This document shows, piece by piece, positions 1 to 64,000 of a stretch of DNA of 64,000 nucleotides. The position numbers and the translations under genes are program-made. The first letter of the stretch is position 1, and each line of letters opens with the position of its first letter. This DNA comes from Nitrosomonas oligotropha (GTDB lineage: Bacteria > Pseudomonadota > Gammaproteobacteria > Burkholderiales > Nitrosomonadaceae): positions 186,001-250,000 of the forward strand of contig NZ_FNOE01000001.1 of the NCBI RefSeq assembly GCF_900106555.1, read 5' to 3'. Under the pieces are notes generated by a model. The model was not told the origin of the DNA. It searched no databases and was given only the letters and a program-made list of their open reading frames with translations.

Positions 1-1059
1 CATAACGGCAGAATATTGCAACGCGTTTCCGCTGCTGATGCGAGCGAATTCTACCGCGGCTATCTCGAAAAATATCCGGCATCTAACGAAGTCAGAGTGG
101 CTTATACCCGGGTATTGATCGGTGCAAACGAGATTGATCAGGCGCGCGAGCAAGTGCAATGGTTATTGGATAAAAATCCCGAAGACGCTGAAATTACCCT
201 AGCAGCCGGATTACTGGCCACGGAGATGGGTGATTTTGATGTTACCGAAGCCAGTTTCAAAAAGGCACTGACCCTGGGATACAAAGACACCAATGCGGTT
301 TACTTCCACTTGGCGCAGATTTATGAGGAAACCAATCGCCCCGATTTAGCCATGGAAGCGTATCAGCAGGTAAAAAGTGGGGGACGTTATTTACCGGCAC
401 AAATCCGTTATGCGGATTTATTGGCATTAAAAGGTCATTTGCAGGAAGCGCGCGCGCACCTGCAAAAACTGCCCGCCGCCAATGATCAGCAGGCCGCGCA
501 TTTGATATTGGCGGAAGCGCAGATTCTGCGGCGTTCCAAGGCCCACCAAGAAGTCTACGATTTGCTCGATGCAGGATTAAAGAAACTGCCGGATTATCCC
601 GAGCTGCTTTATGACCGCGCCTTAGCAGCCGACAAGCTGGGTAAATTTAAAATCCTGGAGCAGGATCTGCGTAAACTGATCAAGCTAAAACCGGAAAATG
701 CGCATGCCTATAATGCCTTGGGTTACAGCTTCGCTGAGCGTGGTATGCATTTACCGGAAGCGTTGAAATTGATCAGGAAAGCCGTTGAGCTCAATCCGGA
801 GGATCCCTATATTATGGATAGCTTGGGTTGGGTATACTACCGCATGGGAAATGTCGTGGAAGGATTGAATTTCTTGAATTTGGCATTTGCCGCCCGCCCG
901 GATGCTGAAATTGCGGCGCACTTGGGTGAAGTGCTTTGGGTACAAGGCGCTAAAGACGATGCCAAAAATATATGGCGTACTGCCTTGGAAAAAGATCCGG
1001 ACAACGAAATCCTGCTGGAAACATTGCAACGGTTAACAAAAAAGAAAGCGGTTGATTAA
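1..1059 (+). CDS. Tetratricopeptide-repeat protein, 5' end outside window
   Basis: The reading frame is already open at base 1 and runs to a TAA at 1057-1059, so this is the C-terminal part (about 352 residues) of a longer protein. The sequence is a chain of helical TPR-type repeats; clear units include ALGYSFAERG with ALKLIRKAVELNPEDP and then SLGWVYYRMGN with GLNFLNLAFAARPD. TPR proteins are scaffolds for protein-protein contacts. In betaproteobacteria a TPR gene of this kind commonly lies next to lolB and ispE, which fits here except that minCDE sits in between. The first possible start inside the window is a TTG at 16, but nothing favours it over a start upstream. Partner and exact role cannot be told from the sequence. 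Confidence 0.85.
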   Translation, partial: HNGRILQRVSAADASEFYRGYLEKYPASNEVRVAYTRVLIGANEIDQAREQVQWLLDKNPEDAEITLAAGLLATEMGDFDVTEASFKKALTLGYKDTNAVYFHLAQIYEETNRPDLAMEAYQQVKSGGRYLPAQIRYADLLALKGHLQEARAHLQKLPAANDQQAAHLILAEAQILRRSKAHQEVYDLLDAGLKKLPDYPELLYDRALAADKLGKFKILEQDLRKLIKLKPENAHAYNALGYSFAERGMHLPEALKLIRKAVELNPEDPYIMDSLGWVYYRMGNVVEGLNFLNLAFAARPDAEIAAHLGEVLWVQGAKDDAKNIWRTALEKDPDNEILLETLQRLTKKKAVD

Positions 1060-1155
1060 ATCGGTTTCATGGACGTAACCGGTTCCTTTTCAAACATCAT
1101 TAAACAGTGCTATTGATCCTGCGATGAATCTCTGTGAGCCTGTCAAACAATTAAA

Positions 1156-1926
1156 ATGCTAAACACCACTCCAGCACTGGAATTCAAAAGCAGCACTTTT
1201 TTCGCGCCCATCTTGATTCTTTACACCAACGATCTGGCTGCAATCGAACAGACACTGCATGAAAAAATCAACCTAGCGCCGGAATTCTTCAAAGATTCTC
1301 CGCTGATTATCGATTTGCGCGAATTAAACAAGCAAAATCAGGATCTGGATTTCACGCAGATCATCCAGCTGTTGCGCAGAGTCAGTTTTTTTCCGGTCGG
1401 TATCCGCGGCGGTAATGAGAGCCAGAATAAACAGGCGCGCGCCTTATTCATTCCGATCGATACGGTACGCGAGCAAGGCAGTTCCATCATCATTGGGGAA
1501 CCGCAGAAACAGGAAGCGGCTCAACAGCCCGCCGCGCAACCTGAAGCAGTGACGGTCAAAGAGCCATCCATCCGGCCTGTTCCGATTCCGCCGGTTGCCG
1601 CAACGGCAACCTTAGTGACGCAGCCGATCCGCTCTGGGCAACGGATTTATGCGGCCGGCGATTTGATCATTTTGTCACAGGTCAGCGCTGGCGCCGAAAT
1701 TATGGCCGAAGGCAATATACACGTCTATAATACGTTAAGAGGGCGTGCTTTGGCAGGCGTGCATGGCAATACAGCTGCCCGGATATTTTGTTTCGATTTA
1801 CAGGCAGAGCTTATTTCCATCGCGGGCGATTATAAAACCAGCGAGGATTTGAATAAGCAGACATACAATCATCCCGTGCAGATCTATTTGCAGAATCATG
1901 CGTTGATCATTAAAGAGATTGCTTAA
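1156..1926 (+). CDS. minC: Septum site-determining protein MinC
   Basis: Inhibitor of FtsZ ring assembly; it works with MinD to block division away from mid-cell. The 256-residue protein has the two-part MinC layout. Residues about 8-110 form the FtsZ-interacting N-terminal domain. A Pro/Ala/Glu-rich linker covers about 115-158. The C-terminal beta-helix domain starts at [12 protein letters not shown] (159-170) and holds GRALAGVHG (196-204), the region that binds MinD and septal FtsZ. It is the first gene of minC-minD-minE, 24 bases ahead of minD. The length is normal for the family. Confidence 0.96.
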
Positions 1927-1950
1927 GACCAAACAGCAAAGGAGGCTCAA

Positions 1951-2763
1951 TTGGCAAGAATTATAGTCGTGACATCAGGCAAGGGCGGCGTTGGTAAAAC
2001 AACCACAAGCGCAGCGATCGCCATGGGGCTGGCGAAAAAAGGGCATAAAACAGCGGTCATCGATTTTGATGTGGGCCTGCGGAACTTGGATTTGATTCTC
2101 GGCTGCGAACGCCGGGTTGTTTATGATTTTATCAATGTGATCAATGGCGAAGCCAGTCTCAATCAAGCGCTCATTCGCGATAAGAACTGCAATCTGCTGT
2201 ATATCCTGCCGGCATCTCAAACACGCGACAAAGACGCGCTGACGCAGGAAGGCGTGGGCAAGGTTTTAGACGAATTATCCAAGGATTTTGAGTATATTGT
2301 ATGCGACTCACCCGCCGGTATTGAGAAAGGCGCCAATCTGGCGCTTTATTTTGCTGATGATGCATTTGTCGTTACCAACCCGGAAATTTCTTCCGTCCGC
2401 GATTCGGATCGCATGCTGGGGATTCTATCCAGTAAATCACGCCGGGCCGAAAGAAATGAAGAGCCCATTAAAGAGTATTTATTACTGACCCGGTATGATG
2501 CCGACAGGGTTAAGCTGGGTGAGATGCTGAGTCTGGAGGATGTGCAGGAAATCCTGTCGCTGGAATTATTGGGCATTATTCCCGAATCGAAATCGGTTCT
2601 ATCCGCATCAAACGCAGGTATGCCGGTCATTCTCGATGAGAAGAGTGAAGCCGGTCAGGCATACGCCGATGTCGTTGCGCGTTACTTGGGAGAAAAGCTG
2701 CCGCATCGGTTTATCGATGGTAAACAAGGGTTTCTCAGAAGGCTATTCGGAGGAAGAAAATGA
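1951..2763 (+). CDS. minD: Septum site-determining ATPase MinD
   Basis: ParA-type ATPase that dimerises with ATP on the inner membrane, recruits MinC, and is released by MinE, giving pole-to-pole oscillation. The deviant Walker A GKGGVGKTT is at residues 10-18, with the signature lysine K11 and the catalytic K16. The C-terminal amphipathic membrane-targeting helix is seen as GFLRRLFGGRK at the very end. The start is a TTG at 1951 preceded by GGAGG at 1941-1945; this gives the canonical N terminus MARIIVVTSG and 270 residues, the usual length. The stop overlaps the minE start (ATGA), indicating translational coupling. Confidence 0.97.
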   Translation: MARIIVVTSGKGGVGKTTTSAAIAMGLAKKGHKTAVIDFDVGLRNLDLILGCERRVVYDFINVINGEASLNQALIRDKNCNLLYILPASQTRDKDALTQEGVGKVLDELSKDFEYIVCDSPAGIEKGANLALYFADDAFVVTNPEISSVRDSDRMLGILSSKSRRAERNEEPIKEYLLLTRYDADRVKLGEMLSLEDVQEILSLELLGIIPESKSVLSASNAGMPVILDEKSEAGQAYADVVARYLGEKLPHRFIDGKQGFLRRLFGGRK

Positions 2764-3038
2764 GTTTACTGGACTATTTCAGATCATCCAAACCCAAAAC
2801 CGCTTCGCTGGCGAAAGAACGATTACAAATTCTGGTTGCGCATGAGCGCAGCTACCGTAATCAACCTTCGTACCTGCCACAATTGCAGAAAGAACTGTTA
2901 GAGGTTATCCGGAAGTACGTGAACGTTGATCAGGATGCGATATCGGTTAACTTTGAACAAGACGAGAATCAGGAAACGCTGGAACTCAATATCGTATTGC
3001 CTGATTTTCAGCAAACGAACAAGACGATCAATAGTTAA
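2760..3038 (+). CDS. minE: Cell division topological specificity factor MinE
   Basis: Stimulates the MinD ATPase and confines MinCD to the poles. The 92-residue protein shows the expected N-terminal membrane-targeting/anti-MinCD part (MSLLDYFRSS, then AKERLQILVAHER) followed by the dimerising topological-specificity domain (ELLEVIRKYV onward). Its ATG at 2760 overlaps the minD stop by four bases. It is the last gene of the min operon; lolB follows after 21 bases. Confidence 0.96.
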   Translation: MSLLDYFRSSKPKTASLAKERLQILVAHERSYRNQPSYLPQLQKELLEVIRKYVNVDQDAISVNFEQDENQETLELNIVLPDFQQTNKTINS

Positions 3039-3059
3039 CGAAGCACACTCCATAATCCG

Positions 3060-3749
3060 TTGGTAATTGCGCAATTGATATCGGCCCGTTTTTATATTGA
3101 ATTACCAGCAAACAAGTTCAGAATTCAACCGTGGAAGATTATTCTGGGAATTCTGTCCAGTTGTATTTTTCCGTTATTTTCCGGCTGCCAGCTATTACCC
3201 GTTCAAACGCAACCCGAAGCGGCCGTCACGACCATCCAAACAGAGCCTGTTGCGGGTGCGCATAACGCGGTTGCCCCTGATTTCAACATCCTGGGCAGAA
3301 TAGCGATTCAAGACGAGAATCAAAGTTTTTCCGGCAGCTTCCGCTGGCAGCATCTGGCCGCCAGTGATGAAATTTTGCTATTCACACCGTTAGGTCAAGC
3401 GGTTGCGGAAATTTCCAAAGATCACGAAGGCGTGCGGCTGATTACCTCTAAATTGGAAGCTTTTTATGCCAACGATGTGGAAAGTTTGACGGAAGAAATT
3501 CTCGGCTGGCGCCTGCCGCTCAATGGGTTGCAATTCTGGATACAGGGCATGCACTCGCCTGCAAACGCGTCGCAAAAGGATTTCGATAATAAAAATCAGA
3601 TTATCGCGATCCGGCAAGATGGCTGGCACATTCATTATCAGGGTTTCACGGCGGCACAACCCAACGCCGCAGCGCTTCCCCGGGTACTGAATTTAGTCTA
3701 TCAGAAGCTGAAAATCCGCTTGGTTGTGGATGATTGGAAAGTTGAATAA
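3060..3749 (+). CDS. lolB: Outer membrane lipoprotein LolB
   Basis: Accepts lipoproteins from LolA and inserts them into the outer membrane. The lipobox LFSGC puts the lipidated cysteine at residue 43, preceded by the hydrophobic stretch WKIILGILSSCIFPLF. The mature part carries LolB features such as FNILGRIAI, GSFRWQH and the ILGWRLPLNGLQFWIQG segment. Starting from the TTG at 3060 the signal peptide is long (42 residues); another TTG at 3075 is possible and there is no in-frame ATG. It lies directly upstream of ispE, the normal lolB-ispE-tRNA-prs arrangement. The product is firm, the exact start is not. Confidence 0.88.
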   Translation: MVIAQLISARFYIELPANKFRIQPWKIILGILSSCIFPLFSGCQLLPVQTQPEAAVTTIQTEPVAGAHNAVAPDFNILGRIAIQDENQSFSGSFRWQHLAASDEILLFTPLGQAVAEISKDHEGVRLITSKLEAFYANDVESLTEEILGWRLPLNGLQFWIQGMHSPANASQKDFDNKNQIIAIRQDGWHIHYQGFTAAQPNAAALPRVLNLVYQKLKIRLVVDDWKVE

Positions 3750-3791
3750 CCGTTACTGCCGTTAAAGCATAAGCGCTCGATCCTTATTTCT

Positions 3792-4631
3792 ATGTTCACA
3801 TTCCCCGCTCCTGCCAAGCTGAATCTTTTTTTACATGTCGTTGGCCGCAGACAAGATGGTTATCATTTGCTGCAAACGGTTTTCCGGTTTCTCGATTTTT
3901 CCGATCAACTTAGTTTTGCAGTACGCCCGGATGGTATCGTCAGGCTGCATAATCCGATTGCCGGTGTGCCGGAAGATAAAGATTTATGCGTCCGTGCCGC
4001 CAAACTGCTGCAACAGAAAACCGGGACCACGCAGGGTGTGGATATCTTTATGCAAAAACAAATCCCGATGGGCGGCGGTCTGGGCGGCGGGAGTTCTGAT
4101 GCCGCTACCACATTGCTGGCACTGAATCACTTGTGGAAAGTGAATTTAAATCCTGAGCAATTGCTCGAATTAGGGCTTCAACTGGGTGCCGATGTGCCGG
4201 TATTTATTTTTGGACAAAATGCCTTCGCTGAAGGAGTTGGTGAAAAACTCGCCGCTATTGAACTGCCACCCGCTTGGTACCTGGTTCTAGTACCACCGGT
4301 GCAAGTATCGACCGCAGAGATTTTTACCAGTAAGGAATTGACACGCAACACGATACCCATCACAATACCGCCCTTTTCTGTCTGGCAAGGGCATAACGAT
4401 TTAGAATTAGTCGTTTGCCGGGCGTATCCTGAAGTGGCAAGATGCTTAGAGTGGCTAAAGCGGCTAGAAAATACTACAATAGCGGCGATGAGCGGTTCAG
4501 GCGCGTGTGTATTTGCAGAATTTGCCACAGAACGGGCCGCGCGAGCTGCTTTTGAACAGATTCCAGATGATATGAAAGGCTTTGTCGCAAAAGGATTGGA
4601 TTGCCATCCGATGCACAAAACCCTAAATTGA
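3792..4631 (+). CDS. ispE: 4-diphosphocytidyl-2-C-methyl-D-erythritol kinase IspE
   Basis: Phosphorylates the 2-hydroxyl of CDP-methylerythritol with ATP in the MEP isoprenoid pathway; dxr of the same pathway is at 27978. It is a GHMP-family kinase of 279 residues. The substrate-binding PAKLNLFLHVVGRRQDGYH stretch is at residues 7-25, and the glycine-rich ATP loop PMGGGLGGGSSDAA at 92-105. The C-terminal GHMP motif appears as MSGSGACVFAEF. The gene ends 6 bases before the tRNA-Gln gene. Confidence 0.97.
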   Translation: MFTFPAPAKLNLFLHVVGRRQDGYHLLQTVFRFLDFSDQLSFAVRPDGIVRLHNPIAGVPEDKDLCVRAAKLLQQKTGTTQGVDIFMQKQIPMGGGLGGGSSDAATTLLALNHLWKVNLNPEQLLELGLQLGADVPVFIFGQNAFAEGVGEKLAAIELPPAWYLVLVPPVQVSTAEIFTSKELTRNTIPITIPPFSVWQGHNDLELVVCRAYPEVARCLEWLKRLENTTIAAMSGSGACVFAEFATERAARAAFEQIPDDMKGFVAKGLDCHPMHKTLN

Positions 4632-4637
4632 AGATTT

Positions 4638-4712
4638 TGGGGAGTCGCCAAGTGGTAAGGCACCGGATTTTGATTCCGGCATTCGTAGGTTCGATCCCTA
4701 CCTCCCCAGCCA
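4638..4712 (+). tRNA. tRNA-Gln (anticodon UUG)
   Basis: A 75-nt cloverleaf can be drawn. Acceptor arms TGGGGAG (4638-4644) and CTCCCCA (4702-4708) pair fully, followed by discriminator G and an encoded CCA (4710-4712). The anticodon stem CCGGA/TCCGG closes the loop TTTTGAT (4668-4674) with anticodon TTG at 4670-4672. The T-arm has GTTCGATCC. The U1-A72 weak first pair is typical of bacterial tRNA-Gln. The position between ispE and prs is the common proteobacterial arrangement. Confidence 0.97.
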
Positions 4713-4868
4713 GTATCTTGGCATGGCAGTAACTCCGGAGAGGAGACTATTCATTCATTCCGATTGAGAATGGATGCGGAATTAAACAAAACTGTGATCA
4801 TCACAGCTGCTTATTTAACCAGAGAAACCTGTACTCCCTTATCCAGCTAGCTAGCGCAAAGAAATATC

Positions 4869-5819
4869 ATGGCTTATGACAGTTTGATGGTCTTTACCGG
4901 AACTGCGAATCCCAAATTGGCGGAGGATGCCGTGAAGCATCTCAATATCCATCTGGGACGCGCTACTGTCGGACGTTTCAGCGACGGTGAAGTCATGGTG
5001 GAAATTCTCGAGAATGTGCGCGGTAAGGATGTGTTTGTATTGCAATCCACATGCGCGCCCACTAATGATAGCTTGATGGAGATAATGGTCATGGTGGATG
5101 CGCTGAAACGCGCGTCAGCCAGCCGTATTACCGCTGCAATCCCCTATTTCGGTTATGCCCGTCAAGATAGACGGCCGCGCTCGGCGCGCGTTCCGATTAC
5201 CGCCAAAGTGGTTGCCAATATGCTGAGCACCGTGGGTATTGATCGGCTGCTCACGATGGATTTGCATTCGGATCAAATCCAGGGTTTTTTCGATATGCCG
5301 GTTGATAATATATATGGCATGCCCATTTTGCTCGGCGATATCTGGAAACATAATTACCAGAATCTAATCGTGGTATCGCCGGATGTCGGCGGTGTAGTCC
5401 GCGCCCGCCATCTGGCAAAGCGCTTGGAATGCGATCTAGCCATCATCGACAAACGCCGCCCCAAACCCAATGAAGCAAAAGTCATGAACATCATCGGTGA
5501 GGTCAAAGACCGCACTTGTGTGATTATTGATGACATGGTGGATACCGCCAATACGCTGTGTCAGGCAGCCAATGCATTAAAAGAGCACGGCGCGAAAGCC
5601 GTGATAGCGTATTCCACGCACGCGGTATTATCCGGTAATGCGGTGGAACGCATCCAGAACTCGGCGTTGGATAAGCTGGTGGTGACGGATACCATACCAT
5701 TGCGCGAGGACGCGCAGGCGTGCGATCGCATTTGTCAGTTGAGCATCGCCAATCTGCTGGCGGAAACCATGTTGCGTATCAGCAATGAAAGCTCTTTAAG
5801 CTCATTATTCATGGAATAG
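4869..5819 (+). CDS. prs: Ribose-phosphate pyrophosphokinase (PRPP synthetase)
   Basis: Transfers pyrophosphate from ATP to ribose 5-phosphate, giving PRPP for nucleotide, His, Trp and NAD synthesis. The protein has 316 residues, the usual length. The [11 protein letters not shown] segment is at 131-141, the flexible catalytic loop [12 protein letters not shown] at 194-205, and the PRPP-binding signature [13 protein letters not shown] at 218-230. It has a 156-base leader after tRNA-Gln and may share its transcript; I saw no clear promoter there. rplY follows after 60 bases. Confidence 0.98.
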
Positions 5820-5879
5820 ATTAAGTTTTTTTAACCGGTTTGTTTGGTCGCGAGCAAACCATCTTTATGGAGTATCACA

Positions 5880-6500
5880 ATGAAAATAGAAATCAGCGCC
5901 GGTAAGCGCACGTTGCAGGGAAAGGGTGCGAGCCGCCGCCTGCGTGGTTCCGGTAAAGTTCCGGCAGTCATTTATGGTGGTGATCAAGAAGCGCAATCGA
6001 TTGAGATGGATCACAACGATCTGTATCACAAACTCAAGCTGGAAGCTTTTCACGCTTCCGTGTTGACGTTAGATGTCGCAGGGAAAAAAGAGCCCGTACT
6101 GCTGCGCGACATTCAAATGCATCCTTACAAACAGCAAGTGTTGCATGTGGATTTTCAACGCGTCGACAAGAACAAGAAAATACACATGAAAGTGCCGTTG
6201 CACTTTATCAATGCCGAAGTTGCACCGGGTGTAAAAACCTCCGGCGGTATCGTTTCTCATATCCTGACGGAAGTAGACATCAGCTGTCTGCCCGATGATC
6301 TGCCTGAATTTATTTCAGTCGATCTGGCCGAACTCACTGCCGGACACACACTGCATTTGAGCGACTTGGTCATGCCTAAAGGCGTAGAAACCGTGGCACT
6401 GAGCAAAGGTGAAAATCTGCCGGTAGCCACGATCGTCATTCCACGCTCGGTATTGTCCGATGAAGCCGGTGCCGAGGGATCGGGCGCTGAGAAAAAGTAA
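5880..6500 (+). CDS. rplY: Large ribosomal subunit protein bL25, long CTC form
   Basis: Binds the 5S rRNA region of the 50S subunit. This is the long form (206 residues): an N-terminal L25 domain ([34 protein letters not shown] from the start) plus the C-terminal CTC beta domain beginning near the [15 protein letters not shown] stretch. The frame is open further upstream to 5844, but the ATG at 5880 follows a good ribosome-binding sequence (ATGGAGT) and gives the family N terminus, so I chose it. An intrinsic terminator follows at 6540. Confidence 0.96.
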
Positions 6501-6539
6501 GCTGAGCGACAACACACTGAGCTGTTCTGGAAATTGGAC

Positions 6540-6577
6540 AAATCTGCCGGGGTTGCAATATACACCGGCAGATTTTT
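6540..6577 (+). terminator. Intrinsic terminator after rplY
   Basis: Perfect 11-bp inverted repeat AAATCTGCCGG (6540-6550) / CCGGCAGATTT (6565-6575) with a 14-base loop, running into TTTTT. It lies 39 bases past the rplY stop and separates the prs-rplY unit from pth. Confidence 0.85.
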
Positions 6578-6636
6578 CGTTTCTGGGCATGCTCTCAGTA
6601 ACCCGATAAATTCTCACTGAAACCTGACACCATTTC

Positions 6637-7206
6637 ATGAAACTTGTCGTTGGATTGGGTAATCCCGGCAGAGAGTATGCCGGTACGCGCCATAATGCCG
6701 GTTTTGAGTGGGTTGACCGGTTAGCGCATACGCTGCACGCCACGTTAAGACCGGAAGCCCGGTTTCATGGATTGTGCGCGCAGGTGCGGGAGAAAGATAC
6801 CGACTTGTGGTTGCTGGAACCGCAAACCTTTATGAATCGAAGCGGCCAATCGGTAGCCGCCTTGTGTCAATTTTATAAAATCCAGCCGGATGAAATTATC
6901 GTGGTCCACGATGAACTGGATTTACTCCCAGGCATCGCCAAACTAAAAAGAGGCGGCGGTTTGGGCGGGCATAACGGCCTCAAGGATATCGCCGCAAAAT
7001 TGGGCACGCAGGATTTCTGGCGGCTGCGCATCGGCATCGGTCATCCTGGCGACCGCAATGCCGTGGCCAGTTATGTGTTGCATCCGCCGAGAAAAGAAGA
7101 AGCACCGCTGATCGATGAAGCCATTCAAAAAAGCCTGGAAGTCTGGCCGCTCATCGCGCAAGGCGCGTGCGAAGCGGCCATGCTGAAACTGCACACGAAA
7201 GCATAA
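6637..7206 (+). CDS. pth: Peptidyl-tRNA hydrolase
   Basis: Cleaves the ester bond of peptidyl-tRNA released by stalled or aborted translation. The 189-residue protein keeps the catalytic centre: the opening [17 protein letters not shown] segment with N9 and catalytic H19, N67 in the QTFMNRSG motif, D92 in VVHDELD, and GGHNGLKD at 110-117. The prs-rplY-pth-ychF order is a standard proteobacterial neighbourhood. ychF begins 56 bases after its stop. Confidence 0.97.
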
Positions 7207-7262
7207 ATTCCAGCAATAATTCATCATATTGTTATTTAACCCTTTTTAATGAGAAACCGGTC

Positions 7263-8354
7263 ATGAGTCTGAAATGTGGAATCGTGGGTCTACCCAATGT
7301 CGGCAAATCCACCTTGTTTAATGCCTTGACCAAAGCAGGCATCGCGGCGGAAAACTATCCTTTTTGCACCATCGATCCGAATGTCGGCATTGTCGAAGTA
7401 CCTGATCCACGCTTGCTAAAACTTAGCGGCATCGTCAAACCGCAAAAAATACAACCGGCCATCGTCGAATTCGTCGATATCGCCGGACTGGTCGCGGGCG
7501 CATCCAAAGGCGAAGGATTGGGCAACAAATTCCTCGCCAACATCCGCGAGACCGACGGCATCGTCAACATGGTGCGCTGCTTCAACGATGACAACGTCGT
7601 GCACGTCGCCGGTAAAGTCGATCCGATCTCCGATATCGAAGTCATTCAAACCGAATTGTCCTTAGCCGATCTCGCCACAGTTGAAAAAACATTACTGCGC
7701 GAATCCAAGGTGGCCAAATCCGGCAACAAGGATGCGATCAAGTTATGTGCCCTGCTGGAGCAAGTTCAAGCGCATCTTGACCAAGGCAAACCCGCCAGAA
7801 CAATGGACTTGGATAAAGAGCAAAAACTCTTATTGCAGCCGCTGTGCTTACTGACCGCCAAACCCGCGATCTACGTCGCCAATGTCGACGACCACGGTTT
7901 TGAAAACAACCCGCTGCTGACCCGCGTGCAAGAATATGCCGCCCAGGAAGGTGCGCCGGTCGTCGCCATCTGCGCCGCGCTCGAAGCTGAAATCGCAGAA
8001 TTGTCCGATGAAGATAAGAAAATCTTCCTAGCCGACCTAAACCTGGAAGAACCCGGCCTCAACCGCCTGGTGCGCGCGGGTTACGAATTGCTTGGACTGC
8101 AAACGTACTTCACCGCCGGTGTCAAAGAAGTCCGCGCCTGGACCATCCACAAAGGCGATACCGCCCCGCAAGCCGCCGGTGTCATCCACACTGACTTCGA
8201 GAAAGGCTTCATCCGTGCCGAAGTCATCAGCTACGACGACTTCATCGCCTACAACGGCGAACAAGGCGCCAAGGAAGCGGGCAAAATGCGCCTCGAAGGC
8301 AAGGAATATGTCGTCAAGGACGGAGACGTGATGCACTTCCGGTTTAACGTCTAA
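7263..8354 (+). CDS. ychF: Redox-regulated ATPase YchF (OLA1 family)
   Basis: Obg-related P-loop NTPase that binds ribosomes and prefers ATP; in other bacteria it dampens oxidative-stress and translation responses. The protein has 363 residues, the standard length. The P-loop GLPNVGKST is at residues 9-17, the G3 region holds [17 protein letters not shown], the non-canonical G4 is NVDD, and the C-terminal TGS domain is complete. The frame is open upstream to 7167, but the ATG at 7263 gives the family N terminus [17 protein letters not shown] and is used here. Confidence 0.97.
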
Positions 8355-8366
8355 GTTTCCTGATTG

Positions 8367-8447
8367 AACATGTCGCAGATTTTAGGTTTTTGCGACATGT
8401 TTGATTGACCTGTCGCTGCAAACGACATAAACTGACAACGTGTCGCA
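8367..8447 (+). promoter_or_regulatory. Promoter with TGTCG operator cluster ahead of fic gene
   Basis: A perfect 11-bp inverted repeat AACATGTCGCA (8367-8377) / TGCGACATGTT (8391-8401) is followed by -35-like TTGACC (8405-8410), a 17-base spacer that is itself the palindrome TGTCG-N7-CGACA (8411-8427), and -10-like TAAACT (8428-8433). Another half-site TGTCGCAAAA begins at 8441, about where transcription would start. Five half-sites in 80 bases placed on and around the core promoter suggest a repressor binding cooperatively. The first hairpin could alternatively be a ychF terminator, but it has no U-run. No Shine-Dalgarno is seen before the fic ATG at 8467. Confidence 0.6.
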
Positions 8448-8466
8448 AAAATGCAAAAATTAAACC

Positions 8467-9576
8467 ATGACCCGTTGGCGTTCGGATCAGCCTTATAACG
8501 ATCTCCCTCTTTTACCTCCCGCAACCGAGCTTGAAACGCGCACGGTACTCAAGCAATGCATCGCCGCCCGGGCCGCCCTGGCAGAACTCAAGCAAGCTGC
8601 CGAACTCATTCCCAATCAGGGCGTTCTGATCAATACCCTGCCGCTGCTTGAAGCCCAAGCCAGCTCGGAAATCGAGAACATTGTTACCACCACAGACCGG
8701 CTGTTTCAGTTTCAAAACGCGAACGAGTACGCCGACCCGGCCACGCGCGAAGCCCTGCGCTACAGCAGCGCTTTGCTCGAAGGGTTCCAAACATTGCAAC
8801 AGCACCCGCTGAACACCCGCACTGCGGAACAAGTATGTACACGCATCAAGGGCACGGACATGCAAATGCGGCGGGTACCCGGAACAGCACTCGCCAATCA
8901 AGCGACCGGCGAAGTGATCTATACGCCGCCCGCCGGGGAAGAACTACTGCGCATCCAATTAGCCAACTGGGAGCGTTACTTGCACGAAGCGCGCGATGTC
9001 GACCCGCTGATTCGCATGGCAGCCGGGCATTACCAATTCGAGGCGATTCACCCGTTCACCGACGGCAATGGCCGCACCGGGCGCGTGCTGAATAGCCTGT
9101 TTCTGATCCAGGAAGACTTGCTGACGCTGCCGATTTTGTATCTGAGCCGCTACATCATTAAAAACAAAGCCGAGTATTACCGCCTCCTGCTCGATGTCAC
9201 GCGCAATCAGGCATGGGAACCCTGGATTGTCTACTTGCTGCAAGGCATCGAAGACACGGCCCGCTGGACCACCGCCAAGATCGCCGCAATCCGCAGCCTG
9301 TCAGGATTAACGATTGAGCATGTGAAACAATCGGCACCGAAAATCTACAGCCGCGAACTGGTCGATCTGATTTTCGATCTACCTTACTGCCGGATTCAAA
9401 ATCTGGTCGAAAAAAACATCGCCGGACGTCAAGCCGCCTCGCGCTATCTTAAGCAACTGGTCGAAATCGGCGTGCTGGAGGAAAGAACCGTGGGACGGGA
9501 AAAGCTGTTTATTCACCCGAAACTGATGCAATTACTAACACGAGATAGCAATATCATCTTCCCTTATTCAGCGTGA
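8467..9576 (+). CDS. Fic-domain protein (predicted AMP-transferase)
   Basis: Fic enzymes usually transfer AMP from ATP to a hydroxyl of a target protein. The active-site loop [12 protein letters not shown] (residues 195-206) matches the catalytic HxFx(D/E)GNGRxxR motif in full. SSEIEN at 66-71 fits the (S/T)xxxE(G/N) auto-inhibitory helix lying N-terminal to the Fic core, so this is a class II (self-inhibited) Fic protein. Residues about 300-369 look like a winged helix ([19 protein letters not shown]), the arrangement seen in Fic proteins that can bind DNA. Length 369. It is an orphan without a separate antitoxin. It precedes the restriction gene by 10 bases and may share its transcript. Target unknown. 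Confidence 0.9.
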
Positions 9577-11458
9577 AGAACATTCCATGTCAGCACTGAA
9601 AAAACTACTCGACGACTATCGTCTTGCCGCCGCCACCGAGCGCGAAAAAGGCACTTATTTTGAAGAATTGATCCTGTGTTACCTGCGCCACGAAGCCACC
9701 TACCGCGATCTGTACATTAATGTTTGGATGTATCGCGACTGGGCAAAATTACAGGGACTGGATGGACATGATACCGGTATTGATCTGGTGGCCAAAACCA
9801 GCACCGGCGAATATCACGCCATTCAATGCAAGCTCTACGACGAAGATTACCGCTTACAAAAAAGCGACATCGATAGTTTTTTCACCGCCTCGGGCAAAAA
9901 AACCTTCACGCACCGCATCATTGTCAGCACGACCAACCGCTGGAGCGAACACGCTGAAGACGCCTTGCGTGACCAGCAACCGCCGGTCAGCAAAATAGAC
10001 CTGCACGATCTGGAAAATAGCCAGATTGATTGGGGTCGATACCAGCCCAAAGCAGCTCCGGTGTTAAAAACCAGAAAGCAGTTACGCGACCATCAAAAAT
10101 ATGCGTTGGATGCTGTTGCGCGTGGCTTGGCAGACACAGACCGCGGCAAACTCATCATGGCCTGCGGCACTGGCAAGACTTTCACAGCGCAGAAAATCGC
10201 CGAGGAATTGGCCGGTAAAAACGGGCGCGTGCTTTTCTTGGTGCCTAGTCTAAATCTGCTGTCGCAAACCCTGACCGAGTGGACGCAGGAAAGCGATACC
10301 CCGCTGCACAGCTTCGCCGTGTGTTCCGACAGCGATGTCGGCAAGAAACGCAAAAAGGATGACGACACGGTGCAAACTTTCAAGCACGAGCTGCGTTATC
10401 CTGCCACCACCGAACCGGCAAGGTTAGCGACTGAAATGAGCAAGCGCCACGATGCGCAGCACATGAGCGTGGTGTTTAGCACCTATCATTCCATAGACGT
10501 GATCAGCCGCGCCCAGCATGACTTTGATCTGGCTGATTTTGACCTGATCATCTGCGACGAAGCGCACCGCACCACCGGCGCTACTTTCGATAGCGAGGAT
10601 GAAAGCGCCTTTGTGCGCGTGCATGATAATGCCTATATCCGCTCCGCCAAGCGGCTTTACATGACCGCCACGCCACGCATTTATGGCGAGGTGGCAAAAG
10701 CCAGCGCGGAAAAAGACAAGGTTGCGCTGTGCTCAATGGATGATGAAGCGCTCTATGGCAGGGAGCTTTATGTCATTACCTTCTCGGAAGCCGTCAAGCG
10801 CAATCTGCTGGTGGACTATAAAGTGATCGTGCTGGCGGTGGAAGAATCGCACATCAACCGCCGCATCCAGAATCTGCTGAAAGACCCGGATAACCAGCTC
10901 AAGGTGGATGATGCCGCCAAGATCATCGGCTGCTGGAAAGCGCTATCCAAACAGGGTTTGGCCGATGATCTGATTGGCGATGGGCAAGCCATGCAACGCG
11001 CCGTGGCTTTCTGTCAGGTGATCGAATTGGCCAAAGGCGGCAAGACGAACAAAGTCAGCTCCAAGCAAATTGCGGGCATGTTCCAAGCGGTAGTGCAAGC
11101 CTATCAGGAAACTGAGGAATTCGAGCAGGTTGCGCGTCTTAATTGCGAAGCCGAACATGTGGATGGCAGCATGAATGCCAGTGAGAAAGAAACTAAACTG
11201 GATTGGCTCAAAGCTGAAATTCCGGATAACACCTGCCGCATCCTTTCCAATGTGCGTTGTCTGTCCGAAGGCGTGGACGTGCCCGCTTTGGATGCCGTGC
11301 TGTTCCTGACGCCGCGCAATTCCCAAGTCGACGTGGTGCAATCGGTCGGGCGCGTGATGCGTAACGCGCCGGGCAAGAAGCGCGGCTATGTCATCCTGCC
11401 GGTGGTGATCCCGGCGGGTGTCGAGCCGCACGAAGCGCTGAACGACAACCAGACCTAC

Positions 11459-11461
11459 TAA
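11459..11461 (+). other. In-frame nonsense codon in the Type ISP gene
   Basis: TAA interrupts an otherwise continuous frame: the codons before it encode LNDNQTY and those after it VVWQVLQAL. A single T-to-A change would give AAA (Lys). There is no nearby homopolymer that would suggest phase variation. Confidence 0.85.
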
Positions 11462-12550
11462 GTCGTATGGCAAGTGCTGCAAGCGCTGCGTTCGCACGAT
11501 GACCGCTTCGATGCGATGATCAACAAACTCGACCTGATCGGGCGCGACACCAGCAAAATGGAAGTCATCGCCATCACCGACAAGATCCAGAAAAAACAGC
11601 CCAAAACCCCAGGCAAAACCAAGGACCAGACCGGCCAAGGGCGCTACACGCTGGGTCAGCCTGAAGCGGCTTACCGCAAACCAGAGCAAACCAAATTGGA
11701 ATTCGAAATCGGTGAAATCGAGCGCGCGCTCTACGCCAAGTTGGTGCAAAAGGTCGGTAACCGCCACCACTGGGAAGAGTGGGCCAACGACATCGCCAAG
11801 ATAGCCCGCACGCATATCGACCGCATCACCGGCATCCTGGAAAACCCGGTCAACACCCGTGAACGTGAAGCTTTCGCCGCCTTTGCCGAGGAACTTCGCG
11901 ACGACCTGAACAACAGCATCCGCGATGGTGAAATCATCGAAATGCTGGCGCAGCACCTCATCACCAAACCGGTATTCGACGCGCTGTTCAAGGACTACAG
12001 CTTCGCCCGCCACAACCCGATGAGCATCGCCATGCAAGCCGTGCTGGACGTGCTGCACGAACACCACATCGACAAGGAAGCCGACACGCTCCAAGCCATG
12101 TACGACAGCGTGAAATTACGAGCTGAAGGTATCGACAGCGCAAAGACCACACCGGAAGCCAAGACTCAGGCCAAGCAGAAACTCGTGGTCGAACTATACG
12201 ACAAGTTTTTCCGCAATGCCTTTCCGCGCATGACCGAGCGTCTCGGCATCGTTTACACACCGGTGGAAGTAGTCGATTTCATCATCCACAGCGTGCAGCA
12301 TATTCTGCAAACGGAATTCGGCCAAACGTTGGGCAGCAAGGGGGTGCACATCCTCGATCCGTTTACCGGCACCGGCACGTTCATCACTCGCCTGCTGCAA
12401 AGCGGGCTGATTACCCGCGACGAACTGCCGCACAAATACCGCCACGAAATCCACGCCAACGAAATCGTATTGCTGGCCTACTACATCGCTGCGATCAACA
12501 TCGAAGCGGTATACCACGGCATCATGAACACCCCGCAGCATCTTCCACCC

Positions 12551-12638
12551 CGTCATTCCGGGCTTGACCCGGAATCCAGTCATGCAAACGACGGCGCGCA
12601 AAGCGCACCACTGGATACCCGCCTGCGTGGGTATGACG
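12551..12638. repeat. Palindromic repeat inside the Type ISP coding region (copy 1)
   Basis: Inverted-repeat unit beginning CGTCATTCCGGGCTTG and ending in CCCGCCTGCGTGGGTATGACG, arms of the widespread proteobacterial GTCATTCCCGC...GCGGGAATGAC family. It lies between methyltransferase motif I and motif IV and is translated in frame as HSGLDPES...LDTRLRGYDE, so it must have been accommodated without breaking the frame. Confidence 0.8.
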
Positions 12639-12863
12639 AAACTACGGCTGGCAACGTCCCTTACCAGCCGTTCGAGGGCATTTGCTTGACCGATACCTTC
12701 CAGATGTACGAAAAGGACGATCTGGTGGACGCGCTGCTGGTCGACAACAGCGCCCGCCGCAAACGGCAGAAGAAACTGGATATTCGGGTGATTATGGGGA
12801 ATCCGCCGTATTCTGCCGGGCAGGAAAGCGCCAACGACAACAACCAGAACCTCGCCTATACGA

Positions 12864-12891
12864 ATCTGGATAAACGCATCTGGATAAACGC
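12864..12891 (+). repeat. 14-bp tandem duplication causing frameshift
   Basis: ATCTGGATAAACGC occurs twice without a gap (12864-12877, 12878-12891), followed by a partial third copy (ATC). Removing 14 bases joins the frame of the second segment (NLDKRI) to that of the third (RDTYAARS). The event is a textbook slippage duplication and could revert. Confidence 0.92.
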
Positions 12892-13950
12892 ATCCGCGAC
12901 ACCTACGCCGCACGTTCCACAGCTACCAACAAAAATGCGCTGTACGACAGCTATATCCGCGCCATCCGCTGGGCGTCGGATCGCATCGGCAATACCGGCG
13001 TGATCGGTTTTGTCACCAACGCCGGCTGGCTCGACGCCAACACCGCCGACGGGCTGCGGCAATGTCTGGCCGAGGAGTTTTCCAGTATTCATATGTTTCA
13101 CCTGCGAGGCAACGCCCGCACCAGTGGCGAACAACGACGCAAGGAAAAGGACAACGTGTTCGGCAGCGGCAGCCGCGCGCCGATTGCCATTTCGCTATTG
13201 GTCAAAAATCCCAACGCGCAGCCGCATGGCCGGATTCATTTCCACGACATCGGCGACTACCTCAGCCGCGGCGACAAGCTGGAAAAAATCGCCGCATTCG
13301 GCTCCATTGCAGGTATCAATGCAGCCCATGCGTGGCAAATCATCATCCCCGATGTGCATGGCGACTGGCTGCGCCAGCGTGACGGCAGTTTTAGTGAATT
13401 TATCGCACTGGGTGACAAAAAAGACAATAATCCTAAGCTATTCGAGAATTTCTCAATGGGCGTTGTTACTGCCCGCGATGCGTGGTGTTACAACGCCAGT
13501 AAAACCGTCGTGACCAGCAACATGAAACGCATGATCGATTTCTACAATCACGAAGTAGCGCGATTTGACATCGTTCACCCAGCGCTGGACAAGAAATCGC
13601 GCGAAGTGTTGGTGAACAACTTTATCAATACCGATCCATCGCAAATCAGTTGGACACGAGCGCTCAAGAAGGAACTTACCAAGGATCGTCACTTCACGTT
13701 TAAACCGGAAGAGCTAACACTCAGCCTGTACCGGCCTTTCACCAAGCAGTGGCTGTATTTCAATCGCACATTTAACGAAATGGTCTATCAAATGCCACGC
13801 ATTTTTCCAGATGCGGCTGCGGAGAATTTGTTGATTATGGTTAAGCAACGATGGAGCGGCGATGGCCAACTGGCTTTGATGGTAAATCGTGTGCCAGAAT
13901 TGCAAATTGATGGCGGTGCCCAATGCTTTCCGCTCTACCTCTACGATCCC

Positions 13951-14160
13951 GTCGTTCCCGCGCAGGCGGGAACCCAGACCACGCTGGATTTTATCGAAGA
14001 AAAACCGCTGGATTCCCGCCTGCGCGGGAATGACGATGAAAGGCTCGGGAATGATAAAAGGCACGAGAATGACGGTGATGGATTTAGGAATGACGGCGAG
14101 GGGCACGGGAACGGCGACAAGGAGTTGAGGAATGACGGCAATGAACGGAAGAATGGTGGG
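13951..14160. repeat. Palindromic repeat inside the Type ISP coding region (copy 2) with degenerate satellite
   Basis: The core unit at 13951-14035 has arms GTCGTTCCCGCGCAGGCGGG and CCCGCCTGCGCGGGAATGACG. It is followed by about 125 bases of degenerate repeats of the arm end (GGGAATGA, GAGAATGACGG, GGAATGACGG and so on). It is translated in frame as PAQAGTQ, then LDSRLRGND, then a run of GND/END/RND units that looks unlike the surrounding enzyme sequence. Confidence 0.82.
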
Positions 14161-14466
14161 TACGTGCGCCGCGATGCCATCACCGCTGAAGGGCTGGCGT
14201 ATTTTCAGCAGGCGTATCCACATGAAACGATCGGCAAGGAGGATATTTTCTATTACGTCTATGGCCTGCTGCACTCAAAGGATTATCGCAGTCGCTATGC
14301 CGACAATTTGAGCAAGGAATTGCCGCGCATGCCGTGCGTGAAAACCGTTGCTAATTTTTGGGCGTTTTCCAAAGCCGGACGGGCGCTGGCCGAGTTGCAC
14401 CTGAACTATGAAACTGTGCCGATGTACCCGAGCGCCACGGTGCTAGGTGCCGGCGATGCCAGGTCG

Positions 14467-14550
14467 CTGGATTCCCGCCTGCGCGGGAATGACGGATATG
14501 GGGACGGAAATGATAGGTATACGAACGGAAATGACGGATCTATGTGCGGG
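14467..14550. repeat. Half palindromic repeat with satellite inside the Type ISP coding region (copy 3)
   Basis: Contains CTGGATTCCCGCCTGCGCGG then GAATGACGG, followed by degenerate GGAAATGA units to about 14540. It is translated in frame as LDSRLRGNDGYGDGNDRYTNGNDG. Only the right-hand arm is present. Confidence 0.75.
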
Positions 14551-14904
14551 AGTGGCGAACAGGAGAGTTTTTGGCGTGTGGAGAAGATGAAAGTACCGAA
14601 AACCGATGGCAAGAAAGACCTGACCCGGCTGATCTACAACGCGCACATCAGCGTCAGCGGCATTCCGCCAGAAGCCTACGACGACGTGGTCAACGGCAAA
14701 GCGGCACTGGACTGGGTGATCGAACGCCAGCGCGTGAAAACCGACAAGGATAGCGGCATTATCAACGACGCCAACGACTGGGCCATCGAAACGATGGGTA
14801 ATCCGCGCTATCCGCTGGAATTATTTCTGCGTGTGGTGACGGTGAACCTGGAAACGATGAAGATCGTCAACAACTTGCCAGCGCTGGAAATCGCCAGCGA
14901 TTGA

Positions 14905-15208
14905 GGCACCACTTTTCTCTCCGTCATTCCCGCGCAGGCGGGAATCCAGTCGGGGAGCGCGGTGGTTGTTCTGGATCCCCGCCTGCGCGGGGATGACGGG
15001 TAAATGAGCGGGGATGACGAGGTATTTGTGCGGAGATGACGGATTGTAGAGGTGTGAGGGGATGATGAAATGTTGCAGTAGAAGGACGGGGGGGTTAAGG
15101 AAATTCTGAATAACTGTCATTTCGAGCGTAGCGAGAAATCTATGGCGTTGATTCACAAAGATTCCTCACTTTATTCGGAATGACAAACATGAGTTATTCA
15201 AAGTTTCC
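14905..15208. repeat. Gene-free stretch filled with palindromic repeats
   Basis: No gene is seen. It holds a full unit of the GTCATTCCCGC family at 14921-14998 (CGTCATTCCCGCGCAGGCGG ... CCCGCCTGCGCGGGGATGACG). Degenerate GGGGATGA copies follow to about 15066. A second palindrome type (GTCATTTCGAGCGTAGCGAG ... CGGAATGACA) lies at about 15116-15184. This second type is another common proteobacterial intergenic repeat. Confidence 0.8.
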
Positions 15209-15511
15209 TTAAGGTTCCGTCTCTCCATTTATTTCCGGCCAGAGGTCCCGCCACTGCGGATTGGTTTCTTCAATCAGTTTCAATTTCCAGGCGCGGTTCC
15301 ATTTTTTCAATGCCTTTTCCCGGGCAATGGCGCTTTCCATCGTAGCGTGCTGTTCATACCAGACCAGGGTTTTAACCCGATATTTTTTGGTAAAACCTTC
15401 CGCCAAGCCTTCGCGATGCTGCCAAATGCGCTGTATCAGGTTGGATGTCACGCCAATGTAGAGCGTCCCGTTTCTTTGACTGGCCAGTAAATACACCGCC
15501 GGAGCCATCAT
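15209..15511 (-). CDS. GIY-YIG domain protein (YhbQ-like)
   Basis: A small single-domain GIY-YIG nuclease fold of 100 residues: VYLL at 6-9 stands for GIY and YIG is at 18-20, followed by R28 and H32 in the NLIQRIWQHR helix and a conserved Glu at 59 (MESAIAREKALKKW). Stand-alone members of this family cut or bind branched or damaged DNA in vitro, but physiological roles are poorly known. It stands between repeat-rich DNA and rapA. A half-copy of the palindromic repeat (CGTCATTCTCGCGAAAGCGG) lies just upstream of its start at 15543-15572. Confidence 0.88.
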   Translation of the reverse strand: MMAPAVYLLASQRNGTLYIGVTSNLIQRIWQHREGLAEGFTKKYRVKTLVWYEQHATMESAIAREKALKKWNRAWKLKLIEETNPQWRDLWPEINGETEP

Positions 15512-15612
15512 GCCGCTTTTTCTCCGGCATTCCCTGCCCTCTCGTCATTCTCGCGAAAGCGGGAATCCCGTTTTTGATGTTGCTTTTTTTGCATCGTCGA
15601 TTCCCGATGAAT

Positions 15613-18528
15613 TTACGTCGCCACAATCACCCTTACAGCATCGAGCCGCAAATTGCTGGATTTCAGCGCGCCGGTCAGTTGTTGCAATTGTTGTTCAAAG
15701 AACTGGATTTCCTCGTCGCGTACGTTCGGGTTGACTTGTTGCAGCGCTTTGAGGCGTTCGATTTCCGGGACGAAGGTCTGACGGATGCGCGTTTCGGCGG
15801 CGGCAATGAGTTGCGGGGCTTGCGCGCTGGCTTGTTGTTCGCTGGCGGTTAATAGCTCGCGGATGGGGTCTTCTTTCAGTTGGATCACTTGCTTGGCGAT
15901 GCCGGTGGCGACCGGTTGCAGGTGTTGATTGATCGAGTCGTGATTCAGGAACGGGTAGTCGCTGCTGCCGTGTTCGTCGAGCACAATGCGGATTACGGCG
16001 GGCGGTAGGTAGCGGTTGCTTTGCTGCACGTTGTGTCCGCTGGCTTCGAGCACAAACAGGGTTTCCAGCAGCAAGGTGCCGGGTTGTACTTGTTTGTGTT
16101 TCATCATGGCCACCACGGCGTTGCCGTTTTCGTGGCTCAGAATCCGTTCCATGGCGTGAGTGACCATCGGGTGTTCCCACGTCAGGAAGTGCATGTCCTC
16201 GTTGGCCAGTGCCACTTCGCGCGCGTAGGTGATGACCGAGCCTTCGTCCTGCAAGCCGGGAAACGGCATGCTCATGTGTTCGCTCGGTTCGATCAGAAAG
16301 CTGCCGCTGCGGTGGTCTTCGATATGCACGCCGCAGCAATCGAATACCGTTTCCATGTATTGCGGCAGCAGCGGGTCGTTATCCTGCGCGCGTGCGGCAT
16401 GCGTGAGCTGTTCCGCTGCGAGCGGCCGGAACGAGTTGTATTCCAGTAGCTTGTCGCGCCCGCGGTCGAGCGCTTCGTTCAATTCCCGGTGCGCCGTTTG
16501 CGTGACGCCGATCAATCCGGCCAATGCTTCGGCCTGAGTCTGGCGCTGATGTAGCGCAGCGATGAGCTGTTCTTCGACTTTGACAAACACCGTTTGACCG
16601 GCCGGGCAGGTTTTCTCGAATGCATTCAAGCCTTCGTGGTACCAATGGAACATCACCGCCAGCGCGCTGTTTTCCAGATAGGGTACATGGATTTGAATGG
16701 TGTCGGTCTGGCCGATGCGATCCAGGCGGCCAATGCGCTGCTCGAGCAGATCGGGATTGAGCGGCAGATCGAATAGGACCAGATGATGCGCAAACTGGAA
16801 ATTGCGCCCTTCGCTGCCGATTTCCGAGCAGATCAGCACTTGCCCGCCGGTTTCCTTGTCGGCAAAGAATGCTGCGGCGCGGTCGCGCTCGATCAGACTC
16901 ATGCTTTCGTGGAATACCGGAATGAATTGCCCGGTGGTTTCTTTCAGCGCTTGCGCCAGATCGCGCGCGGTTTGCGCATTGGCAGCGATGACCAGCACCT
17001 TTTCCGGTTTCACCCGCTTGAGCGTTGCGATCAGCCAATTCACGCGCGGGTCGATTTCGCTCCAGTACGGCTGATCGTCTTCGCATCGCACCTGGTAGAT
17101 GAGTTCCGGGCATAGCAGCAATTGCGGCTTGGACAGTGGCGTGGTTTCAAACGTTACCAGGAATGGCAGGTATTCCGCCGGTACCGGGAGCGGACTGGCG
17201 ACCAGCTGGCGCGCGGGAAACCCTTTGACCGCCGCGCGGGTGTTGCGGAACAGAATGCGCCCGGTGCCATGCCGGTCGAGCAATGATTCCGCGAGTTTAT
17301 TCCGGGCTTGCTGGTCTTGCAGTTCCGCCAGTAGTGCTTGGGCTTGGGCCGGGTCAAGCGTGTCCGCGATCAATTGGCGGGTGTCTCCGGTCAAATCTTT
17401 CCCTTCGAGCAATGCTTCGACGGCACAGGCGATGGGTTCGTACGATTGTTCTTCGGTGACAAATCCGGAAAAACTGTTGAAGCGGTGCGGGTCGAGCAGG
17501 CGCAGGCGGGCGTAGTGGCTGGCTTTACCCAATTGTTCCGGTGTTGCGGTCAGTAACAGCACGCCCGGAGTGCGTGCCGCCAACTGCTCGATCATGGTGT
17601 ATTGCGGGCTGGCGGTTTGTGGTGACCAGTGTAAATGATGCGCTTCGTCGACCACTAGCAAATCCCAGCGGCCTTCCAGCGCTTGTTCAAACCGTTTTGG
17701 ATGCTGTCGCAGAAAATGTAGGCTGCACAGCACCAGTTGCTCGCTGTGAAAAGGATTCTCGTCTTGCTGATCTTTTTCGACTTCCTCGTCCTCGTCTTCA
17801 TCTTCATCGCTTGCTTCCAGCGACAAACAGCGCTCTTCGTCAAAAATGCTGAATTGCAAATTAAAACGCCGCAGCATTTCTACCAGCCATTGATGGATCA
17901 AGGTTTCCGGAACCACGATGAGCACGCGCTTGGCGCGCTCGGTGAGTAATTGCTGGTGCAAAATCAGACCAGCTTCGATGGTTTTTCCCAGCCCCACTTC
18001 GTCCGCCAGCAGCACGCGCGGCGCAAAACGGCGGCCCACTTCACGGGCAATATAGAGTTGGTGCGGAATCAAACTGGTGCGCGTGCCCACCAGTCCATAC
18101 AGCGGGGCGATTGCCAGCTGGTTGCGGATCAGCAGTGTTTGATAGCGGATGCGAAACCATTTGTCCTGGTCGAATTGGCCGGTGAATAGGCGTTCGGACG
18201 GACGGTTTAATTGTACCTGCGGTGCTAGCCGGTCTTCCGCCAGCTCAATCCGGTTGCCGTCTGCGCGGGTGCCGGTATAAACAATCAATCCATTGCGTTC
18301 GATCACGCCGGTGACTTTGATGACGGCGCCATCCTGAGCGCTGATGGTATCGCCCGGTTTAAAGATTACCCGCGTTAGCGGCGCCGATTGCTTGGCGTAT
18401 GAACGGGTTTCACCGGTTGCTTTAAACAAAATGGTGACGATCCGGTGTTCGACGGTTTGCACCGTGCCTAATCCCAGTTGCAGATCGACATCGCAGATCC
18501 AACACTGGCCTGGTTTAAAATCTTGCAT
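15613..18528 (-). CDS. rapA: RNA polymerase-associated ATPase RapA
   Basis: SWI2/SNF2-family ATPase that binds RNA polymerase and helps recycle it after transcription. The 971-residue protein starts with the two Tudor-like beta domains (FKPGQCWICDVDLQLGLGTV onward). Walker A GLGKT is at 179-183 and DEAH at 294-297. The second RecA lobe contains IGSEGRNFQF and IGRLDRIGQ. A strongly acidic insert (about 241-252, Asp/Glu only) lies between the two motifs. Length matches E. coli RapA (968). It is monocistronic, with no clear partner genes. Confidence 0.95.
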   Translation of the reverse strand: MQDFKPGQCWICDVDLQLGLGTVQTVEHRIVTILFKATGETRSYAKQSAPLTRVIFKPGDTISAQDGAVIKVTGVIERNGLIVYTGTRADGNRIELAEDRLAPQVQLNRPSERLFTGQFDQDKWFRIRYQTLLIRNQLAIAPLYGLVGTRTSLIPHQLYIAREVGRRFAPRVLLADEVGLGKTIEAGLILHQQLLTERAKRVLIVVPETLIHQWLVEMLRRFNLQFSIFDEERCLSLEASDEDEDEDEEVEKDQQDENPFHSEQLVLCSLHFLRQHPKRFEQALEGRWDLLVVDEAHHLHWSPQTASPQYTMIEQLAARTPGVLLLTATPEQLGKASHYARLRLLDPHRFNSFSGFVTEEQSYEPIACAVEALLEGKDLTGDTRQLIADTLDPAQAQALLAELQDQQARNKLAESLLDRHGTGRILFRNTRAAVKGFPARQLVASPLPVPAEYLPFLVTFETTPLSKPQLLLCPELIYQVRCEDDQPYWSEIDPRVNWLIATLKRVKPEKVLVIAANAQTARDLAQALKETTGQFIPVFHESMSLIERDRAAAFFADKETGGQVLICSEIGSEGRNFQFAHHLVLFDLPLNPDLLEQRIGRLDRIGQTDTIQIHVPYLENSALAVMFHWYHEGLNAFEKTCPAGQTVFVKVEEQLIAALHQRQTQAEALAGLIGVTQTAHRELNEALDRGRDKLLEYNSFRPLAAEQLTHAARAQDNDPLLPQYMETVFDCCGVHIEDHRSGSFLIEPSEHMSMPFPGLQDEGSVITYAREVALANEDMHFLTWEHPMVTHAMERILSHENGNAVVAMMKHKQVQPGTLLLETLFVLEASGHNVQQSNRYLPPAVIRIVLDEHGSSDYPFLNHDSINQHLQPVATGIAKQVIQLKEDPIRELLTASEQQASAQAPQLIAAAETRIRQTFVPEIERLKALQQVNPNVRDEEIQFFEQQLQQLTGALKSSNLRLDAVRVIVAT

Positions 18529-18679
18529 GTGTTACTTTGTGAGTGGTCGAAAAGGAGCAGTATAGTAATAGAATGCGAAGAAAAAGTTACTATTTCTTGT
18601 GTCTGCTGATATTCAATGCAGAAAATCGAAAAGAAGAGCCGGATTTTTGTTATCCGCGAATACAATCTAGCGATCGGGG

Positions 18680-18726
18680 GAAAAATTAGCCGGTTAATTT
18701 CCTAAGATTAGGAAGTTAACCGGCTA
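18680..18726 (-). terminator. Intrinsic terminator after the DUF2490 gene
   Basis: Inverted repeat TAGCCGGTTAATTTCCTAA / TTAGGAAGTTAACCGGCTA (18687-18726), nearly perfect, followed on the minus strand by TTTTT (complement of 18681-18685). It lies about 50 bases past the stop of the gene at 18775. Confidence 0.85.
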
Positions 18727-18774
18727 TTTGGAACACAAACTAGGTGTTAACTGCTTAGTACCACATAGTGTGTC

Positions 18775-19539
18775 TTAGAAGTTCAGGAACAAACTGGCTA
18801 CCAAGTTATGCATCATTTGGTCAGGACGAGCGCTGTGCGGTCTGTTAATGAATTGATTCATATAGCCCAATTCAACGGTCGCAATTGGGTTGACTTTGTA
18901 ACCCAATCCAACGAATGCCCGGTTTTGATCGTAACCTTGAGAAATAAAACCAGGATTATTATCAATATTCGTCAAGCCGATAAACAATTCACTTTGAACG
19001 ATAAAACTAAGATTCGGATCTACCGACGGCATTGGAACTGCAAGTTTAACCAGTTGGCGGAATCGATGACCTACATCATTTGGACCGGGCATGGGAGAAT
19101 GATGGTCAAAGAATCGTTGCTCAAGACGGCTGCGCGCCGATAATCTACCGAATGAAAAATTATCCGCCCAGGTTACTTGTTGCCAGATACGATGCTCATT
19201 AAATGGATGCCCTGTCTTTAATGCTAATGGTTCAGCTGTCGGCGCCCAAGCGTAACCGACCCACGCCACAATTTTGTCGGTTATCGCATAACCTACACCA
19301 GGACGAACCAACGATTGCGAAAATTGAGAAGCATCATTACCAAACCGGCCCTGTCCTTCCATCCACCATCTGAATTTTTTCAATTCGGGGTTTTGTGGGT
19401 TTACGAAACCGAAATTACCCTGTGAGAAAATACCTCCCCAAACTTCAAAATCTTCTACCGTAGCGTCAGCAGCAGCCGGATTGTTCAGCGACAAGCCAAA
19501 TGCAGTCAACAAAATAGCAGTACTTATCTTTTTAAACAT
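18775..19539 (-). CDS. DUF2490 family outer-membrane protein
   Basis: 254 residues with a cleavable signal peptide (hydrophobic about 6-20, likely cut after PAAADA). The mature part is rich in alternating aromatic beta-strands (FRWWMEGQGRFG, AWVGYAWAPT, RLEQRF, VGLGYKVNPIATVELGYMNQF) and ends in SLFLNF, a terminal Phe as in outer-membrane beta-barrels. This matches DUF2490, a barrel family of unknown function. A strong terminator follows. An RBS (AGGGAGA, complement of 19549-19555) lies just before the ATG. Substrate unknown. Confidence 0.8.
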   Translation of the reverse strand: MFKKISTAILLTAFGLSLNNPAAADATVEDFEVWGGIFSQGNFGFVNPQNPELKKFRWWMEGQGRFGNDASQFSQSLVRPGVGYAITDKIVAWVGYAWAPTAEPLALKTGHPFNEHRIWQQVTWADNFSFGRLSARSRLEQRFFDHHSPMPGPNDVGHRFRQLVKLAVPMPSVDPNLSFIVQSELFIGLTNIDNNPGFISQGYDQNRAFVGLGYKVNPIATVELGYMNQFINRPHSARPDQMMHNLVASLFLNF

Positions 19540-19729
19540 GCAATCTCCCTATTAATGCAATGTGATTTTACTAAACTGTTGGTTAATGTTTTGTTACCAA
19601 TACAAAAAAACTCTACTGCATGCAACTGCTTCAATTATATTGATGATAGCGGGTTGCTAACTTCATTTTTTTAGCGCAACACTTGATTTTTTTGTAGAAA
19701 AAGAATTTTTGTCGTTCTTTTACTACAGT

Positions 19730-19799
19730 GCTGCGCACAGTAGCATAGTAAATGTTAAGAAATTGTTAAGAATCACACTTAACGTAAATGATGCTATTG
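19730..19799. repeat. 70-bp direct repeat, copy 1, with internal palindrome
   Basis: Starts GCTGCGCACAGTAGCATAGT and ends ATGATGCTATTG. It contains GTTAAG-N7-CTTAAC, a perfect 6-bp inverted repeat shared with copy 2, 122 bp downstream. The palindrome looks like a regulator binding site. Confidence 0.75.
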
Positions 19800-19851
19800 T
19801 CATTGATTGTTATTAAAATTGAATAGCCTAAATTAATAATAATTCAGAGCT

Positions 19852-19921
19852 GCTGCGCACAATAACATGGGAAATGTCAAGAAATTGTTAAGAATTACAC
19901 TTAACGCCAACAATGCTATTG
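19852..19921. repeat. 70-bp direct repeat, copy 2, with internal palindrome
   Basis: Starts GCTGCGCACAATAACATGGG and ends CAACAATGCTATTG. It aligns with copy 1 over the full length without gaps; the differences avoid the GTTAAG/CTTAAC arms. Confidence 0.75.
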
Positions 19922-20142
19922 AAACGGAGATTTTAATCAGTTTGGCAGCTTCGGTAAATATGTGTTATCTCATTGATTGTGTTTGATTTGTAAGTAATGC
20001 TGAATGCTCTTATTAACGCCCGATGACCCCGGGATGCCGGGAAACTGTCTTAAAACATTTGTTTGGCAAGCTGTTATGATACTGGGTGTGGTTGGTCTTC
20101 TAAAGCGCGGAGCTGATAAATTTTATAAGCAACCAAGTAGGG

Positions 20143-20168
20143 ATCGGGATTACTCCCGGTATTTTTAT
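20143..20168 (+). terminator. Terminator-like hairpin in the leader of the cytochrome c gene
   Basis: ATCGGGA (20143-20149) pairs with TCCCGGT (20154-20160) around the loop TTAC, followed by ATTTTTATT. It sits only about 27 bases ahead of the ATG at 20195. It may end an upstream small RNA or act as an attenuator. Confidence 0.5.
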
Positions 20169-20194
20169 TGAAGTAAATAAATTGGAGTCAGGGA

Positions 20195-20503
20195 ATGAAA
20201 AAATTAAATTTTGCATTAACGATATCGGCGCTATTCATTTTAGCCGGCTGTGGCGCAAGCAAAGACTATGCTCCGCCAGCAGATGCATCCGGAGAAACAA
20301 TTTTTAGCTCCGCTTGTACAGAATGCCATAAGCCTTTAAGCGCTAATGTGGCAATGGTATTAAGCGAAAAAGTGGCTAATAAGGATGCAATTATCAAGAA
20401 ATTTCAATCGGGCAGTATGAGAATGCCGGCATTTAAGAATATTCAGGGTGAATCTGCCGACCGTTTGGCTGAATATATTTTAACGAATAGCCAAGTCAAA
20501 TAA
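20195..20503 (+). CDS. Lipoprotein monohaem cytochrome c
   Basis: A 102-residue periplasmic electron carrier anchored by lipid: lipobox LAGC gives Cys19 as the lipidated residue, and the single haem motif CTECH is at 41-45 with likely axial Met77 in MRMPAF. The small size and the position of Met fit class I cytochromes of the c5/c551 type. It has a good RBS (TTGGAGTCAGGG before the ATG). The neighbours on the right are a HemN-family protein and Fnr, suggesting a link to low-oxygen respiration, but the electron partners are not visible. Confidence 0.88.
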   Translation: MKKLNFALTISALFILAGCGASKDYAPPADASGETIFSSACTECHKPLSANVAMVLSEKVANKDAIIKKFQSGSMRMPAFKNIQGESADRLAEYILTNSQVK

Positions 20504-20510
20504 TTCCACA

Positions 20511-20540
20511 TTACCTGGGAATCCAGCGATTCTCAGGTAA
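20511..20540. terminator. Hairpin between convergent cytochrome c and HemN-family genes
   Basis: TTACCTGGGAATC (20511-20523) and GATTCTCAGGTAA (20528-20540) form a 13-bp stem with one wobble around CAGC, between convergent genes. There is no clear U-run on either strand, so termination efficiency is uncertain; the right arm overlaps the end of the HemN-family gene. Confidence 0.4.
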
Positions 20541-21999
20541 AATTCAAATGGGTATCGAGCGGTTTACGTTGCTGCACAGCGCGCAGATACTTATCAAAAA
20601 CTGCGCAAATACTGTTCATCAATAATTGTCCCTTGGGTGTCACTGTAATTTCCTGATCATTTAGCGTGACCAAGCCAGCTTGTTCATAAACCGTGAGTTC
20701 TGCCAATTCCTTAGCAAAATAATTTTTGAATTCAATGGGAAAATATGCTTCCACCGACTCAAATGAAAGCACGGAATGACAAATAAGTGCTTGCATGACA
20801 GAGCGCCGGATTAAATCGTCGGGACTTAATTCGATACCGCGTCTGATCGGCAGAATATTGTGTTCCAGTTTGCTGTAATACTGCAGCAGATCGCAATCAT
20901 TTTGGCTTAAAGCCGGGCCAATGCTTCCGATTCCCGAAACTCCCAATGCGACGCGATAGCTGTCAGGATAGATCGAATAACCTTGCAAACCGTAGTAAAG
21001 CCGGCCTTGGCGTTGTGCAGTGATCAGTTGATCATCGTGTTTAGCAAACAGGTTCATGCCGATGTGCAGGTATCCTGCTGCCGTTAAACGGGCAATAGCA
21101 AGCAACAGCATTTCCAATCCGGTTTCTATATCAGGCAAATCTTCCGGATTTATATTTTGTTGCGGTTTAAATTTTTCTGGCAGGTGCTGGAAATTTAATA
21201 AGTTAATTTGATCCGGGTCGGCCGTTATGATTTTTCCCAGCGTGTATTCAAACTTTTTTACAGTTTGCTTGGGTAACCCATAAATCAATTCCGTTCTTAT
21301 GGTTTTAAAGCCGGCTTGTTGAGCGTCATGGATAGCAAGCAGCGTGGCATTTTCTGTCTGAACGCGATGGACGGATTGTTGCACATGATCATCGAAATCC
21401 TGAACACCGATAATCGCGCAATTAAAACCTATTTCTTTCAAAGCCTGCATGGATAGGTCAGGCATTTGCCGCGAATCGATTTCGATTGAGAATTCACCGT
21501 CTTTTATCAGGTTAAAATTTTGTTGGATTTCTTTTAAGATATTGCTTAACTGAACATCATTTAGCAGTGTCGGTGTGCCCCCTCCGAAATATAGCTGCTC
21601 TAGCTTCGGGTCTTCTCTGAAAAACTGCGCTTGTAGTCTTATTTCACGTGATAAGTAATCGAGATAGGTCGATATGCTGTCGTTTTTGTCGGCGATGATC
21701 TGATTAAATTGACAGTAAAAACATAAAGAACGGCAAAATGGGATATGCACATATAATGAGATTGGCCGACGGAAGTGCCCTGATTTGCAATTGTTCAACC
21801 ATCTGGAATAGGTGCGCGCATCAAATGTTTCGGCAAAGTAATCCGTCTCCGGGTACAAGCGATAATCAGCATTGTAAACACCGAACCTCCGAATGAGTTC
21901 GGAGCTGATTTGAAGCAAATCAGTAGATGAATCGGAAAATCTTAGTGGATGCACTGGGAATCTCATTTTGTGAAGAATGTTACCCAAAGAAATCTGCAT
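20533..21999 (-). CDS. HemN-family radical SAM protein (coproporphyrinogen III oxidase-like, divergent)
   Basis: 488 residues, with the HemN layout: N-terminal RFGVYNADYRLYPETDYF, then SLYVHIPFC with the radical SAM cysteines C89, C93 and C96, YFGGGTP at 137-143 for SAM binding, and GVQDFDDHVQQSVHR. Known HemN catalyses oxygen-independent decarboxylation of coproporphyrinogen III for haem synthesis. In E. coli HemN the cluster motif continues CGCNK, with a further essential Cys (C71). Here it continues CQFNQ, so that Cys is Phe98. Whether this paralogue is a true coproporphyrinogen dehydrogenase or a haem-handling relative (HutW/HemW-like) is open. It is divergent from fnr, with an FNR box in between. 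Confidence 0.8.
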   Translation of the reverse strand: MQISLGNILHKMRFPVHPLRFSDSSTDLLQISSELIRRFGVYNADYRLYPETDYFAETFDARTYSRWLNNCKSGHFRRPISLYVHIPFCRSLCFYCQFNQIIADKNDSISTYLDYLSREIRLQAQFFREDPKLEQLYFGGGTPTLLNDVQLSNILKEIQQNFNLIKDGEFSIEIDSRQMPDLSMQALKEIGFNCAIIGVQDFDDHVQQSVHRVQTENATLLAIHDAQQAGFKTIRTELIYGLPKQTVKKFEYTLGKIITADPDQINLLNFQHLPEKFKPQQNINPEDLPDIETGLEMLLLAIARLTAAGYLHIGMNLFAKHDDQLITAQRQGRLYYGLQGYSIYPDSYRVALGVSGIGSIGPALSQNDCDLLQYYSKLEHNILPIRRGIELSPDDLIRRSVMQALICHSVLSFESVEAYFPIEFKNYFAKELAELTVYEQAGLVTLNDQEITVTPKGQLLMNSICAVFDKYLRAVQQRKPLDTHLNFT

Positions 22000-22124
22000 T
22001 GATATGCCATCATTTACTGGTTTTCATAACCAAATGTGTAGTGCTGAATGCGATCAATTTAAAAAAGAATATCCACTCCTCCGGCAATATCGTAGAATTA
22101 TGTTGCGGGTTAGAAATGTTAATT

Positions 22125-22138
22125 TTGATTCAGATCAA
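22125..22138. promoter_or_regulatory. FNR box between hemN-like gene and fnr
   Basis: TTGATTCAGATCAA is a perfect match to the FNR/ANR consensus TTGAT-N4-ATCAA. It lies 28 bases before the fnr start and about 126 bases before the divergent HemN-family gene. The position suggests autoregulation of fnr and oxygen control of the divergent gene. Confidence 0.85.
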
Positions 22139-22165
22139 TTAAAGCGTTGAAATGTAATTCCCTAT

Positions 22166-22927
22166 TTGGAAAACACTTTGCTTAACGATACATCGCTTCA
22201 TCATCTCGATATCTCGCACATTCGATCTAGCTGCGCTACTTGCAGTTTGCGCGAGCTTTGTTTGCCTGTCGGTCTTAATGATCAAGAAATTCAGGTTCTG
22301 GGTGATGTCGTCAGCCATAAACGGAAAATTCAGCGAGGCGGCTACCTGCATCGTACTGGTTCTAGCTTTCAATCCTTGTTTGCCATTCGCAGCGGATTTT
22401 TGAAGACCTGTGTGCTTGAGGAAGATGGACGTCAGCAAGTGACCGGTTTTCATATGACAGGAGAGTTGCTGGGTTTGGATGCCATCAGTACGGAAACTCA
22501 TACGTGCGATGCGATAGCGCTTGAGGATAGCGAAGTGTGTGAAATTCCCTTCGCCAAGCTGGAAGAAATTAGCCGCACCATTCCCTCTCTCATGCGTCAT
22601 TTTCATAAAATCATGAGCCGTGAAATTGTCCGAGACCATGGCGTAATGCTGCTACTTGGCAGTATGAAGGCCGAAGAACGTTTGGCGTCATTTCTGCTCA
22701 ATTTGTCACGCCGCTTTTTAATGCGCGGTTACTCCGAGTCAGAATTCAATCTCCGCATGACGCGCGAGGAAATTGGAAGCTATCTTGGTCTTAAATTAGA
22801 GACTGTCAGCCGTGCGTTTTCAAAATTGCAAGACGAGAATATCATCACTGTGGATAATAAACGCATACAAATAAATGATATTGCCCGCTTAAGATTAAAA
22901 ATGGGAAACTCGTCCTGTATCACTTGA
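22166..22927 (+). CDS. fnr: Oxygen-sensing regulator Fnr
   Basis: Crp/Fnr-family dimeric transcription factor controlled by an O2-labile [4Fe-4S] cluster. All four cluster cysteines are present: C23, C26, C32 (CATCSLRELC) and C125 in VCEIPF. The C-terminal helix-turn-helix has the FNR recognition residues ETVSR (E212, S215, R216), consistent with TTGAT half-sites. The start is the TTG at 22166, since an in-frame stop at 22148 leaves no ATG. Length 253, the usual size. A perfect FNR box lies just upstream. Confidence 0.95.
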   Translation: MENTLLNDTSLHHLDISHIRSSCATCSLRELCLPVGLNDQEIQVLGDVVSHKRKIQRGGYLHRTGSSFQSLFAIRSGFLKTCVLEEDGRQQVTGFHMTGELLGLDAISTETHTCDAIALEDSEVCEIPFAKLEEISRTIPSLMRHFHKIMSREIVRDHGVMLLLGSMKAEERLASFLLNLSRRFLMRGYSESEFNLRMTREEIGSYLGLKLETVSRAFSKLQDENIITVDNKRIQINDIARLRLKMGNSSCIT

Positions 22928-23047
22928 AAGTTTTAATAGTTGCTAAAAAGCCTTAAATCTTCAACGATTATTATCATAGCGCCACGCTAGAAAAGCGCTT
23001 GTTGCACATCCGTATTAATTCCTGCGTTATTCTGTTCTTCTGTCAGC

Positions 23048-23077
23048 TTGAGTAAGCCAAGGAAAATGCTATATAAT
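23048..23077 (+). promoter_or_regulatory. Promoter of the rpsB operon
   Basis: TTGAGT (23048-23053), an 18-base spacer and TATAAT (23072-23077), a good sigma-70 match. Transcription would begin near 23085, leaving about 115 bases of leader before rpsB. Confidence 0.7.
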
Positions 23078-23097
23078 ACGGCCATAATTTAACGGTC

Positions 23098-23173
23098 CAT
23101 GCGGTAGCGCATGAAATACAAGTTGAATTAAATACACACATTCGCTCTTAATTTTGAATCATTAAAGCGAATG
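23098..23173 (+). promoter_or_regulatory. Structured leader RNA upstream of rpsB
   Basis: Two hairpins lie between promoter and gene: CATGCG-GTAG-CGCATG (23098-23113) and CATTCGCT (23139-23146) / AGCGAATG (23166-23173), the latter extended by TTAAT/ATTAA pairs. Ribosomal protein S2 represses its own rpsB-tsf mRNA in other proteobacteria, so an S2-binding leader is plausible. The fold is read by eye only. Confidence 0.45.
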
Positions 23174-23198
23174 GAGGCTCAATCCTTAAGGAGAATTT

Positions 23199-23924
23199 AT
23201 GTCAGTAACTATGCGTCAAATGCTGGAAGCAGGTGTTCATTTTGGTCATCAAACCCGCTTCTGGAATCCCAAAATGGCCCCCTATATCTTCGGCCATCGC
23301 AATAAAATTCACATCATCAATCTCGAAAAAACTTTGGTGATGTATGAAGAAGCCATGAAATATGTGCGTCAATTATCAGCAAACAAGGGTGTTGTTTTAT
23401 TTGTCGGTACTAAACGTCAGGCGCGCGACATTGTGCGCGAGGAAGCCCAGCGTTGCGGATCACCTTACGTAGATCAACGCTGGTTAGGCGGAATGCTGAC
23501 TAATTTCAAGACTATCAAGCAATCAATTAAGCGTTTACAAGAAATGGAAGTAATGACACAAGATGGAACGCTGGATAAGCTTGTGAAAAAAGAAGCGCTT
23601 GATCTTCAACGCGAATTGGATAAGCTCAATAGCAGCTTGGGCGGTATTAAGGATATGAAAGGATTGCCGGATGCGCTGTTTGTCATCGATGTAGGTTATC
23701 AAAAAGGCGCTATTACAGAAGCCAGAAAGCTTGGTATTCCAGTTATTGGTGTCGTTGATACTAATCATAACCCCGATAATTTACAGTACATTATTCCTGG
23801 AAATGACGATTCGAGCCGGGCGATACGCCTATATGCGCGCGGTGTAGCCGATGCTATTCTGGAAGGACGTAATCAATCTATTCAAGAAATCGTTCAAATG
23901 AGTGCAGAGGCTGAGCAAAGTTAA
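23199..23924 (+). CDS. rpsB: Small ribosomal subunit protein uS2
   Basis: 30S subunit protein needed for bS1 docking. 241 residues, with the family opening [22 protein letters not shown], the [14 protein letters not shown] segment, the [13 protein letters not shown] signature, and [14 protein letters not shown] strong RBS (TAAGGAGAA) precedes the ATG at 23199. It is the first gene of the rpsB-tsf-pyrH-frr cluster, with its own promoter at 23048. Confidence 0.98.
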
Positions 23925-24130
23925 GAAATTTGCATTTACTTGATAGCTGCCGCAAGCGTGCTAGCTACATTGGGTATTAAATACCATTTGACTGTTTCAA
24001 GGTAAGGCTTATCAACCCGTGGCAGATTTGTGAAGATTGTTTAATTTGCCATTGAATGTTAAGTAAATTTTAATCTTATCTTGATTAAAATCTTATTCAT
24101 TCATAAATTAATTTTGTAACTGGAGTAAAT

Positions 24131-25015
24131 ATGGCGGAAATTACCGCGAGCATGGTCAAAGAATTGCGTGAAATGACCGGTCTTGGCATGATGGAATGCA
24201 AAAAAGCGCTGGCAGAGACTGATGGTGATATGAAAGCGGCGGAAGATCTGTTAAGAATTAAAAGCGGTGCCAAAGCAAGTAAGGCAGCAGGGCGAATCGC
24301 TGCTGAAGGTGTCATTGGCGCGTATATTTCGACTGACAGCAAATGCGGTGCACTGGTTGAAGTTAACTGTGAAACGGATTTTGTGGCTAGAAATGAAGAT
24401 ATTATCAGTTTTGCCAAAAACTTGGCCGGGTTGATAGCCACAAAGAATATTACGGATGTTGCAGTATTAAGCGAAGCGGCGCTGCCGAGCGGTGAAACTG
24501 TTGAAACGGTTCGTAAAGCATTGATCATGAAGCTGGGTGAAAATATCAGCATCCGCCGCTGCGGACGTCATGAAACACAAGGCCAGCTGGCTTATTATCT
24601 TCATGGCACTAAAATTGGTGTAATGATCGATTATACCGGCGGTGATGAAGTGTTGGGCAAAGATCTGGCTATGCACATCGCTGCAAGTAAACCCATGTGC
24701 GTTTCCAAAGAGCAAGTATCTGCGGATGTTTTGGCGCATGAGCGGCAGATCTTCACGGCACAAGCAGCTGATAGCGGCAAACCGGCAAATATCATTGAAA
24801 AAATGGTCGATGGCCGTATTGCAAAGTATCTGGCTGAAATTACCTTATTAGGTCAGCCTTTTGTCAAGGATCCGGAACAAACCGTAGAAAAATTACTGGC
24901 TAAAAAATCCGCCAAAGTAAACGGATTTACGATGTTTGTGGTTGGAGAAGGGATAGAAAAGAAATCCGAGAATTTTGCGGAAGAAGTGAAAGCCCAGATG
25001 GAACAAGCAAAGTAG
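24131..25015 (+). CDS. tsf: Elongation factor Ts
   Basis: Guanine-nucleotide exchange factor for EF-Tu. 294 residues. The N-terminal UBA-like helix domain carries [18 protein letters not shown], followed by [16 protein letters not shown], the region contacting EF-Tu. The core repeats and C-terminal module are complete. It is 206 bases after rpsB and 32 bases before pyrH. Confidence 0.98.
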
Positions 25016-25047
25016 CACGAGTTATCATCATCTCCAATTAACGATCA

Positions 25048-25764
25048 ATGACTGCTGTTGCCTATAAACGTATTTTACTGAAACTATCCGGCGAAGCCCT
25101 GATGGGTGAAGATAAGTATGGGATCAATCATGCAGTGATGGGCAGAATTGTTGCTGAGATTCAAGAGGTCAGTAAATTAGGTGTTGAAATTGCCATAGTG
25201 GTTGGCGGCGGAAACATTTTTCGTGGCATGAAGTCCGCTAATGACGGGCTTGAGCGCGTTACTGCGGATTATATGGGCATGTTAGCCACGGTGATGAATG
25301 CCCTGGCACTGCAAGACGCAATGAAGCTCGTCGGCTTGGTGCCGCGAATACAATCTGCTTTACGCATCGAACAAGTTGTGGAACCTTATATTCGCGGACG
25401 TGCCATTCGTTATCTGAAAGACGGCAGGGTGGTAATTTTTGCGGCAGGAACGGGCAATCCTTTTTTTACTACTGATACCGCAGCCGCTTTGCGGGGCATG
25501 GAAATGAATGCAGATATCATGCTTAAAGCGACCAAGGTGGATGGCATTTATACCAGTGATCCGAAAATTAATCCGGATGCGACGCGCTTTCACCAGTTAT
25601 CTTTTGATGAAGCGATCACGAAGAATTTACAGGTAATGGATGCCACAGCACTGACGTTATGCCGGGATCAAAAATTACCGCTCAATGTATTCAGTATTTT
25701 CAAGACTGGCGCTCTTAAACGTATAATCACAGGAGAAGATGAAGGAACGTTGGTGACGGTCTGA
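25048..25764 (+). CDS. pyrH: Uridylate kinase PyrH
   Basis: Bacterial UMP kinase of the amino-acid-kinase fold; makes UDP and is usually hexameric and feedback-controlled by UTP and GTP. 238 residues. The N-terminal [27 protein letters not shown], and [17 protein letters not shown] segments bind nucleotide and phosphate. It sits in the usual place between tsf and frr. Confidence 0.98.
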
Positions 25765-25814
25765 TGCTACGATAGTCGGGTCTTCTGAAATAGATTCAAG
25801 AGGGATAGGATATT

Positions 25815-26372
25815 ATGATTGCCGATGTAAAAAAATCCGCTGAACAAAAAATGCAAAAAAGCCTGGAAGCATTGAAAGTGGATTTGAGTAAAGTTAGAAG
25901 CGGGCGAGCACACACTGGTTTACTGGACCATGTCACTGTTGATTATTATGGCACGCAAACGCCGATCAACCAAGTCGCCAATATCAACCTCATAGACGCG
26001 CGGACGATCGGAGTCATTCCTTGGGAAAAGAAAATGGCTAACGCCATCGAGAAAGCTATTCGCGAATCTGATCTGGGTTTAAATCCGATGCCGGTAGGTG
26101 AAACGGTTCGTGTGCCCATGCCGGCGCTTACTGAAGATCGTCGCCGTGACCTGATCAAAGTGGTTAAGCATGAAGCGGAAGCAGTTCGAGTGGCCATGCG
26201 TAATATCCGCCGGGATGCGAATGCACACTTGAAAGACTTATTAAAGTCTAAAGATATATCAGAAGACGAGGAACGCCGGGGGCAAGACGAAATTCAAAAG
26301 TTAACCGATCGTTATATCTTAGAAATTGATAAGGTTTTACAGGTTAAGGAAGCCGAACTGATGGCGGTTTGA
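25815..26372 (+). CDS. frr: Ribosome recycling factor
   Basis: With EF-G, splits the post-termination ribosome. 185 residues, the normal length. Domain I begins [19 protein letters not shown], and the conserved segments [23 protein letters not shown] and [14 protein letters not shown] are present. An RBS (AAGAGGGATAGG) precedes the ATG at 25815. uppS begins one base after its stop. Confidence 0.98.
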
Positions 26373-26373
26373 T

Positions 26374-27135
26374 ATGCCTCAAGGCCCGAGTTCAACCCCA
26401 GAAATACCCGAAACAGGTTCAGTACCCAAACACATCGCTATTATTATGGATGGTAACGGCCGTTGGGCACAAAGCCGTTACATGCCTCGGATTGCAGGGC
26501 ATAAGCAAGGTGTCGAAACAGTTCGCGGTGTTATTAAAGCCTGTATGGAACGCGGTGTTGCCTTCCTCACGCTATTTGCTTTCAGCAGCGAAAACTGGCG
26601 ACGACCTACGGATGAAGTTACGTCTTTAATGCAACTGTTTCTTGGCGCATTGGAGCAAGAAATCGCCAAATTGCATGAAAATGGCATCCGTTTTAAAGTC
26701 ATCGGCGACATATCAAAATTCGATCCTAAAATCGTAGAATTTATTCACCTTGGCGAGCAACTCACTGCCAATAATACACGTCTCACATTTACGATTGCGG
26801 CCAATTATGGCGGCCGTTGGGATATCATGCAGGCCATGCGCAAGATGATGGCACAATCAAAAGATCTGCCGCTTAACTTTGAAGAAGAAAGTTTGGCGCA
26901 ATATCTATCCATGAGTTATGCGCCCGAGCCGGACTTGTTCATCCGCACCGGCGGCGAATATCGCGTCAGTAATTTTTTATTATGGCAACTGGCCTACACC
27001 GAATTATATTTCACCAATACCTTATGGCCGGATTTTGACGAGCATGAACTTGAATTGGCCATCCAGTCTTACCAGCAGCGTGAGCGTCGATTTGGCCGTA
27101 CCAGCGAGCAACTGCAAATGTTACTTGTCCGCTGA
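26374..27135 (+). CDS. uppS: Undecaprenyl diphosphate synthase
   Basis: Cis-prenyltransferase that extends farnesyl diphosphate to the C55 carrier lipid for cell-wall synthesis. 253 residues. The active-site stretch [15 protein letters not shown] holds catalytic D26 and the diphosphate-binding G29-R30. The C-terminal [22 protein letters not shown] segment is the second signature. Coupled to frr (one-base gap) and followed by cdsA after 21 bases. Confidence 0.97.
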
Positions 27136-27156
27136 AGGGTAAAAAGTAGCCTTTTT

Positions 27157-27981
27157 ATGCTTAAAACCCGCATCCTGACTGCAATTATCATTCTTCCTTT
27201 GTTCTTGTCGGCATTGTTTTTCTTGCAAGATATCTTTTGGGCTATTGTGTTACTGTCACTGACAGTGATCGGGTCGCGCGAATGGAGCCGGTTAGCCGGA
27301 TTTTCGGTAAGAAATACCATCATTTTTATGCTCCTGACTACATTCATTGGGGGAGAATTGTTGTTTCAGATGAGTGAATCGTTAAAAACCAACGTTTACT
27401 CTTCAGATTTGATCTGGGTTTATATTGTATCGGTCGCTTTTTGGATCATCAGTGTGCCACCCTATCTGAATCAGCTTTACACTATTAAAAATCCGCTACT
27501 CTTAATGTTGGCTGGCTGGATGCTTTTGTTACCCACATGTCTCGCGCTGTATCAATTGCGCGCTATCAGTCCGGCGCTTTTACTGGGCCTCATGGCTACT
27601 ATCTGGATTTCCGATACTGCGGCGTATTTCACCGGAAGATCATTGGGTAAGCGAAAACTCGCCAGTCAGATCAGCCCAAATAAAACCTGGGAAGGTGTAT
27701 TTGGCGCTCTTATTGCAGTATTCATTTATGGCCTGGCTTGGGATTTTTGGTTTATTGAAGAATCTTTGGCGGCTAAATTGATACCGTTACTGTTGCTGAT
27801 GGCGATATTGGGTATCATCGGCGATTTATATGAATCGCTGATGAAACGTCAAGCTGGTGTTAAGGATAGTGGAAATATTCTGCCGGGTCATGGCGGTATT
27901 TTAGATCGAATCGACGCTTTGACCGCTTCGCTGCCATTTGCCATTTTAGCCTTACTCATTTTTTATTCCCCAGCACTATGA
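27157..27981 (+). CDS. cdsA: Phosphatidate cytidylyltransferase
   Basis: Integral membrane enzyme that makes CDP-diacylglycerol from phosphatidate and CTP. 274 residues with about eight hydrophobic segments. The C-terminal signature [20 protein letters not shown] followed by GILDRID is complete, and [13 protein letters not shown] precedes it. The stop overlaps the dxr start (ATGA), indicating coupling. Confidence 0.97.
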
Positions 27982-29165
27982 AAACTATCCGTCAAATCAC
28001 TGTTCTTGGCTCTACCGGCAGCATCGGGGAGAGCACGCTGGATGTTATCGCACGGCATCCGGACCGTTTTCAGGCTTTTGCATTAACGGCCAATCACAGT
28101 GTCGAAAAAATGCTCGCGCAGTGCCAGCGCTTTCAGCCGCGATTTGCGGTCATGCTGGATACGGCCAGTGCCGGGCAACTGGCTGATGCAATTAAAGCAG
28201 CCGGGATCCGGACGGAAGTTCTGGCCGGTATCGAATCGCTGGAAAAGGTTGCCTCGCTTCCCGAAGTCGATGCCGTGATGGCTGCCATTGTGGGTGCAGC
28301 CGGCATCCGCCCAACGTTTGCGGCAGCACGAACCGGAAAACTGGTGCTGCTCGCCAATAAAGAAACGCTGGTCATGGCCGGGCGTATTTTTATGGATTTG
28401 GTCAAACAGCATAATGCCACATTATTACCGATCGACAGCGAGCATAACGCTATCTACCAGTCATTGCCGCATCATTTCAATGGCAATTTGGTGGCAGCAG
28501 GTATCAGCCGCATTCTACTGACTGCTTCGGGCGGGCCGTTCCGTCGCGCACCGTTGGAATCACTCGCGAGCGTGACGCCGGAGCAAGCCTGTGCGCATCC
28601 GAATTGGGACATGGGGCAAAAAATTTCGGTGGATTCCGCCACCATGATGAATAAAGGATTGGAAGTGATTGAGGCGCATTGGCTGTTTGAGGCGCCGCCG
28701 GAGAAAATCCAAGTGGTGATTCATCCGCAAAGTGTTATTCATTCCATGGTTGCTTATGTCGACGGCTCGGTCATTGCGCAATTGGGGAATCCGGATATGC
28801 GCACACCTATTGCCCATGCGATGGGTTTCCCCGAGCGGATAGAAAGCGGAGTATCCGCTTTGGATATGTTCAAGGTTGCCCACCTGGATTTTGAAGAGCC
28901 TGATTTTAAAAAATTCCCGTGTTTGAAATTAGCCTATCAAGCACTCGCCGCGGGCGGAAATATGCCCGCAGTGCTGAATGCTGCCAATGAGATCGCAGTG
29001 GAATCGTTTCTTAAAAGACATATGCCGTTTACCGCCATCCCGGTCATGATTGCGCATGCCATGGAAACAGTGCGGCAAGAAGAAATGGCGACATTGGATG
29101 ACGTATTGAAAACAGACACACTGGCCCGTGATGTCGCGCGGAATTGGCTTGCAAACTTGCAATAA
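27978..29165 (+). CDS. dxr: 1-deoxy-D-xylulose 5-phosphate reductoisomerase
   Basis: First committed step of the MEP isoprenoid pathway; NADPH-dependent rearrangement and reduction of DXP. 395 residues. NADPH-binding GSTGSIG is at 11-17, [11 protein letters not shown] and [11 protein letters not shown] form the metal and substrate site, and ASGGPFR begins the flexible loop. It overlaps cdsA by four bases. The clustering with uppS, which uses the product, is the normal arrangement. Confidence 0.98.
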
Positions 29166-29317
29166 TCCACGTAAGAAAATTGTTACAGTGACTAGATTCT
29201 ATTTTCCTGAATTAATGATAGTATCGCGTATTATTCAATCAGCATCAGCAGTGAAATGATAAGTATCGTGCGATCACAACCCCCCATCTACCTGCATCCC
29301 TTACGTAATAATCCACT

Positions 29318-30685
29318 ATGTCAATAACCTATACTATCATTTCATTCATACTGGCCCTGGGTATATTGATTACATTTCATGAGTTTGGCCATTATCTGGT
29401 GGCGCGCTGGAATGGTGTGAAAGTGCTGCGGTTTTGCATTGGATTCGGTCAACCCATTTTCAGTAAACGCTGGGGAAAAGACCAGACAGAATGGGTGATT
29501 GCCGCAATTCCACTGGGTGGCTATGTCAAGATGCTGGATGAAAATGAAGGCCACGTTGCAGCGGAGGATTTACCGCGCGCATTCAACCGTCAGCCGGTCG
29601 CCCGGCGTTTCGCTATCGTAGCTGCGGGACCTATAGCCAATTTTTTGTTAGCGATTGTTTTATATTGGCTGCTCTTCATTCTCGGTGTTAATGGTATGAA
29701 GCCCGTGGTGGGTCCGGTTGAGCCTGCTACGGCTGCCGCCCATGCGCAATTTGTAGAAGGTGAGACCATTGTCAGCATCGAAAACGAGCCGGTCGCCAGC
29801 TGGCAGGATGCGCGTTGGGCTTTATTACGATACGCAATTGATCAATCCGCGAACGTAACGATACAAACCGTTAATAAAAATGGTGAAATCAATTTGCGTA
29901 AACTGGATTTAAGCCGTGTCGATCCGGATAAGCTCAATGAAAATTTTCCAGGCATTATTGGACTCACCAGTTATCAACCCATCATCAAGCCAGTCATCGG
30001 ACAGGTCATAGCCGATGGAGTTGGCAACAAAGCCGGGCTGCAAGCAGGCGATGAAATCATCGCTGTCTATGATACGGAAATCCATACTTGGATGGATTTT
30101 GTCAAAGAAATACGCTCGAGCGCCGGACGGACACTGGAGCTGGAAATTTTGCGCAGCGGCGAAATGATCGCGCTGACTGTTACGCCGGAAACAACGGTTG
30201 AAAATGGCAAGCAAGTCGGCAAAATCGGTGTGGCACCGGTTATCAACCAGGCTGAGTTTGACGAATTGCTCGTCACCGTCAGTTATTCTCCCGGCAAAGC
30301 ATTCCAGAAAGCCATCGAGAAGACTTGGGAAACGACCATACTGACATTGCAAATGCTAACCAAAATGATCACGGGCGACGTTTCCCTGAAAAATGTCAGC
30401 GGACCGATTTCCATTGCCGATTACGCCGGCCAATCCGCGCAGATGGGGTTGGTATCGTATCTGGCGTTTCTGGCGTTGATCAGTGTCAGTATAGGCGTTC
30501 TAAACTTGTTGCCGATTCCGATTCTGGATGGCGGGCACCTCATGTATTATCTGATTGAAATCATCAGAGGCAATCCGCTTCCTGACAAAGCCATCATCAT
30601 TGGGCAGAAGATTGGCATGGCCATGTTGTTTACCCTGATGACATTTGCCATCTATAACGATATTAACCGGCTTATTACTGGCTAG
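29318..30685 (+). CDS. rseP: Site-2 membrane metalloprotease RseP
   Basis: Intramembrane zinc protease that cleaves anti-sigma factor RseA and remnant signal peptides. 455 residues. The zinc motif HEFGH is at 21-25 in the first membrane helix. Two PDZ domains follow (one with GNKAGLQAGDEIIAV), and the second zinc ligand motif LLPIPILDGGH is near the C terminus. Its position directly ahead of bamA is the standard envelope-stress arrangement. Confidence 0.97.
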   Translation: MSITYTIISFILALGILITFHEFGHYLVARWNGVKVLRFCIGFGQPIFSKRWGKDQTEWVIAAIPLGGYVKMLDENEGHVAAEDLPRAFNRQPVARRFAIVAAGPIANFLLAIVLYWLLFILGVNGMKPVVGPVEPATAAAHAQFVEGETIVSIENEPVASWQDARWALLRYAIDQSANVTIQTVNKNGEINLRKLDLSRVDPDKLNENFPGIIGLTSYQPIIKPVIGQVIADGVGNKAGLQAGDEIIAVYDTEIHTWMDFVKEIRSSAGRTLELEILRSGEMIALTVTPETTVENGKQVGKIGVAPVINQAEFDELLVTVSYSPGKAFQKAIEKTWETTILTLQMLTKMITGDVSLKNVSGPISIADYAGQSAQMGLVSYLAFLALISVSIGVLNLLPIPILDGGHLMYYLIEIIRGNPLPDKAIIIGQKIGMAMLFTLMTFAIYNDINRLITG

Positions 30686-30688
30686 ATA

Positions 30689-32995
30689 ATGAAATTCCAG
30701 CATTTTGCCGTTGCACTTGTCAGCTTTTTTTATGCACTCTCCTGTTGGGCCAGCGATTCTTTCATTGTCAAAGATATCCGTGTTGAAGGCATACAACGTA
30801 CCGAAGCCGGCACGGTATTCAGTTATCTGCCGATTAAAGTCGGCGATGCTATGAATGAAGACAAAGCCACCGAGGCGATCAAGGCGCTTTATGCAACCGG
30901 TTTTTTCAAAGATGTAAAATTAAAATCCGAAAACAACATCTTGATCGTGGAAGTTGTAGAGCGGCCGGCAATTGCGCAAATCAGTATCAATGGCGCGAAG
31001 GAATTCGAGAAAGACAAACTGCTCGAAGGATTAAAGCAAGCAGGCATATCAGAATCGCGGATTTTCAGCCGTTCGTTGCTGGAAAGAGCGGAGCTGGAAT
31101 TGAAGCGTCAGTACATCAGCCGTGGCAAATATGCCGTCAAAATTACCACAACCACAACGCCTCTTGAACGTAACCGTGTGGCGATTAATTTTGACATCAA
31201 GGAAGGCCGCACAGCCAGAATTAAGAAAATAAGCTTTGTTGGTAATGAAAAATTTCCCGACAAAGAGTTGCGTGGCATACTGGTGCTCAGAAAACCTGAT
31301 TTATTGAGCTGGTTCACCAAAAATGACCAATATTCAAAGCAGAAACTAGCCGCCGACCTGGAAACGCTGCGTTCTTATTATTTGGATCGCGGCTATCTTG
31401 AATTCAATATTGAATCAACGCAAGTATCGATTACGCCGGACTTACGCGACATCTATATCACCGTCAACGTCACCGAAGGCGCTCAATATACCGTCTCCGA
31501 TATCAAAGTGGCTGGCGATACCATTGTGCCGGAAGAAGAATTGCGCAAACTGATTTTACTCAAAAGCGGCGCGGTATTCGCCCGGCAAAAGCTGACCGAG
31601 TCGATCAAATCCATGACCGATCGCCTGGGTGACGATGGATATGCCTTTGCCAATATCAATGCATCGCCGGAAATCGATCATGAAAAACGGCAAGCTGGAT
31701 TTACATTCTTTGTTGATCCAGGCCGCCGGGTTTATATCCGGAAAATTAACATCACAGGTAACGACCGCACACGTGACGAAGTGATCCGGCGCGAGTTCCG
31801 GCAAATGGAAGGCGCTTGGTATTCCACGAAAAATATCAATCTCTCCAAAGTGCGTGTGGACCGCTTATTTTTCTTCAATAGCGTCAATGTCGAAACGCCT
31901 GCCGTACCCAATAAAACGGATCAGGTGGATATCAATGTCAAGGTGGAAGAAAGACCGACCGGGTCCATCATGTTCGGTGCCGGTTATTCGCAGCAACAAG
32001 GTATTATTCTGAATGGCTCGGTTTCGCAGAACAATATTTTTGGCACCGGTAATTTTTTCAGTCTGGATGTTAATACCGGCCTTATCAATAAAACCTATGC
32101 CGCTTCATTCACCAATCCCTATTTTACCGTGGACGGAGTCAGCCTCGGTTTCGATGTTTACAAGCGGGATTTGAATACCCGGCCTTTGACGCAGGTGGGC
32201 GCATTTAAAACGGAAACTGTCGGGGCTGGCGTACGGTTGGGTATACCGATTGCCGAAGGCGATATCGTTTCTTTCGGATTGGCTGCGGAAAATACGCATA
32301 TCGGTACTTTTTCAGATAGCCCGAGGCGTTACCTGGAGTTTGTTGATAAATTCGGCGAATCCACTAATAATTTTCCATTTACCGTCAGCTGGGCTCGAGA
32401 CCGCCGTGACAGCGCCATCTGGCCCACTTCCGGCACGACGCATCGATTGTTCGGTGAAGTCAGTGTGCCGGGCGGGGATTTGAATTACTACAAAGTCAGT
32501 TACAATCAAAAATGGTATTTTCCCATTACCGATTTCTTCACTTTGATGCTAAATGGCGAAGCCGGTTACGGTGACGGGTATACCGGAAATACATTGCCGT
32601 TCTTCAAAAACTTTTTTGCTGGCGGTAATAATTCCGTGCGGGGGTATAATTTGAACTCTTTGGGTCCTCGTGATCAGTTTACAAATACCTCAAACAGCAA
32701 TTCAATCTTGTTCGCCGTTGGCGCCAGCAAGCGTGTTGTGGGTAATATCGAACTGATGTTCCCGGTACCCTTTATGAAAGACGATCGATCGTTGCGCTTG
32801 AGCACATTCCTGGATGGCGGTACCACATTCAATAAATTCGGCGACCTGAATAATTTTATGCGTTACTCGGCCGGATTGGCGCTTACCTGGGTCTCACCGA
32901 TGGGGCCATTGAAAGTTAGTATTGCGCAACCCTTGAATGATCAGCCCGGCGATAATTTGCAAAGATTCCAGTTCATGTTCGGGCAACAATTCTGA
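30689..32995 (+). CDS. bamA: Outer membrane assembly factor BamA
   Basis: Core of the BAM complex that folds beta-barrel proteins into the outer membrane. 768 residues: signal peptide (cleavage after CWA), five POTRA domains (about 24-420), then a 16-strand barrel. The conserved loop-6 VRGY motif lies within NNSVRGYNLNSLGP and the protein ends in Phe (FMFGQQF). It starts three bases after rseP; skp follows after 25 bases. Confidence 0.98.
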   Translation: MKFQHFAVALVSFFYALSCWASDSFIVKDIRVEGIQRTEAGTVFSYLPIKVGDAMNEDKATEAIKALYATGFFKDVKLKSENNILIVEVVERPAIAQISINGAKEFEKDKLLEGLKQAGISESRIFSRSLLERAELELKRQYISRGKYAVKITTTTTPLERNRVAINFDIKEGRTARIKKISFVGNEKFPDKELRGILVLRKPDLLSWFTKNDQYSKQKLAADLETLRSYYLDRGYLEFNIESTQVSITPDLRDIYITVNVTEGAQYTVSDIKVAGDTIVPEEELRKLILLKSGAVFARQKLTESIKSMTDRLGDDGYAFANINASPEIDHEKRQAGFTFFVDPGRRVYIRKINITGNDRTRDEVIRREFRQMEGAWYSTKNINLSKVRVDRLFFFNSVNVETPAVPNKTDQVDINVKVEERPTGSIMFGAGYSQQQGIILNGSVSQNNIFGTGNFFSLDVNTGLINKTYAASFTNPYFTVDGVSLGFDVYKRDLNTRPLTQVGAFKTETVGAGVRLGIPIAEGDIVSFGLAAENTHIGTFSDSPRRYLEFVDKFGESTNNFPFTVSWARDRRDSAIWPTSGTTHRLFGEVSVPGGDLNYYKVSYNQKWYFPITDFFTLMLNGEAGYGDGYTGNTLPFFKNFFAGGNNSVRGYNLNSLGPRDQFTNTSNSNSILFAVGASKRVVGNIELMFPVPFMKDDRSLRLSTFLDGGTTFNKFGDLNNFMRYSAGLALTWVSPMGPLKVSIAQPLNDQPGDNLQRFQFMFGQQF

Positions 32996-33020
32996 TTTAG
33001 TTGAGACTCCGGTAGTGTAT

Positions 33021-33554
33021 ATGTTGAAACAACAAATCAATCAACAGCGGCGCAATCTGGTTATGACGGTAACCGCTGCTATCATTGCCTGTGGATTCAC
33101 GGTTGCCTTTGCTGGCGATATCAAAATCGGCGTAGTGAATACCGAAAAAATTCTACGCGAATCCGCGCCTGCGATCCAAGCGCAAAAAAAAATCGAGCAG
33201 GAATTCGTGCCGCGTGACGAAGATATCAAGAAAATGGCTTTGGAAGCCAAGAACCTGCAAGATAAGCTGGAAAAAAACAGCATAAAGATGGAAGAAACCG
33301 AACGGCGCAACCTGGAAAGAAACCTCGCCAATCTGAGCCGGGAATATCAACGCGCGCAGCGCCAAATGCGCGAAGATCTGAGCGTGCGTCAAAACGAAGA
33401 ATACAGCGTCATCCTGGAGCGCACCAATCGTGCTATCAGCAAAATCGCTGAAGCGGAAAATTATGATCTGATATTGCAATTGCAAGACTCGGTGTATAGA
33501 AGTCAGCGTATCGATATCACGGATAAAGTGATTAAAACGCTCGACAAAGAATAA
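33021..33554 (+). CDS. skp: Periplasmic chaperone Skp/OmpH
   Basis: Trimeric jellyfish-like chaperone that carries unfolded outer-membrane proteins to BamA. From the ATG at 33021 the protein is 177 residues, with a signal peptide ending near VAFAGD, then [14 protein letters not shown], a long charged coiled-coil (about 60-140), and the closing [18 protein letters not shown]. The frame is open back to 32937 inside bamA, but that start would bury the signal peptide, so it was not used. Confidence 0.93.
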
Positions 33555-33610
33555 CAAGTCACAATTCAATCAATGTTGATTGCGTCCCTAGGGCTAGAAA
33601 GGAAAATAAA

Positions 33611-34054
33611 ATGAGCACTATGAATATTCACGAAATCTTAAAATACTTACCGCACCGCTACCCGATTTTACTGGTAGACCGGGTCATTTCATATGAAGCG
33701 GGTAAGGATATCGTCGCATTGAAAAATGTTTCCATTAATGAGCCGTTTTTTTCCGGACATTTTCCCCATCATCCCGTCATGCCGGGTGTTTTGATTGTCG
33801 AAGCATTAGCGCAAGCTGCCGCGATTCTGACGCTGAGAACCGAAGATACGGTTAACAAAGAAGACACGGTTTACTATTTTGTCGGTATCGACGGTGTCCG
33901 TTTCAAGAGACCGGTCATTGCCGGTGATCAGTTAATCCTCAAAGTCGCCATCGAACGGCAAATCAAAGGACTGTGGAAATATTCGGCGCGTGCGGAAGTC
34001 GATGGACAACTGGTGACTGAAGCTCAACTGATGTGTACCGCCAGAAGTGTCTAG
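33611..34054 (+). CDS. fabZ: 3-hydroxyacyl-[acyl-carrier-protein] dehydratase FabZ
   Basis: Hot-dog-fold dehydratase of fatty-acid elongation. 147 residues. Catalytic His50 in [14 protein letters not shown] and Glu64 in VEALAQAA are present, with [13 protein letters not shown] at the N terminus. An RBS (AAAGGAAAA) precedes the ATG. In most proteobacteria fabZ lies between lpxD and lpxA; here both are missing, and the neighbours are skp and rnhB directly. Confidence 0.97.
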
Positions 34055-34078
34055 GATCCAATCCTATCGATTAAAATA

Positions 34079-34675
34079 GTGACTGGCAACGGAGCTGAAG
34101 CTGCCGCCAATGAACTGATTTGCGGCGTCGATGAAGCTGGCCGGGGACCTCTTGCCGGACCCGTTTATGCAGCCTGTGTGATACTGAATGCCGATCACCC
34201 GATCACAGGATTGGCTGATTCTAAAAAGCTAAGTGAAAGCAAGCGCGATGCGCTTGCAATCATGATCAAACAACATGCTGCCGCATGGGCTGTGGCATCG
34301 GCTACAGTCGAAGAAATCGATCAGCTCAACATCCTGCAAGCAAGCTTATTGGCCATGCAACGTGCCGTGAGAAGCTTACCGTTTGTGCCTGATATCGCAC
34401 TCGTCGATGGAAATCAAAGCCCGCGCTTGCCATGTCCGGTGCGCACCATCATCCGGGGTGACAGTCTGATACCCGCCATTTCAGCTGCTTCTATTTTAGC
34501 CAAAACTGCACGTGACGCAGAAATGAAGCGATTGCACCAGCTTTATCCATGTTATGGCTTTGATAAGCACAAAGGCTATGGAACCAAAGCGCATTTGGCC
34601 GCACTGCAAGAATATGGCGCTTGTAAAATACACCGGCAAAGTTTTGCACCGGTCAATGCCTTAAACCTGCGATGA
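34079..34675 (+). CDS. rnhB: Ribonuclease HII
   Basis: Cleaves RNA in RNA-DNA hybrids, including single ribonucleotides in DNA. 198 residues. Metal-binding D18 and E19 are in [19 protein letters not shown]110 in IALVDGN. It has a GTG start at 34079, 24 bases after fabZ. It ends the rpsB-to-rnhB gene series. Confidence 0.95.
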
Positions 34676-35042
34676 TCATTGAATCGCTACGATGGCTTTC
34701 ATTCTGCATCATCTTTTAAAACCAAATGAGAGCCTTAGGATGTGCTGAGCGCAGTGAAGCGCATCATTCGCAATGGATGCCTCTCTCCGCGCCGTAAGTT
34801 AAATCACAATACCTTTGCGTAAGCATGGCGTTTTGCACGAAATTACCGGATAAACTCGTAACCATGTGTTCATTTTCGCCGGATATTGAGCTACTTTTAG
34901 CGATTGAGCTGATTAATGCCAGTGAATCGTTCCGATAGATGGGGTATCGCAAGTAGTGTTCGCTATACCCGAGATTCGCTCAGTTTGTCTTACAACAATG
35001 TTATGATTTGCTCCTGAATATGAACCCATCGCTGGAGAAATC
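34676..35042. other. 367-base gene-free region
   Basis: No convincing gene on either strand; a 62-codon minus-strand frame at 34764-34952 has no recognisable features and no RBS. A GC-rich segment near 34740-34775 with imperfect palindromic character (GTGCTGAGCGCAGTGAAGCG) resembles intergenic repeats. An RBS (GGAGAAATC) lies just before the next gene. Confidence 0.5.
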
Positions 35043-35690
35043 ATGCGTGACTCAGAACCTCAATTCGGTTTGAATTTTAATTTCATCGTGCCAATTGCCA
35101 TGTTGGCTGTTTTATTGCTGGTGCCTTTTTCGATCAACGCGGTGTTGCATATGTTGTCGGCTAAAAGGCTACACAATCCGGTGATCATGAAATTGCCGCT
35201 GGATAGCACGGTGATTACGATTCCGTCGGAGGTGAAACAATATGAACCGTTTGAGGTGGCGGTCAATCTGGAAACAAAACATCTTGCCAAGTTTTTGAAT
35301 GAGATTGTAGCGACGGCGTCCGAAGGAACTTCGATACAGGGAATTCGCGGTGTTGTGTCGCTCAATATGAAGGCTGAGATCGCTGGCGATGGTTTTGAAA
35401 TTGACAGATTGGGCGCGCAGGATCCGGTTTCGGATTATGGCGGCAAAGCTAAGTGGCGTTGGCGCGTGACGCCGGAATCATCCGGGGAACAGGTTTTGAA
35501 GTTTCAGCTGCATATAGTGACGCAAGATAATGCGCAGGCAGACACTAAAGCGCTGGGTCTCGCCGAAGCGAATTTTTCCGTTCAGGCGAATCTGTCGGAG
35601 TGGATGAAACGGAATGGAGTCTGGGTTGCTTTGCTGCTAGCGGTACTTGCGACGGCCTTTTATGGCTTGCGGCGGCGTTACGTGCGATAG
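35043..35690 (+). CDS. Membrane protein of unknown function with periplasmic beta domain
   Basis: 215 residues. A first membrane helix spans about 14-33 (FIVPIAMLAVLLLVPFSINA) and a second about 192-209 (GVWVALLLAVLATAFYGL), ending in the positive tail RRRYVR. The 150-residue part between them is predicted beta-rich, with KWRWRVTPESSGEQVLKFQL, a pattern like immunoglobulin-like or cupredoxin-like sandwich domains. By the positive-inside rule the C terminus is cytoplasmic and the middle domain periplasmic. An RBS is present. I do not recognise the family. Confidence 0.75.
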   Translation: MRDSEPQFGLNFNFIVPIAMLAVLLLVPFSINAVLHMLSAKRLHNPVIMKLPLDSTVITIPSEVKQYEPFEVAVNLETKHLAKFLNEIVATASEGTSIQGIRGVVSLNMKAEIAGDGFEIDRLGAQDPVSDYGGKAKWRWRVTPESSGEQVLKFQLHIVTQDNAQADTKALGLAEANFSVQANLSEWMKRNGVWVALLLAVLATAFYGLRRRYVR

Positions 35691-35750
35691 CTACATATCT
35701 GATTTGTATTGAGAATTGTAATAATCGTATTGAATGATTTTTCCAGGGTG

Positions 35751-35778
35751 CTTGAAAAAAAATAATTGATCCTTATAT
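35751..35778 (+). promoter_or_regulatory. Possible heat-shock (sigma-32) promoter of hsp20
   Basis: CTTGAAA (35751-35757), a 13-base spacer and CCTTATAT (35771-35778) resemble the sigma-32 consensus CTTGAAA - CCCCATNT. It would leave about 120 bases of untranslated leader before the hsp20 ATG. Confidence 0.45.
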
Positions 35779-35907
35779 CAGGTTTGAAAGTGTATTTTTT
35801 GTAACTGTGAGAACGCTGCATTAAACCTAGAGCAATTTGAGATTGAATGAGGCGTTGATGTTGAACTTACACAATGTGCTTTTTTAATTGATAAGGAGAA
35901 ATTGAGT

Positions 35908-36333
35908 ATGGCTATTACACGTTATGAACCTTGGGGATTGTTGAGTCAACTGCAAAGAGAATTGGAACGCAGTGTCGCCGAAGGCTCTACCGCAACGGCC
36001 GAGTGGTCTCCCGCGGTGGATATTAGGGAAGAAGCGGATAAATTTGTTATTCATGCGGATATTCCGGGAGTAAAACCGGAAGAAATCGATATCAGCATGG
36101 AAGATGGCGTACTCACCATCAAAGGTGAGAAAAAATCGGAAAGTAAAACCGAAAAAGAAGGCTATAAACGCGTTGAGCGTACGTACGGCTCCTTCTACCG
36201 CCGCTTCAGTCTGCCGGATACCGCTAACGCTGAAGCGATTTCCGCATCGTCAAAACACGGCGTGCTGGAGGTGGTTATACCGAAGCGTGAAGCCGTGCAA
36301 CCGAAGAAAATTAGCGTCACTGCGGCCGAGTAA
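35908..36333 (+). CDS. Small heat-shock protein Hsp20
   Basis: ATP-independent chaperone that holds unfolding proteins. 141 residues from the ATG at 35908 (MAITRYEPWGLLSQLQREL). The alpha-crystallin domain runs from about 38 (WSPAVDIREEADKFVIHADI) to about 130, with PGVKPEEIDISMEDGVLTI and the conserved A-x-x-x-N-G-V-L-like segment SSKHGVLEV. A TTG two codons upstream is an alternative start. A good RBS (AAGGAG at 35892-35897) and a strong UUCG terminator frame the gene as a single unit. Confidence 0.95.
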   Translation: MAITRYEPWGLLSQLQRELERSVAEGSTATAEWSPAVDIREEADKFVIHADIPGVKPEEIDISMEDGVLTIKGEKKSESKTEKEGYKRVERTYGSFYRRFSLPDTANAEAISASSKHGVLEVVIPKREAVQPKKISVTAAE

Positions 36334-36361
36334 TGCAGTCTTTTTGACGCGCAACCATGCG

Positions 36362-36390
36362 AAATGGAGCCTTCGGGCTCCATTTTTATT
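36362..36390 (+). terminator. Intrinsic terminator after hsp20
   Basis: AAATGGAGCC (36362-36371), loop TTCG, GGCTCCATTT (36376-36385), followed by TTATT. It is a perfect 10-bp stem with the stable UUCG tetraloop. Confidence 0.92.
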
Positions 36391-36513
36391 ACTCCTGTTT
36401 TTGCCAAGCGGGCCAAAGCATGACAAAATTGCCTCCTTTTGGTTTATTGGGAAATGAAAAATCAATAACTTGATTAATCCCGCAATCGATTTTATCCACA
36501 TTAAACTTCACTG

Positions 36514-38439
36514 ATGCCGCTCATTACACTGGAAAATGCCTGCCTGGCTTTTGGCCACCATGCTTTGCTTGATCATGCCAACTTGCAGCTCGACCCGGGC
36601 GAGCGTGTTGGTCTGATCGGCAGAAACGGCGGCGGTAAATCAAGCTTACTGCGATCATTGGCTGGCGAGATTAAACTCGATGACGGCCGGCTATGGCGTG
36701 CGCCCAATTTAAAGCTGGCGTATGTGCCGCAAGAGCCGCTTCTGAATCCCACTAACACGGTATATCAAGAAGTTTCCACGGGATTGGGCAATATCAGCCG
36801 GATATTGCTGGAGTATCACGCTATTTCGCATGAATTAGGCGAAACACCGGAAAATACCGAAGCGTTGCTGATCCGTCTGCAAGATTTGCAAGGCGCTTTG
36901 GAAGTCGACGGCGGATGGAACCTGCAAGCAAAAATAGAAACTGTGATCGATAAGCTGAATTTGCCTGCGGATACTCTGATTGATCATCTCTCCGGAGGGT
37001 TAAAAAAACGTGTGGCGCTGGCGCGTGCGCTGGTGATATCGCCGGATGTGCTGTTACTGGATGAGCCTACCAATCATTTGGATTTTTCTTCCATTGAATG
37101 GCTGGAAGGATTGCTGCGGGATTTTTCCGGTAGCGTTTTGTTTATCACGCATGACCGCCGTTTTCTCGATAATGTAGCGACCAGAATTATTGAGCTAGAT
37201 CGCGGAAATTTGCAGACTTTCTCCGGCAATTTCTCCGATTACCAGCGCCAGAAAGCGGAAATGCTGGAAGTCGAAGCGATACATAACCGGAAATTCGATA
37301 AATTCCTGGCGCAGGAAGAAGTTTGGATACGCAAAGGAATCGAAGCGCGGCGCACACGTAACGAAGGCAGAGTGCGAAGGCTGGAATCATTGCGTTTGGA
37401 ACGCGCGGCGCGCCGGGACAAGGTTGGAAAGGCCAATATCAGTGTCGACGCGGGTGAACGTTCGGGCAAGTTGGTTGCTGAACTGGCGCATGTTAGTAAA
37501 AGCTACGGTGACAAAGCGATTATCACGGATTTCTCCTGTCGCATTATGCGCGGTGACCGGGTGGGATTGCTGGGTCCGAATGGCGCTGGAAAATCGACGT
37601 TATTAAAATTGATTTTGGGCGAATTGCAACCGGATTCCGGCAACATTCAGCAAGGCACCAAAGTGTCGGTTGCTTATTTCGATCAGATGCGTGAGCAGCT
37701 CAATGAAGAAATGGTTCTGACGGATACCATCAGCCCCGGTTCGGATTTTGTTGAGATTAACGGTAAGCGTAAGCATGTTATCAGTTATCTGGAGGATTTC
37801 TTGTTTCCCCCGGAACGCGCTCGATCGCCCGTCAAATCACTTTCAGGCGGCGAACGCAATCGTTTGTTGCTGGCGCGATTATTTACCCGCCCTGCCAACG
37901 TGCTGGTACTGGACGAGCCCACCAACGATCTGGATATCGAAACGCTGGAATTGCTGGAAGCCTTGTTGCAAGATTATTCCGGTACGTTGTTTTTGGTCAG
38001 TCATGACCGGGAATTTCTGGATAATGTCGTTACACAAGTAATTGCATTTGAAGGAAATGGAAAATTATGTGAATATATTGGCGGTTATGAAGATTGGATA
38101 CGTGCAAAACAGTTTGAAGATAATAGCAATCAGCAAAAAATATTATCAAAGCAGCCGGAAACCTCACCAAACAGTGGTTCTACAGCGCCAAAACTTGCTC
38201 GGACTAAAAAACTGAGTTATCAGGAAACACGTGAACTTGAAGCATTACCTGGTAAAATTGATATGTTGGAACGGGAGCAGGCCAATATTACTTTACGCCT
38301 GAACGAACCAGCAATTTATCGTGATTACCCAGACGAAGTAAAAGCATTACAAACACGCTTAGCGGCGATTGAAAAAGAATTGACAGACTGCCTTGCAAAA
38401 TGGGAAGAATTGGAGTCGAAATCTATTGCAAAAACGTAG
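36514..38439 (+). CDS. uup: ABC-F ATPase Uup
   Basis: Soluble tandem ABC protein linked to ribosome function and branched-DNA processing; not a transporter. 641 residues. The first ATPase has Walker A GRNGGGKSS (36-44), signature LSGGLKKRVALARAL and LLLDEPTNHLD. The second has GPNGAGKST, LSGGERNRLLLARL and LVLDEPTNDLD. The linker helix with many Arg follows the first domain, and residues about 570-637 form the C-terminal coiled coil that defines Uup. Confidence 0.93.
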   Translation: MPLITLENACLAFGHHALLDHANLQLDPGERVGLIGRNGGGKSSLLRSLAGEIKLDDGRLWRAPNLKLAYVPQEPLLNPTNTVYQEVSTGLGNISRILLEYHAISHELGETPENTEALLIRLQDLQGALEVDGGWNLQAKIETVIDKLNLPADTLIDHLSGGLKKRVALARALVISPDVLLLDEPTNHLDFSSIEWLEGLLRDFSGSVLFITHDRRFLDNVATRIIELDRGNLQTFSGNFSDYQRQKAEMLEVEAIHNRKFDKFLAQEEVWIRKGIEARRTRNEGRVRRLESLRLERAARRDKVGKANISVDAGERSGKLVAELAHVSKSYGDKAIITDFSCRIMRGDRVGLLGPNGAGKSTLLKLILGELQPDSGNIQQGTKVSVAYFDQMREQLNEEMVLTDTISPGSDFVEINGKRKHVISYLEDFLFPPERARSPVKSLSGGERNRLLLARLFTRPANVLVLDEPTNDLDIETLELLEALLQDYSGTLFLVSHDREFLDNVVTQVIAFEGNGKLCEYIGGYEDWIRAKQFEDNSNQQKILSKQPETSPNSGSTAPKLARTKKLSYQETRELEALPGKIDMLEREQANITLRLNEPAIYRDYPDEVKALQTRLAAIEKELTDCLAKWEELESKSIAKT

Positions 38440-38546
38440 CTCCGGTAACAAATTTCCCCATAAACAACATGGACATGCTTACACTTATTCATTGACCAAA
38501 TCGGGCGCATCGTTTAAAGTTCAACTTTTGAGAGAAGGAGGCTTAC

Positions 38547-38873
38547 ATGAAACAAAAATCGATTATGAATTTACTACTTGCCTTGGGCATGTTCTTGGCA
38601 TTTTCGGGAGCAACTCAAGCAGCTGGAGACGCAGCGGCAGCAAAAGACAAGTTATCAATGTGTGCAGGTTGTCACGGGATTCAAGGTTATAAAACCGCTT
38701 TTCCTAGCGCTTATCATGTTCCAAAGCTGGGCGGACAACATGCAGAATATATCATTAAAGCGTTGGAAGGTTACAAAAATGGCTCACGTAGCCATCCTAC
38801 CATGACAGCCTTGGCTAAGACATTGTCTCAACAAGATATAGAAGATCTTGCTGCATACTATTCTAAAAATTAA
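38547..38873 (+). CDS. Monohaem cytochrome c (c553/c4-like), first of pair
   Basis: 108 residues with a signal peptide (cleavage near TQAAGD). Haem motif CAGCH is at 39-43 and the likely axial ligand is Met86 in HPTMTALA. KLGGQHAEYIIKALEGYKNGSR and LSQQDIEDLAAYYS are typical of the cytochrome c553/c4-type single domain. RBS GAAGGAGG precedes the ATG. It is followed after 27 bases by a second, related cytochrome; the pair looks like a tandem duplication. Confidence 0.9.
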   Translation: MKQKSIMNLLLALGMFLAFSGATQAAGDAAAAKDKLSMCAGCHGIQGYKTAFPSAYHVPKLGGQHAEYIIKALEGYKNGSRSHPTMTALAKTLSQQDIEDLAAYYSKN

Positions 38874-38900
38874 CTGAGTCATTCACGCAAGGAACGAATT

Positions 38901-39230
38901 ATGAAGAATTATTTAATTGCCGCAGTGAGCGGAGCAGCGTTGATATTATCAAGTCAAGTAATGGCTGCTGATATTGAAGCAGGTAAAAGTAAAGCAGCTG
39001 AAGTTTGTGCTTCCTGTCATGGTGTTGACGGTAATAGCCCGGCACCAAATTTCCCCAAAATTGGCGGACAATACAGAACTTACATAGCAAAAGCATTGAA
39101 AGATTACAAATCCGGCACCCGGAATGACCCGATTATGGCGGGAATGACTGCCAATTTGACCCCGGCCGATATTGAAAACCTGGCTTTCTATTATTCCAGT
39201 CAGGCAGGTGGTCTGAATTCAAACAAATAA
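38901..39230 (+). CDS. Monohaem cytochrome c (c553/c4-like), second of pair
   Basis: 109 residues, signal peptide (cleavage near VMAAD). Haem motif CASCH is at 36-40; Met79 or Met82 (PIMAGMTANL) would be the axial ligand. It shares KIGGQYRTYIAKALKDYKSGTR and LTPADIENLAFYYS with the gene before it. Two single-domain copies side by side resemble a split dihaem cytochrome c4. A terminator follows. Confidence 0.9.
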   Translation: MKNYLIAAVSGAALILSSQVMAADIEAGKSKAAEVCASCHGVDGNSPAPNFPKIGGQYRTYIAKALKDYKSGTRNDPIMAGMTANLTPADIENLAFYYSSQAGGLNSNK

Positions 39231-39259
39231 TATTTATTTGAGCTGACAACGCGAATTCA

Positions 39260-39299
39260 AAAGCGGGATAAATACCAGTTGATGGTTTTATCCCGCTTT
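39260..39299. terminator. Bidirectional terminator between cytochrome pair and DUF1841 gene
   Basis: AAAGCGGGATAAA (39260-39272) and TTTATCCCGCTTT (39287-39299) form a perfect 13-bp stem with A- and T-rich ends. It lies between convergent genes and can serve both. Confidence 0.9.
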
Positions 39300-39303
39300 C
39301 ATT

Positions 39304-39741
39304 TTAATTGACCGAACCTAGCTGTTTATCCAAACAATCGAAGTAGATGCTGGCATCCGGCGCGGACTGCGCGCGCTGCGCTTGCCATATCATTTCTGCC
39401 AGACATTCCATCGTCTGATGTGCGGCAATGTGTTCACTTCCGCAATTCTTCTGTAAACGAGCAAATCGCTCGCAAATTCCAACCGGTTGATTAATGGATA
39501 GCTGTTCTTTGATCGCTACGTGCATGCTCATGTGCAGAAATGGATTAGTGTCACCCATTTCCGGTAAGTAATCCTTATCCAAATAGCGCTCGGGGTCGCC
39601 AAGAATGTCATGGTATTCCGGGTGCAACAGAATGACCTCAAGTGCGATCGTTTCGATACCGGATAATATTTCCCGCTGGCGGTACTTACGCCACGTGTCG
39701 AAAAATAATTGCCGCGCTTGTTCTCTCGATGGTTTAAACAT
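39304..39741 (-). CDS. DUF1841 family protein
   Basis: 145 residues, no signal peptide or membrane segment. The sequence MFKPSREQARQLFFDTWRKY, HPEYHDILGDPERYLDKDY and NPFLHMSMHVAIKEQLSI is characteristic of DUF1841, a betaproteobacterial and gammaproteobacterial family without a known function. The several histidines in the middle could bind metal, but this is a guess. It is transcribed with nth (11-base gap), the usual neighbourhood of this family. Confidence 0.85.
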   Translation of the reverse strand: MFKPSREQARQLFFDTWRKYRQREILSGIETIALEVILLHPEYHDILGDPERYLDKDYLPEMGDTNPFLHMSMHVAIKEQLSINQPVGICERFARLQKNCGSEHIAAHQTMECLAEMIWQAQRAQSAPDASIYFDCLDKQLGSVN

Positions 39742-39752
39742 AGCTAGTGTGA

Positions 39753-40391
39753 TTAGAGTGCAAAATTTTTGTCTTTGAATTCACATAAATGATTGATCGT
39801 GCAAATTGCACAGGCCGGTTTTCTGGCTTTGCAAACATACCGGCCATGTAGGATTAGCCAATGGTGTGCATCATGACGAAATTCCTTCGGTACTGCCTTG
39901 AGCAGCTTTAATTCGACTTCCAGCACATTTTTGCCGGGTGCTAATCCGGTGCGATTGGCAACCCGGAAAATATGTGTATCCACTGCAATCGTAGGTTCGC
40001 CGAACGCGGTATTCAGAATGACATTGGCAGTTTTACGTCCGACCCCGGGCAATGCTTCCAGTTGTTCGCGCGTACGTGGTACTTCGCTATGATGATGCTG
40101 TATTAGCAATTGGCAGGTTGCCAGAATATTTTTCGCCTTGGTTTTATATAATCCGATGCTTTTGATACATTCAAGCAAACCCGCCTCACCCAGAGCAAGA
40201 ATTTTCTCCGGTGTATTGGCTTGAGGAAATAATTTTCGTGTTGCCAGATTCACGCTCTTGTCAGTAGCTTGCGCCGATAAAATAACCGCGATCAGCAGTT
40301 CAAAAGGAGAACGATATTCTAGCTCGGTGGTTGGATGCGGATTGGTTGATTGCAAGCAAGTAAAGATTTCGTGCCGCTTGGCTGAATTCAT
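39753..40391 (-). CDS. nth: Endonuclease III
   Basis: DNA glycosylase/AP lyase for oxidised pyrimidines. 212 residues. The helix-hairpin-helix LPGVGRKTANVIL holds catalytic Lys120; Asp138 is in VDTHIFR. The C-terminal [4Fe-4S] ligands C187, C194, C197 and C203 have the family spacing C-x6-C-x2-C-x5-C. It starts two bases after the stop of the RnfB-like gene, so it is probably co-transcribed. Confidence 0.97.
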   Translation of the reverse strand: MNSAKRHEIFTCLQSTNPHPTTELEYRSPFELLIAVILSAQATDKSVNLATRKLFPQANTPEKILALGEAGLLECIKSIGLYKTKAKNILATCQLLIQHHHSEVPRTREQLEALPGVGRKTANVILNTAFGEPTIAVDTHIFRVANRTGLAPGKNVLEVELKLLKAVPKEFRHDAHHWLILHGRYVCKARKPACAICTINHLCEFKDKNFAL

Positions 40392-40392
40392 G

Positions 40393-41052
40393 TCATTTCA
40401 CCGGCGGGCGGTTGTTATCAGCTTGGGCACGGATGGCCATGGCACGTTTTAAGGCTGCTTGCACGATGGCGTGCTTACGTTCTTCCGCTGCAGCAGGGGT
40501 TATTTTCGGTTGTGCAATGGCTTTGGATCTGAGCGCTTTGGGACTGGTCTGTTTTTCTCTTGCTAAACGCTGTAATCTGAAGTGATACCGTGAGCGCGCG
40601 CTATCGGCGGCTTGCTTCCGCCATATATCGTCAGTTTTCTCAGCGACGGACACAAGGCTAATACAATCCATAGGACAAGGCGCGATGCATAACTCACAGC
40701 CGGTGCATTCTGCGGCGATGACCGTGTGCATTTGTTTGCCAGCTCCAACAATGGCATCAACAGGACAAACCCGGGTACAGAACGTGCAGCCGATGCACAA
40801 CTGCTCGTCAATTCTGGCAATAACTTTACCGGGCCGGGGAAGGCCATGTGACGTGTTCAAAGGTTTGGGCGGCACGCCCAATAATTGTGCCAATTTCCCG
40901 ATACCTTCCTGATCGCCGGGAGGGCATTGATTAATATCCGCGCGACCTTCGGCTATCGCTTCCGCGTAAGGCCTGCAGCCGGGAAAGCCGCATTTTCCGC
41001 ATTGCGTTTGCGGCAATAGCGCGTCGATTGCTTCTATCAACAATGGATTCAT
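40393..41052 (-). CDS. RnfB/RsxB-like iron-sulfur protein without membrane anchor
   Basis: 219 residues. The [4Fe-4S] module ligands are C18, C21, C26 and C43 ([15 protein letters not shown]), followed by a 2[4Fe-4S] ferredoxin with C86/C89/C92/C96 and C116/C119/C122/C126. RnfB normally begins with a membrane helix; here the ATG at 41052 leads straight into [19 protein letters not shown], so the protein is soluble. No other rnf/rsx gene is near. The C-terminal 35 residues are Ala/Lys/Arg-rich. A start further upstream (41097) would overlap pyrD and adds no helix. The position before nth suggests a possible electron supply to iron-sulfur proteins, unproven. Confidence 0.88.
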
Positions 41053-41053
41053 G

Positions 41054-42085
41054 TTAATTCGATTTTTTTGCGTGATCAGTACAGACAGCCCGCGCAATTT
41101 CCTTAACCAAATCCGGGCCGCGATAAATCAGACCGGTATAGAGCTGTACCAGGCTTGCGCCTGCCGCCAGCTTGTCTTGCGCGTCATGTGCCGACAAGAT
41201 GCCGCCGACGCCGATAACCGGCATGGCACCCTGCAGCATGCTATGTAATTGCCGGATAACCGCAGTGGCGCGTTGCGTCAACGGGGCGCCGCTTAATCCG
41301 CCGCTTTCCTGTGCGGCCGGTAAGTCCTCGATGCCTGTCCGTGCAATCGTAGTATTGGTGGCAATTACACCGTCGATGCGATGTTTTATCAGCAGTGCGG
41401 CAATCGATTGGATCTGAGTTTCGCTCAGATCAGGGGCGATTTTGACTGCCATCGGGACATATTTTGCATGTACTTGTGCCAGCTTGGCTTGTTCTAACTT
41501 TAGTTGATCGAGTAACTGATCAAGTGCATCGGCGTTTTGCAGCTGCCGCAAATTCTGTGTGTTTGGTGACGAGATATTGACCGTCACGTAACTGGCATAT
41601 GGGTAAACCTTCTGTAAACCTATTCGATAATCGTCAACGGCTTTTTCCAGCGGGGTATCGAAATTCTTACCGATATTGATACCGAGTATGCCTCGATAAG
41701 CTGAATGCCTGACGTTTTCAACCAATTGATCCACGCCTAGATTATTGAAACCCAGCCGGTTAATGATTGCACTGGCTTCGGGAATACGAAATATCCGTGG
41801 CGCCGGATTTCCCGGTTGCGGCCGTGGCGTGACAGTGCCAATTTCGATAAAACCGAACCCCAGCATGGCTAGCGCATCCAGGTATTCGCCATTTTTGTCC
41901 AGCCCGGCGGCAAGCCCGACCGGATTGGGAAAACTTAATCCCATGACAGTGCGGGACGGACAAGCGATGACAGTAGGCGTTAATAAACCCAACTTTCTGG
42001 CCAGCTCAATGCCATTGAACGTGACGTGATGTGCAGATTCGGGATCAAGCTTAAAAAGGAGCGGGCGAAGAAGTGTGTAGAACAT
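41054..42085 (-). CDS. pyrD: Dihydroorotate dehydrogenase (quinone), class 2
   Basis: FMN enzyme on the inner membrane that oxidises dihydroorotate with quinone in pyrimidine synthesis. 343 residues, the class 2 length, with the N-terminal helical membrane-contact part ([20 protein letters not shown]). [23 protein letters not shown], the active-site VNISSPNT and the C-terminal [19 protein letters not shown]-phosphate site are present. The RnfB-like gene begins right after its stop. Confidence 0.97.
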
Positions 42086-42124
42086 GCTGATTTTATTTTG
42101 AAGAGTTGCGGATTTGAATCGATT

Positions 42125-42832
42125 TTACGAAAAAATGCTACTGTCTAGCAAAACCCACTGATTGTTAATTAAGATTTCAAGCGGTTGAAAATTGGCTTTA
42201 TAACGCATTTTCCGGTTTTCTTTGATCCAATAACCCAGGTAAAGGTACTCCAGATGGTGTTCCCGGCACTGTTCAATCTGCCATAGGATGTTGTAAGTCC
42301 CAAAACTCGCCTGAGCGACCTCGGCATCGTAGAAAGTATAGACCGACGACAGACCGTCTGGCAGCACATCGATAATACTGACCATGCGCAATTGCTCTTT
42401 GTCATGGAATTCAACCAATCTGGAATTCACATGACTCTGCAATAGAAAATTGTGATACTGCTCGCGGCAATCATTATCCATGCCGCCGCCAAAATGGCGA
42501 TTGGTCTGATAACGTTGATAAAGCGCGTAATGCGCTGGTTTGTAATGCAGCGGATGCACGGTGGCGGATAAATGCTGATGTTGTTTCCAGGCACGGCGCT
42601 GCGCGCGCTTAGGCACAAAGGCGGCGACCTTTACCCTTACGGAAAGACAAGCATGACAGTGCTCGCAGCATGGTCGGTAGGTATAATGGCCGCTGCGGCG
42701 GAAACCGGCTTGCACTAATTTTCCATAAGCTTGCGCATCGATATGATGTTCCGGCGTGACGACCTCGGAGCAAGCGAGCTTGCCGGGCAAGTAACTGCAT
42801 GAATAAGGATTGGTGGTGTGAAATTTAAGCAC
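42125..42832 (-). CDS. bpt: Aspartate/glutamate leucyltransferase (Bpt)
   Basis: Transfers Leu from leucyl-tRNA to proteins with N-terminal Asp or Glu, marking them for ClpAP. 235 residues. Conserved cysteines lie near the N terminus (C12, C21) and in [16 protein letters not shown] (C55, C56, C59, C62), followed by [18 protein letters not shown] and the acetyltransferase-like core. It is next to aat (12-base gap), the normal pairing of the two bacterial N-degron transferases. Confidence 0.95.
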
Positions 42833-42844
42833 GGGTATCTGTCA

Positions 42845-43531
42845 TTATTCGATTGGAATGCGATCAAAATTCCATGTGTTGCCGGGTTCGATTCCGGTTA
42901 TTAAGTCATCCAGCGTTTGACTGAATTCCGTTCGTGAAATTTCCCGTGCACCCAAAGATGCCAGGTGACTGGTTCTGACCTGGCAATCAATCAAGCCAAA
43001 TTCCCAATATTGTAGCTGCTTTACCAGGTGCACGAAGGCGATTTTTGATGCATCCGGCTGGCGTGAGAACATCGATTCACCAAAAAATACTTTTCCTAGC
43101 GCAACACCATAAAGCCCGCCAGCAAGTTCACCATCAATCCAGGTTTCGACCGAGTGCGCCAATCCCATTTCGTGCAGAGTGCTATAAGCCGCAATCATTT
43201 GCGGATGTATCCATGTGCCTGCCTGATCTTTGCGCGGCGCGGCACAGGCTTGCATGACCTGGGTAAAACTGCGGTCCGTGCATATGTGGTAGTGGTCTTT
43301 TTTTAGCGTCTTGCGTAATGACCGGGAAATTTTTAATTCGGCAGGAAACAGCACCATTCGTGGATCCGGACTCCACCAAAGGATGGGATCGTCTTCATTG
43401 AACCAAGGAAAAATGCCCTTGTAATAAGCCGCAAGCAAGCGTTGCGGTGATAAATCCCCTCCCACAGCCAATAACCCGTTGGGCTCGGTAAGCGCATTTT
43501 CCACGGGTGGAAACGGTGTAAAAGAGTTCAT
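42845..43531 (-). CDS. aat: Leucyl/phenylalanyl-tRNA-protein transferase
   Basis: Adds Leu or Phe to proteins with N-terminal Lys or Arg. 228 residues. FPPVENALTEPNGLLAVGGDLS, LAAYYKGIFPWFNEDDPILWWSPDPRMVL, the GLYGVALGKVFFGESMFS signature and DCQVRTSHLASLGA are all family hallmarks. It is the first gene of the minus-strand aat-bpt unit. Confidence 0.97.
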   Translation of the reverse strand: MNSFTPFPPVENALTEPNGLLAVGGDLSPQRLLAAYYKGIFPWFNEDDPILWWSPDPRMVLFPAELKISRSLRKTLKKDHYHICTDRSFTQVMQACAAPRKDQAGTWIHPQMIAAYSTLHEMGLAHSVETWIDGELAGGLYGVALGKVFFGESMFSRQPDASKIAFVHLVKQLQYWEFGLIDCQVRTSHLASLGAREISRTEFSQTLDDLITGIEPGNTWNFDRIPIE

Positions 43532-43842
43532 TTTGGGAATAATTTCTCTATCTATTTAATTCATCAGTGATTTTATCAAATCGTTGCTTGGGAAAATATG
43601 TGACATATATCCCGAAGCAACACGCTGCGCACCCTGTTAGTCAAATATCCTGATAAATAGAGGTAAATGTCCCAATTTTTAGGTTGTTTTAAATCAAGTA
43701 CTTCTGCTGCAAGCAGCAAAGTATTAATGGTGTTCTTCGTTCAAGTTGATGCAGATCAATGTAGCTATAAATCTTTTTTTTTATGCTGTCGCGGTTGAAG
43801 TCAGTTGCTAATAAAAAAACCAACCCTCTAAAGGAGAATGTT
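43532..43842. other. Regulatory region between aat and the FNR-box outer-membrane gene
   Basis: 311 bases without a gene. It holds the shared motif GATAAATAGAGGTAAATGTC (from 43652, continuing CC), which recurs near 49107 and 50049, and a perfect FNR box at 43746-43759. A TATAAAT-like stretch at about 43765-43771 could be the -10 of an FNR-activated promoter. Confidence 0.6.
43746..43759 (+). promoter_or_regulatory. FNR box upstream of outer-membrane protein gene
   Basis: TTGATGCAGATCAA is a perfect FNR/ANR site, centred 90 bases before the ATG at 43843. The TATAAA at 43765-43770 lies too close to it for a standard class II promoter (site at -41.5), so the exact promoter geometry is unclear. 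The Fnr protein encoded at 22166 is the natural candidate regulator. Confidence 0.8.
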
Positions 43843-44760
43843 ATGAAGTATTTATCACCCAATAAAAAATTAACCGGCAATTTTCTTGCTGGTTCGCTTT
43901 TAGCGGCTGTTGCAATGGCTGCACCTCAAGCCGTGGCAGGTGATGCAGCTGCTGAGCGTATTAAGCAATTAGAACAAAGCTTGCAAGCTATTCAAGTTGA
44001 ATTACAAAGAATAAAATCTGAATCCGCTCAGGCTGCACAAAAGGTTAAAAGTATAGAACAAACCGCTACTCAGACAGAACAGAAAATAAATAGTCTTGAA
44101 GAGAGGAAAGCAGCGCTCCTAGATAGGGTAGATCCTCTAACACAACGGATTGGTTCGGATATCACAGAAAAAACTCGTATGCTGCATTTCCGTGGTGGTT
44201 TTACACATCAAATGAATCAGCGTAACGGCTCAAGCATACAAAGTATTGTCGCGCCGGTTGGAGCTCAAGATCAGGCTGGTAAAGATGGATGGTACGTGGG
44301 TGCAGGTATTGATTGGGGATTGACCAGAGATATGTGGGGGTTTATGCCAAAAACGACTGTCTTTGCAGAATTGATGTTTGAATATAAACAATTTGGCAAC
44401 CATGTTCAGGGCAACGCGCTTGCTAATGCGCCTACTATGTTAGTGGGCGCTCCGCAGAATCCGATTAATGTAACAGTCAGTCAGTTTACTTTAACAGCAT
44501 CCCCTAAAATCAAATTTTTTGAAGGCTCCAAAATTAGACCTTGGATTATTCCTGCAGGTTTAGCAATTCACGTTATGAGTCCAACTTCTGAAGCCATTAC
44601 GTATTTAGCACCAGGTATTCAGTTTGGCGCAGGTGTTGACTACAATATCTGGAAAGATTTCTTTATTGGTATCGATGGCCGCTATCAATTGGTGAATAAG
44701 ACGGATGGTGTTAATTTGAGCGGCATGACCGCAGGTGGTTATGTTGGAATCGGGTTCTAA
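43843..44760 (+). CDS. Outer-membrane beta-barrel protein with N-terminal coiled coil
   Basis: 305 residues from the ATG at 43843, which follows AAAGGAGAA. The signal peptide ends near AVAGDA. Residues about 28-95 form a heptad-patterned coiled coil (ERIKQLEQSLQAIQVELQRI onward). The rest is a beta-barrel with strands such as WYVGAGIDWGL, TTVFAELMFEYKQF, FTLTASPKIKFF and FIGIDGRYQLV, ending GGYVGIGF with terminal Phe. Coiled coil plus barrel is typical of proteins that also hold peptidoglycan or form trimers. FNR control is suggested by the upstream site. Cargo or function unknown; not a recognised porin. Confidence 0.82.
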   Translation: MKYLSPNKKLTGNFLAGSLLAAVAMAAPQAVAGDAAAERIKQLEQSLQAIQVELQRIKSESAQAAQKVKSIEQTATQTEQKINSLEERKAALLDRVDPLTQRIGSDITEKTRMLHFRGGFTHQMNQRNGSSIQSIVAPVGAQDQAGKDGWYVGAGIDWGLTRDMWGFMPKTTVFAELMFEYKQFGNHVQGNALANAPTMLVGAPQNPINVTVSQFTLTASPKIKFFEGSKIRPWIIPAGLAIHVMSPTSEAITYLAPGIQFGAGVDYNIWKDFFIGIDGRYQLVNKTDGVNLSGMTAGGYVGIGF

Positions 44761-44886
44761 CGATTTTAAAAAGGTATATACAGGAAAAGGACGAATTCAC
44801 AACATGGTTAATATTTCTTCCTAGACCTTTCATTTTTCTTTGCTCGTTCGCAACCAGAAGAGTATCAGCGCATAACGAAGCCTTGG

Positions 44887-44919
44887 CACCTCACTATTCA
44901 TTTAGCGGGGTGTTTTTTT
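44887..44919 (+). terminator. Probable intrinsic terminator after barrel gene
   Basis: CACCTC (44887-44892) pairs with GGGGTG (44907-44912, one wobble), followed by seven T. It lies 127 bases past the stop. Confidence 0.65.
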
Positions 44920-45054
44920 ATACACATCTCCAGAGCGCCTGCATGCCGCTATGCTCTAACTTACTAACGAATGGACGGAAATATGACCGGGAAAGCTTGT
45001 TGTCAGCCAATGTTTATTCGATTCGGTTGGCAAAAATTTTTTGTGTCGAGCCGA

Positions 45055-45095
45055 TAAAACGCAACCGCCAGCCAGTTTAAGCTGGCTGACAGTTG
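45055..45095 (-). terminator. Intrinsic terminator of the multicopper oxidase unit
   Basis: On the minus strand a 14-bp stem forms between CAACTGTCAGCCAG (complement of 45082-45095) and CTGGCTGGCGGTTG (complement of 45062-45075), with two G-U pairs, followed by CGTTTTAT. It sits just past the stop of the gene at 45104. Confidence 0.8.
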
Positions 45096-45103
45096 CACTC
45101 TGA

Positions 45104-47890
45104 TTAATGCCCTATGGGATCGCGCTGTGCGGTTGTTAAGCCGCTTTTCCATGTTTCCGGCAGGTTTTGCACCCAACCGTTATAGACATTAGGAATGGCA
45201 AGTACTCCCTGGCCGCCAAATCCGGGTAAGCGGCTAACTGTATCATCGGTAGCCGTATTTCCACCGGTCACAAGTGGAACATATCCAGCAATCGTTGCAT
45301 CGCTTAAGTTGCCGTCACCATTCGGGTCGGTATCGACAACGGCAAGCCGGTTAGAAAACTTGCTGGTGACATAAGCATAGTAACCGCCACCTTGTTTTGC
45401 GCCGAAGTTTGCGCCATGACAACCGGGATCACAATCCAGCATTGCAGCGATTGTATCGGTTGAGGTATCAACGACCACGATTTGCCCACCCATCGAAGCG
45501 ATAACCATAGACTTACCGTCCGGGGCAACCGGTGTTTGAATGGGCAGTACGCCTACCGCAATTTTCCCGTTGCCGTCATTGTCCGCAAATGCTCCGGTAA
45601 TCGGGTTGTAGTCAGCAATGAGGTTAACGGTTTTCAGCAAATTACCCGCTCCATCCAGCACGCTCAAGGTATGATGTAGCAGATTGGTCGCATAAATTTT
45701 GCTTGAATCCGGCATCATACCGATGGCAACCGGGTGCGCACCAGGAGCATTGTTTCCTGTGGGAGTTCTGGCTTCAATGCCGCCATTGCTGCCATAAATC
45801 CCGACGTCACCGGTACTGATATTCGGCGTTACGATCTTGCTACCGTCCGCGCTGATCCAATGTCCGTGCGGATGAGCCGTACTTTGCCCGGCTGCTTGCG
45901 TCGGCAATGCCTTGAAGACATAACTGGTGCCAGCTGGCATCATCATAATGCTGTCTTCACCGTTGTTTGCGATCGTGACATCGTCGGTAGATGGTAACGT
46001 CATCACATGGGAAGGTGAATAACCCACTTGTATGTTCTTGATCAATTTACCGTCGGCATGATTAATCAAGGTTAATTTGTTATCAAACCATTGGGTCTGG
46101 TAAACGACCGATTGATCCCGGTTGGTCCACATGTTATGCGGATTATTCATGTTGATCTCGGGTAATGCAATCTTGCGTTTGACAGTCCAATTACTGGCAT
46201 CGACTACCGTGATCGTGCCCGGCTTGTATTTTCCGGCGGTTTTTTCGAACTGCGTATTAACCCATACTTCGCCCACGCCAGGCACGGCTGGTTTAGAACC
46301 GAATGCAATCGGCTGATCGCTATTCAGCACTGCGGATAACGGTGCTGCCAGCCCGCCGCTGGCGATATTGCCGAAAGGTGCGCCGGATATTCTGACCGGC
46401 AACGTTGGAAACTTCACGCTCCAATGGCCGGTTGAATAATCTTGCCAATTATCCGGTGCCGTGGCGATGAAAAATGTTTTCAGCAAACGGACCGCAAGGT
46501 CAGTGCTGGTTGGCAGCCCTTTGATGCCGGTCACCAGATCAATTTTATAATCTGCGGCCGGATTGCCTAGATCAAGACCTACAGTATCAGGATCGTCGAC
46601 GATGACTGCGGCAAACATAAAGGGATGCACTTTACAAGTAAAGACGTACAGTCCCGGTGTGTCCAGTTTGACAATGCCGCCGCCCCGGTACGCTGTGGTT
46701 TGGTTGAAAGGCATGTGAGCCGCCCCTGATGGCCACAGCAGCGAGCTGATGGTATGCACGCCGTTGGTGTCCGACATGACAAAGTTCACGCTGCTGCCCG
46801 GAGCGATGACTTCCAAGGACTTGGTTTTAATATCCAGAGACTTATCTTCATCCGGGCCGGTTAATCCCACATCCTTGTTGCGCAATCCAACAATGGCATC
46901 TCCGCGCGCACTTCTGAACCAGCTGGCCGGTTCATCGCTGACTTCAAACGTCACCAAGCCGGGTTCGTCTTTAGGACCGAGCAGGATCCGTCCGTATGGC
47001 GATGCGCCGACTACACTGGCGCCACTACCACCGGCCGGTGCCACTTTGAAGCTACCGTGCATGCCGGCTTCCATATGTGAAACTAGATGGCAGTGATATT
47101 GCCAATCGCCCGCGCCGACGCCGCTGCCCGCTTTGACGGTGAAAGAATGAGTATCGGTGCCGTCTTGCAATAATTTGACGTCGATGGTCGCATTGGTACC
47201 GGTTTTAAACCAGCGATGCGCGTGCAAATGGAAAGTATGACCGGGTCCTACCGATAAAATATGGAAACGGACGATATCGTTTTCTACTGCGCCGGGATTC
47301 GGATTCGCCCAGAGCGGTTTTTGCGTTGTGCCATCGCCAGAGATTTCGGTGCCCCAGAAAGTTGAACCGACCATAAACAATACGAACTGTTTATCAATGT
47401 CCGCCTGCGCTACCGGCACGGTAGCGCCATTGTCGTCGATATACCGGTCGATTGGTCCGCTGGTGGGATCAACAATCAGCGCACCGAACAAACCGAGCAT
47501 TTCCTTGCCGTTGCCATGGTAAACGAACGTACCGGATTTGTTGGCATGGAAAGTATAGTTTTGCGTTTGCCCTGGCAGTGCGTTCGCAGCGCCTTTGCCC
47601 TTGTCCTGCAAACCGGGCACGCTAAAACCGACTTCGGCCGATGTGGTGTTGGTCAGCGTCACATTGATCGTGTCGCCTTGTCTTACGAACAATGCCGGAC
47701 CCGGAATCACGGCTTCGGCATCGCTGCCAAGAGCATAAGCTAATTGACCGTTCGGCAGGGTTTTGGCTGTGATATTAAAACTTTGCACCGCAGATAGCGC
47801 CATCGGGGATATCAGCGCAGTAATGGCAAACAGCATAAGAGCTGCTAGCATCGGAGCTGGATTCTTAATACCAAAAATATTTTTACTCAT
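45104..47890 (-). CDS. Multicopper oxidase subunit with intact domain 2, extra cupredoxin and beta-propeller
   Basis: 928 residues with signal peptide (to about ALSA, 33). Residues 35-142 are a cupredoxin domain 1 with a lost copper site: S90 and P92 replace the HxH pair, and only H125 remains in YHGN. Residues 150-285 are domain 2 with a full two-domain-laccase ligand set: H218, H221, H223 (HTFHLHAHRW), H266-C267-H268, H272, M277. Residues about 300-435 hold a third cupredoxin with a type 1 site H379, C419, H422, M425 (FTCKVHPFM). Residues about 535-910 form a YVTN-type beta-propeller carrying AHPHGHW and CDPGCH. Substrate unknown. It follows its partner gene by 36 bases, and the two probably form one complex (see findings). 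Confidence 0.9.
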   Translation of the reverse strand: MSKNIFGIKNPAPMLAALMLFAITALISPMALSAVQSFNITAKTLPNGQLAYALGSDAEAVIPGPALFVRQGDTINVTLTNTTSAEVGFSVPGLQDKGKGAANALPGQTQNYTFHANKSGTFVYHGNGKEMLGLFGALIVDPTSGPIDRYIDDNGATVPVAQADIDKQFVLFMVGSTFWGTEISGDGTTQKPLWANPNPGAVENDIVRFHILSVGPGHTFHLHAHRWFKTGTNATIDVKLLQDGTDTHSFTVKAGSGVGAGDWQYHCHLVSHMEAGMHGSFKVAPAGGSGASVVGASPYGRILLGPKDEPGLVTFEVSDEPASWFRSARGDAIVGLRNKDVGLTGPDEDKSLDIKTKSLEVIAPGSSVNFVMSDTNGVHTISSLLWPSGAAHMPFNQTTAYRGGGIVKLDTPGLYVFTCKVHPFMFAAVIVDDPDTVGLDLGNPAADYKIDLVTGIKGLPTSTDLAVRLLKTFFIATAPDNWQDYSTGHWSVKFPTLPVRISGAPFGNIASGGLAAPLSAVLNSDQPIAFGSKPAVPGVGEVWVNTQFEKTAGKYKPGTITVVDASNWTVKRKIALPEINMNNPHNMWTNRDQSVVYQTQWFDNKLTLINHADGKLIKNIQVGYSPSHVMTLPSTDDVTIANNGEDSIMMMPAGTSYVFKALPTQAAGQSTAHPHGHWISADGSKIVTPNISTGDVGIYGSNGGIEARTPTGNNAPGAHPVAIGMMPDSSKIYATNLLHHTLSVLDGAGNLLKTVNLIADYNPITGAFADNDGNGKIAVGVLPIQTPVAPDGKSMVIASMGGQIVVVDTSTDTIAAMLDCDPGCHGANFGAKQGGGYYAYVTSKFSNRLAVVDTDPNGDGNLSDATIAGYVPLVTGGNTATDDTVSRLPGFGGQGVLAIPNVYNGWVQNLPETWKSGLTTAQRDPIGH

Positions 47891-47926
47891 AGTGTCATCC
47901 TTATACTTAGGTATGTTGGCAAATGA

Positions 47927-48919
47927 TTATTTGACGATAAATTGACCGGTCATACCCATCAGTTTGTTGGAGAAGTTGTTATCAACGTATTGCGTGCTGC
48001 CTTTAGCTTTCACGGCAAATACGTGTTTCTCAAGCGGGCCGATTGCAGCTTGATTGATAAGCTTGTTAGTTCCCGGATCGAACCATTTGTAGCCGTTCAA
48101 TGAAAAATTGTGGATGTCGGTGCCCAATGCAATCAGATGAAATCTGACATCGCTGTTTTTGGCCGCGGATAATGATGGATTAACACCGTGTTTCGATTGC
48201 TGTTTGCTTGCGCCGTCGATTTCCATACCCCAGAAAGCATCGTCTCCGAGATAAAGCACATATTCTTTGGCGTAGGCAGCAGAACCGGCAGGATTAACGA
48301 TAATGGCGCCGAACAGACCTCTGGTTTCGGCTCCGTTATGGGTTTCAAAATTGTGATCGTGATAAGCCCAGGTGCCTGCCGTTCCAGGCGCCACATCCCA
48401 CGTGTAATGGTAGTCTTTGTACGAAGCTTCCAAACCATCGCCCGCGCCTTCGTCGTCGTGATTGTTAATCACCTTGAGCGTGCCGTCGCTGTCAATTTTG
48501 TAGTGAACACCATGCACATGCAAACTGACTTGTTTGCTGACGCCAGGAGTGTGTGTAAATGCACCCGGTATTGCGTTTTCAAGCGTTATTTCAACTTTAT
48601 CGCCTTCGGTTAACACGATTGTAGGACCGGGAATGGTCGCATCATGACTGTAGCGGCCGGTGATGTCCGCGCCATCAACTATGTGGCTCAGCATCTTGTA
48701 AGCCATCAATTTATTACCGAATCCGTCGTTGCGCGTTTCTTCCGCAGTCATACGTATGATGTGATTGGCTGCGGAACTCTCTGCCACGGGCAGAAACGAC
48801 ATTGCGGATACAAGACAGATTGCAGCAAGCGATTGTTTTAACAAAGCGCTATTTGGCATCGCCAGCGAATTCCCGGGGAATTCCTTGACATGCCACTGTT
48901 GATTGGATTGAAACGTCAT
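47927..48919 (-). CDS. Two-domain multicopper oxidase subunit with intact domain 1 only
   Basis: 330 residues from the ATG at 48919, which follows AAGGAGG; the frame is open further upstream but that start has no RBS. A hydrophobic signal segment lies at about 31-50. Domain 1 matches small laccases: LHVHGVHYKIDSDG with H134 and H136, and WAYHDHN with H187 and H189. Domain 2 aligns to the laccase pattern without gaps, but the ligands are replaced: HNFSLNGYKW has S273 and N275 for two His, and YVDNNFSNKLMGMTG has V312, D313, N314 and N318 for His, Cys, His, His. Alone it cannot build a type 1 site or a complete trinuclear cluster. It is the first gene of the pair. Confidence 0.9.
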   Translation of the reverse strand: MTFQSNQQWHVKEFPGNSLAMPNSALLKQSLAAICLVSAMSFLPVAESSAANHIIRMTAEETRNDGFGNKLMAYKMLSHIVDGADITGRYSHDATIPGPTIVLTEGDKVEITLENAIPGAFTHTPGVSKQVSLHVHGVHYKIDSDGTLKVINNHDDEGAGDGLEASYKDYHYTWDVAPGTAGTWAYHDHNFETHNGAETRGLFGAIIVNPAGSAAYAKEYVLYLGDDAFWGMEIDGASKQQSKHGVNPSLSAAKNSDVRFHLIALGTDIHNFSLNGYKWFDPGTNKLINQAAIGPLEKHVFAVKAKGSTQYVDNNFSNKLMGMTGQFIVK

Positions 48920-49087
48920 TATAAACACCCTCCTTTTTATGAAAAAGTGCACCACAAATGAAAAGGCGTAAGAAGCTTCCTGCAATTGAATGCCTGAAGC
49001 TTACGATTTCTTTTGTGATGTACGATTTGGTCTATAGATCGCAGAAGTTGATAGTTGCTTTCTATTTATTATTAATGCGGGCGGGAG

Positions 49088-49128
49088 TTTAACAAATCTA
49101 TTTTCTGTTAAATAGAAGTCATTTGTCC
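49088..49128. promoter_or_regulatory. Shared motif upstream of oxidase pair
   Basis: TTTAAC-N13-GTTAAA (49088-49112) followed by TAGAAGTCATTTGTCC. The same layout, with TTTATC-N13-GATAAA, stands at 50030-50071, and a partial copy at 43652. It lies about 170-210 bases ahead of the first oxidase gene. The change C/G pair plus A/T pair keeps the arms complementary, which favours a selected binding site. Confidence 0.5.
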
Positions 49129-49139
49129 TTAAGATGATG

Positions 49140-49865
49140 CTATTTTTCGTGATCTTGTGGGAAAAATGTCCCAAAAAGGTAGGATTCTTTGAAGTAGTTA
49201 TATAACGGAGCTTTCAGGCACAGCTCAATCTGTTTCTTTACGCCAATTTTTCTATAAATAACAGAAAGTTGGTTCCTAACCGTTTTTTCCGTGACTAGTA
49301 ATTGCGCGCTGATTTCTTTCGCCGATAAGCCTTTACATGCCAGATAGGCAATATGGCGCTCACTATCGCTTAATTTGGGTTGCTGCGATGAGCGTTTATC
49401 GGTTTTTATTTCTACCGGTGGATTGGAATCAAACTGCGCTTGCCAGAGCAGTTTGGTAACGTTGCGATCGAACCAGATTTGTCCCGAGTGAATGGCATGG
49501 ATGGCTTTCAACAGCAAATCGGAAGAGTGATGTTTGCTGATAATGCCCATCGCTCCGGAGCGAAAGGTTTTTAGGTGCGTTTGTTCGCTATTCTGGTGAG
49601 AAAAAGCCAGTACCTTGCTTTGCGGACAAGCATGCAGCAATTTGGTGATATGTTCGGCATAGTTGCCACCGCTGAGCTGTAAATCCATAAGAACGATATC
49701 CGGCTTATGCTGTGCTGCCAGCTTGAATAAGTCTTCGATTGAGCTGGCCTCTGCAACGAGGTGAATGGAATGGTTGTTTTCAAACAGTGAACGCAAGCCG
49801 ATACGCACGAGCTCAAAACTTTCAGCCACTAAGAGACGTATTTTTGTATGAGACTCCTCGACCAT
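49140..49865 (-). CDS. LuxR/NarL-type response regulator, atypical receiver (paralogue 1)
   Basis: 241 residues. Receiver domain (about 8-125) with phospho-acceptor Asp61 (VLMDLQL), Ser89 and Lys111, but the usual acidic pair is E15-S16 (LLVAESFELVRIGL), which may weaken Mg-dependent phosphorylation. The C-terminal LuxR helix-turn-helix is at about 165-218 (LSDSERHIAYLACKGLSAKE, then VTEKTVRNQLSVIYRKIG). It is a close paralogue of the next gene. No histidine kinase lies in the window. Its position behind the oxidase pair makes it the likely local regulator. Confidence 0.92.
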   Translation of the reverse strand: MVEESHTKIRLLVAESFELVRIGLRSLFENNHSIHLVAEASSIEDLFKLAAQHKPDIVLMDLQLSGGNYAEHITKLLHACPQSKVLAFSHQNSEQTHLKTFRSGAMGIISKHHSSDLLLKAIHAIHSGQIWFDRNVTKLLWQAQFDSNPPVEIKTDKRSSQQPKLSDSERHIAYLACKGLSAKEISAQLLVTEKTVRNQLSVIYRKIGVKKQIELCLKAPLYNYFKESYLFGTFFPQDHEK

Positions 49866-49947
49866 GCTTTTTAGTATTTTAAATTATATGTAGCCCTGAA
49901 AAGGAAGGGCTGATTTATTTGCAGGAGTCGTACCCAAATTACACCAA

Positions 49948-49967
49948 ATCTCGTATTCGTTCGAGAT
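49948..49967. promoter_or_regulatory. Palindrome upstream of regulator paralogue 1
   Basis: ATCTCG-N8-CGAGAT, a perfect 6-bp inverted repeat about 85 bases ahead of the start codon. It may be a binding site for this regulator or its paralogue. Confidence 0.4.
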
Positions 49968-50029
49968 ATATTATGTAATATATAGATTATAAAGATAAAT
50001 TATTCTATCTGTCTAATTTGGCAGTGGAT

Positions 50030-50071
50030 TTTATCAAATTTACATGCTGATAAATAGATGGCATTTGTCCC
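50030..50071. promoter_or_regulatory. Shared motif between the two regulator genes
   Basis: TTTATC-N13-GATAAA (50030-50054) then TAGATGGCATTTGTCCC. It matches 49088-49128 in layout. Sequence similarity also continues into the ends of the two regulator genes (AAAATGTCCC...TAGGATT), so the motif is partly a relic of a tandem gene duplication; the separate partial copy at 43652 is not explained that way. Confidence 0.5.
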
Positions 50072-50126
50072 TATGAAAATGTCATTATCGGGAATTTATC
50101 AGAAAAAATGTCCCTGTTGTGTAGGA

Positions 50127-50810
50127 TTATTTGAAGAGATCAAACTGAGAAGCTATAAGACATAATTCAATTTGTTTTTTGACACCGGTTTTTCGGTAGA
50201 TTGCAGATAATTGGTTACGAACAGTTTTTTCCGTGATATCCAGCCGTATACTTATTTCTTTAGCGGATAAACCTTGGGTTGCCAGAAAAGCAATGCGGCG
50301 TTCGCAATTGCTGAATTTAGGATGAGCCCAAATGCTGTCATTGCACCGTATTTCTGCCTGTGGATCGGAACTGGATTGCTCCTGTTGTTGCTCCGGTCCT
50401 GCGGTGTCACGGTTAAACCAGGTTTTTCCCGCATGAATGGCATGGATGGCATTCAGTAGTACTTGGGAGGAGTGGTGTTTGCTGATAATGCCTGATGCAC
50501 CGGAATGGAATGCGAGTAAATTGATCGGTTCGCTGATGCAATCAGAAAATGCCAGTACCTTGGTTTGAGGGTGCAAGCGCGTTAATTTGCAAATGTGCTC
50601 AGCATCGACACTTTCACTTAACTGCCAATCAATGAGCGCCACATCGGGGCGATGCTCAGCTACCAGCGCAAAAAGATTGGCTATGTCGCTGGTTTCGGCG
50701 ACCAGATGCACGGAGGCGTGATCCTTGAATAAAGTGCGTAAGCCTATGCGAATAAGATCAAAATTTTCTGCAACAAGTATACGAACTTTATGATGTAATC
50801 TATCCGTCAT
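50127..50810 (-). CDS. LuxR/NarL-type response regulator, atypical receiver (paralogue 2)
   Basis: 227 residues, aligned end to end with paralogue 1 but 14 residues shorter at the C terminus. The receiver has Asp61 (ALIDWQL), Ser89 and Lys111 and again a changed acidic pair, E15-N16. The LuxR helix-turn-helix is LSAKEISIRLDITEKTVRNQ followed by LSAIYRKTGVKKQIELC, nearly identical to paralogue 1, so both probably recognise the same DNA. Orphan: no kinase nearby. It lies upstream of paralogue 1 in the same direction with 261 bases between. Confidence 0.92.
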   Translation of the reverse strand: MTDRLHHKVRILVAENFDLIRIGLRTLFKDHASVHLVAETSDIANLFALVAEHRPDVALIDWQLSESVDAEHICKLTRLHPQTKVLAFSDCISEPINLLAFHSGASGIISKHHSSQVLLNAIHAIHAGKTWFNRDTAGPEQQQEQSSSDPQAEIRCNDSIWAHPKFSNCERRIAFLATQGLSAKEISIRLDITEKTVRNQLSAIYRKTGVKKQIELCLIASQFDLFK

Positions 50811-51319
50811 CCTGATTCTTGTAATATTTTGTTATAGGCATGGAGCGTGATTAAAAGGATTCTGCGAGCGATTTGAACCCGCTGCCGATTAAGGCTTATT
50901 TGTGATTGTTATTCTATGAATGAATGGCAGTGTGCCAAGCGGCAATAAGAAGCGGATAGCCGGTGTTATTTGCTGTTATGGCCAATCAAGATTGCCGGAT
51001 GAATTTAAAAAAGAGATTTTAAGAAAGTGAAAATAAAAAATTTTTAATAAAATTTTTGTCAGATATTTTGAGATACCTTTTTTTACAATATCTTTTTAAA
51101 ATTACTTATAACCCAATGAAAAATAATTGCTTCTATGTGTTTTTTTGCTGTCAGATTATTGGGTAATAATAAAAAATGAAATATAAGCAAAATCCTTATT
51201 GCAATATGGACATTTTATCGACAAAATATGCATACCCCTAAAAAAGGGGGATATATGTATATATATGAAAAATTAATTAAATTTAGTGGTCTTAGAATTT
51301 AAAATAAGGAGTAATAATT
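50811..51319. other. 509-base AT-rich gene-free region
   Basis: No gene seen. The part from 51020 on is very AT-rich and contains a CCCCT-N6-GGGG hairpin (51235-51249) and TATATGTATATATATG. It holds the promoter regions of the divergent regulator and PEP-CTERM genes; no certain -35/-10 or sigma-54 pair could be assigned. Confidence 0.5.
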
Positions 51320-52213
51320 ATGAAATTTGAATTAAAAAACCATATTACAAAAGCTGTAGCGCTGGCTTTGTGCAGTGCATTCGTTACCGCAGCTCAAGCT
51401 GCACCAACCACGATTACCAATGGTCTGACTTCAGCTACCATTGACGATGCAGGCTATTTCTATTCCGGTAGTGCCACCGGTTTAAACTTTGCAGGAAGAG
51501 AATTCGTTAACATCGATACAATGGCATCAAATTGGTCGCTCAATGCTAATGGCGGATCGATTGCGATTGCCGATGAAGTATTGGGTAATAATCCATTAGC
51601 TACCGTAGCTTTCGGACCGATCGCCGGTAGCATATCAGTCGTGACCAATCTTGGCGGTGGCGGTGGTGGTTGGGCTTTGACCGAAACCATCAGCATTCCA
51701 ACATCGGGTGCTCAAGTTGGTCATGTTGCAGTAACCATTAATCTGACCAACAATACCGGATCTGATGCTACCGGTGTTCAATGGGGCGTTGGTATTGACC
51801 CAGATCAAGGTAGAACTGCTACTCCTGATTTAGGAAATGGCACAACAAATGATATCCTGGGGCTAGGAGGTGCAGCTGCTGTGAGAGCTACCAGTCTGGA
51901 CGGATGGGCGGTAACACTGGCTAACACCACCAGTGCATCTGCATTCTCGATAGCTGGTTATGTTGATCCGCTTAGCTGCTGCAGCCCAGTCGATCCTGGT
52001 GTAATGCTGGCTGCTGCACAAGCAATTGGTAGCTATGGTTTTGCGGATAGCTCAATCAATCTGGCTTATGATCTAGGTGCTATTGCTAATGGTCAATCTG
52101 TTTCTTTCGGCTATGAATACATCCTGGCCGTTCCAGAACCAGAAACTTATGCAATGTTGTTGGCTGGTTTGGGTTTGATTGGCTTCTCAGCTCGTCGCCG
52201 TATCAGTGCTTAA
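51320..52213 (+). CDS. PEP-CTERM sorting-signal protein
   Basis: 297 residues, exported. Signal peptide ends near TAAQAAP. The C terminus has the complete exosortase signal: VPEPETY (271-277), a hydrophobic helix (278-289) and RRR (292-294). The body is Gly/Thr/Asn-rich beta sequence without a known catalytic motif (GGGGGWALTETISIPTSGAQ is an example). Such proteins are cut by an exosortase and become surface or exopolysaccharide-associated. RBS AAGGAG precedes the ATG. No exosortase gene is in the window. Confidence 0.92.
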   Translation: MKFELKNHITKAVALALCSAFVTAAQAAPTTITNGLTSATIDDAGYFYSGSATGLNFAGREFVNIDTMASNWSLNANGGSIAIADEVLGNNPLATVAFGPIAGSISVVTNLGGGGGGWALTETISIPTSGAQVGHVAVTINLTNNTGSDATGVQWGVGIDPDQGRTATPDLGNGTTNDILGLGGAAAVRATSLDGWAVTLANTTSASAFSIAGYVDPLSCCSPVDPGVMLAAAQAIGSYGFADSSINLAYDLGAIANGQSVSFGYEYILAVPEPETYAMLLAGLGLIGFSARRRISA

Positions 52214-52237
52214 GGCATAAAGCTTTAGTTCTCAAGA

Positions 52238-52270
52238 AACCCGCACTTCGCATTGAAGTGCGGGTTTTTT
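52238..52270 (+). terminator. Intrinsic terminator after PEP-CTERM gene
   Basis: AACCCGCACTTC (52238-52249), loop GCATT, GAAGTGCGGGTT (52255-52266) and a T-run; a perfect 12-bp stem. Confidence 0.94.
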
Positions 52271-52397
52271 ATATCCTGGTTTGTCATTCGAAATAAATTC
52301 AATCTATTTGATTAGGCAATCCGCAGCACTATAAAATCAAGCAAGTAAGTTCGATTCATAATAAAATCGCGCTTTTTGTAAAAGCTGAATCAACACT

Positions 52398-53228
52398 ATG
52401 CATCCCATGCTGACCATCGCGGTGAAAGCCGCGCGCCGTGCCGGTAGTATTATCAATCAGGCATCGCAAAATCTGGATTTACTCAATGTATCGAAAAAAT
52501 CGCACAGCGATTATGTCAGCGAGGTCGATGGCGCGGCTGAGGAAGCCATTATCAAGGTGTTGCAGACCGCTTATCCCGATCATGCGATTCTGGCGGAAGA
52601 GAGCGGGCACCGAGGCGATCAGAAAAATTCTGAATATCAGTGGATTATCGATCCTCTGGATGGAACGACCAATTTCTTGCACGGTTTTCCGAAGTACTCG
52701 GTTTCTATCGCGCTCAAGCATAAAGGTGCATTGAGTCATGCGGTGGTTTACGATCCCACGAATAATGAATTATTTACCGCCAGCCGTGGATGCGGCGCCT
52801 TTCTGAACGATCGCCGCATTCGCGTCGCTAAACGCACCAAGCTGGACGATTGCCTGATCGGCACGGGCTTGCCGTTTCGTGATTTGACGCACATCGATGC
52901 GTATTTTGCCATGTTGAAAGACCTCGTGCCGCGCATCGCGGGAATCCGCCGTCCGGGTTCTGCTGCATTGGATTTGGCGTATGTCGCGTGTGGCCGCTAC
53001 GATGGTTTCTGGGAAATCGGTTTAGCGCCATGGGATATGGCGGCTGGATGTTTGTTGATTACTGAGGCCGGCGGACTGGTTGGTGATCTGGAAGGCAATG
53101 AAACACAATTGGAAAGTGGCCAGATAATTGCCGGAAATCCGAAGATATTCGGACACTTGCTGCAAGTGATCGCGCCGCATCTCACACCGGCGCTCATCGA
53201 AGTGCAGCGCGCGGCAAAATCTCAATGA
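52398..53228 (+). CDS. suhB: Inositol-1-monophosphatase family protein SuhB
   Basis: Mg-dependent sugar phosphatase; in other bacteria it also joins the rRNA antitermination complex. 276 residues. Metal ligands are E67/E68 in [21 protein letters not shown] at 85-98, and the C-terminal APWDMAAG. The 3' end overlaps the convergent scpB gene by seven bases. Confidence 0.95.
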
Positions 53229-53857
53229 CCGGATGCTTCCGGTTGTTCCAACGGCAGATGCTCATTCTCACTGCCGGACTCAAGCAAGGATTTCATTTCT
53301 TCCAGCGGCGGCAGTTCTTCAATCGAGCGCAGATTCAAGTCGTCGAGAAAATGCGCTGTAGTGGCAAATAATTCCGGTTTTCCCGGCACGTTGCGGTGTC
53401 CGACTGCTTCAATCCAGCCGCGTGCCATAAGTGTTTTGATTATGGCGCTGGAAACACCAACACCGCGTATTTCTTCGATATCGCCACGAGTGACCGGCTG
53501 ACGGTAAGCGATGATCGCGAGCGTTTCCAGAATCGCGCGGGAATAACGCGGTGCTTTTTGCGGCGTTAAGCGTTCCAAATACGACTGCATCTCTGCTTTG
53601 GTCTGAAAGCGCCAGCCGCTGGCGACAGTGACCAGTTCTATGCCGCTATCGCGCCATTCCTCGCGGACTTCCTCCAATAAATTCGCTAAGACCGCAGCAC
53701 TTAACTCGTTATTGAATAATTTCCGTAATTCGCTGAACGGTAAAGGCTCTTGCGCTGTAAGCAAGGCGGCCTCCAGAATTTGCCTGGTTTTTGCAGGACT
53801 GAGCGAATCCTGTACTTCAGGCTGACTATACTCAGGCGGCATTGATCGAACGGACAT
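53222..53857 (-). CDS. scpB: Segregation and condensation protein ScpB
   Basis: Winged-helix subunit of the SMC-ScpAB condensin. 211 residues. Family segments include [58 protein letters not shown] and [11 protein letters not shown]. Its start overlaps the end of scpA by 26 bases; a Met five codons in is an alternative start. Confidence 0.95.
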
Positions 53858-54644
53858 AAATCATTCCGCTATCGGGAGATTGAGAGATTTCCAGCAGCAA
53901 CTCCTTGGCCAATTCCAGGATAGCCAGGAAAGTGACGACGACTTCGGCGACGGTCGCCAGGGGGCTGAACAAATCATAAAATTCAACCTGCTCAAATCCG
54001 CGCAGATCGCGCAGCACTTGGCTCATATAAGCACGCACGGATAGGGCTTCGCGTTTGATGTGATGGTGGCGGTTGACTTTGGCGCGCGTCAGAATGGCCA
54101 CCCAGGCGCTACGTAAATCGTCCATATTGATATGGGGTAATTGCTCGGTCCGTTTTTGTTCTATCCATACATGAATGATGCTGAAATCGCGCTCGGCTTG
54201 CGGTAATTGATTCAAGCGCAGCGCGGCTGTTTTCATTTGCTCGTACTCCAGCAAGCGCCGCACCAGCTCGGCGCGCGGATCGTGCTCTTCCTCCACAGCC
54301 GTCTTGGGATTCGGCAGCAGCATGCGTGATTTGATTTCGATCAGCAGCGCAGTCATCAGCAGATATTCGGCGGCCAGTTCCAGTTGATCCACGCGCATCA
54401 TTTCGACATAAGTCATGTATTGCTGCGTGAGCTCAGCCATCGGAATATCGAGAATATTCAGATTGTGCTTGCGGATCAGATACAACAGTAAGTCTAGCGG
54501 GCCTTGGAAGGTATCCAGAAAAACTTCCAGCGCATCCGGCGGAATATATAAGTCCTGAGGAATTTCCAGCAGCGGTTCGCCGCAGATTCTGGCGACCGGC
54601 TGGGATTCGACGGCTTCAATAACCAGATTCACTGTTTCGTGCAA
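53832..54644 (-). CDS. scpA: Segregation and condensation protein ScpA
   Basis: Kleisin that bridges the SMC head domains. 270 residues. The N-terminal kleisin part FLDTFQGPLDLLLYLIRKHN and LDIPMAELTQQYMTYVE, and the conserved AAEYLLMTALLIEIKSRMLLP are clear. The only start giving this N terminus is a TTG at 54644. It overlaps scpB and lies 12 bases after trpS, so trpS-scpA-scpB is probably one operon. Confidence 0.94.
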   Translation of the reverse strand: MHETVNLVIEAVESQPVARICGEPLLEIPQDLYIPPDALEVFLDTFQGPLDLLLYLIRKHNLNILDIPMAELTQQYMTYVEMMRVDQLELAAEYLLMTALLIEIKSRMLLPNPKTAVEEEHDPRAELVRRLLEYEQMKTAALRLNQLPQAERDFSIIHVWIEQKRTEQLPHINMDDLRSAWVAILTRAKVNRHHHIKREALSVRAYMSQVLRDLRGFEQVEFYDLFSPLATVAEVVVTFLAILELAKELLLEISQSPDSGMIYVRSINAA

Positions 54645-54656
54645 TATGAGAACACA

Positions 54657-55859
54657 TCAAGAATAACTGAGCCCCATCGCTTCGCGGATATCGCGCATGG
54701 TTTCTTCCGCCAGTTTGTTGGCTTTTTCGCAGCCATCGGCGATGATATTGCGCACCAAAGTCGGGTCTTCTTCATACTTTTTGATGCGCTCGTACATGGG
54801 CGCTTGTTCCGCGAGAATTTTGTCAATCACTGGCGTTTTGCAATCCAGACAGCCGATTTCCGCGTTCTTGCATCCTCGCTGCACCCATTCCCGGGTTTTG
54901 TCATCGGAGTACACCAAGTGGAACTGCCATACCGGGCATTTGGCCGGATCGCCTGGATCGCTGCGCCGTACACGCGCCGGATCGGTCGGCATGGTGCGGA
55001 CTTTTTTGCGGATGCTTTCCGGATCTTCGCGCAGACTGATGGTGTTGTTATATGACTTAGACATTTTCTGCCCATCCAATCCCGGCATCCGCGATGCTTC
55101 GGTCAGTAATGTTTCCGGCTCGGTCAAAATCATTTTGCCGCCGCCTTCCAGATAACCGAACAAACGCTCGCGGTCACCCAGGCTCAAATTCTGCTGTTCG
55201 TTCAGCAACGAGCGGGCTTCTTCCAGCGCGTTTTCGTCGCCCTGCTCCTGATATAGGTTGCGCAACTCGGTGTACAGCTTGGATTTTTTCGATCCCAGCT
55301 TTTTGATCGCCGCTTCTGCTTTTTCTTCAAACCCCGGTCCCTTGCCATAGATATGATTGAAGCGGCGGGAAATTTCGCGCGTAAATTCCAGGTGTGGCGC
55401 TTGATCTTCACCGACCGGAACCCGGTTGGCGCGGTAAATCAGAATATCGGCGCTTTGCAACAGCGGATAGCCAAGGAAACCGTAGGTGCTGAGATCTTTC
55501 TCGGATAATTTTTCCTGCTGGTCTTTATACGTCGGCACGCGTTCCAGCCAGCCGAGCGGCGTCATCATCGACAACAGCAGATACAACTCGGCGTGCGCCG
55601 GGACTTTGGATTGAATGAATAAAATCGCCTGCGACGGATCAACGCCCGCAGCCAGCCAGTCGATGACCATGTCCCAGACATTCTGTTCGATGATTTCCGG
55701 CGTGTCGTAATGCGTTGTTAAGGCATGCCAATCGGCGACAAAAAAAAGGCATTCGTATTGCTGCTGCAACTTCACCCAGTTTTTTAATACGCCGTGATAA
55801 TGTCCTAAATGCAGGCTGCCGGTGGGGCGCATACCTGATAAAACGCGATCAGCAAACAT
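54657..55859 (-). CDS. trpS: Tryptophan-tRNA ligase
   Basis: Class I aminoacyl-tRNA synthetase. 400 residues. The HIGH-type motif is HLGH (17-20) in GMRPTGSLHLGHYHG, and KMSKS is at 265-269. A charged helical insertion of about 60-70 residues (about 175-245) separates the parts, making it longer than the roughly 334-residue standard form; this long type is found in several beta- and gammaproteobacteria. Confidence 0.96.
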   Translation of the reverse strand: MFADRVLSGMRPTGSLHLGHYHGVLKNWVKLQQQYECLFFVADWHALTTHYDTPEIIEQNVWDMVIDWLAAGVDPSQAILFIQSKVPAHAELYLLLSMMTPLGWLERVPTYKDQQEKLSEKDLSTYGFLGYPLLQSADILIYRANRVPVGEDQAPHLEFTREISRRFNHIYGKGPGFEEKAEAAIKKLGSKKSKLYTELRNLYQEQGDENALEEARSLLNEQQNLSLGDRERLFGYLEGGGKMILTEPETLLTEASRMPGLDGQKMSKSYNNTISLREDPESIRKKVRTMPTDPARVRRSDPGDPAKCPVWQFHLVYSDDKTREWVQRGCKNAEIGCLDCKTPVIDKILAEQAPMYERIKKYEEDPTLVRNIIADGCEKANKLAEETMRDIREAMGLSYS

Positions 55860-55885
55860 GTTGAAATCCTAAATGTAAAACGTTG

Positions 55886-56551
55886 TTAAATATATAACCC
55901 AAAAATGGATACGATGATGATTTTAGCCCAGAGAATCACCGGTCCGATCACGGTACTCAAAATACCGCTGAATAACAATACCAGCAATATCATAAAGCCG
56001 TAAGGCTCAATCCGGGAAAATTGGTAAGCCCAGCGGTGCGGTAGCAAACTCATGGTCATGCGGCCGCCGTCCAGCGGCGGTAGTGGTAGCAGATTAAGCA
56101 CCATCAGGACGACGTTGATTTCGATTCCCGCGATTCCCATCAGCGCCAACGGTTTGGCAAAACTGCTCTCGGGCATGGCAAGCGCCAGCTTGATCATCAA
56201 TGCCCAGAAAAACGCCATCAGCAGGTTGGCGCCGGGTCCGGCAGCGGCGACCCACAGCATATCGCGCTTCGGGTGGCGCAAATTGGCGAAATTGACCGGT
56301 ACTGGTTTGGCCCAGCCGAACAAGAATCCTGCACCGACGGTCAGTTTACTGAGAACAAACAGCGATAGCGGCACCACGATCGTGCCGACAGGATCGATAT
56401 GCCGCGCTGGATTGAGACTGATGCGCCCGGCGTCATAAGCGGTGAGATCGCCGAATTTCTTGGCGACATAACCATGCGCCGCTTCATGCATGGTGATGGC
56501 AAAAATTACCGGTAATGCGTAAATGGCGATACCTTGGATGATTTCATCCAT
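55886..56551 (-). CDS. Site-2 protease family (M50) membrane protein
   Basis: Small intramembrane metalloprotease-like protein of 221 residues with about five membrane segments. Zinc motif HEAAH is at 22-26 and the second ligand Asp161 in LNLLPLPPLDGG. It lacks a PDZ domain and so differs from RseP at 29318. Substrate unknown. Its first codons overlap the YciO/YrdC gene upstream by eight bases, indicating co-transcription with that gene. Confidence 0.9.
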   Translation of the reverse strand: MDEIIQGIAIYALPVIFAITMHEAAHGYVAKKFGDLTAYDAGRISLNPARHIDPVGTIVVPLSLFVLSKLTVGAGFLFGWAKPVPVNFANLRHPKRDMLWVAAAGPGANLLMAFFWALMIKLALAMPESSFAKPLALMGIAGIEINVVLMVLNLLPLPPLDGGRMTMSLLPHRWAYQFSRIEPYGFMILLVLLFSGILSTVIGPVILWAKIIIVSIFGLYI

Positions 56552-57176
56552 GATCGATCCCGAAGGGTTCGAGGCTGCCTTTGCCTTGACGTACCAATAC
56601 CGGCACGTCGGTCGTCAAATCGATCACGGTGGTCATGTCGATGCCACAGGAACCGGCATCCATGACTAATTCCACTTGATGTTCCAGGCGCTCGCGGATT
56701 TCTTCCGCATCGTTCAGCGGAAAATCGTCTCCCGGCAATATCAATGTGGAGCTGAGCAACGGTTCGCCGAGTTCTTCCAGCAGTGCCAGCACCACCGGAT
56801 GATCGGGAATGCGCAGGCCGATGGTGTTGCGTTTCGGGTGTTGCATGCGGCGAGGTACTTCGCGGGTTGCCTGTAAAATAAACGTGTAGCTGCCGGGCGT
56901 TGTGGCTTTGAGCAGGCGGTATTGGCTGTTGTCGACTTTGGCGTAGGTGGCGATTTCCGCCAGATTGCGGCATACCAGCGTGAAATGATGGCGTTCATCC
57001 ACTTCCCGGATGGTGCGAATGCGCGTCATCGCTTCTTTATCGCCGAGGTGGCAACCCAAGGCGTAGCACGAATCGGTCGGATACACGATGATTCCGCCGC
57101 TGCGCACGATGGCGACCGCTTGTTTGATCAAGCGTAAATGCGGGGTGTCAGTATGAATGGAGAAAAATTGGGCCAC
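56544..57176 (-). CDS. YrdC/YciO family protein (threonylcarbamoyl-AMP synthase-like)
   Basis: 210 residues of the Sua5/YciO/YrdC fold. IVRSGGIIVYPTDSCYALGC and GLRIPDHPVVLALLEELGEP are family motifs. There is no C-terminal Sua5 domain. The sequence pattern (RIREVDERHHFTLVCRNL) fits the YciO branch, whose role in tRNA t6A synthesis is uncertain; the true TsaC may be elsewhere. It is followed by and overlaps the M50 protease gene. Confidence 0.88.
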   Translation of the reverse strand: MAQFFSIHTDTPHLRLIKQAVAIVRSGGIIVYPTDSCYALGCHLGDKEAMTRIRTIREVDERHHFTLVCRNLAEIATYAKVDNSQYRLLKATTPGSYTFILQATREVPRRMQHPKRNTIGLRIPDHPVVLALLEELGEPLLSSTLILPGDDFPLNDAEEIRERLEHQVELVMDAGSCGIDMTTVIDLTTDVPVLVRQGKGSLEPFGIDHG

Positions 57177-57218
57177 AGTGAAACGGTATCTGGATTATTT
57201 GAATTTCACATCAAAACA

Positions 57219-58079
57219 TCAATACGCAAGCTCGGCTGTAATCGTATTTTTCCAATGCTGCCAGACCGGAGTGCAACCGGGTGGGAACTCAGGTAACTGC
57301 CCGAGATCGAAATGGCTTTCCCCCGGTCCGTGAAAATCCGAACCGCACGATGCCAGCAGATTTCTGTCCTTGGCATGCTGGGCAAACCGCTGTGCCTGCT
57401 CCAAGGTATGGCTGGATGTAACGACTTCGAGGCCTGATCCGCCGAGTGCGCAAAATTCGTCGAGCAAATCGCTGAGCACATTTTTGCCCAGATCGTAGCG
57501 GCCCGGATGCGCAATCACGGCGTGGCCGCCGCTACCGCAGATCCAGCTGACCGCATCGCTGAGCGAGGCCCATTCGTGCGGCGCATACCCGGGTTTGCCT
57601 TTAACCAGATATCTCTTGAAGACCGATTTAACATCCTTGGCATACCCTTGTTCAACCAGAAAACGCGCAAAGTGTGTGCGTCCGATCAAACGGCGCACAC
57701 CGACATAGGCATAAGCGCCTTCCAGGCTGCCGTGGATACCGGTTTTTGCCAGCTCTGCGGCAATATTCTCGGCCCGTTGGGTGCGTCCGGCGCGAACGGC
57801 GGTCAAACCTTCAACCAGCGGCGCGTAACCCGGATCAATGTCCAGTCCGACGATATGCAAAGTGCGGCCGCGCCAGCTGACGGATATTTCCACGCCGTTT
57901 ATAAATGTGATACTTTTCGTTTCGGCGGCCTGCCGCGCTTCTACGAGTCCGGCGATATCGTCGTGATCGGTTAACGCCAGCGTTTCGACGCCGCGCAAAG
58001 CGGCGCGCTCAACCAGTTGAGCGGGTGATAACACACCATCGGAAATGGTGGAGTGACAATGCAAATCAATATTGAGCAT
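57219..58079 (-). CDS. PHP-domain phosphoesterase (RNase AM/YciV-like)
   Basis: 286 residues from the ATG at 58079 (MLNIDLHCHSTISDG); an upstream start at 58118 adds 13 residues of no family character. Metal-binding motifs include DLHCH (H7, H9), LTDHDDIAGL, HPGRYDLG and SDFHGPGE. Family members hydrolyse nucleoside 3',5'-bisphosphates and trim 5' ends of short RNAs. It is upstream of the YciO-like gene by 42 bases, the same neighbourhood as in other proteobacteria. Confidence 0.9.
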   Translation of the reverse strand: MLNIDLHCHSTISDGVLSPAQLVERAALRGVETLALTDHDDIAGLVEARQAAETKSITFINGVEISVSWRGRTLHIVGLDIDPGYAPLVEGLTAVRAGRTQRAENIAAELAKTGIHGSLEGAYAYVGVRRLIGRTHFARFLVEQGYAKDVKSVFKRYLVKGKPGYAPHEWASLSDAVSWICGSGGHAVIAHPGRYDLGKNVLSDLLDEFCALGGSGLEVVTSSHTLEQAQRFAQHAKDRNLLASCGSDFHGPGESHFDLGQLPEFPPGCTPVWQHWKNTITAELAY

Positions 58080-58206
58080 GTAAATCCGTTGCGCATCGCG
58101 GGACACGCATGATAGCAAATAACCCGATTGAAGAGAAATAATTGTATTGGATAATGAAAGAGATAGTTAGATCCATGATAGAAAAACCATTTTGTAAGGA
58201 CTCCCA

Positions 58207-59430
58207 ATGACTATGCTACAAACTGTTCGCGATCATCTGGCCGCTGCGCCGCATCGCAGCCTCTTTCTGGCAGGCGCGTTGCAAGGCGTGCTGACGGTAT
58301 TATGGTGGATATTCGACCTGACAGGGCGTTACGGAATCGCCGGATCGATGACCGCTTGGAGCATCGTCCCGACCTGGGCGCACGCATTCCTGATGATTTA
58401 TGGTTTTTTCCCGTTTTTTATTTTCGGTTTTCTGTTCACCACGTATCCCAACTGGATGAACGGTGAAAAGGTAAAACCGCAAGAATATATCGCCACCTGT
58501 GCTTTGATGGCGGCGGGCGTGGTGCTGTTTTATGCAGGCTTGCTGACGCACAAAGTCATCAGCATTACCGGCGTGGAACTGATGCTGGCCGGGTGGAGCA
58601 TTGCCGTTTACGTGCTGTTTCGCATTCTGCTCACGACACCGGCGCAAGACAAGCGTCATGCCCAGGTCGCCAGCGTCGGGCTGTTGATGGGCTGGCTGGG
58701 CGTGGCGGCGTATTTGGTCTGGCTGGTTACTGACAGTGCGGTGGTACTCAATTTTGCCCGCCATGCCGGTATCTGGTTTTTCCTGCTGCCGATCGTACTG
58801 ACCGTTTCGCATCGCATGATCCCGTTTTTCTCCAGCCGCGTGCTCGACAATTACGAAATGGTGCGGCCGTTCTGGATGCTGTGGCTGATGCTCGCTTGCA
58901 TCGCCGCACACGGCTGCCTGCAATGGATGGAATTAACCACCTATCTGTGGATTGTAGATTTCCCGTTGGCCGGGTGCGCGCTGTATTTATCGTACCGCTG
59001 GGGATTTATGCGCAGCTTCCAAGTGAGCCTGCTGGCCGTGTTGCATGTCTCGTTTGCCTGGTTCGGTATCGCCATGTTGCTGTACACCGTGCAAAGCCTG
59101 GTGTATTTCGCCTCCGGTAGCCTGTTGTTCGGTCTCGCGCCGCTGCACGCCATCGGCATCGGTTTCTTCTCCGGCATGATCCTCGCGATGGCCTCACGCG
59201 TCACCCTCGGCCACTCCGGGCGGCCACTGGAACTCGACCGCATTACCTGGCTGCTGTTCCTGGGCTTCCAGGCGACCGCCGTGATCCGTATTCTGGCCGA
59301 CCTCATCCCGGCGATTGCACCGATGTTTTACGTGTTGGCGGCGCTGGTTTGGTTGACGTGTTTTGGGTTGTGGGCGGTCAAGTTTGCACCGATTTATTGG
59401 CGTGCGAGGGTGGATGGGAAGGCGGGGTGA
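58207..59430 (+). CDS. nnrS: NnrS family membrane protein
   Basis: 407 residues, about 12 membrane helices, haem-copper membrane protein linked to relief of nitric-oxide stress in denitrifiers. Recognisable segments include FLAGALQGVLTVLWWIFDL, WAHAFLMIYGFFPFFIFGFL with TTYPNW, the SHRMIPFF motif, and HAIGIGFFSGMILAMASRVT. RBS TAAGGA precedes the ATG. I find no FNR box in the 88 bases between it and the divergent PHP gene. It fits an organism that produces or meets NO. Confidence 0.92.
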   Translation: MTMLQTVRDHLAAAPHRSLFLAGALQGVLTVLWWIFDLTGRYGIAGSMTAWSIVPTWAHAFLMIYGFFPFFIFGFLFTTYPNWMNGEKVKPQEYIATCALMAAGVVLFYAGLLTHKVISITGVELMLAGWSIAVYVLFRILLTTPAQDKRHAQVASVGLLMGWLGVAAYLVWLVTDSAVVLNFARHAGIWFFLLPIVLTVSHRMIPFFSSRVLDNYEMVRPFWMLWLMLACIAAHGCLQWMELTTYLWIVDFPLAGCALYLSYRWGFMRSFQVSLLAVLHVSFAWFGIAMLLYTVQSLVYFASGSLLFGLAPLHAIGIGFFSGMILAMASRVTLGHSGRPLELDRITWLLFLGFQATAVIRILADLIPAIAPMFYVLAALVWLTCFGLWAVKFAPIYWRARVDGKAG

Positions 59431-59566
59431 TAAATTGCTAATTATAAGTGATTTTGTGTGATTTCGGACTGTATCTGGCAGTGAAGCAACACTTCAAGGG
59501 TAAATTTTTATGGGGCTGTAGTAGATCAGGTTAAATCTGAGTCCAAAATTTGAGTATTTTTAGTTG

Positions 59567-60334
59567 GTGTAAGAATTTCTGGCGTTGTTTATAGTATTTG
59601 GAAGAATGCTGTAAATAAACATACATAAACGCACCCGATTAACTTTATTGGATCGCCAGGAAATCTGGCGGCTATATCAAACCCGGCTGTGGAAGGTAGC
59701 GCATTTGGCGGAACGCTTCCATGTCAGCCGGCCAACGATTTATGATGTCCTGAAACGCACGAGACTCCAGGAATTTACTCCAAGCGCTATAACAAGTCTT
59801 ACCCAGGCGAGCTGGTTCACTTCGATACCAAGCGACTTTCCTTGTTGAAAGGACAATCCGCCAATGAACCTCGCGAATATCTGTTTGTGGCCATCGATGA
59901 CTTCTCCAGGGAGCTGTATGCCGTATTTTCCCAATAAAACTCAGCACAGCTAGCTTTCTCATAGACACTGTCATTGCCCAATGTCTGCATCAGATCGACT
60001 GCGCTTATTCCGATAACGGTACGGAATTTAAAGGAACTGACAACCATACTTTCGGCAAAGCTTGCAGGCAACATCGTATCGGTCAGAAGTTTACCCGTAT
60101 TAAGCGTCCACAAACCAACGGCAAAGCCGAACGAGTCATCCGCACGCTAATGGATATGCGACATAGCCAACTTGCTTTAAAGATAGCGCCGATCGGCGCA
60201 TTCTGCTTTCCCATTTCATTGACTTCTACAATACCGTAAAGCCCCATATGAGTTTGAATAATGCAACCCCTTATGAAACACTCAACGCTTATTTTAATCA
60301 ACCTCTCTGTAAACAACCCTGATATTTCTTACAC
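59567..60334 (+). mobile_element. Decayed IS481-type insertion sequence
   Basis: Imperfect terminal inverted repeats of about 25 bp are seen: left GTGTAAGAATTTCTGGCGTT (from 59567) and right, read inward, GTGTAAGAAATATCAGGGTT (complement, from 60334), both continuing GTTTA. They start TGT and end ACA as in IS481. Between them is a broken transposase. No target duplication could be recognised at the borders. At 768 bp it is shorter than a complete element (about 1 kb). Confidence 0.85.
59639..60323 (+). pseudogene. IS481-family transposase remnant
   Basis: A helix-turn-helix part (QEIWRLYQTRLWKVAHLAER, then FHVSRPTIYDVLKR) is followed by a deletion and frame change. Then come GELVHFDTKRLSLLKGQ, AIDDFSRELYAVF, a stop and further frame changes, then YSDNGTEFKG, QTNGKAERVIRTLMDMR and LNNATPYETLNAYFNQPL. 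The three DDE residues (D of HFDTK, D of YSDNG, E of KAER) survive, but at least three frame disruptions make it inactive. Confidence 0.88.
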
Positions 60335-60534
60335 TTCGGGATTTGTTCAGTGGTTTCTTAAATAATCTGTTCCAACTACCAAGCTAGTAAAACCGGTAAC
60401 TTGTTTGCAGTTCCAGGCTATCGAAATTTATGATTTGCAACATCAAATTCCCGGTGCAATTTTTATAAAAAAGCCGGATATTTTTAACCGCCGCTGTGCT
60501 ATTCTTGCGGCATTTTTTTACAGCATAAGAAGAT

Positions 60535-61152
60535 ATGGAACAAAAAGATAACACTCAGAAAACACGAGCGCGGGGAATTCCCGCCATTGCACATTTTCTT
60601 TTCTTCACCCGCTGGTTGCAGTTGCCTTTATATCTGGGATTGGTGTTGGCGCAGTGCGTGTATGTGTTTCACTTTTGGGTTGAGTTGACCGATCTGATCG
60701 GCGCCGTGATGGGAAACAAAAATGCATTGGAGCATATCCTCGATACCGTTACGATCAAGGGTGCGGAAAGACCGGCCAAGCTGACCGAAACGGCCATCAT
60801 GCTCGTCGTGCTGGGATTGATCGACGTGGTGATGATTTCGAATCTACTGATCATGGTTATTATCGGCGGGTATGAGACTTTCGTCTCACGCATGAATCTG
60901 GAAGGACATCCAGATCAGCCGGAGTGGTTGTCGCATGTCAATGCGTCGGTGTTGAAAGTGAAACTGGCCACGGCGATCATCGGTATTTCGTCGATTCATT
61001 TGTTGAAAACGTTTATCAACGCCGGTGCTTATGACGAAAAGACATTACTGGCGCAAACAGGCATCCACATGGCGTTTTTGTTTTCGGCGCTTGCCATCGC
61101 CTATTGCGATCGCATTATTACGCAAACCAGTTTGCAGTCGGACGATCACTGA
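60535..61152 (+). CDS. UPF0114 (YqhA) family membrane protein
   Basis: 205 residues with about four membrane segments (LPLYLGLVLAQCVYVFHFWV; ETAIMLVVLGLIDVVMISNL; LATAIIGISSIHLLKTFINA; GIHMAFLFSALAIAYCD). GGYETFVSRMNLEGHPDQPEW is the family signature loop. Function unknown. The product starts MEQKDNTQKT; no strong RBS is seen (AAGAAGATATGG). Confidence 0.9.
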   Translation: MEQKDNTQKTRARGIPAIAHFLFFTRWLQLPLYLGLVLAQCVYVFHFWVELTDLIGAVMGNKNALEHILDTVTIKGAERPAKLTETAIMLVVLGLIDVVMISNLLIMVIIGGYETFVSRMNLEGHPDQPEWLSHVNASVLKVKLATAIIGISSIHLLKTFINAGAYDEKTLLAQTGIHMAFLFSALAIAYCDRIITQTSLQSDDH

Positions 61153-61170
61153 TCGCAACCGTTTACTGTC

Positions 61171-61683
61171 TCAGGCTACAGCCGTTGCATTGTCCAATAT
61201 CCGCAAGATACCCTGTAACGCTGTAGCTACGGCCTGACGCCGGACGGCTTCGCGGTCGCCGGTAAAGTAACGGGTTTCTTGTTGCACTAAGTCATCCTGA
61301 GCCGCCCAAGCGAAGCACACCATGCCGACGGGTTTCGTTGCTGTGCCGCCGTCCGGTCCGGCGATTCCGGTAATCGATACACTGATCTGCGCATGGCTGC
61401 GGTTGAGTGCACCGATGGCCATTTCTTGCGCGGTTTGCGGCGAGACGGCACCATACCGGTCCAAGGTGGCTTGTTGCACCCCGAGCATTTCCCGTTTGGC
61501 GGCATTGCTGTAGGTGATATAGCCGCGTTCATACCAAGCCGAGCTGCCCGGCACCGCCGTCACAGCTTGTCCCACCCAGCCGCCAGTGCAGGATTCCGCA
61601 GTTACCAGGATCCAGCCGCGCTGAACAAGGTTTTGCCCTGTTTTTACCGCCAGGTCATAAATATTGTGTTCAATATCAGAAAT
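61171..61683 (-). CDS. pncC: Nicotinamide-nucleotide amidohydrolase PncC (CinA C-terminal type), apparent ATT start
   Basis: Deamidates NMN to nicotinate mononucleotide. The family core begins about 30 residues before the first standard start codon in the frame (GTG at 61575): the codons upstream encode IYDLAVKTGQNLVQRGWILV and then the hallmark TAESCTGGWVGQAVT. Between the upstream in-frame TAA and that GTG there is no ATG, GTG or TTG. An ATT at 61683 stands six bases after GGAG and would give a 170-residue protein of normal length; ATT at 61674 or CTG are alternatives. Later motifs SITGIAGPDGGTATKPVG are intact. The start codon may be rare or mutated. Confidence 0.8.
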   Translation of the reverse strand: MSDIEHNIYDLAVKTGQNLVQRGWILVTAESCTGGWVGQAVTAVPGSSAWYERGYITYSNAAKREMLGVQQATLDRYGAVSPQTAQEMAIGALNRSHAQISVSITGIAGPDGGTATKPVGMVCFAWAAQDDLVQQETRYFTGDREAVRRQAVATALQGILRILDNATAVA

Positions 61684-61879
61684 TTTCGGCTCCGGAATCG
61701 TACGTTACGGAAAAATAGAGCAATTTTCCCGTAATGATTATAGGTGAAGCGAATCGTTTTTAGGCATGGATTTATTTTTTACTTTTTTACGGCGAGTGCA
61801 GTACTATTTAGTCAAAAGTGTTTCCTGATAAGCTGGACGGCAAAAAGGGCCGCTTTCATTTCAATCATGACTAAGAGGT

Positions 61880-62455
61880 ATGCAGATGCGAAATTTTTTA
61901 CTGGCAATAATGATTTCAGTTATTCCGGTACCAGTATTGGCAAGTGATGTTGGGGTTACCATCAGCATTGGCCAGCCCGGGTTTTATGGTCAAATTACGC
62001 TGGGCAATCAGTATCCGGTGCCGCAATTGATTTATCCGAATCCTGTTTTGGCAATTCCTCCTGCTGTCGCTGTTCAGCAGCAGCCGGTTTATCTGTACGT
62101 GCCGCCCGGCCATGCTAAACGATGGGACAAATACTGCCATCGTTACAACGCCTGCTATCAACCGGTCTATTTTGTGCAACGTAACTGGTATAACGATGTT
62201 TATCTGCCGCATTATCAGAGCCAGCAGATGCATCCAAACAGACAATACGATAGTCCGGGCCGCTATGATGAGGGGCGCGATTCAGATCGTTACCGTGAAC
62301 GCTACGGTGAATCACGCCGCTATCCGCAGGAAAATTCTCAAGGCCGGCACGGTGACCGCGATCATCCTGGCCGAGGAGATCACAAGAATCACGATAAGGA
62401 TGATCACGGAAATCGCGGCAAAAAAGATCATGATCGCGGGAATCAAAGGGATTAA
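61880..62455 (+). CDS. Exported protein with His/Asp/Arg/Gly-rich tail, function unknown
   Basis: 191 residues. Signal peptide (NFLLAIMISVIPVPVLASD). The middle part is Pro/Tyr/Gln-rich with two Cys in KYCHRYNACYQPVYFV. From about residue 115 the sequence becomes low-complexity and highly charged, with many His, Asp, Arg, Gly and Tyr (DHKNHDKDDHGNRGKKDHDR is typical). Such tails can bind divalent metals. An RBS (TAAGAGG) precedes the two near-identical starts at 61880 and 61886. I recognise no enzyme domain. Confidence 0.75.
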   Translation: MQMRNFLLAIMISVIPVPVLASDVGVTISIGQPGFYGQITLGNQYPVPQLIYPNPVLAIPPAVAVQQQPVYLYVPPGHAKRWDKYCHRYNACYQPVYFVQRNWYNDVYLPHYQSQQMHPNRQYDSPGRYDEGRDSDRYRERYGESRRYPQENSQGRHGDRDHPGRGDHKNHDKDDHGNRGKKDHDRGNQRD

Positions 62456-62475
62456 TGACGCGATAAACACATACC

Positions 62476-63294
62476 CTAGCGTAAATGTTCATCCATAAAA
62501 GCGCCCAAGGTTCTTTTCCACGCCGGTTGCATAAAAATGAAACCGGTATTGTGACCGCCTTCCAGCGGTAAAAATTGCTTCGGTTCGGGTGCCGTCTGAA
62601 ATAGCCGCTCGCCATGATGAAACGGAACGATGTCATCCTGCGGGCTGTGCGCGATGAAAACCGGGCAGGATACCGACTGTAGCGATGCCAGCGTGTTGTA
62701 TGCAAAGCGGCTGATCCACCGTACCGGCAGGAATGGGTAGATTTCTCCAGCCAGTTCGGGAGCCGAGGTAAAGGTCGAAGCCAATACCAGCAAACCGGGT
62801 TTTTCCCGTGCTGCCAGCCAAGCTGCCACCGCGCCGCCGAGCGATTCACCGAACAGGACAATCCGCTTGGGCGCAATTTCCTTCGTCGTAGTCAAATAAT
62901 GCCAAGCTGCTTCTGCATCCAGATACGTGCCGGATTCCGACGGTGTGCCGCTGCTCTGGCCATAACCGCGATAATCGAACAATAATGTGTCATAACCCAG
63001 CCGCTTGAACATGGTCAGGTAATTGATGCGATGGGAAATATTGCCGGCGTTGCCATGAAAGAACAATACCGTGCCTTTGGCATCCGGCACGGGCATCCAC
63101 CAGCCATGCAATGTTTCGCCGTCGCTGGTAGGGATGTGGACCGAGCTATAATCCAGCCCGACTGCGCCGGGGGTATTACCGAGCTGTTTTTCCGGGAAAT
63201 AAACCAGGCGGGATTGGCCAAAATACACCAGCAAAACAATCACTACATACGCGACAAGCAGCGTGATCAGCAGATTGAGCAGCATACGCAGCAT
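62476..63294 (-). CDS. Alpha/beta hydrolase with N-terminal membrane anchor
   Basis: 272 residues. One membrane helix at about 4-25, then an alpha/beta-hydrolase fold: oxyanion region FFHGNAGNISHR (79-90), nucleophile Ser151 in GESLGG, acid Asp220 in HSPQDDIVP, and His248 in EGGHNTGF, a complete triad. This is the BEM46/YfhR type of serine hydrolase of unknown substrate, with the active domain probably facing the cytoplasm or periplasm close to the membrane. It is adjacent to the DUF2141 gene (10-base gap). Confidence 0.9.
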   Translation of the reverse strand: MLRMLLNLLITLLVAYVVIVLLVYFGQSRLVYFPEKQLGNTPGAVGLDYSSVHIPTSDGETLHGWWMPVPDAKGTVLFFHGNAGNISHRINYLTMFKRLGYDTLLFDYRGYGQSSGTPSESGTYLDAEAAWHYLTTTKEIAPKRIVLFGESLGGAVAAWLAAREKPGLLVLASTFTSAPELAGEIYPFLPVRWISRFAYNTLASLQSVSCPVFIAHSPQDDIVPFHHGERLFQTAPEPKQFLPLEGGHNTGFIFMQPAWKRTLGAFMDEHLR

Positions 63295-63304
63295 GTTACG
63301 CGCA

Positions 63305-63817
63305 TTAAGGCTGCTGCAGATTGATCACGATATTCGCGCCGAGCTTGCCGGTGGTAAATGCGGAATCGCTGAATCTGGGAAAACCGGCAGATTGTTCAGG
63401 ATTGTTCGATAAACCAAAAGGTTCGAGCGGTAACAGATTCCAGTTCTTTTTTAATTTCCGGTCACCGTCCAAGTCCTGATAAACCGCCACGGCATAAGTG
63501 CCGGTCCGATCAAGATTGATGCAAGCGGTTTGCTGCCCTGCGGCTGCCGGGATGCGCACTTTGCGTTTGCGCCCTTTTTTGGAGAGAAAATGATCCGGAT
63601 CATCGTACAACTCGATGTTTAAAGCACCACCGGCTATTACATTTTTTACCGTCACCCTGACCTGAGCGGTGCGTGTATTGCAGGTGTCAGGCGCATCTTT
63701 CGGATTGATATTGAGTGTTCCGGCGGACTGGGATGGCGTTGCGATCAGAAAGCCCAGCGCGAGGATGAGCAATGGGCGAGGCAATTTTGCAAAAAATAGA
63801 GGGGTCAGTTTTTTCAT
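63305..63817 (-). CDS. DUF2141 family exported protein
   Basis: 170 residues, signal peptide to about SQSAG. The sequence IELYDDPDHFLSKKGRKRKV, GTYAVAVYQDLDGDRKLKKN and EPFGLSNNP is typical of DUF2141, a small beta-sandwich periplasmic family of unknown role. The DLDGDRKL segment looks like a Ca-binding loop. It precedes the hydrolase gene and is probably in one transcript with it. Confidence 0.88.
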   Translation of the reverse strand: MKKLTPLFFAKLPRPLLILALGFLIATPSQSAGTLNINPKDAPDTCNTRTAQVRVTVKNVIAGGALNIELYDDPDHFLSKKGRKRKVRIPAAAGQQTACINLDRTGTYAVAVYQDLDGDRKLKKNWNLLPLEPFGLSNNPEQSAGFPRFSDSAFTTGKLGANIVINLQQP

Positions 63818-63889
63818 TGCGTCAGAATAAGTGATGGTTATCGAAGCGAGTTAATGGGATGCGGTTGAGTATGAACATCGCGCGAACGC

Positions 63890-64000
63890 TTATTTCAATG
63901 AAAACTCAGCTTTGCTGCCTTTCTTTTGAGCGCTCTCGCCGGTTTCGTGGATACCGACGACAAAAATGCGCTCGCTGGAAATCTCGCCATGCTCGACCAG
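63890..64000 (-). CDS. C-terminal end of a DUF748 (AsmA-like) protein, 5' end outside window
   Basis: The minus-strand frame is open from the window end to a TAA at 63890-63892 and encodes LVEHGEISSERIFVVGIHET followed by GESAQKKGSKAEFSLK. This tail (ending in a x-FSLK-like strand) resembles the C terminus of DUF748 proteins, large AsmA-related periplasmic proteins. Only 36 residues are visible. Confidence 0.6.
   Translation of the reverse strand: MVEHGEISSERIFVVGIHETGESAQKKGSKAEFSLK

Follow-up and report, generated by a model that had tools for sequence, protein, structure and literature searches.

Two adjacent genes of a Nitrosomonas-type ammonia oxidizer very probably encode the two subunits of a multicopper oxidase that is an obligate hetero-oligomer. 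Its trinuclear cluster would form only where domain 1 of a small subunit (S) meets domain 2 of a large subunit (L). In multicopper oxidases, a textbook family, oxygen is reduced at a cluster that lies between two domains. The genes were found in a 64,000-nucleotide stretch of Nitrosomonas oligotropha DNA (the window), and because relatives keep the same complementary halves, it can be expected with good confidence that S and L must join to make one working enzyme. This reading is backed by the co-occurrence of the two genes, their fixed order, a lineage-wide complementary loss of ligands, and the single clade formed by each protein. It is further supported by the purifying selection that acts on the domains without ligands and by an intact form in outside bacteria. 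No experiments, biochemistry, or function for the S-L pair were found in print.

Domains and copper ligands of S and L

All features described here lie on the minus strand, with coordinates given as window positions. Both S (330 amino acids; 47927–48919) and L (928 amino acids; 45104–47890) have Pfam and PDB sequence matches to the two-domain (small) laccase type, and Foldseek searches with predicted single chains returned two-domain laccases as the top matches for each. Each chain has the cupredoxin-domain pair, the laccase motifs, and the fold of this class. S is probably exported, judging from a signal-like N-terminus recognized by eye, and its Met21 is a possible alternative start.

The initial annotation had proposed that the two products lost complementary sets of copper ligands, and its coordinates, reading frames, and cited residue numbers all proved correct on rechecking. 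Domain 1 of S (residues 53–212; 48284–48763) keeps the four T2/T3 histidines H134, H136, H187, and H189, which are present in all 73 S open reading frames (ORFs) collected. In domain 2 of S (residues 245–329; 47933–48187), the ligand positions are occupied by S273, N275, V312, D313, N314, and N318, such that all four T2/T3 histidines and two of the four T1 ligands, the Cys and the second His, are gone. Asp mostly stands in place of the T1 Cys (63/73), and the former T1 ligands H270 and M323 are left in 64 and 70 of the 73 ORFs, respectively.

The reverse pattern is found in L. Its domain 1 (residues 36–145; 47456–47785) carries S90, P92, and N127 where copper histidines have been lost, and the fourth position, H125, is drifting, with His kept in just 40 of the 70 L ORFs. 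Domain 2 (residues 195–286; 47033–47308) keeps both the T1 set (H218, C267, H272, and M277) and the T2/T3 set (H221, H223, H266, and H268). The H266-C267-H268 motif, H272, and M277 occur in 70/70 L ORFs, or 69/70 when one truncated ORF is counted. H125 of L and H270 and M323 of S look like remnants, although they could hint at other roles.

Neither polypeptide therefore holds a complete T1 plus T2/T3 set, which is obtained only when the two are combined. The domain-2 set is absent from every one of the 73 S ORFs, and the domain-1 set from every one of the 70 L ORFs. The same split was seen again on named loci, with 70 S genes and 68 L pieces. A few odd letters in the ligand columns of these L pieces come from two frames of one broken L.

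Two further domains of L were absent from the initial description. A third cupredoxin (residues 355–435; 46586–46828), which has weak family matches, carries a T1-type set of the form H...C-x2-H-x2-M, whose spacing we take to be amicyanin-like; its residues H379, C419, H422, and M425 are present in 70/70 L ORFs. It is followed by a seven-bladed propeller of the YVTN/lactonase type (residues 546–926; 45113–46255), in which His 585, 628, 675, 677, 719, and 825 are conserved.

Upstream of the pair, on the same strand, lies a gene for a NarL/LuxR-type response regulator (49140–49865), and a second regulator gene of this type (50127–50810) resembles the first. The regulator family is found upstream of S-L in 33 of 68 named loci, and in 31 of the 57 for which more than 1500 bases of upstream sequence are available. 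A scan for promoters and terminators gave counts equal to the shuffled expectation.

Occurrence, selection, and descent

The genome survey of the pair and its ligand losses that was recommended in the initial annotation bears out its prediction. When the genome sets for S and L from the window's family (n = 125) were compared with each other, both genes were found in the same 72 genomes, N. europaea included, and the losses were always complementary. Of the 68 named loci, 64 have L downstream of S in the same orientation. Two further family genomes have only C-terminal L-like pieces and no S (G059, at a contig start, and G078), and the free paralogue is more distant from these pieces than L is. 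An obligate pair would have been put in doubt if many genomes had carried S or L singly with these losses, and only a few exceptions were encountered: a rearranged copy in a metagenome-assembled genome (MAG) that has a partial S and no L (L154), an S at a contig end in a Nitrospirae MAG with no L elsewhere (L167), and a complete S whose neighboring L is missing domain 1 and some of domain 2 (L168, in G012).

Outside the family, S and L occur together in Chromatiales and Pseudomonadales MAGs, and these pairs nest beside the Nitrosomonas copies in the tree, as if moved as a unit. The family PF02461 (AmoA/PmoA) is present in the window genome and was not found in three outside-family MAGs with S, two of which also have L, although these MAGs may be incomplete. 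The pair is therefore not confined to proven ammonia oxidizers. In an order-wide search of 399 genomes, S-like matches outside the family did not exceed 27.5 bits. In a phylum-wide search of 398 genomes with an intact Methylocystis query, the best outside-family match had 33% identity (68.6 bits), and no such pair was seen in the surroundings of three outside-family matches. The viral contigs searched gave no match, and the phages searched gave one weak match only.

These distributions also bear on whether S or L partners with another multicopper oxidase encoded elsewhere in the genome. In the available part of one report, N. europaea is grouped with species whose multicopper oxidase genes number four or five (PMC6769254), and additional oxidase-like ORFs were matched in family genomes. 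Such a partnership is nevertheless very unlikely given the adjacency and co-occurrence of S and L and their joint presence in the Chromatiales and Pseudomonadales MAGs.

Another explanation holds that the losses reflect noise, decay, or misalignment in dying genes, and broken or truncated copies do exist in a few genomes (G092, G064, G032, G012, G059, and G078). This idea can almost be dismissed. The pattern is identical in 73 S and 70 L ORFs, and the motif spacing of the window proteins can be read without gaps, as had been noted initially. Furthermore, dN/dS values among five close genomes range from 0.035 to 0.13 over all domains. The ligand-free domains have low values (0.127 for S domain 2 and 0.086 for L domain 1) and are therefore not decaying; S domain 1, at 0.130, does not differ from S domain 2. 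Within each protein, the domain that bears the ligands is the better conserved, with mean identities of 0.62 (core 0.66) versus 0.58 for S and 0.67 versus 0.56 for L.

Of the four laccase-type domains, S domain 1 and L domain 2 have the most strongly correlated evolutionary distances (r = 0.82, partial 0.65, 59 pairs), and this combination ranked first in 964 of 1000 resamples before correction for noise. After correction, none of the domain pairs is clearly ahead of the others, and the highest values belong to pairs that include the third cupredoxin.

Phylogenetic trees place all S sequences in one clade (support 100/99) and all L sequences in another (100/100), with 27 and 26 sampled rows, respectively, and both clades were recovered again with the ligand columns masked. 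A sister relationship of S and L is neither established nor rejected by the tree (p-AU 0.26–0.41). The nearest intact relatives found for the D1-D2 modules come from a Methylocystis rosea plasmid and two other genomes (G1115 and G897). In these three outside bacteria, an intact two-domain oxidase adjoins a separate cupredoxin-propeller gene. The domains and their order are as in S-L, but there is one oxidase with all ligands, the propeller gene is separate, and no second oxidase copy lies beside it. From these sequences, the arrangement is likely the ancestral state. The ancestral oxidase gene would have been duplicated, one copy would have fused to the neighboring cupredoxin-propeller gene, and the copies would then have lost complementary ligand sets, although these steps might have occurred in another order.

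Assembly and possible substrates

S and L are predicted to form a periplasmic oxidase of the two-domain type. S domain 1 would give four histidines to the cluster, and L domain 2 would supply the other four along with the T1 copper site, such that oxygen would be reduced at their contact. S domain 2 and L domain 1 may be retained as structural parts of the ring, and the third cupredoxin of L probably hands electrons to the T1 copper.

The initial annotation pictured an alternating ring with half of the interfaces empty. Such a ring cannot be a trimer, which is the form described for two-domain laccases. Because the known relatives are trimers, in which one site in three would be complete, this part of the proposal need not hold. 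A 2:1 or 1:2 trimer would have one complete interface, one doubly empty, and one half-equipped, and thus would carry one complete site per ring.

Other arrangements must be considered. S and L might build a heteromer that lacks the ring of two-domain laccases, such as a 1:1 unit of five cupredoxins in which the third cupredoxin of L is structural. The two chains do total five cupredoxin domains, and three-domain oxidases close the ring within a single chain. We regard this architecture as rather unlikely, since the third cupredoxin keeps its T1-type set in 70/70 L ORFs and is part of a separate protein in the intact relatives. Somewhat less probable still is that S and L share no cluster, with L forming its own trimer that transfers electrons via T1 only and S serving as a copper-binding protein or scaffold. 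The half-sites could each bind copper, and L keeps two full T1 sets. However, S domain 1 and L domain 2 each conserve four T2/T3 histidines for which no use is obvious apart from the other set, and S and L are found in the same 72 genomes.

The propeller was also considered as a clue to function. Assignment of L as a clade III lactonase-type nitrous oxide reductase (L-NosZ) was tried and rejected, as L scores 23.6 bits against model NF052460, whose cut-off is 700. The protein P0004 gives 62.7 bits, also under this cut-off. Among 21 genomes, none has a match over the cut-off though many give matches below it, and L was not classed as L-NosZ for this reason. NosZ (5i5j) matches the propeller fold (Z 30.8, rmsd 2.8, 305 aligned), as do many other propellers with similar scores. 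The conserved propeller histidines lie near the strand starts of several blades and presumably point inward.

If a substrate must be named, nitric oxide or another reactive nitrogen compound is one tentative candidate and Cu(I) is another of about equal standing, with only a weak preference for either. It is doubtful that these elements combine into a novel nitrifier copper machine, with an in-trans trinuclear site of degenerate paralogues that receives electrons from an amicyanin-like cupredoxin, and with an additional NosZ-like metal site bound by the central propeller histidines, the whole acting on nitric oxide or some other nitrogen oxide. In the available part of a study on phage-infected N. 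europaea, two multicopper oxidase genes are induced to the same extent (LFC 6.16 and 6.14; PMC13356812), which would fit an S-L operon. No link of the pair to NE1543 was established from the accessible portion of another report (PMC10781756).

Comparison with known multicopper oxidases

The pair is carried by 72 of 125 genomes in a family made up mainly of ammonia oxidizers, and these hosts matter for fertilizer loss and nitrous oxide. Several known systems resemble it in part. In the Mnx complex (MnxEFG), a multicopper oxidase depends on partner proteins encoded in its own operon (PMC5622069). This requirement resembles that proposed for S-L, whereas in the available description only mnxG encodes a multicopper oxidase, and MnxE and MnxF are accessory proteins without similarity to characterized proteins. 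The heterodimeric POXA3 fungal laccases are described as having a second, small subunit, as S-L does, but this subunit is not known to share the active site.

In two-domain laccases, according to the accessible text of one report, neighboring molecules of a homotrimer hold the T2/T3 site between them, with domain 2 of one facing domain 1 of the other (PMC6650940). The Streptomyces enzymes SLAC, Ssl1, and SgfSL share with S-L the fold, the motifs, the T1 site in domain 2, and a trinuclear cluster expected where domain 1 of one chain meets domain 2 of its neighbor. They differ in that one product, forming a homotrimer, holds all twelve ligands (checked in two Streptomyces proteins), whereas in S-L the ligands are spread over two genes and L has two extra domains.

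Six-domain oxidases are reported, in the available part of the source, to consist of repeated two-domain units in which no more than one of the three potential trinuclear sites has survived (PMC3600357). In ceruloplasmin, hephaestin, and bacterial six-domain enzymes, sites have been lost within one chain, and the split proposed here parallels this loss between subunits. If correct, S-L would be a clean natural case of a homo-oligomer turned into an obligate hetero-oligomer through duplication and complementary loss, with the intact outside form still living.

Complementary copper ligands in two adjacent genes

The small two-domain laccase-like protein S (47927-48919, minus strand) and its large partner L (45104-47890, minus strand) divide between them the copper ligands of a two-domain laccase. 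The initial annotation had correctly placed both genes on the minus strand, with S first and a 36-base gap, and all of the residues it named were confirmed. S is 330 amino acids long and L is 928, and both match two-domain laccases in sequence searches and in predicted fold (S model: pLDDT 80.1, pTM 0.76; L model: pLDDT 83.8, pTM 0.84). For each, Foldseek ranks chains of two-domain laccases highest, among them Ssl1, SLAC, and SgfSL. L also has two parts absent from the initial annotation. One is a third cupredoxin (residues ~355-435; weak family matches) with an H...C-x2-H-x2-M set of amicyanin-like spacing. The other is a C-terminal YVTN-type seven-bladed propeller (~546-926), for which the closest structure is 1l0q (Z 37.2, 293 aligned, 2.1 A).

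The four domain-1 histidines of S are unchanged in all 73 S ORFs, and positions 273, 275, 312, and 318 are histidine in none of these (313 and 314 are histidine in one ORF each). Among 70 L ORFs, H266, C267, H268, H272, and M277 are invariant, H218, H221, and H223 are present in 69 with the remaining ORF truncated, and domain-1 positions 90, 92, and 127 are never histidine; position 125 is histidine in 40. The same pattern recurs at a set of named loci (70 S genes, 68 L pieces), where odd letters stem from the two frames of a broken L copy (L130) and gaps from truncated copies. Combined, the two proteins hold one full set: eight T2/T3 histidines, four from each, and a single T1 site. Two-domain laccases are homotrimers in which T2/T3 lies at the contact of domain 2 from one subunit with domain 1 from the next (PMC6650940). 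Given the ligand distribution in S and L, a whole cluster would be possible only where S domain 1 meets L domain 2.

S domain 2 retains H270 and M323 of its former T1 site, with aspartate at the cysteine position. Residues 270 and 313 are His-Asp in 60 of 71 rows (window included), Asn-Asn in seven, Asn-Thr in one, His-Thr in one, and otherwise paired in two. Because all eight sequences with Asn-270 have asparagine or threonine at 313, the two positions tend to change together. The former T1 histidine and cysteine positions might now be hydrogen-bonded to each other, or the site may have been remodelled.

Mean dN/dS, from ten comparisons between five close genomes, is 0.13 for S domain 1 and 0.127 for S domain 2, which do not differ on this scale. 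L has means of 0.086 in domain 1, 0.043 in domain 2, 0.035 in domain 3, and 0.073 in the propeller. The low values in the ligand-free domains (S domain 2, L domain 1) indicate that these domains are maintained. At wider distances, mean identity is 0.62 (core 0.66) in the ligand-bearing domain of S versus 0.58 in the other, and 0.67 versus 0.56 in L. Of the four laccase-type domains, S domain 1 and L domain 2 have the most strongly correlated distances (r 0.82, 59 pairs; 0.65 as a partial correlation controlling for the propeller) and rank first in 964 of 1000 resamples. Same-chain pairs correlate less (0.74 and 0.71; partial 0.49 and 0.46). Once noise is corrected there is no single winner, with S-L pairs of these four domains at 0.78-0.84, same-chain pairs at 0.76 and 0.69, and pairs involving the noisy third cupredoxin at 0.85-0.97. 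The distance correlations are taken as weak support for S and L as partners.

Propeller histidines 585, 628, 675, 677, 719, and 825 are kept in every row of the first ORF set that covers them (70 of 70). At the named loci, 719 is leucine in the two gammaproteobacterial MAGs, and the other five are present wherever covered (65 of 68 pieces, three gaps); by eye, the Methylocystis relative also lacks histidine at 719. Several conserved histidines lie at or adjoin a strand start in the L model, and a metal site here is possible.

Distribution and gene neighborhood

S occurs in 72 of 125 family genomes searched, and L in the identical 72. Two of the others, G059 and G078, have fragments resembling the C-terminal part of L, with neither S nor the two laccase domains adjoining. 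One begins at residue 370 and sits at a contig start, and the other covers residues 594-924 mid-contig; both are nearer to L than to a free cupredoxin-propeller paralogue. Neither gene was among the matches in the remaining 51 of the 53 pair-less genomes. A count of 87 family genomes with any match is inflated by cross-hits between S and L and by other multicopper oxidases. Two or three pairs are carried by six genomes of the window's genus (G088, G075, G070, G047, G063, and G027), in tandem in G063 and G027.

Sixty of 68 named loci are titled Nitrosomonas, Nitrosospira, or Nitrosovibrio, and the others are MAGs labeled Proteobacteria (two), beta proteobacterium, Nitrosomonadales, Burkholderiales, Nitrospirae, Chromatiales, and Pseudomonadales. 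L lies downstream of S on the same strand at 64 of the 68, including three loci where it is split or truncated (L130, L187, and L168). Where no L follows, the sequence stops within ~100 bases of S (L126 and L167) or a broken S is close to a contig end (L163). L154, a partial S, lies apart in a MAG chromosome whose locus L179 pairs a 5'-shortened S with L. In a Nitrosomonas communis MAG (G012; L168/L080), L begins near residue 256 alongside a full-length S, so that it lacks all of domain 1 and the beginning of domain 2, through either true deletion or an assembly fault.

The commonest neighbor beyond the pair is an upstream NarL/LuxR response regulator (33 of 68 loci; 31 of 57 with more than 1500 bases of upstream sequence). 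The window has two copies. As a pointer to function, the response regulator there has NarL as its best-scoring model, below cut-off. Every other recurring neighbor is found at 13 or fewer of the 68 loci. Adjoining the pair on the opposite strand of the window is a coiled-coil protein (43783-44760, plus strand) with a weak outer-membrane-barrel match, whose family is present at 11 of 68 loci.

The window genome (3.3 Mb), whose relatives are Nitrosomonas, has an AmoA/PmoA-family gene. Two results speak against the pair being central to ammonia oxidation: no complete pair is detectable in 53 of 125 family genomes, and the AmoA/PmoA family was not detected in three outside MAGs having S.

Intact relatives and a possible history

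An intact two-domain oxidase with all twelve ligands is present on a Methylocystis rosea plasmid and in G1115 and G897, both genomes from the window's class, the G897 copy closely resembling that of Methylocystis by eye. In all three, the next gene encodes a cupredoxin-propeller protein on its own, a homologue of L's C-terminal part. The surroundings of the Methylocystis copy offer a further pointer to function. It adjoins a region of nitric oxide reductase type (matches to PF22085 and PF00115), in which two ORFs share one frame with a stop codon between them (L194:11994-14300). An annotated NnrS gene is also nearby; NnrS is described as linked to nitrosative stress (PMC6769254).

In the tree, 27 sampled S modules form one clade (100/99) and 26 L modules another (100/100), both persisting when ligand columns are masked, and the three intact oxidases form a third (100/99). 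Branching of the intact clade before the S-L split is not separated from the alternatives (p-AU 0.26-0.41; best arrangement 77/40). The simplest history would begin with an intact oxidase and a cupredoxin-propeller protein, followed by oxidase duplication, fusion of one copy, and then complementary ligand loss. The Chromatiales and Pseudomonadales MAG pairs and the Nitrospirae MAG S nest beside the copies of two genomes (G074 and G020), as if transferred between lineages.

Many Nitrosomonadaceae also keep the free cupredoxin-propeller paralogue (~610 amino acids, 51-57% identical). Unlike these intact copies, that of the window genome (G000:C33:51891-53323; L230:4688-6318) is shortened and spread over two frames that overlap and contain a stop; it looks like a pseudogene.

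A separate 1041-amino-acid ORF in G107 (L231:1421-4543, minus strand) joins multicopper-oxidase cupredoxin domains to a GlxA-like radical copper oxidase or galactose-oxidase-like half, with matches to NF052501 (E 1.5e-67, below cut-off), PF09118, and PF07732. Further matches occur in family-genome ORFs of ~950-1040 amino acids, the fusion make-up being read from the G107 ORF only. Judged by its domain matches, the apparent union of two copper-enzyme types in a single chain looks unusual.

Assembly geometry and known multicopper oxidases

The initial annotation proposed that half of the interfaces would be empty, which would hold for an even ring only. A ring of three cannot alternate and would therefore be S2L or SL2; of its contacts, one would be complete, another half-equipped, and the third empty. 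We found no description of the S-L pair, or of a trinuclear cluster common to two gene products, in the open-licence literature searched. MnxG is described as the only characterized multicopper oxidase needing accessory proteins for successful overexpression (PMC5622069). Six-domain oxidases retain no more than one trinuclear site (PMC3600357), the same asymmetry within one chain.
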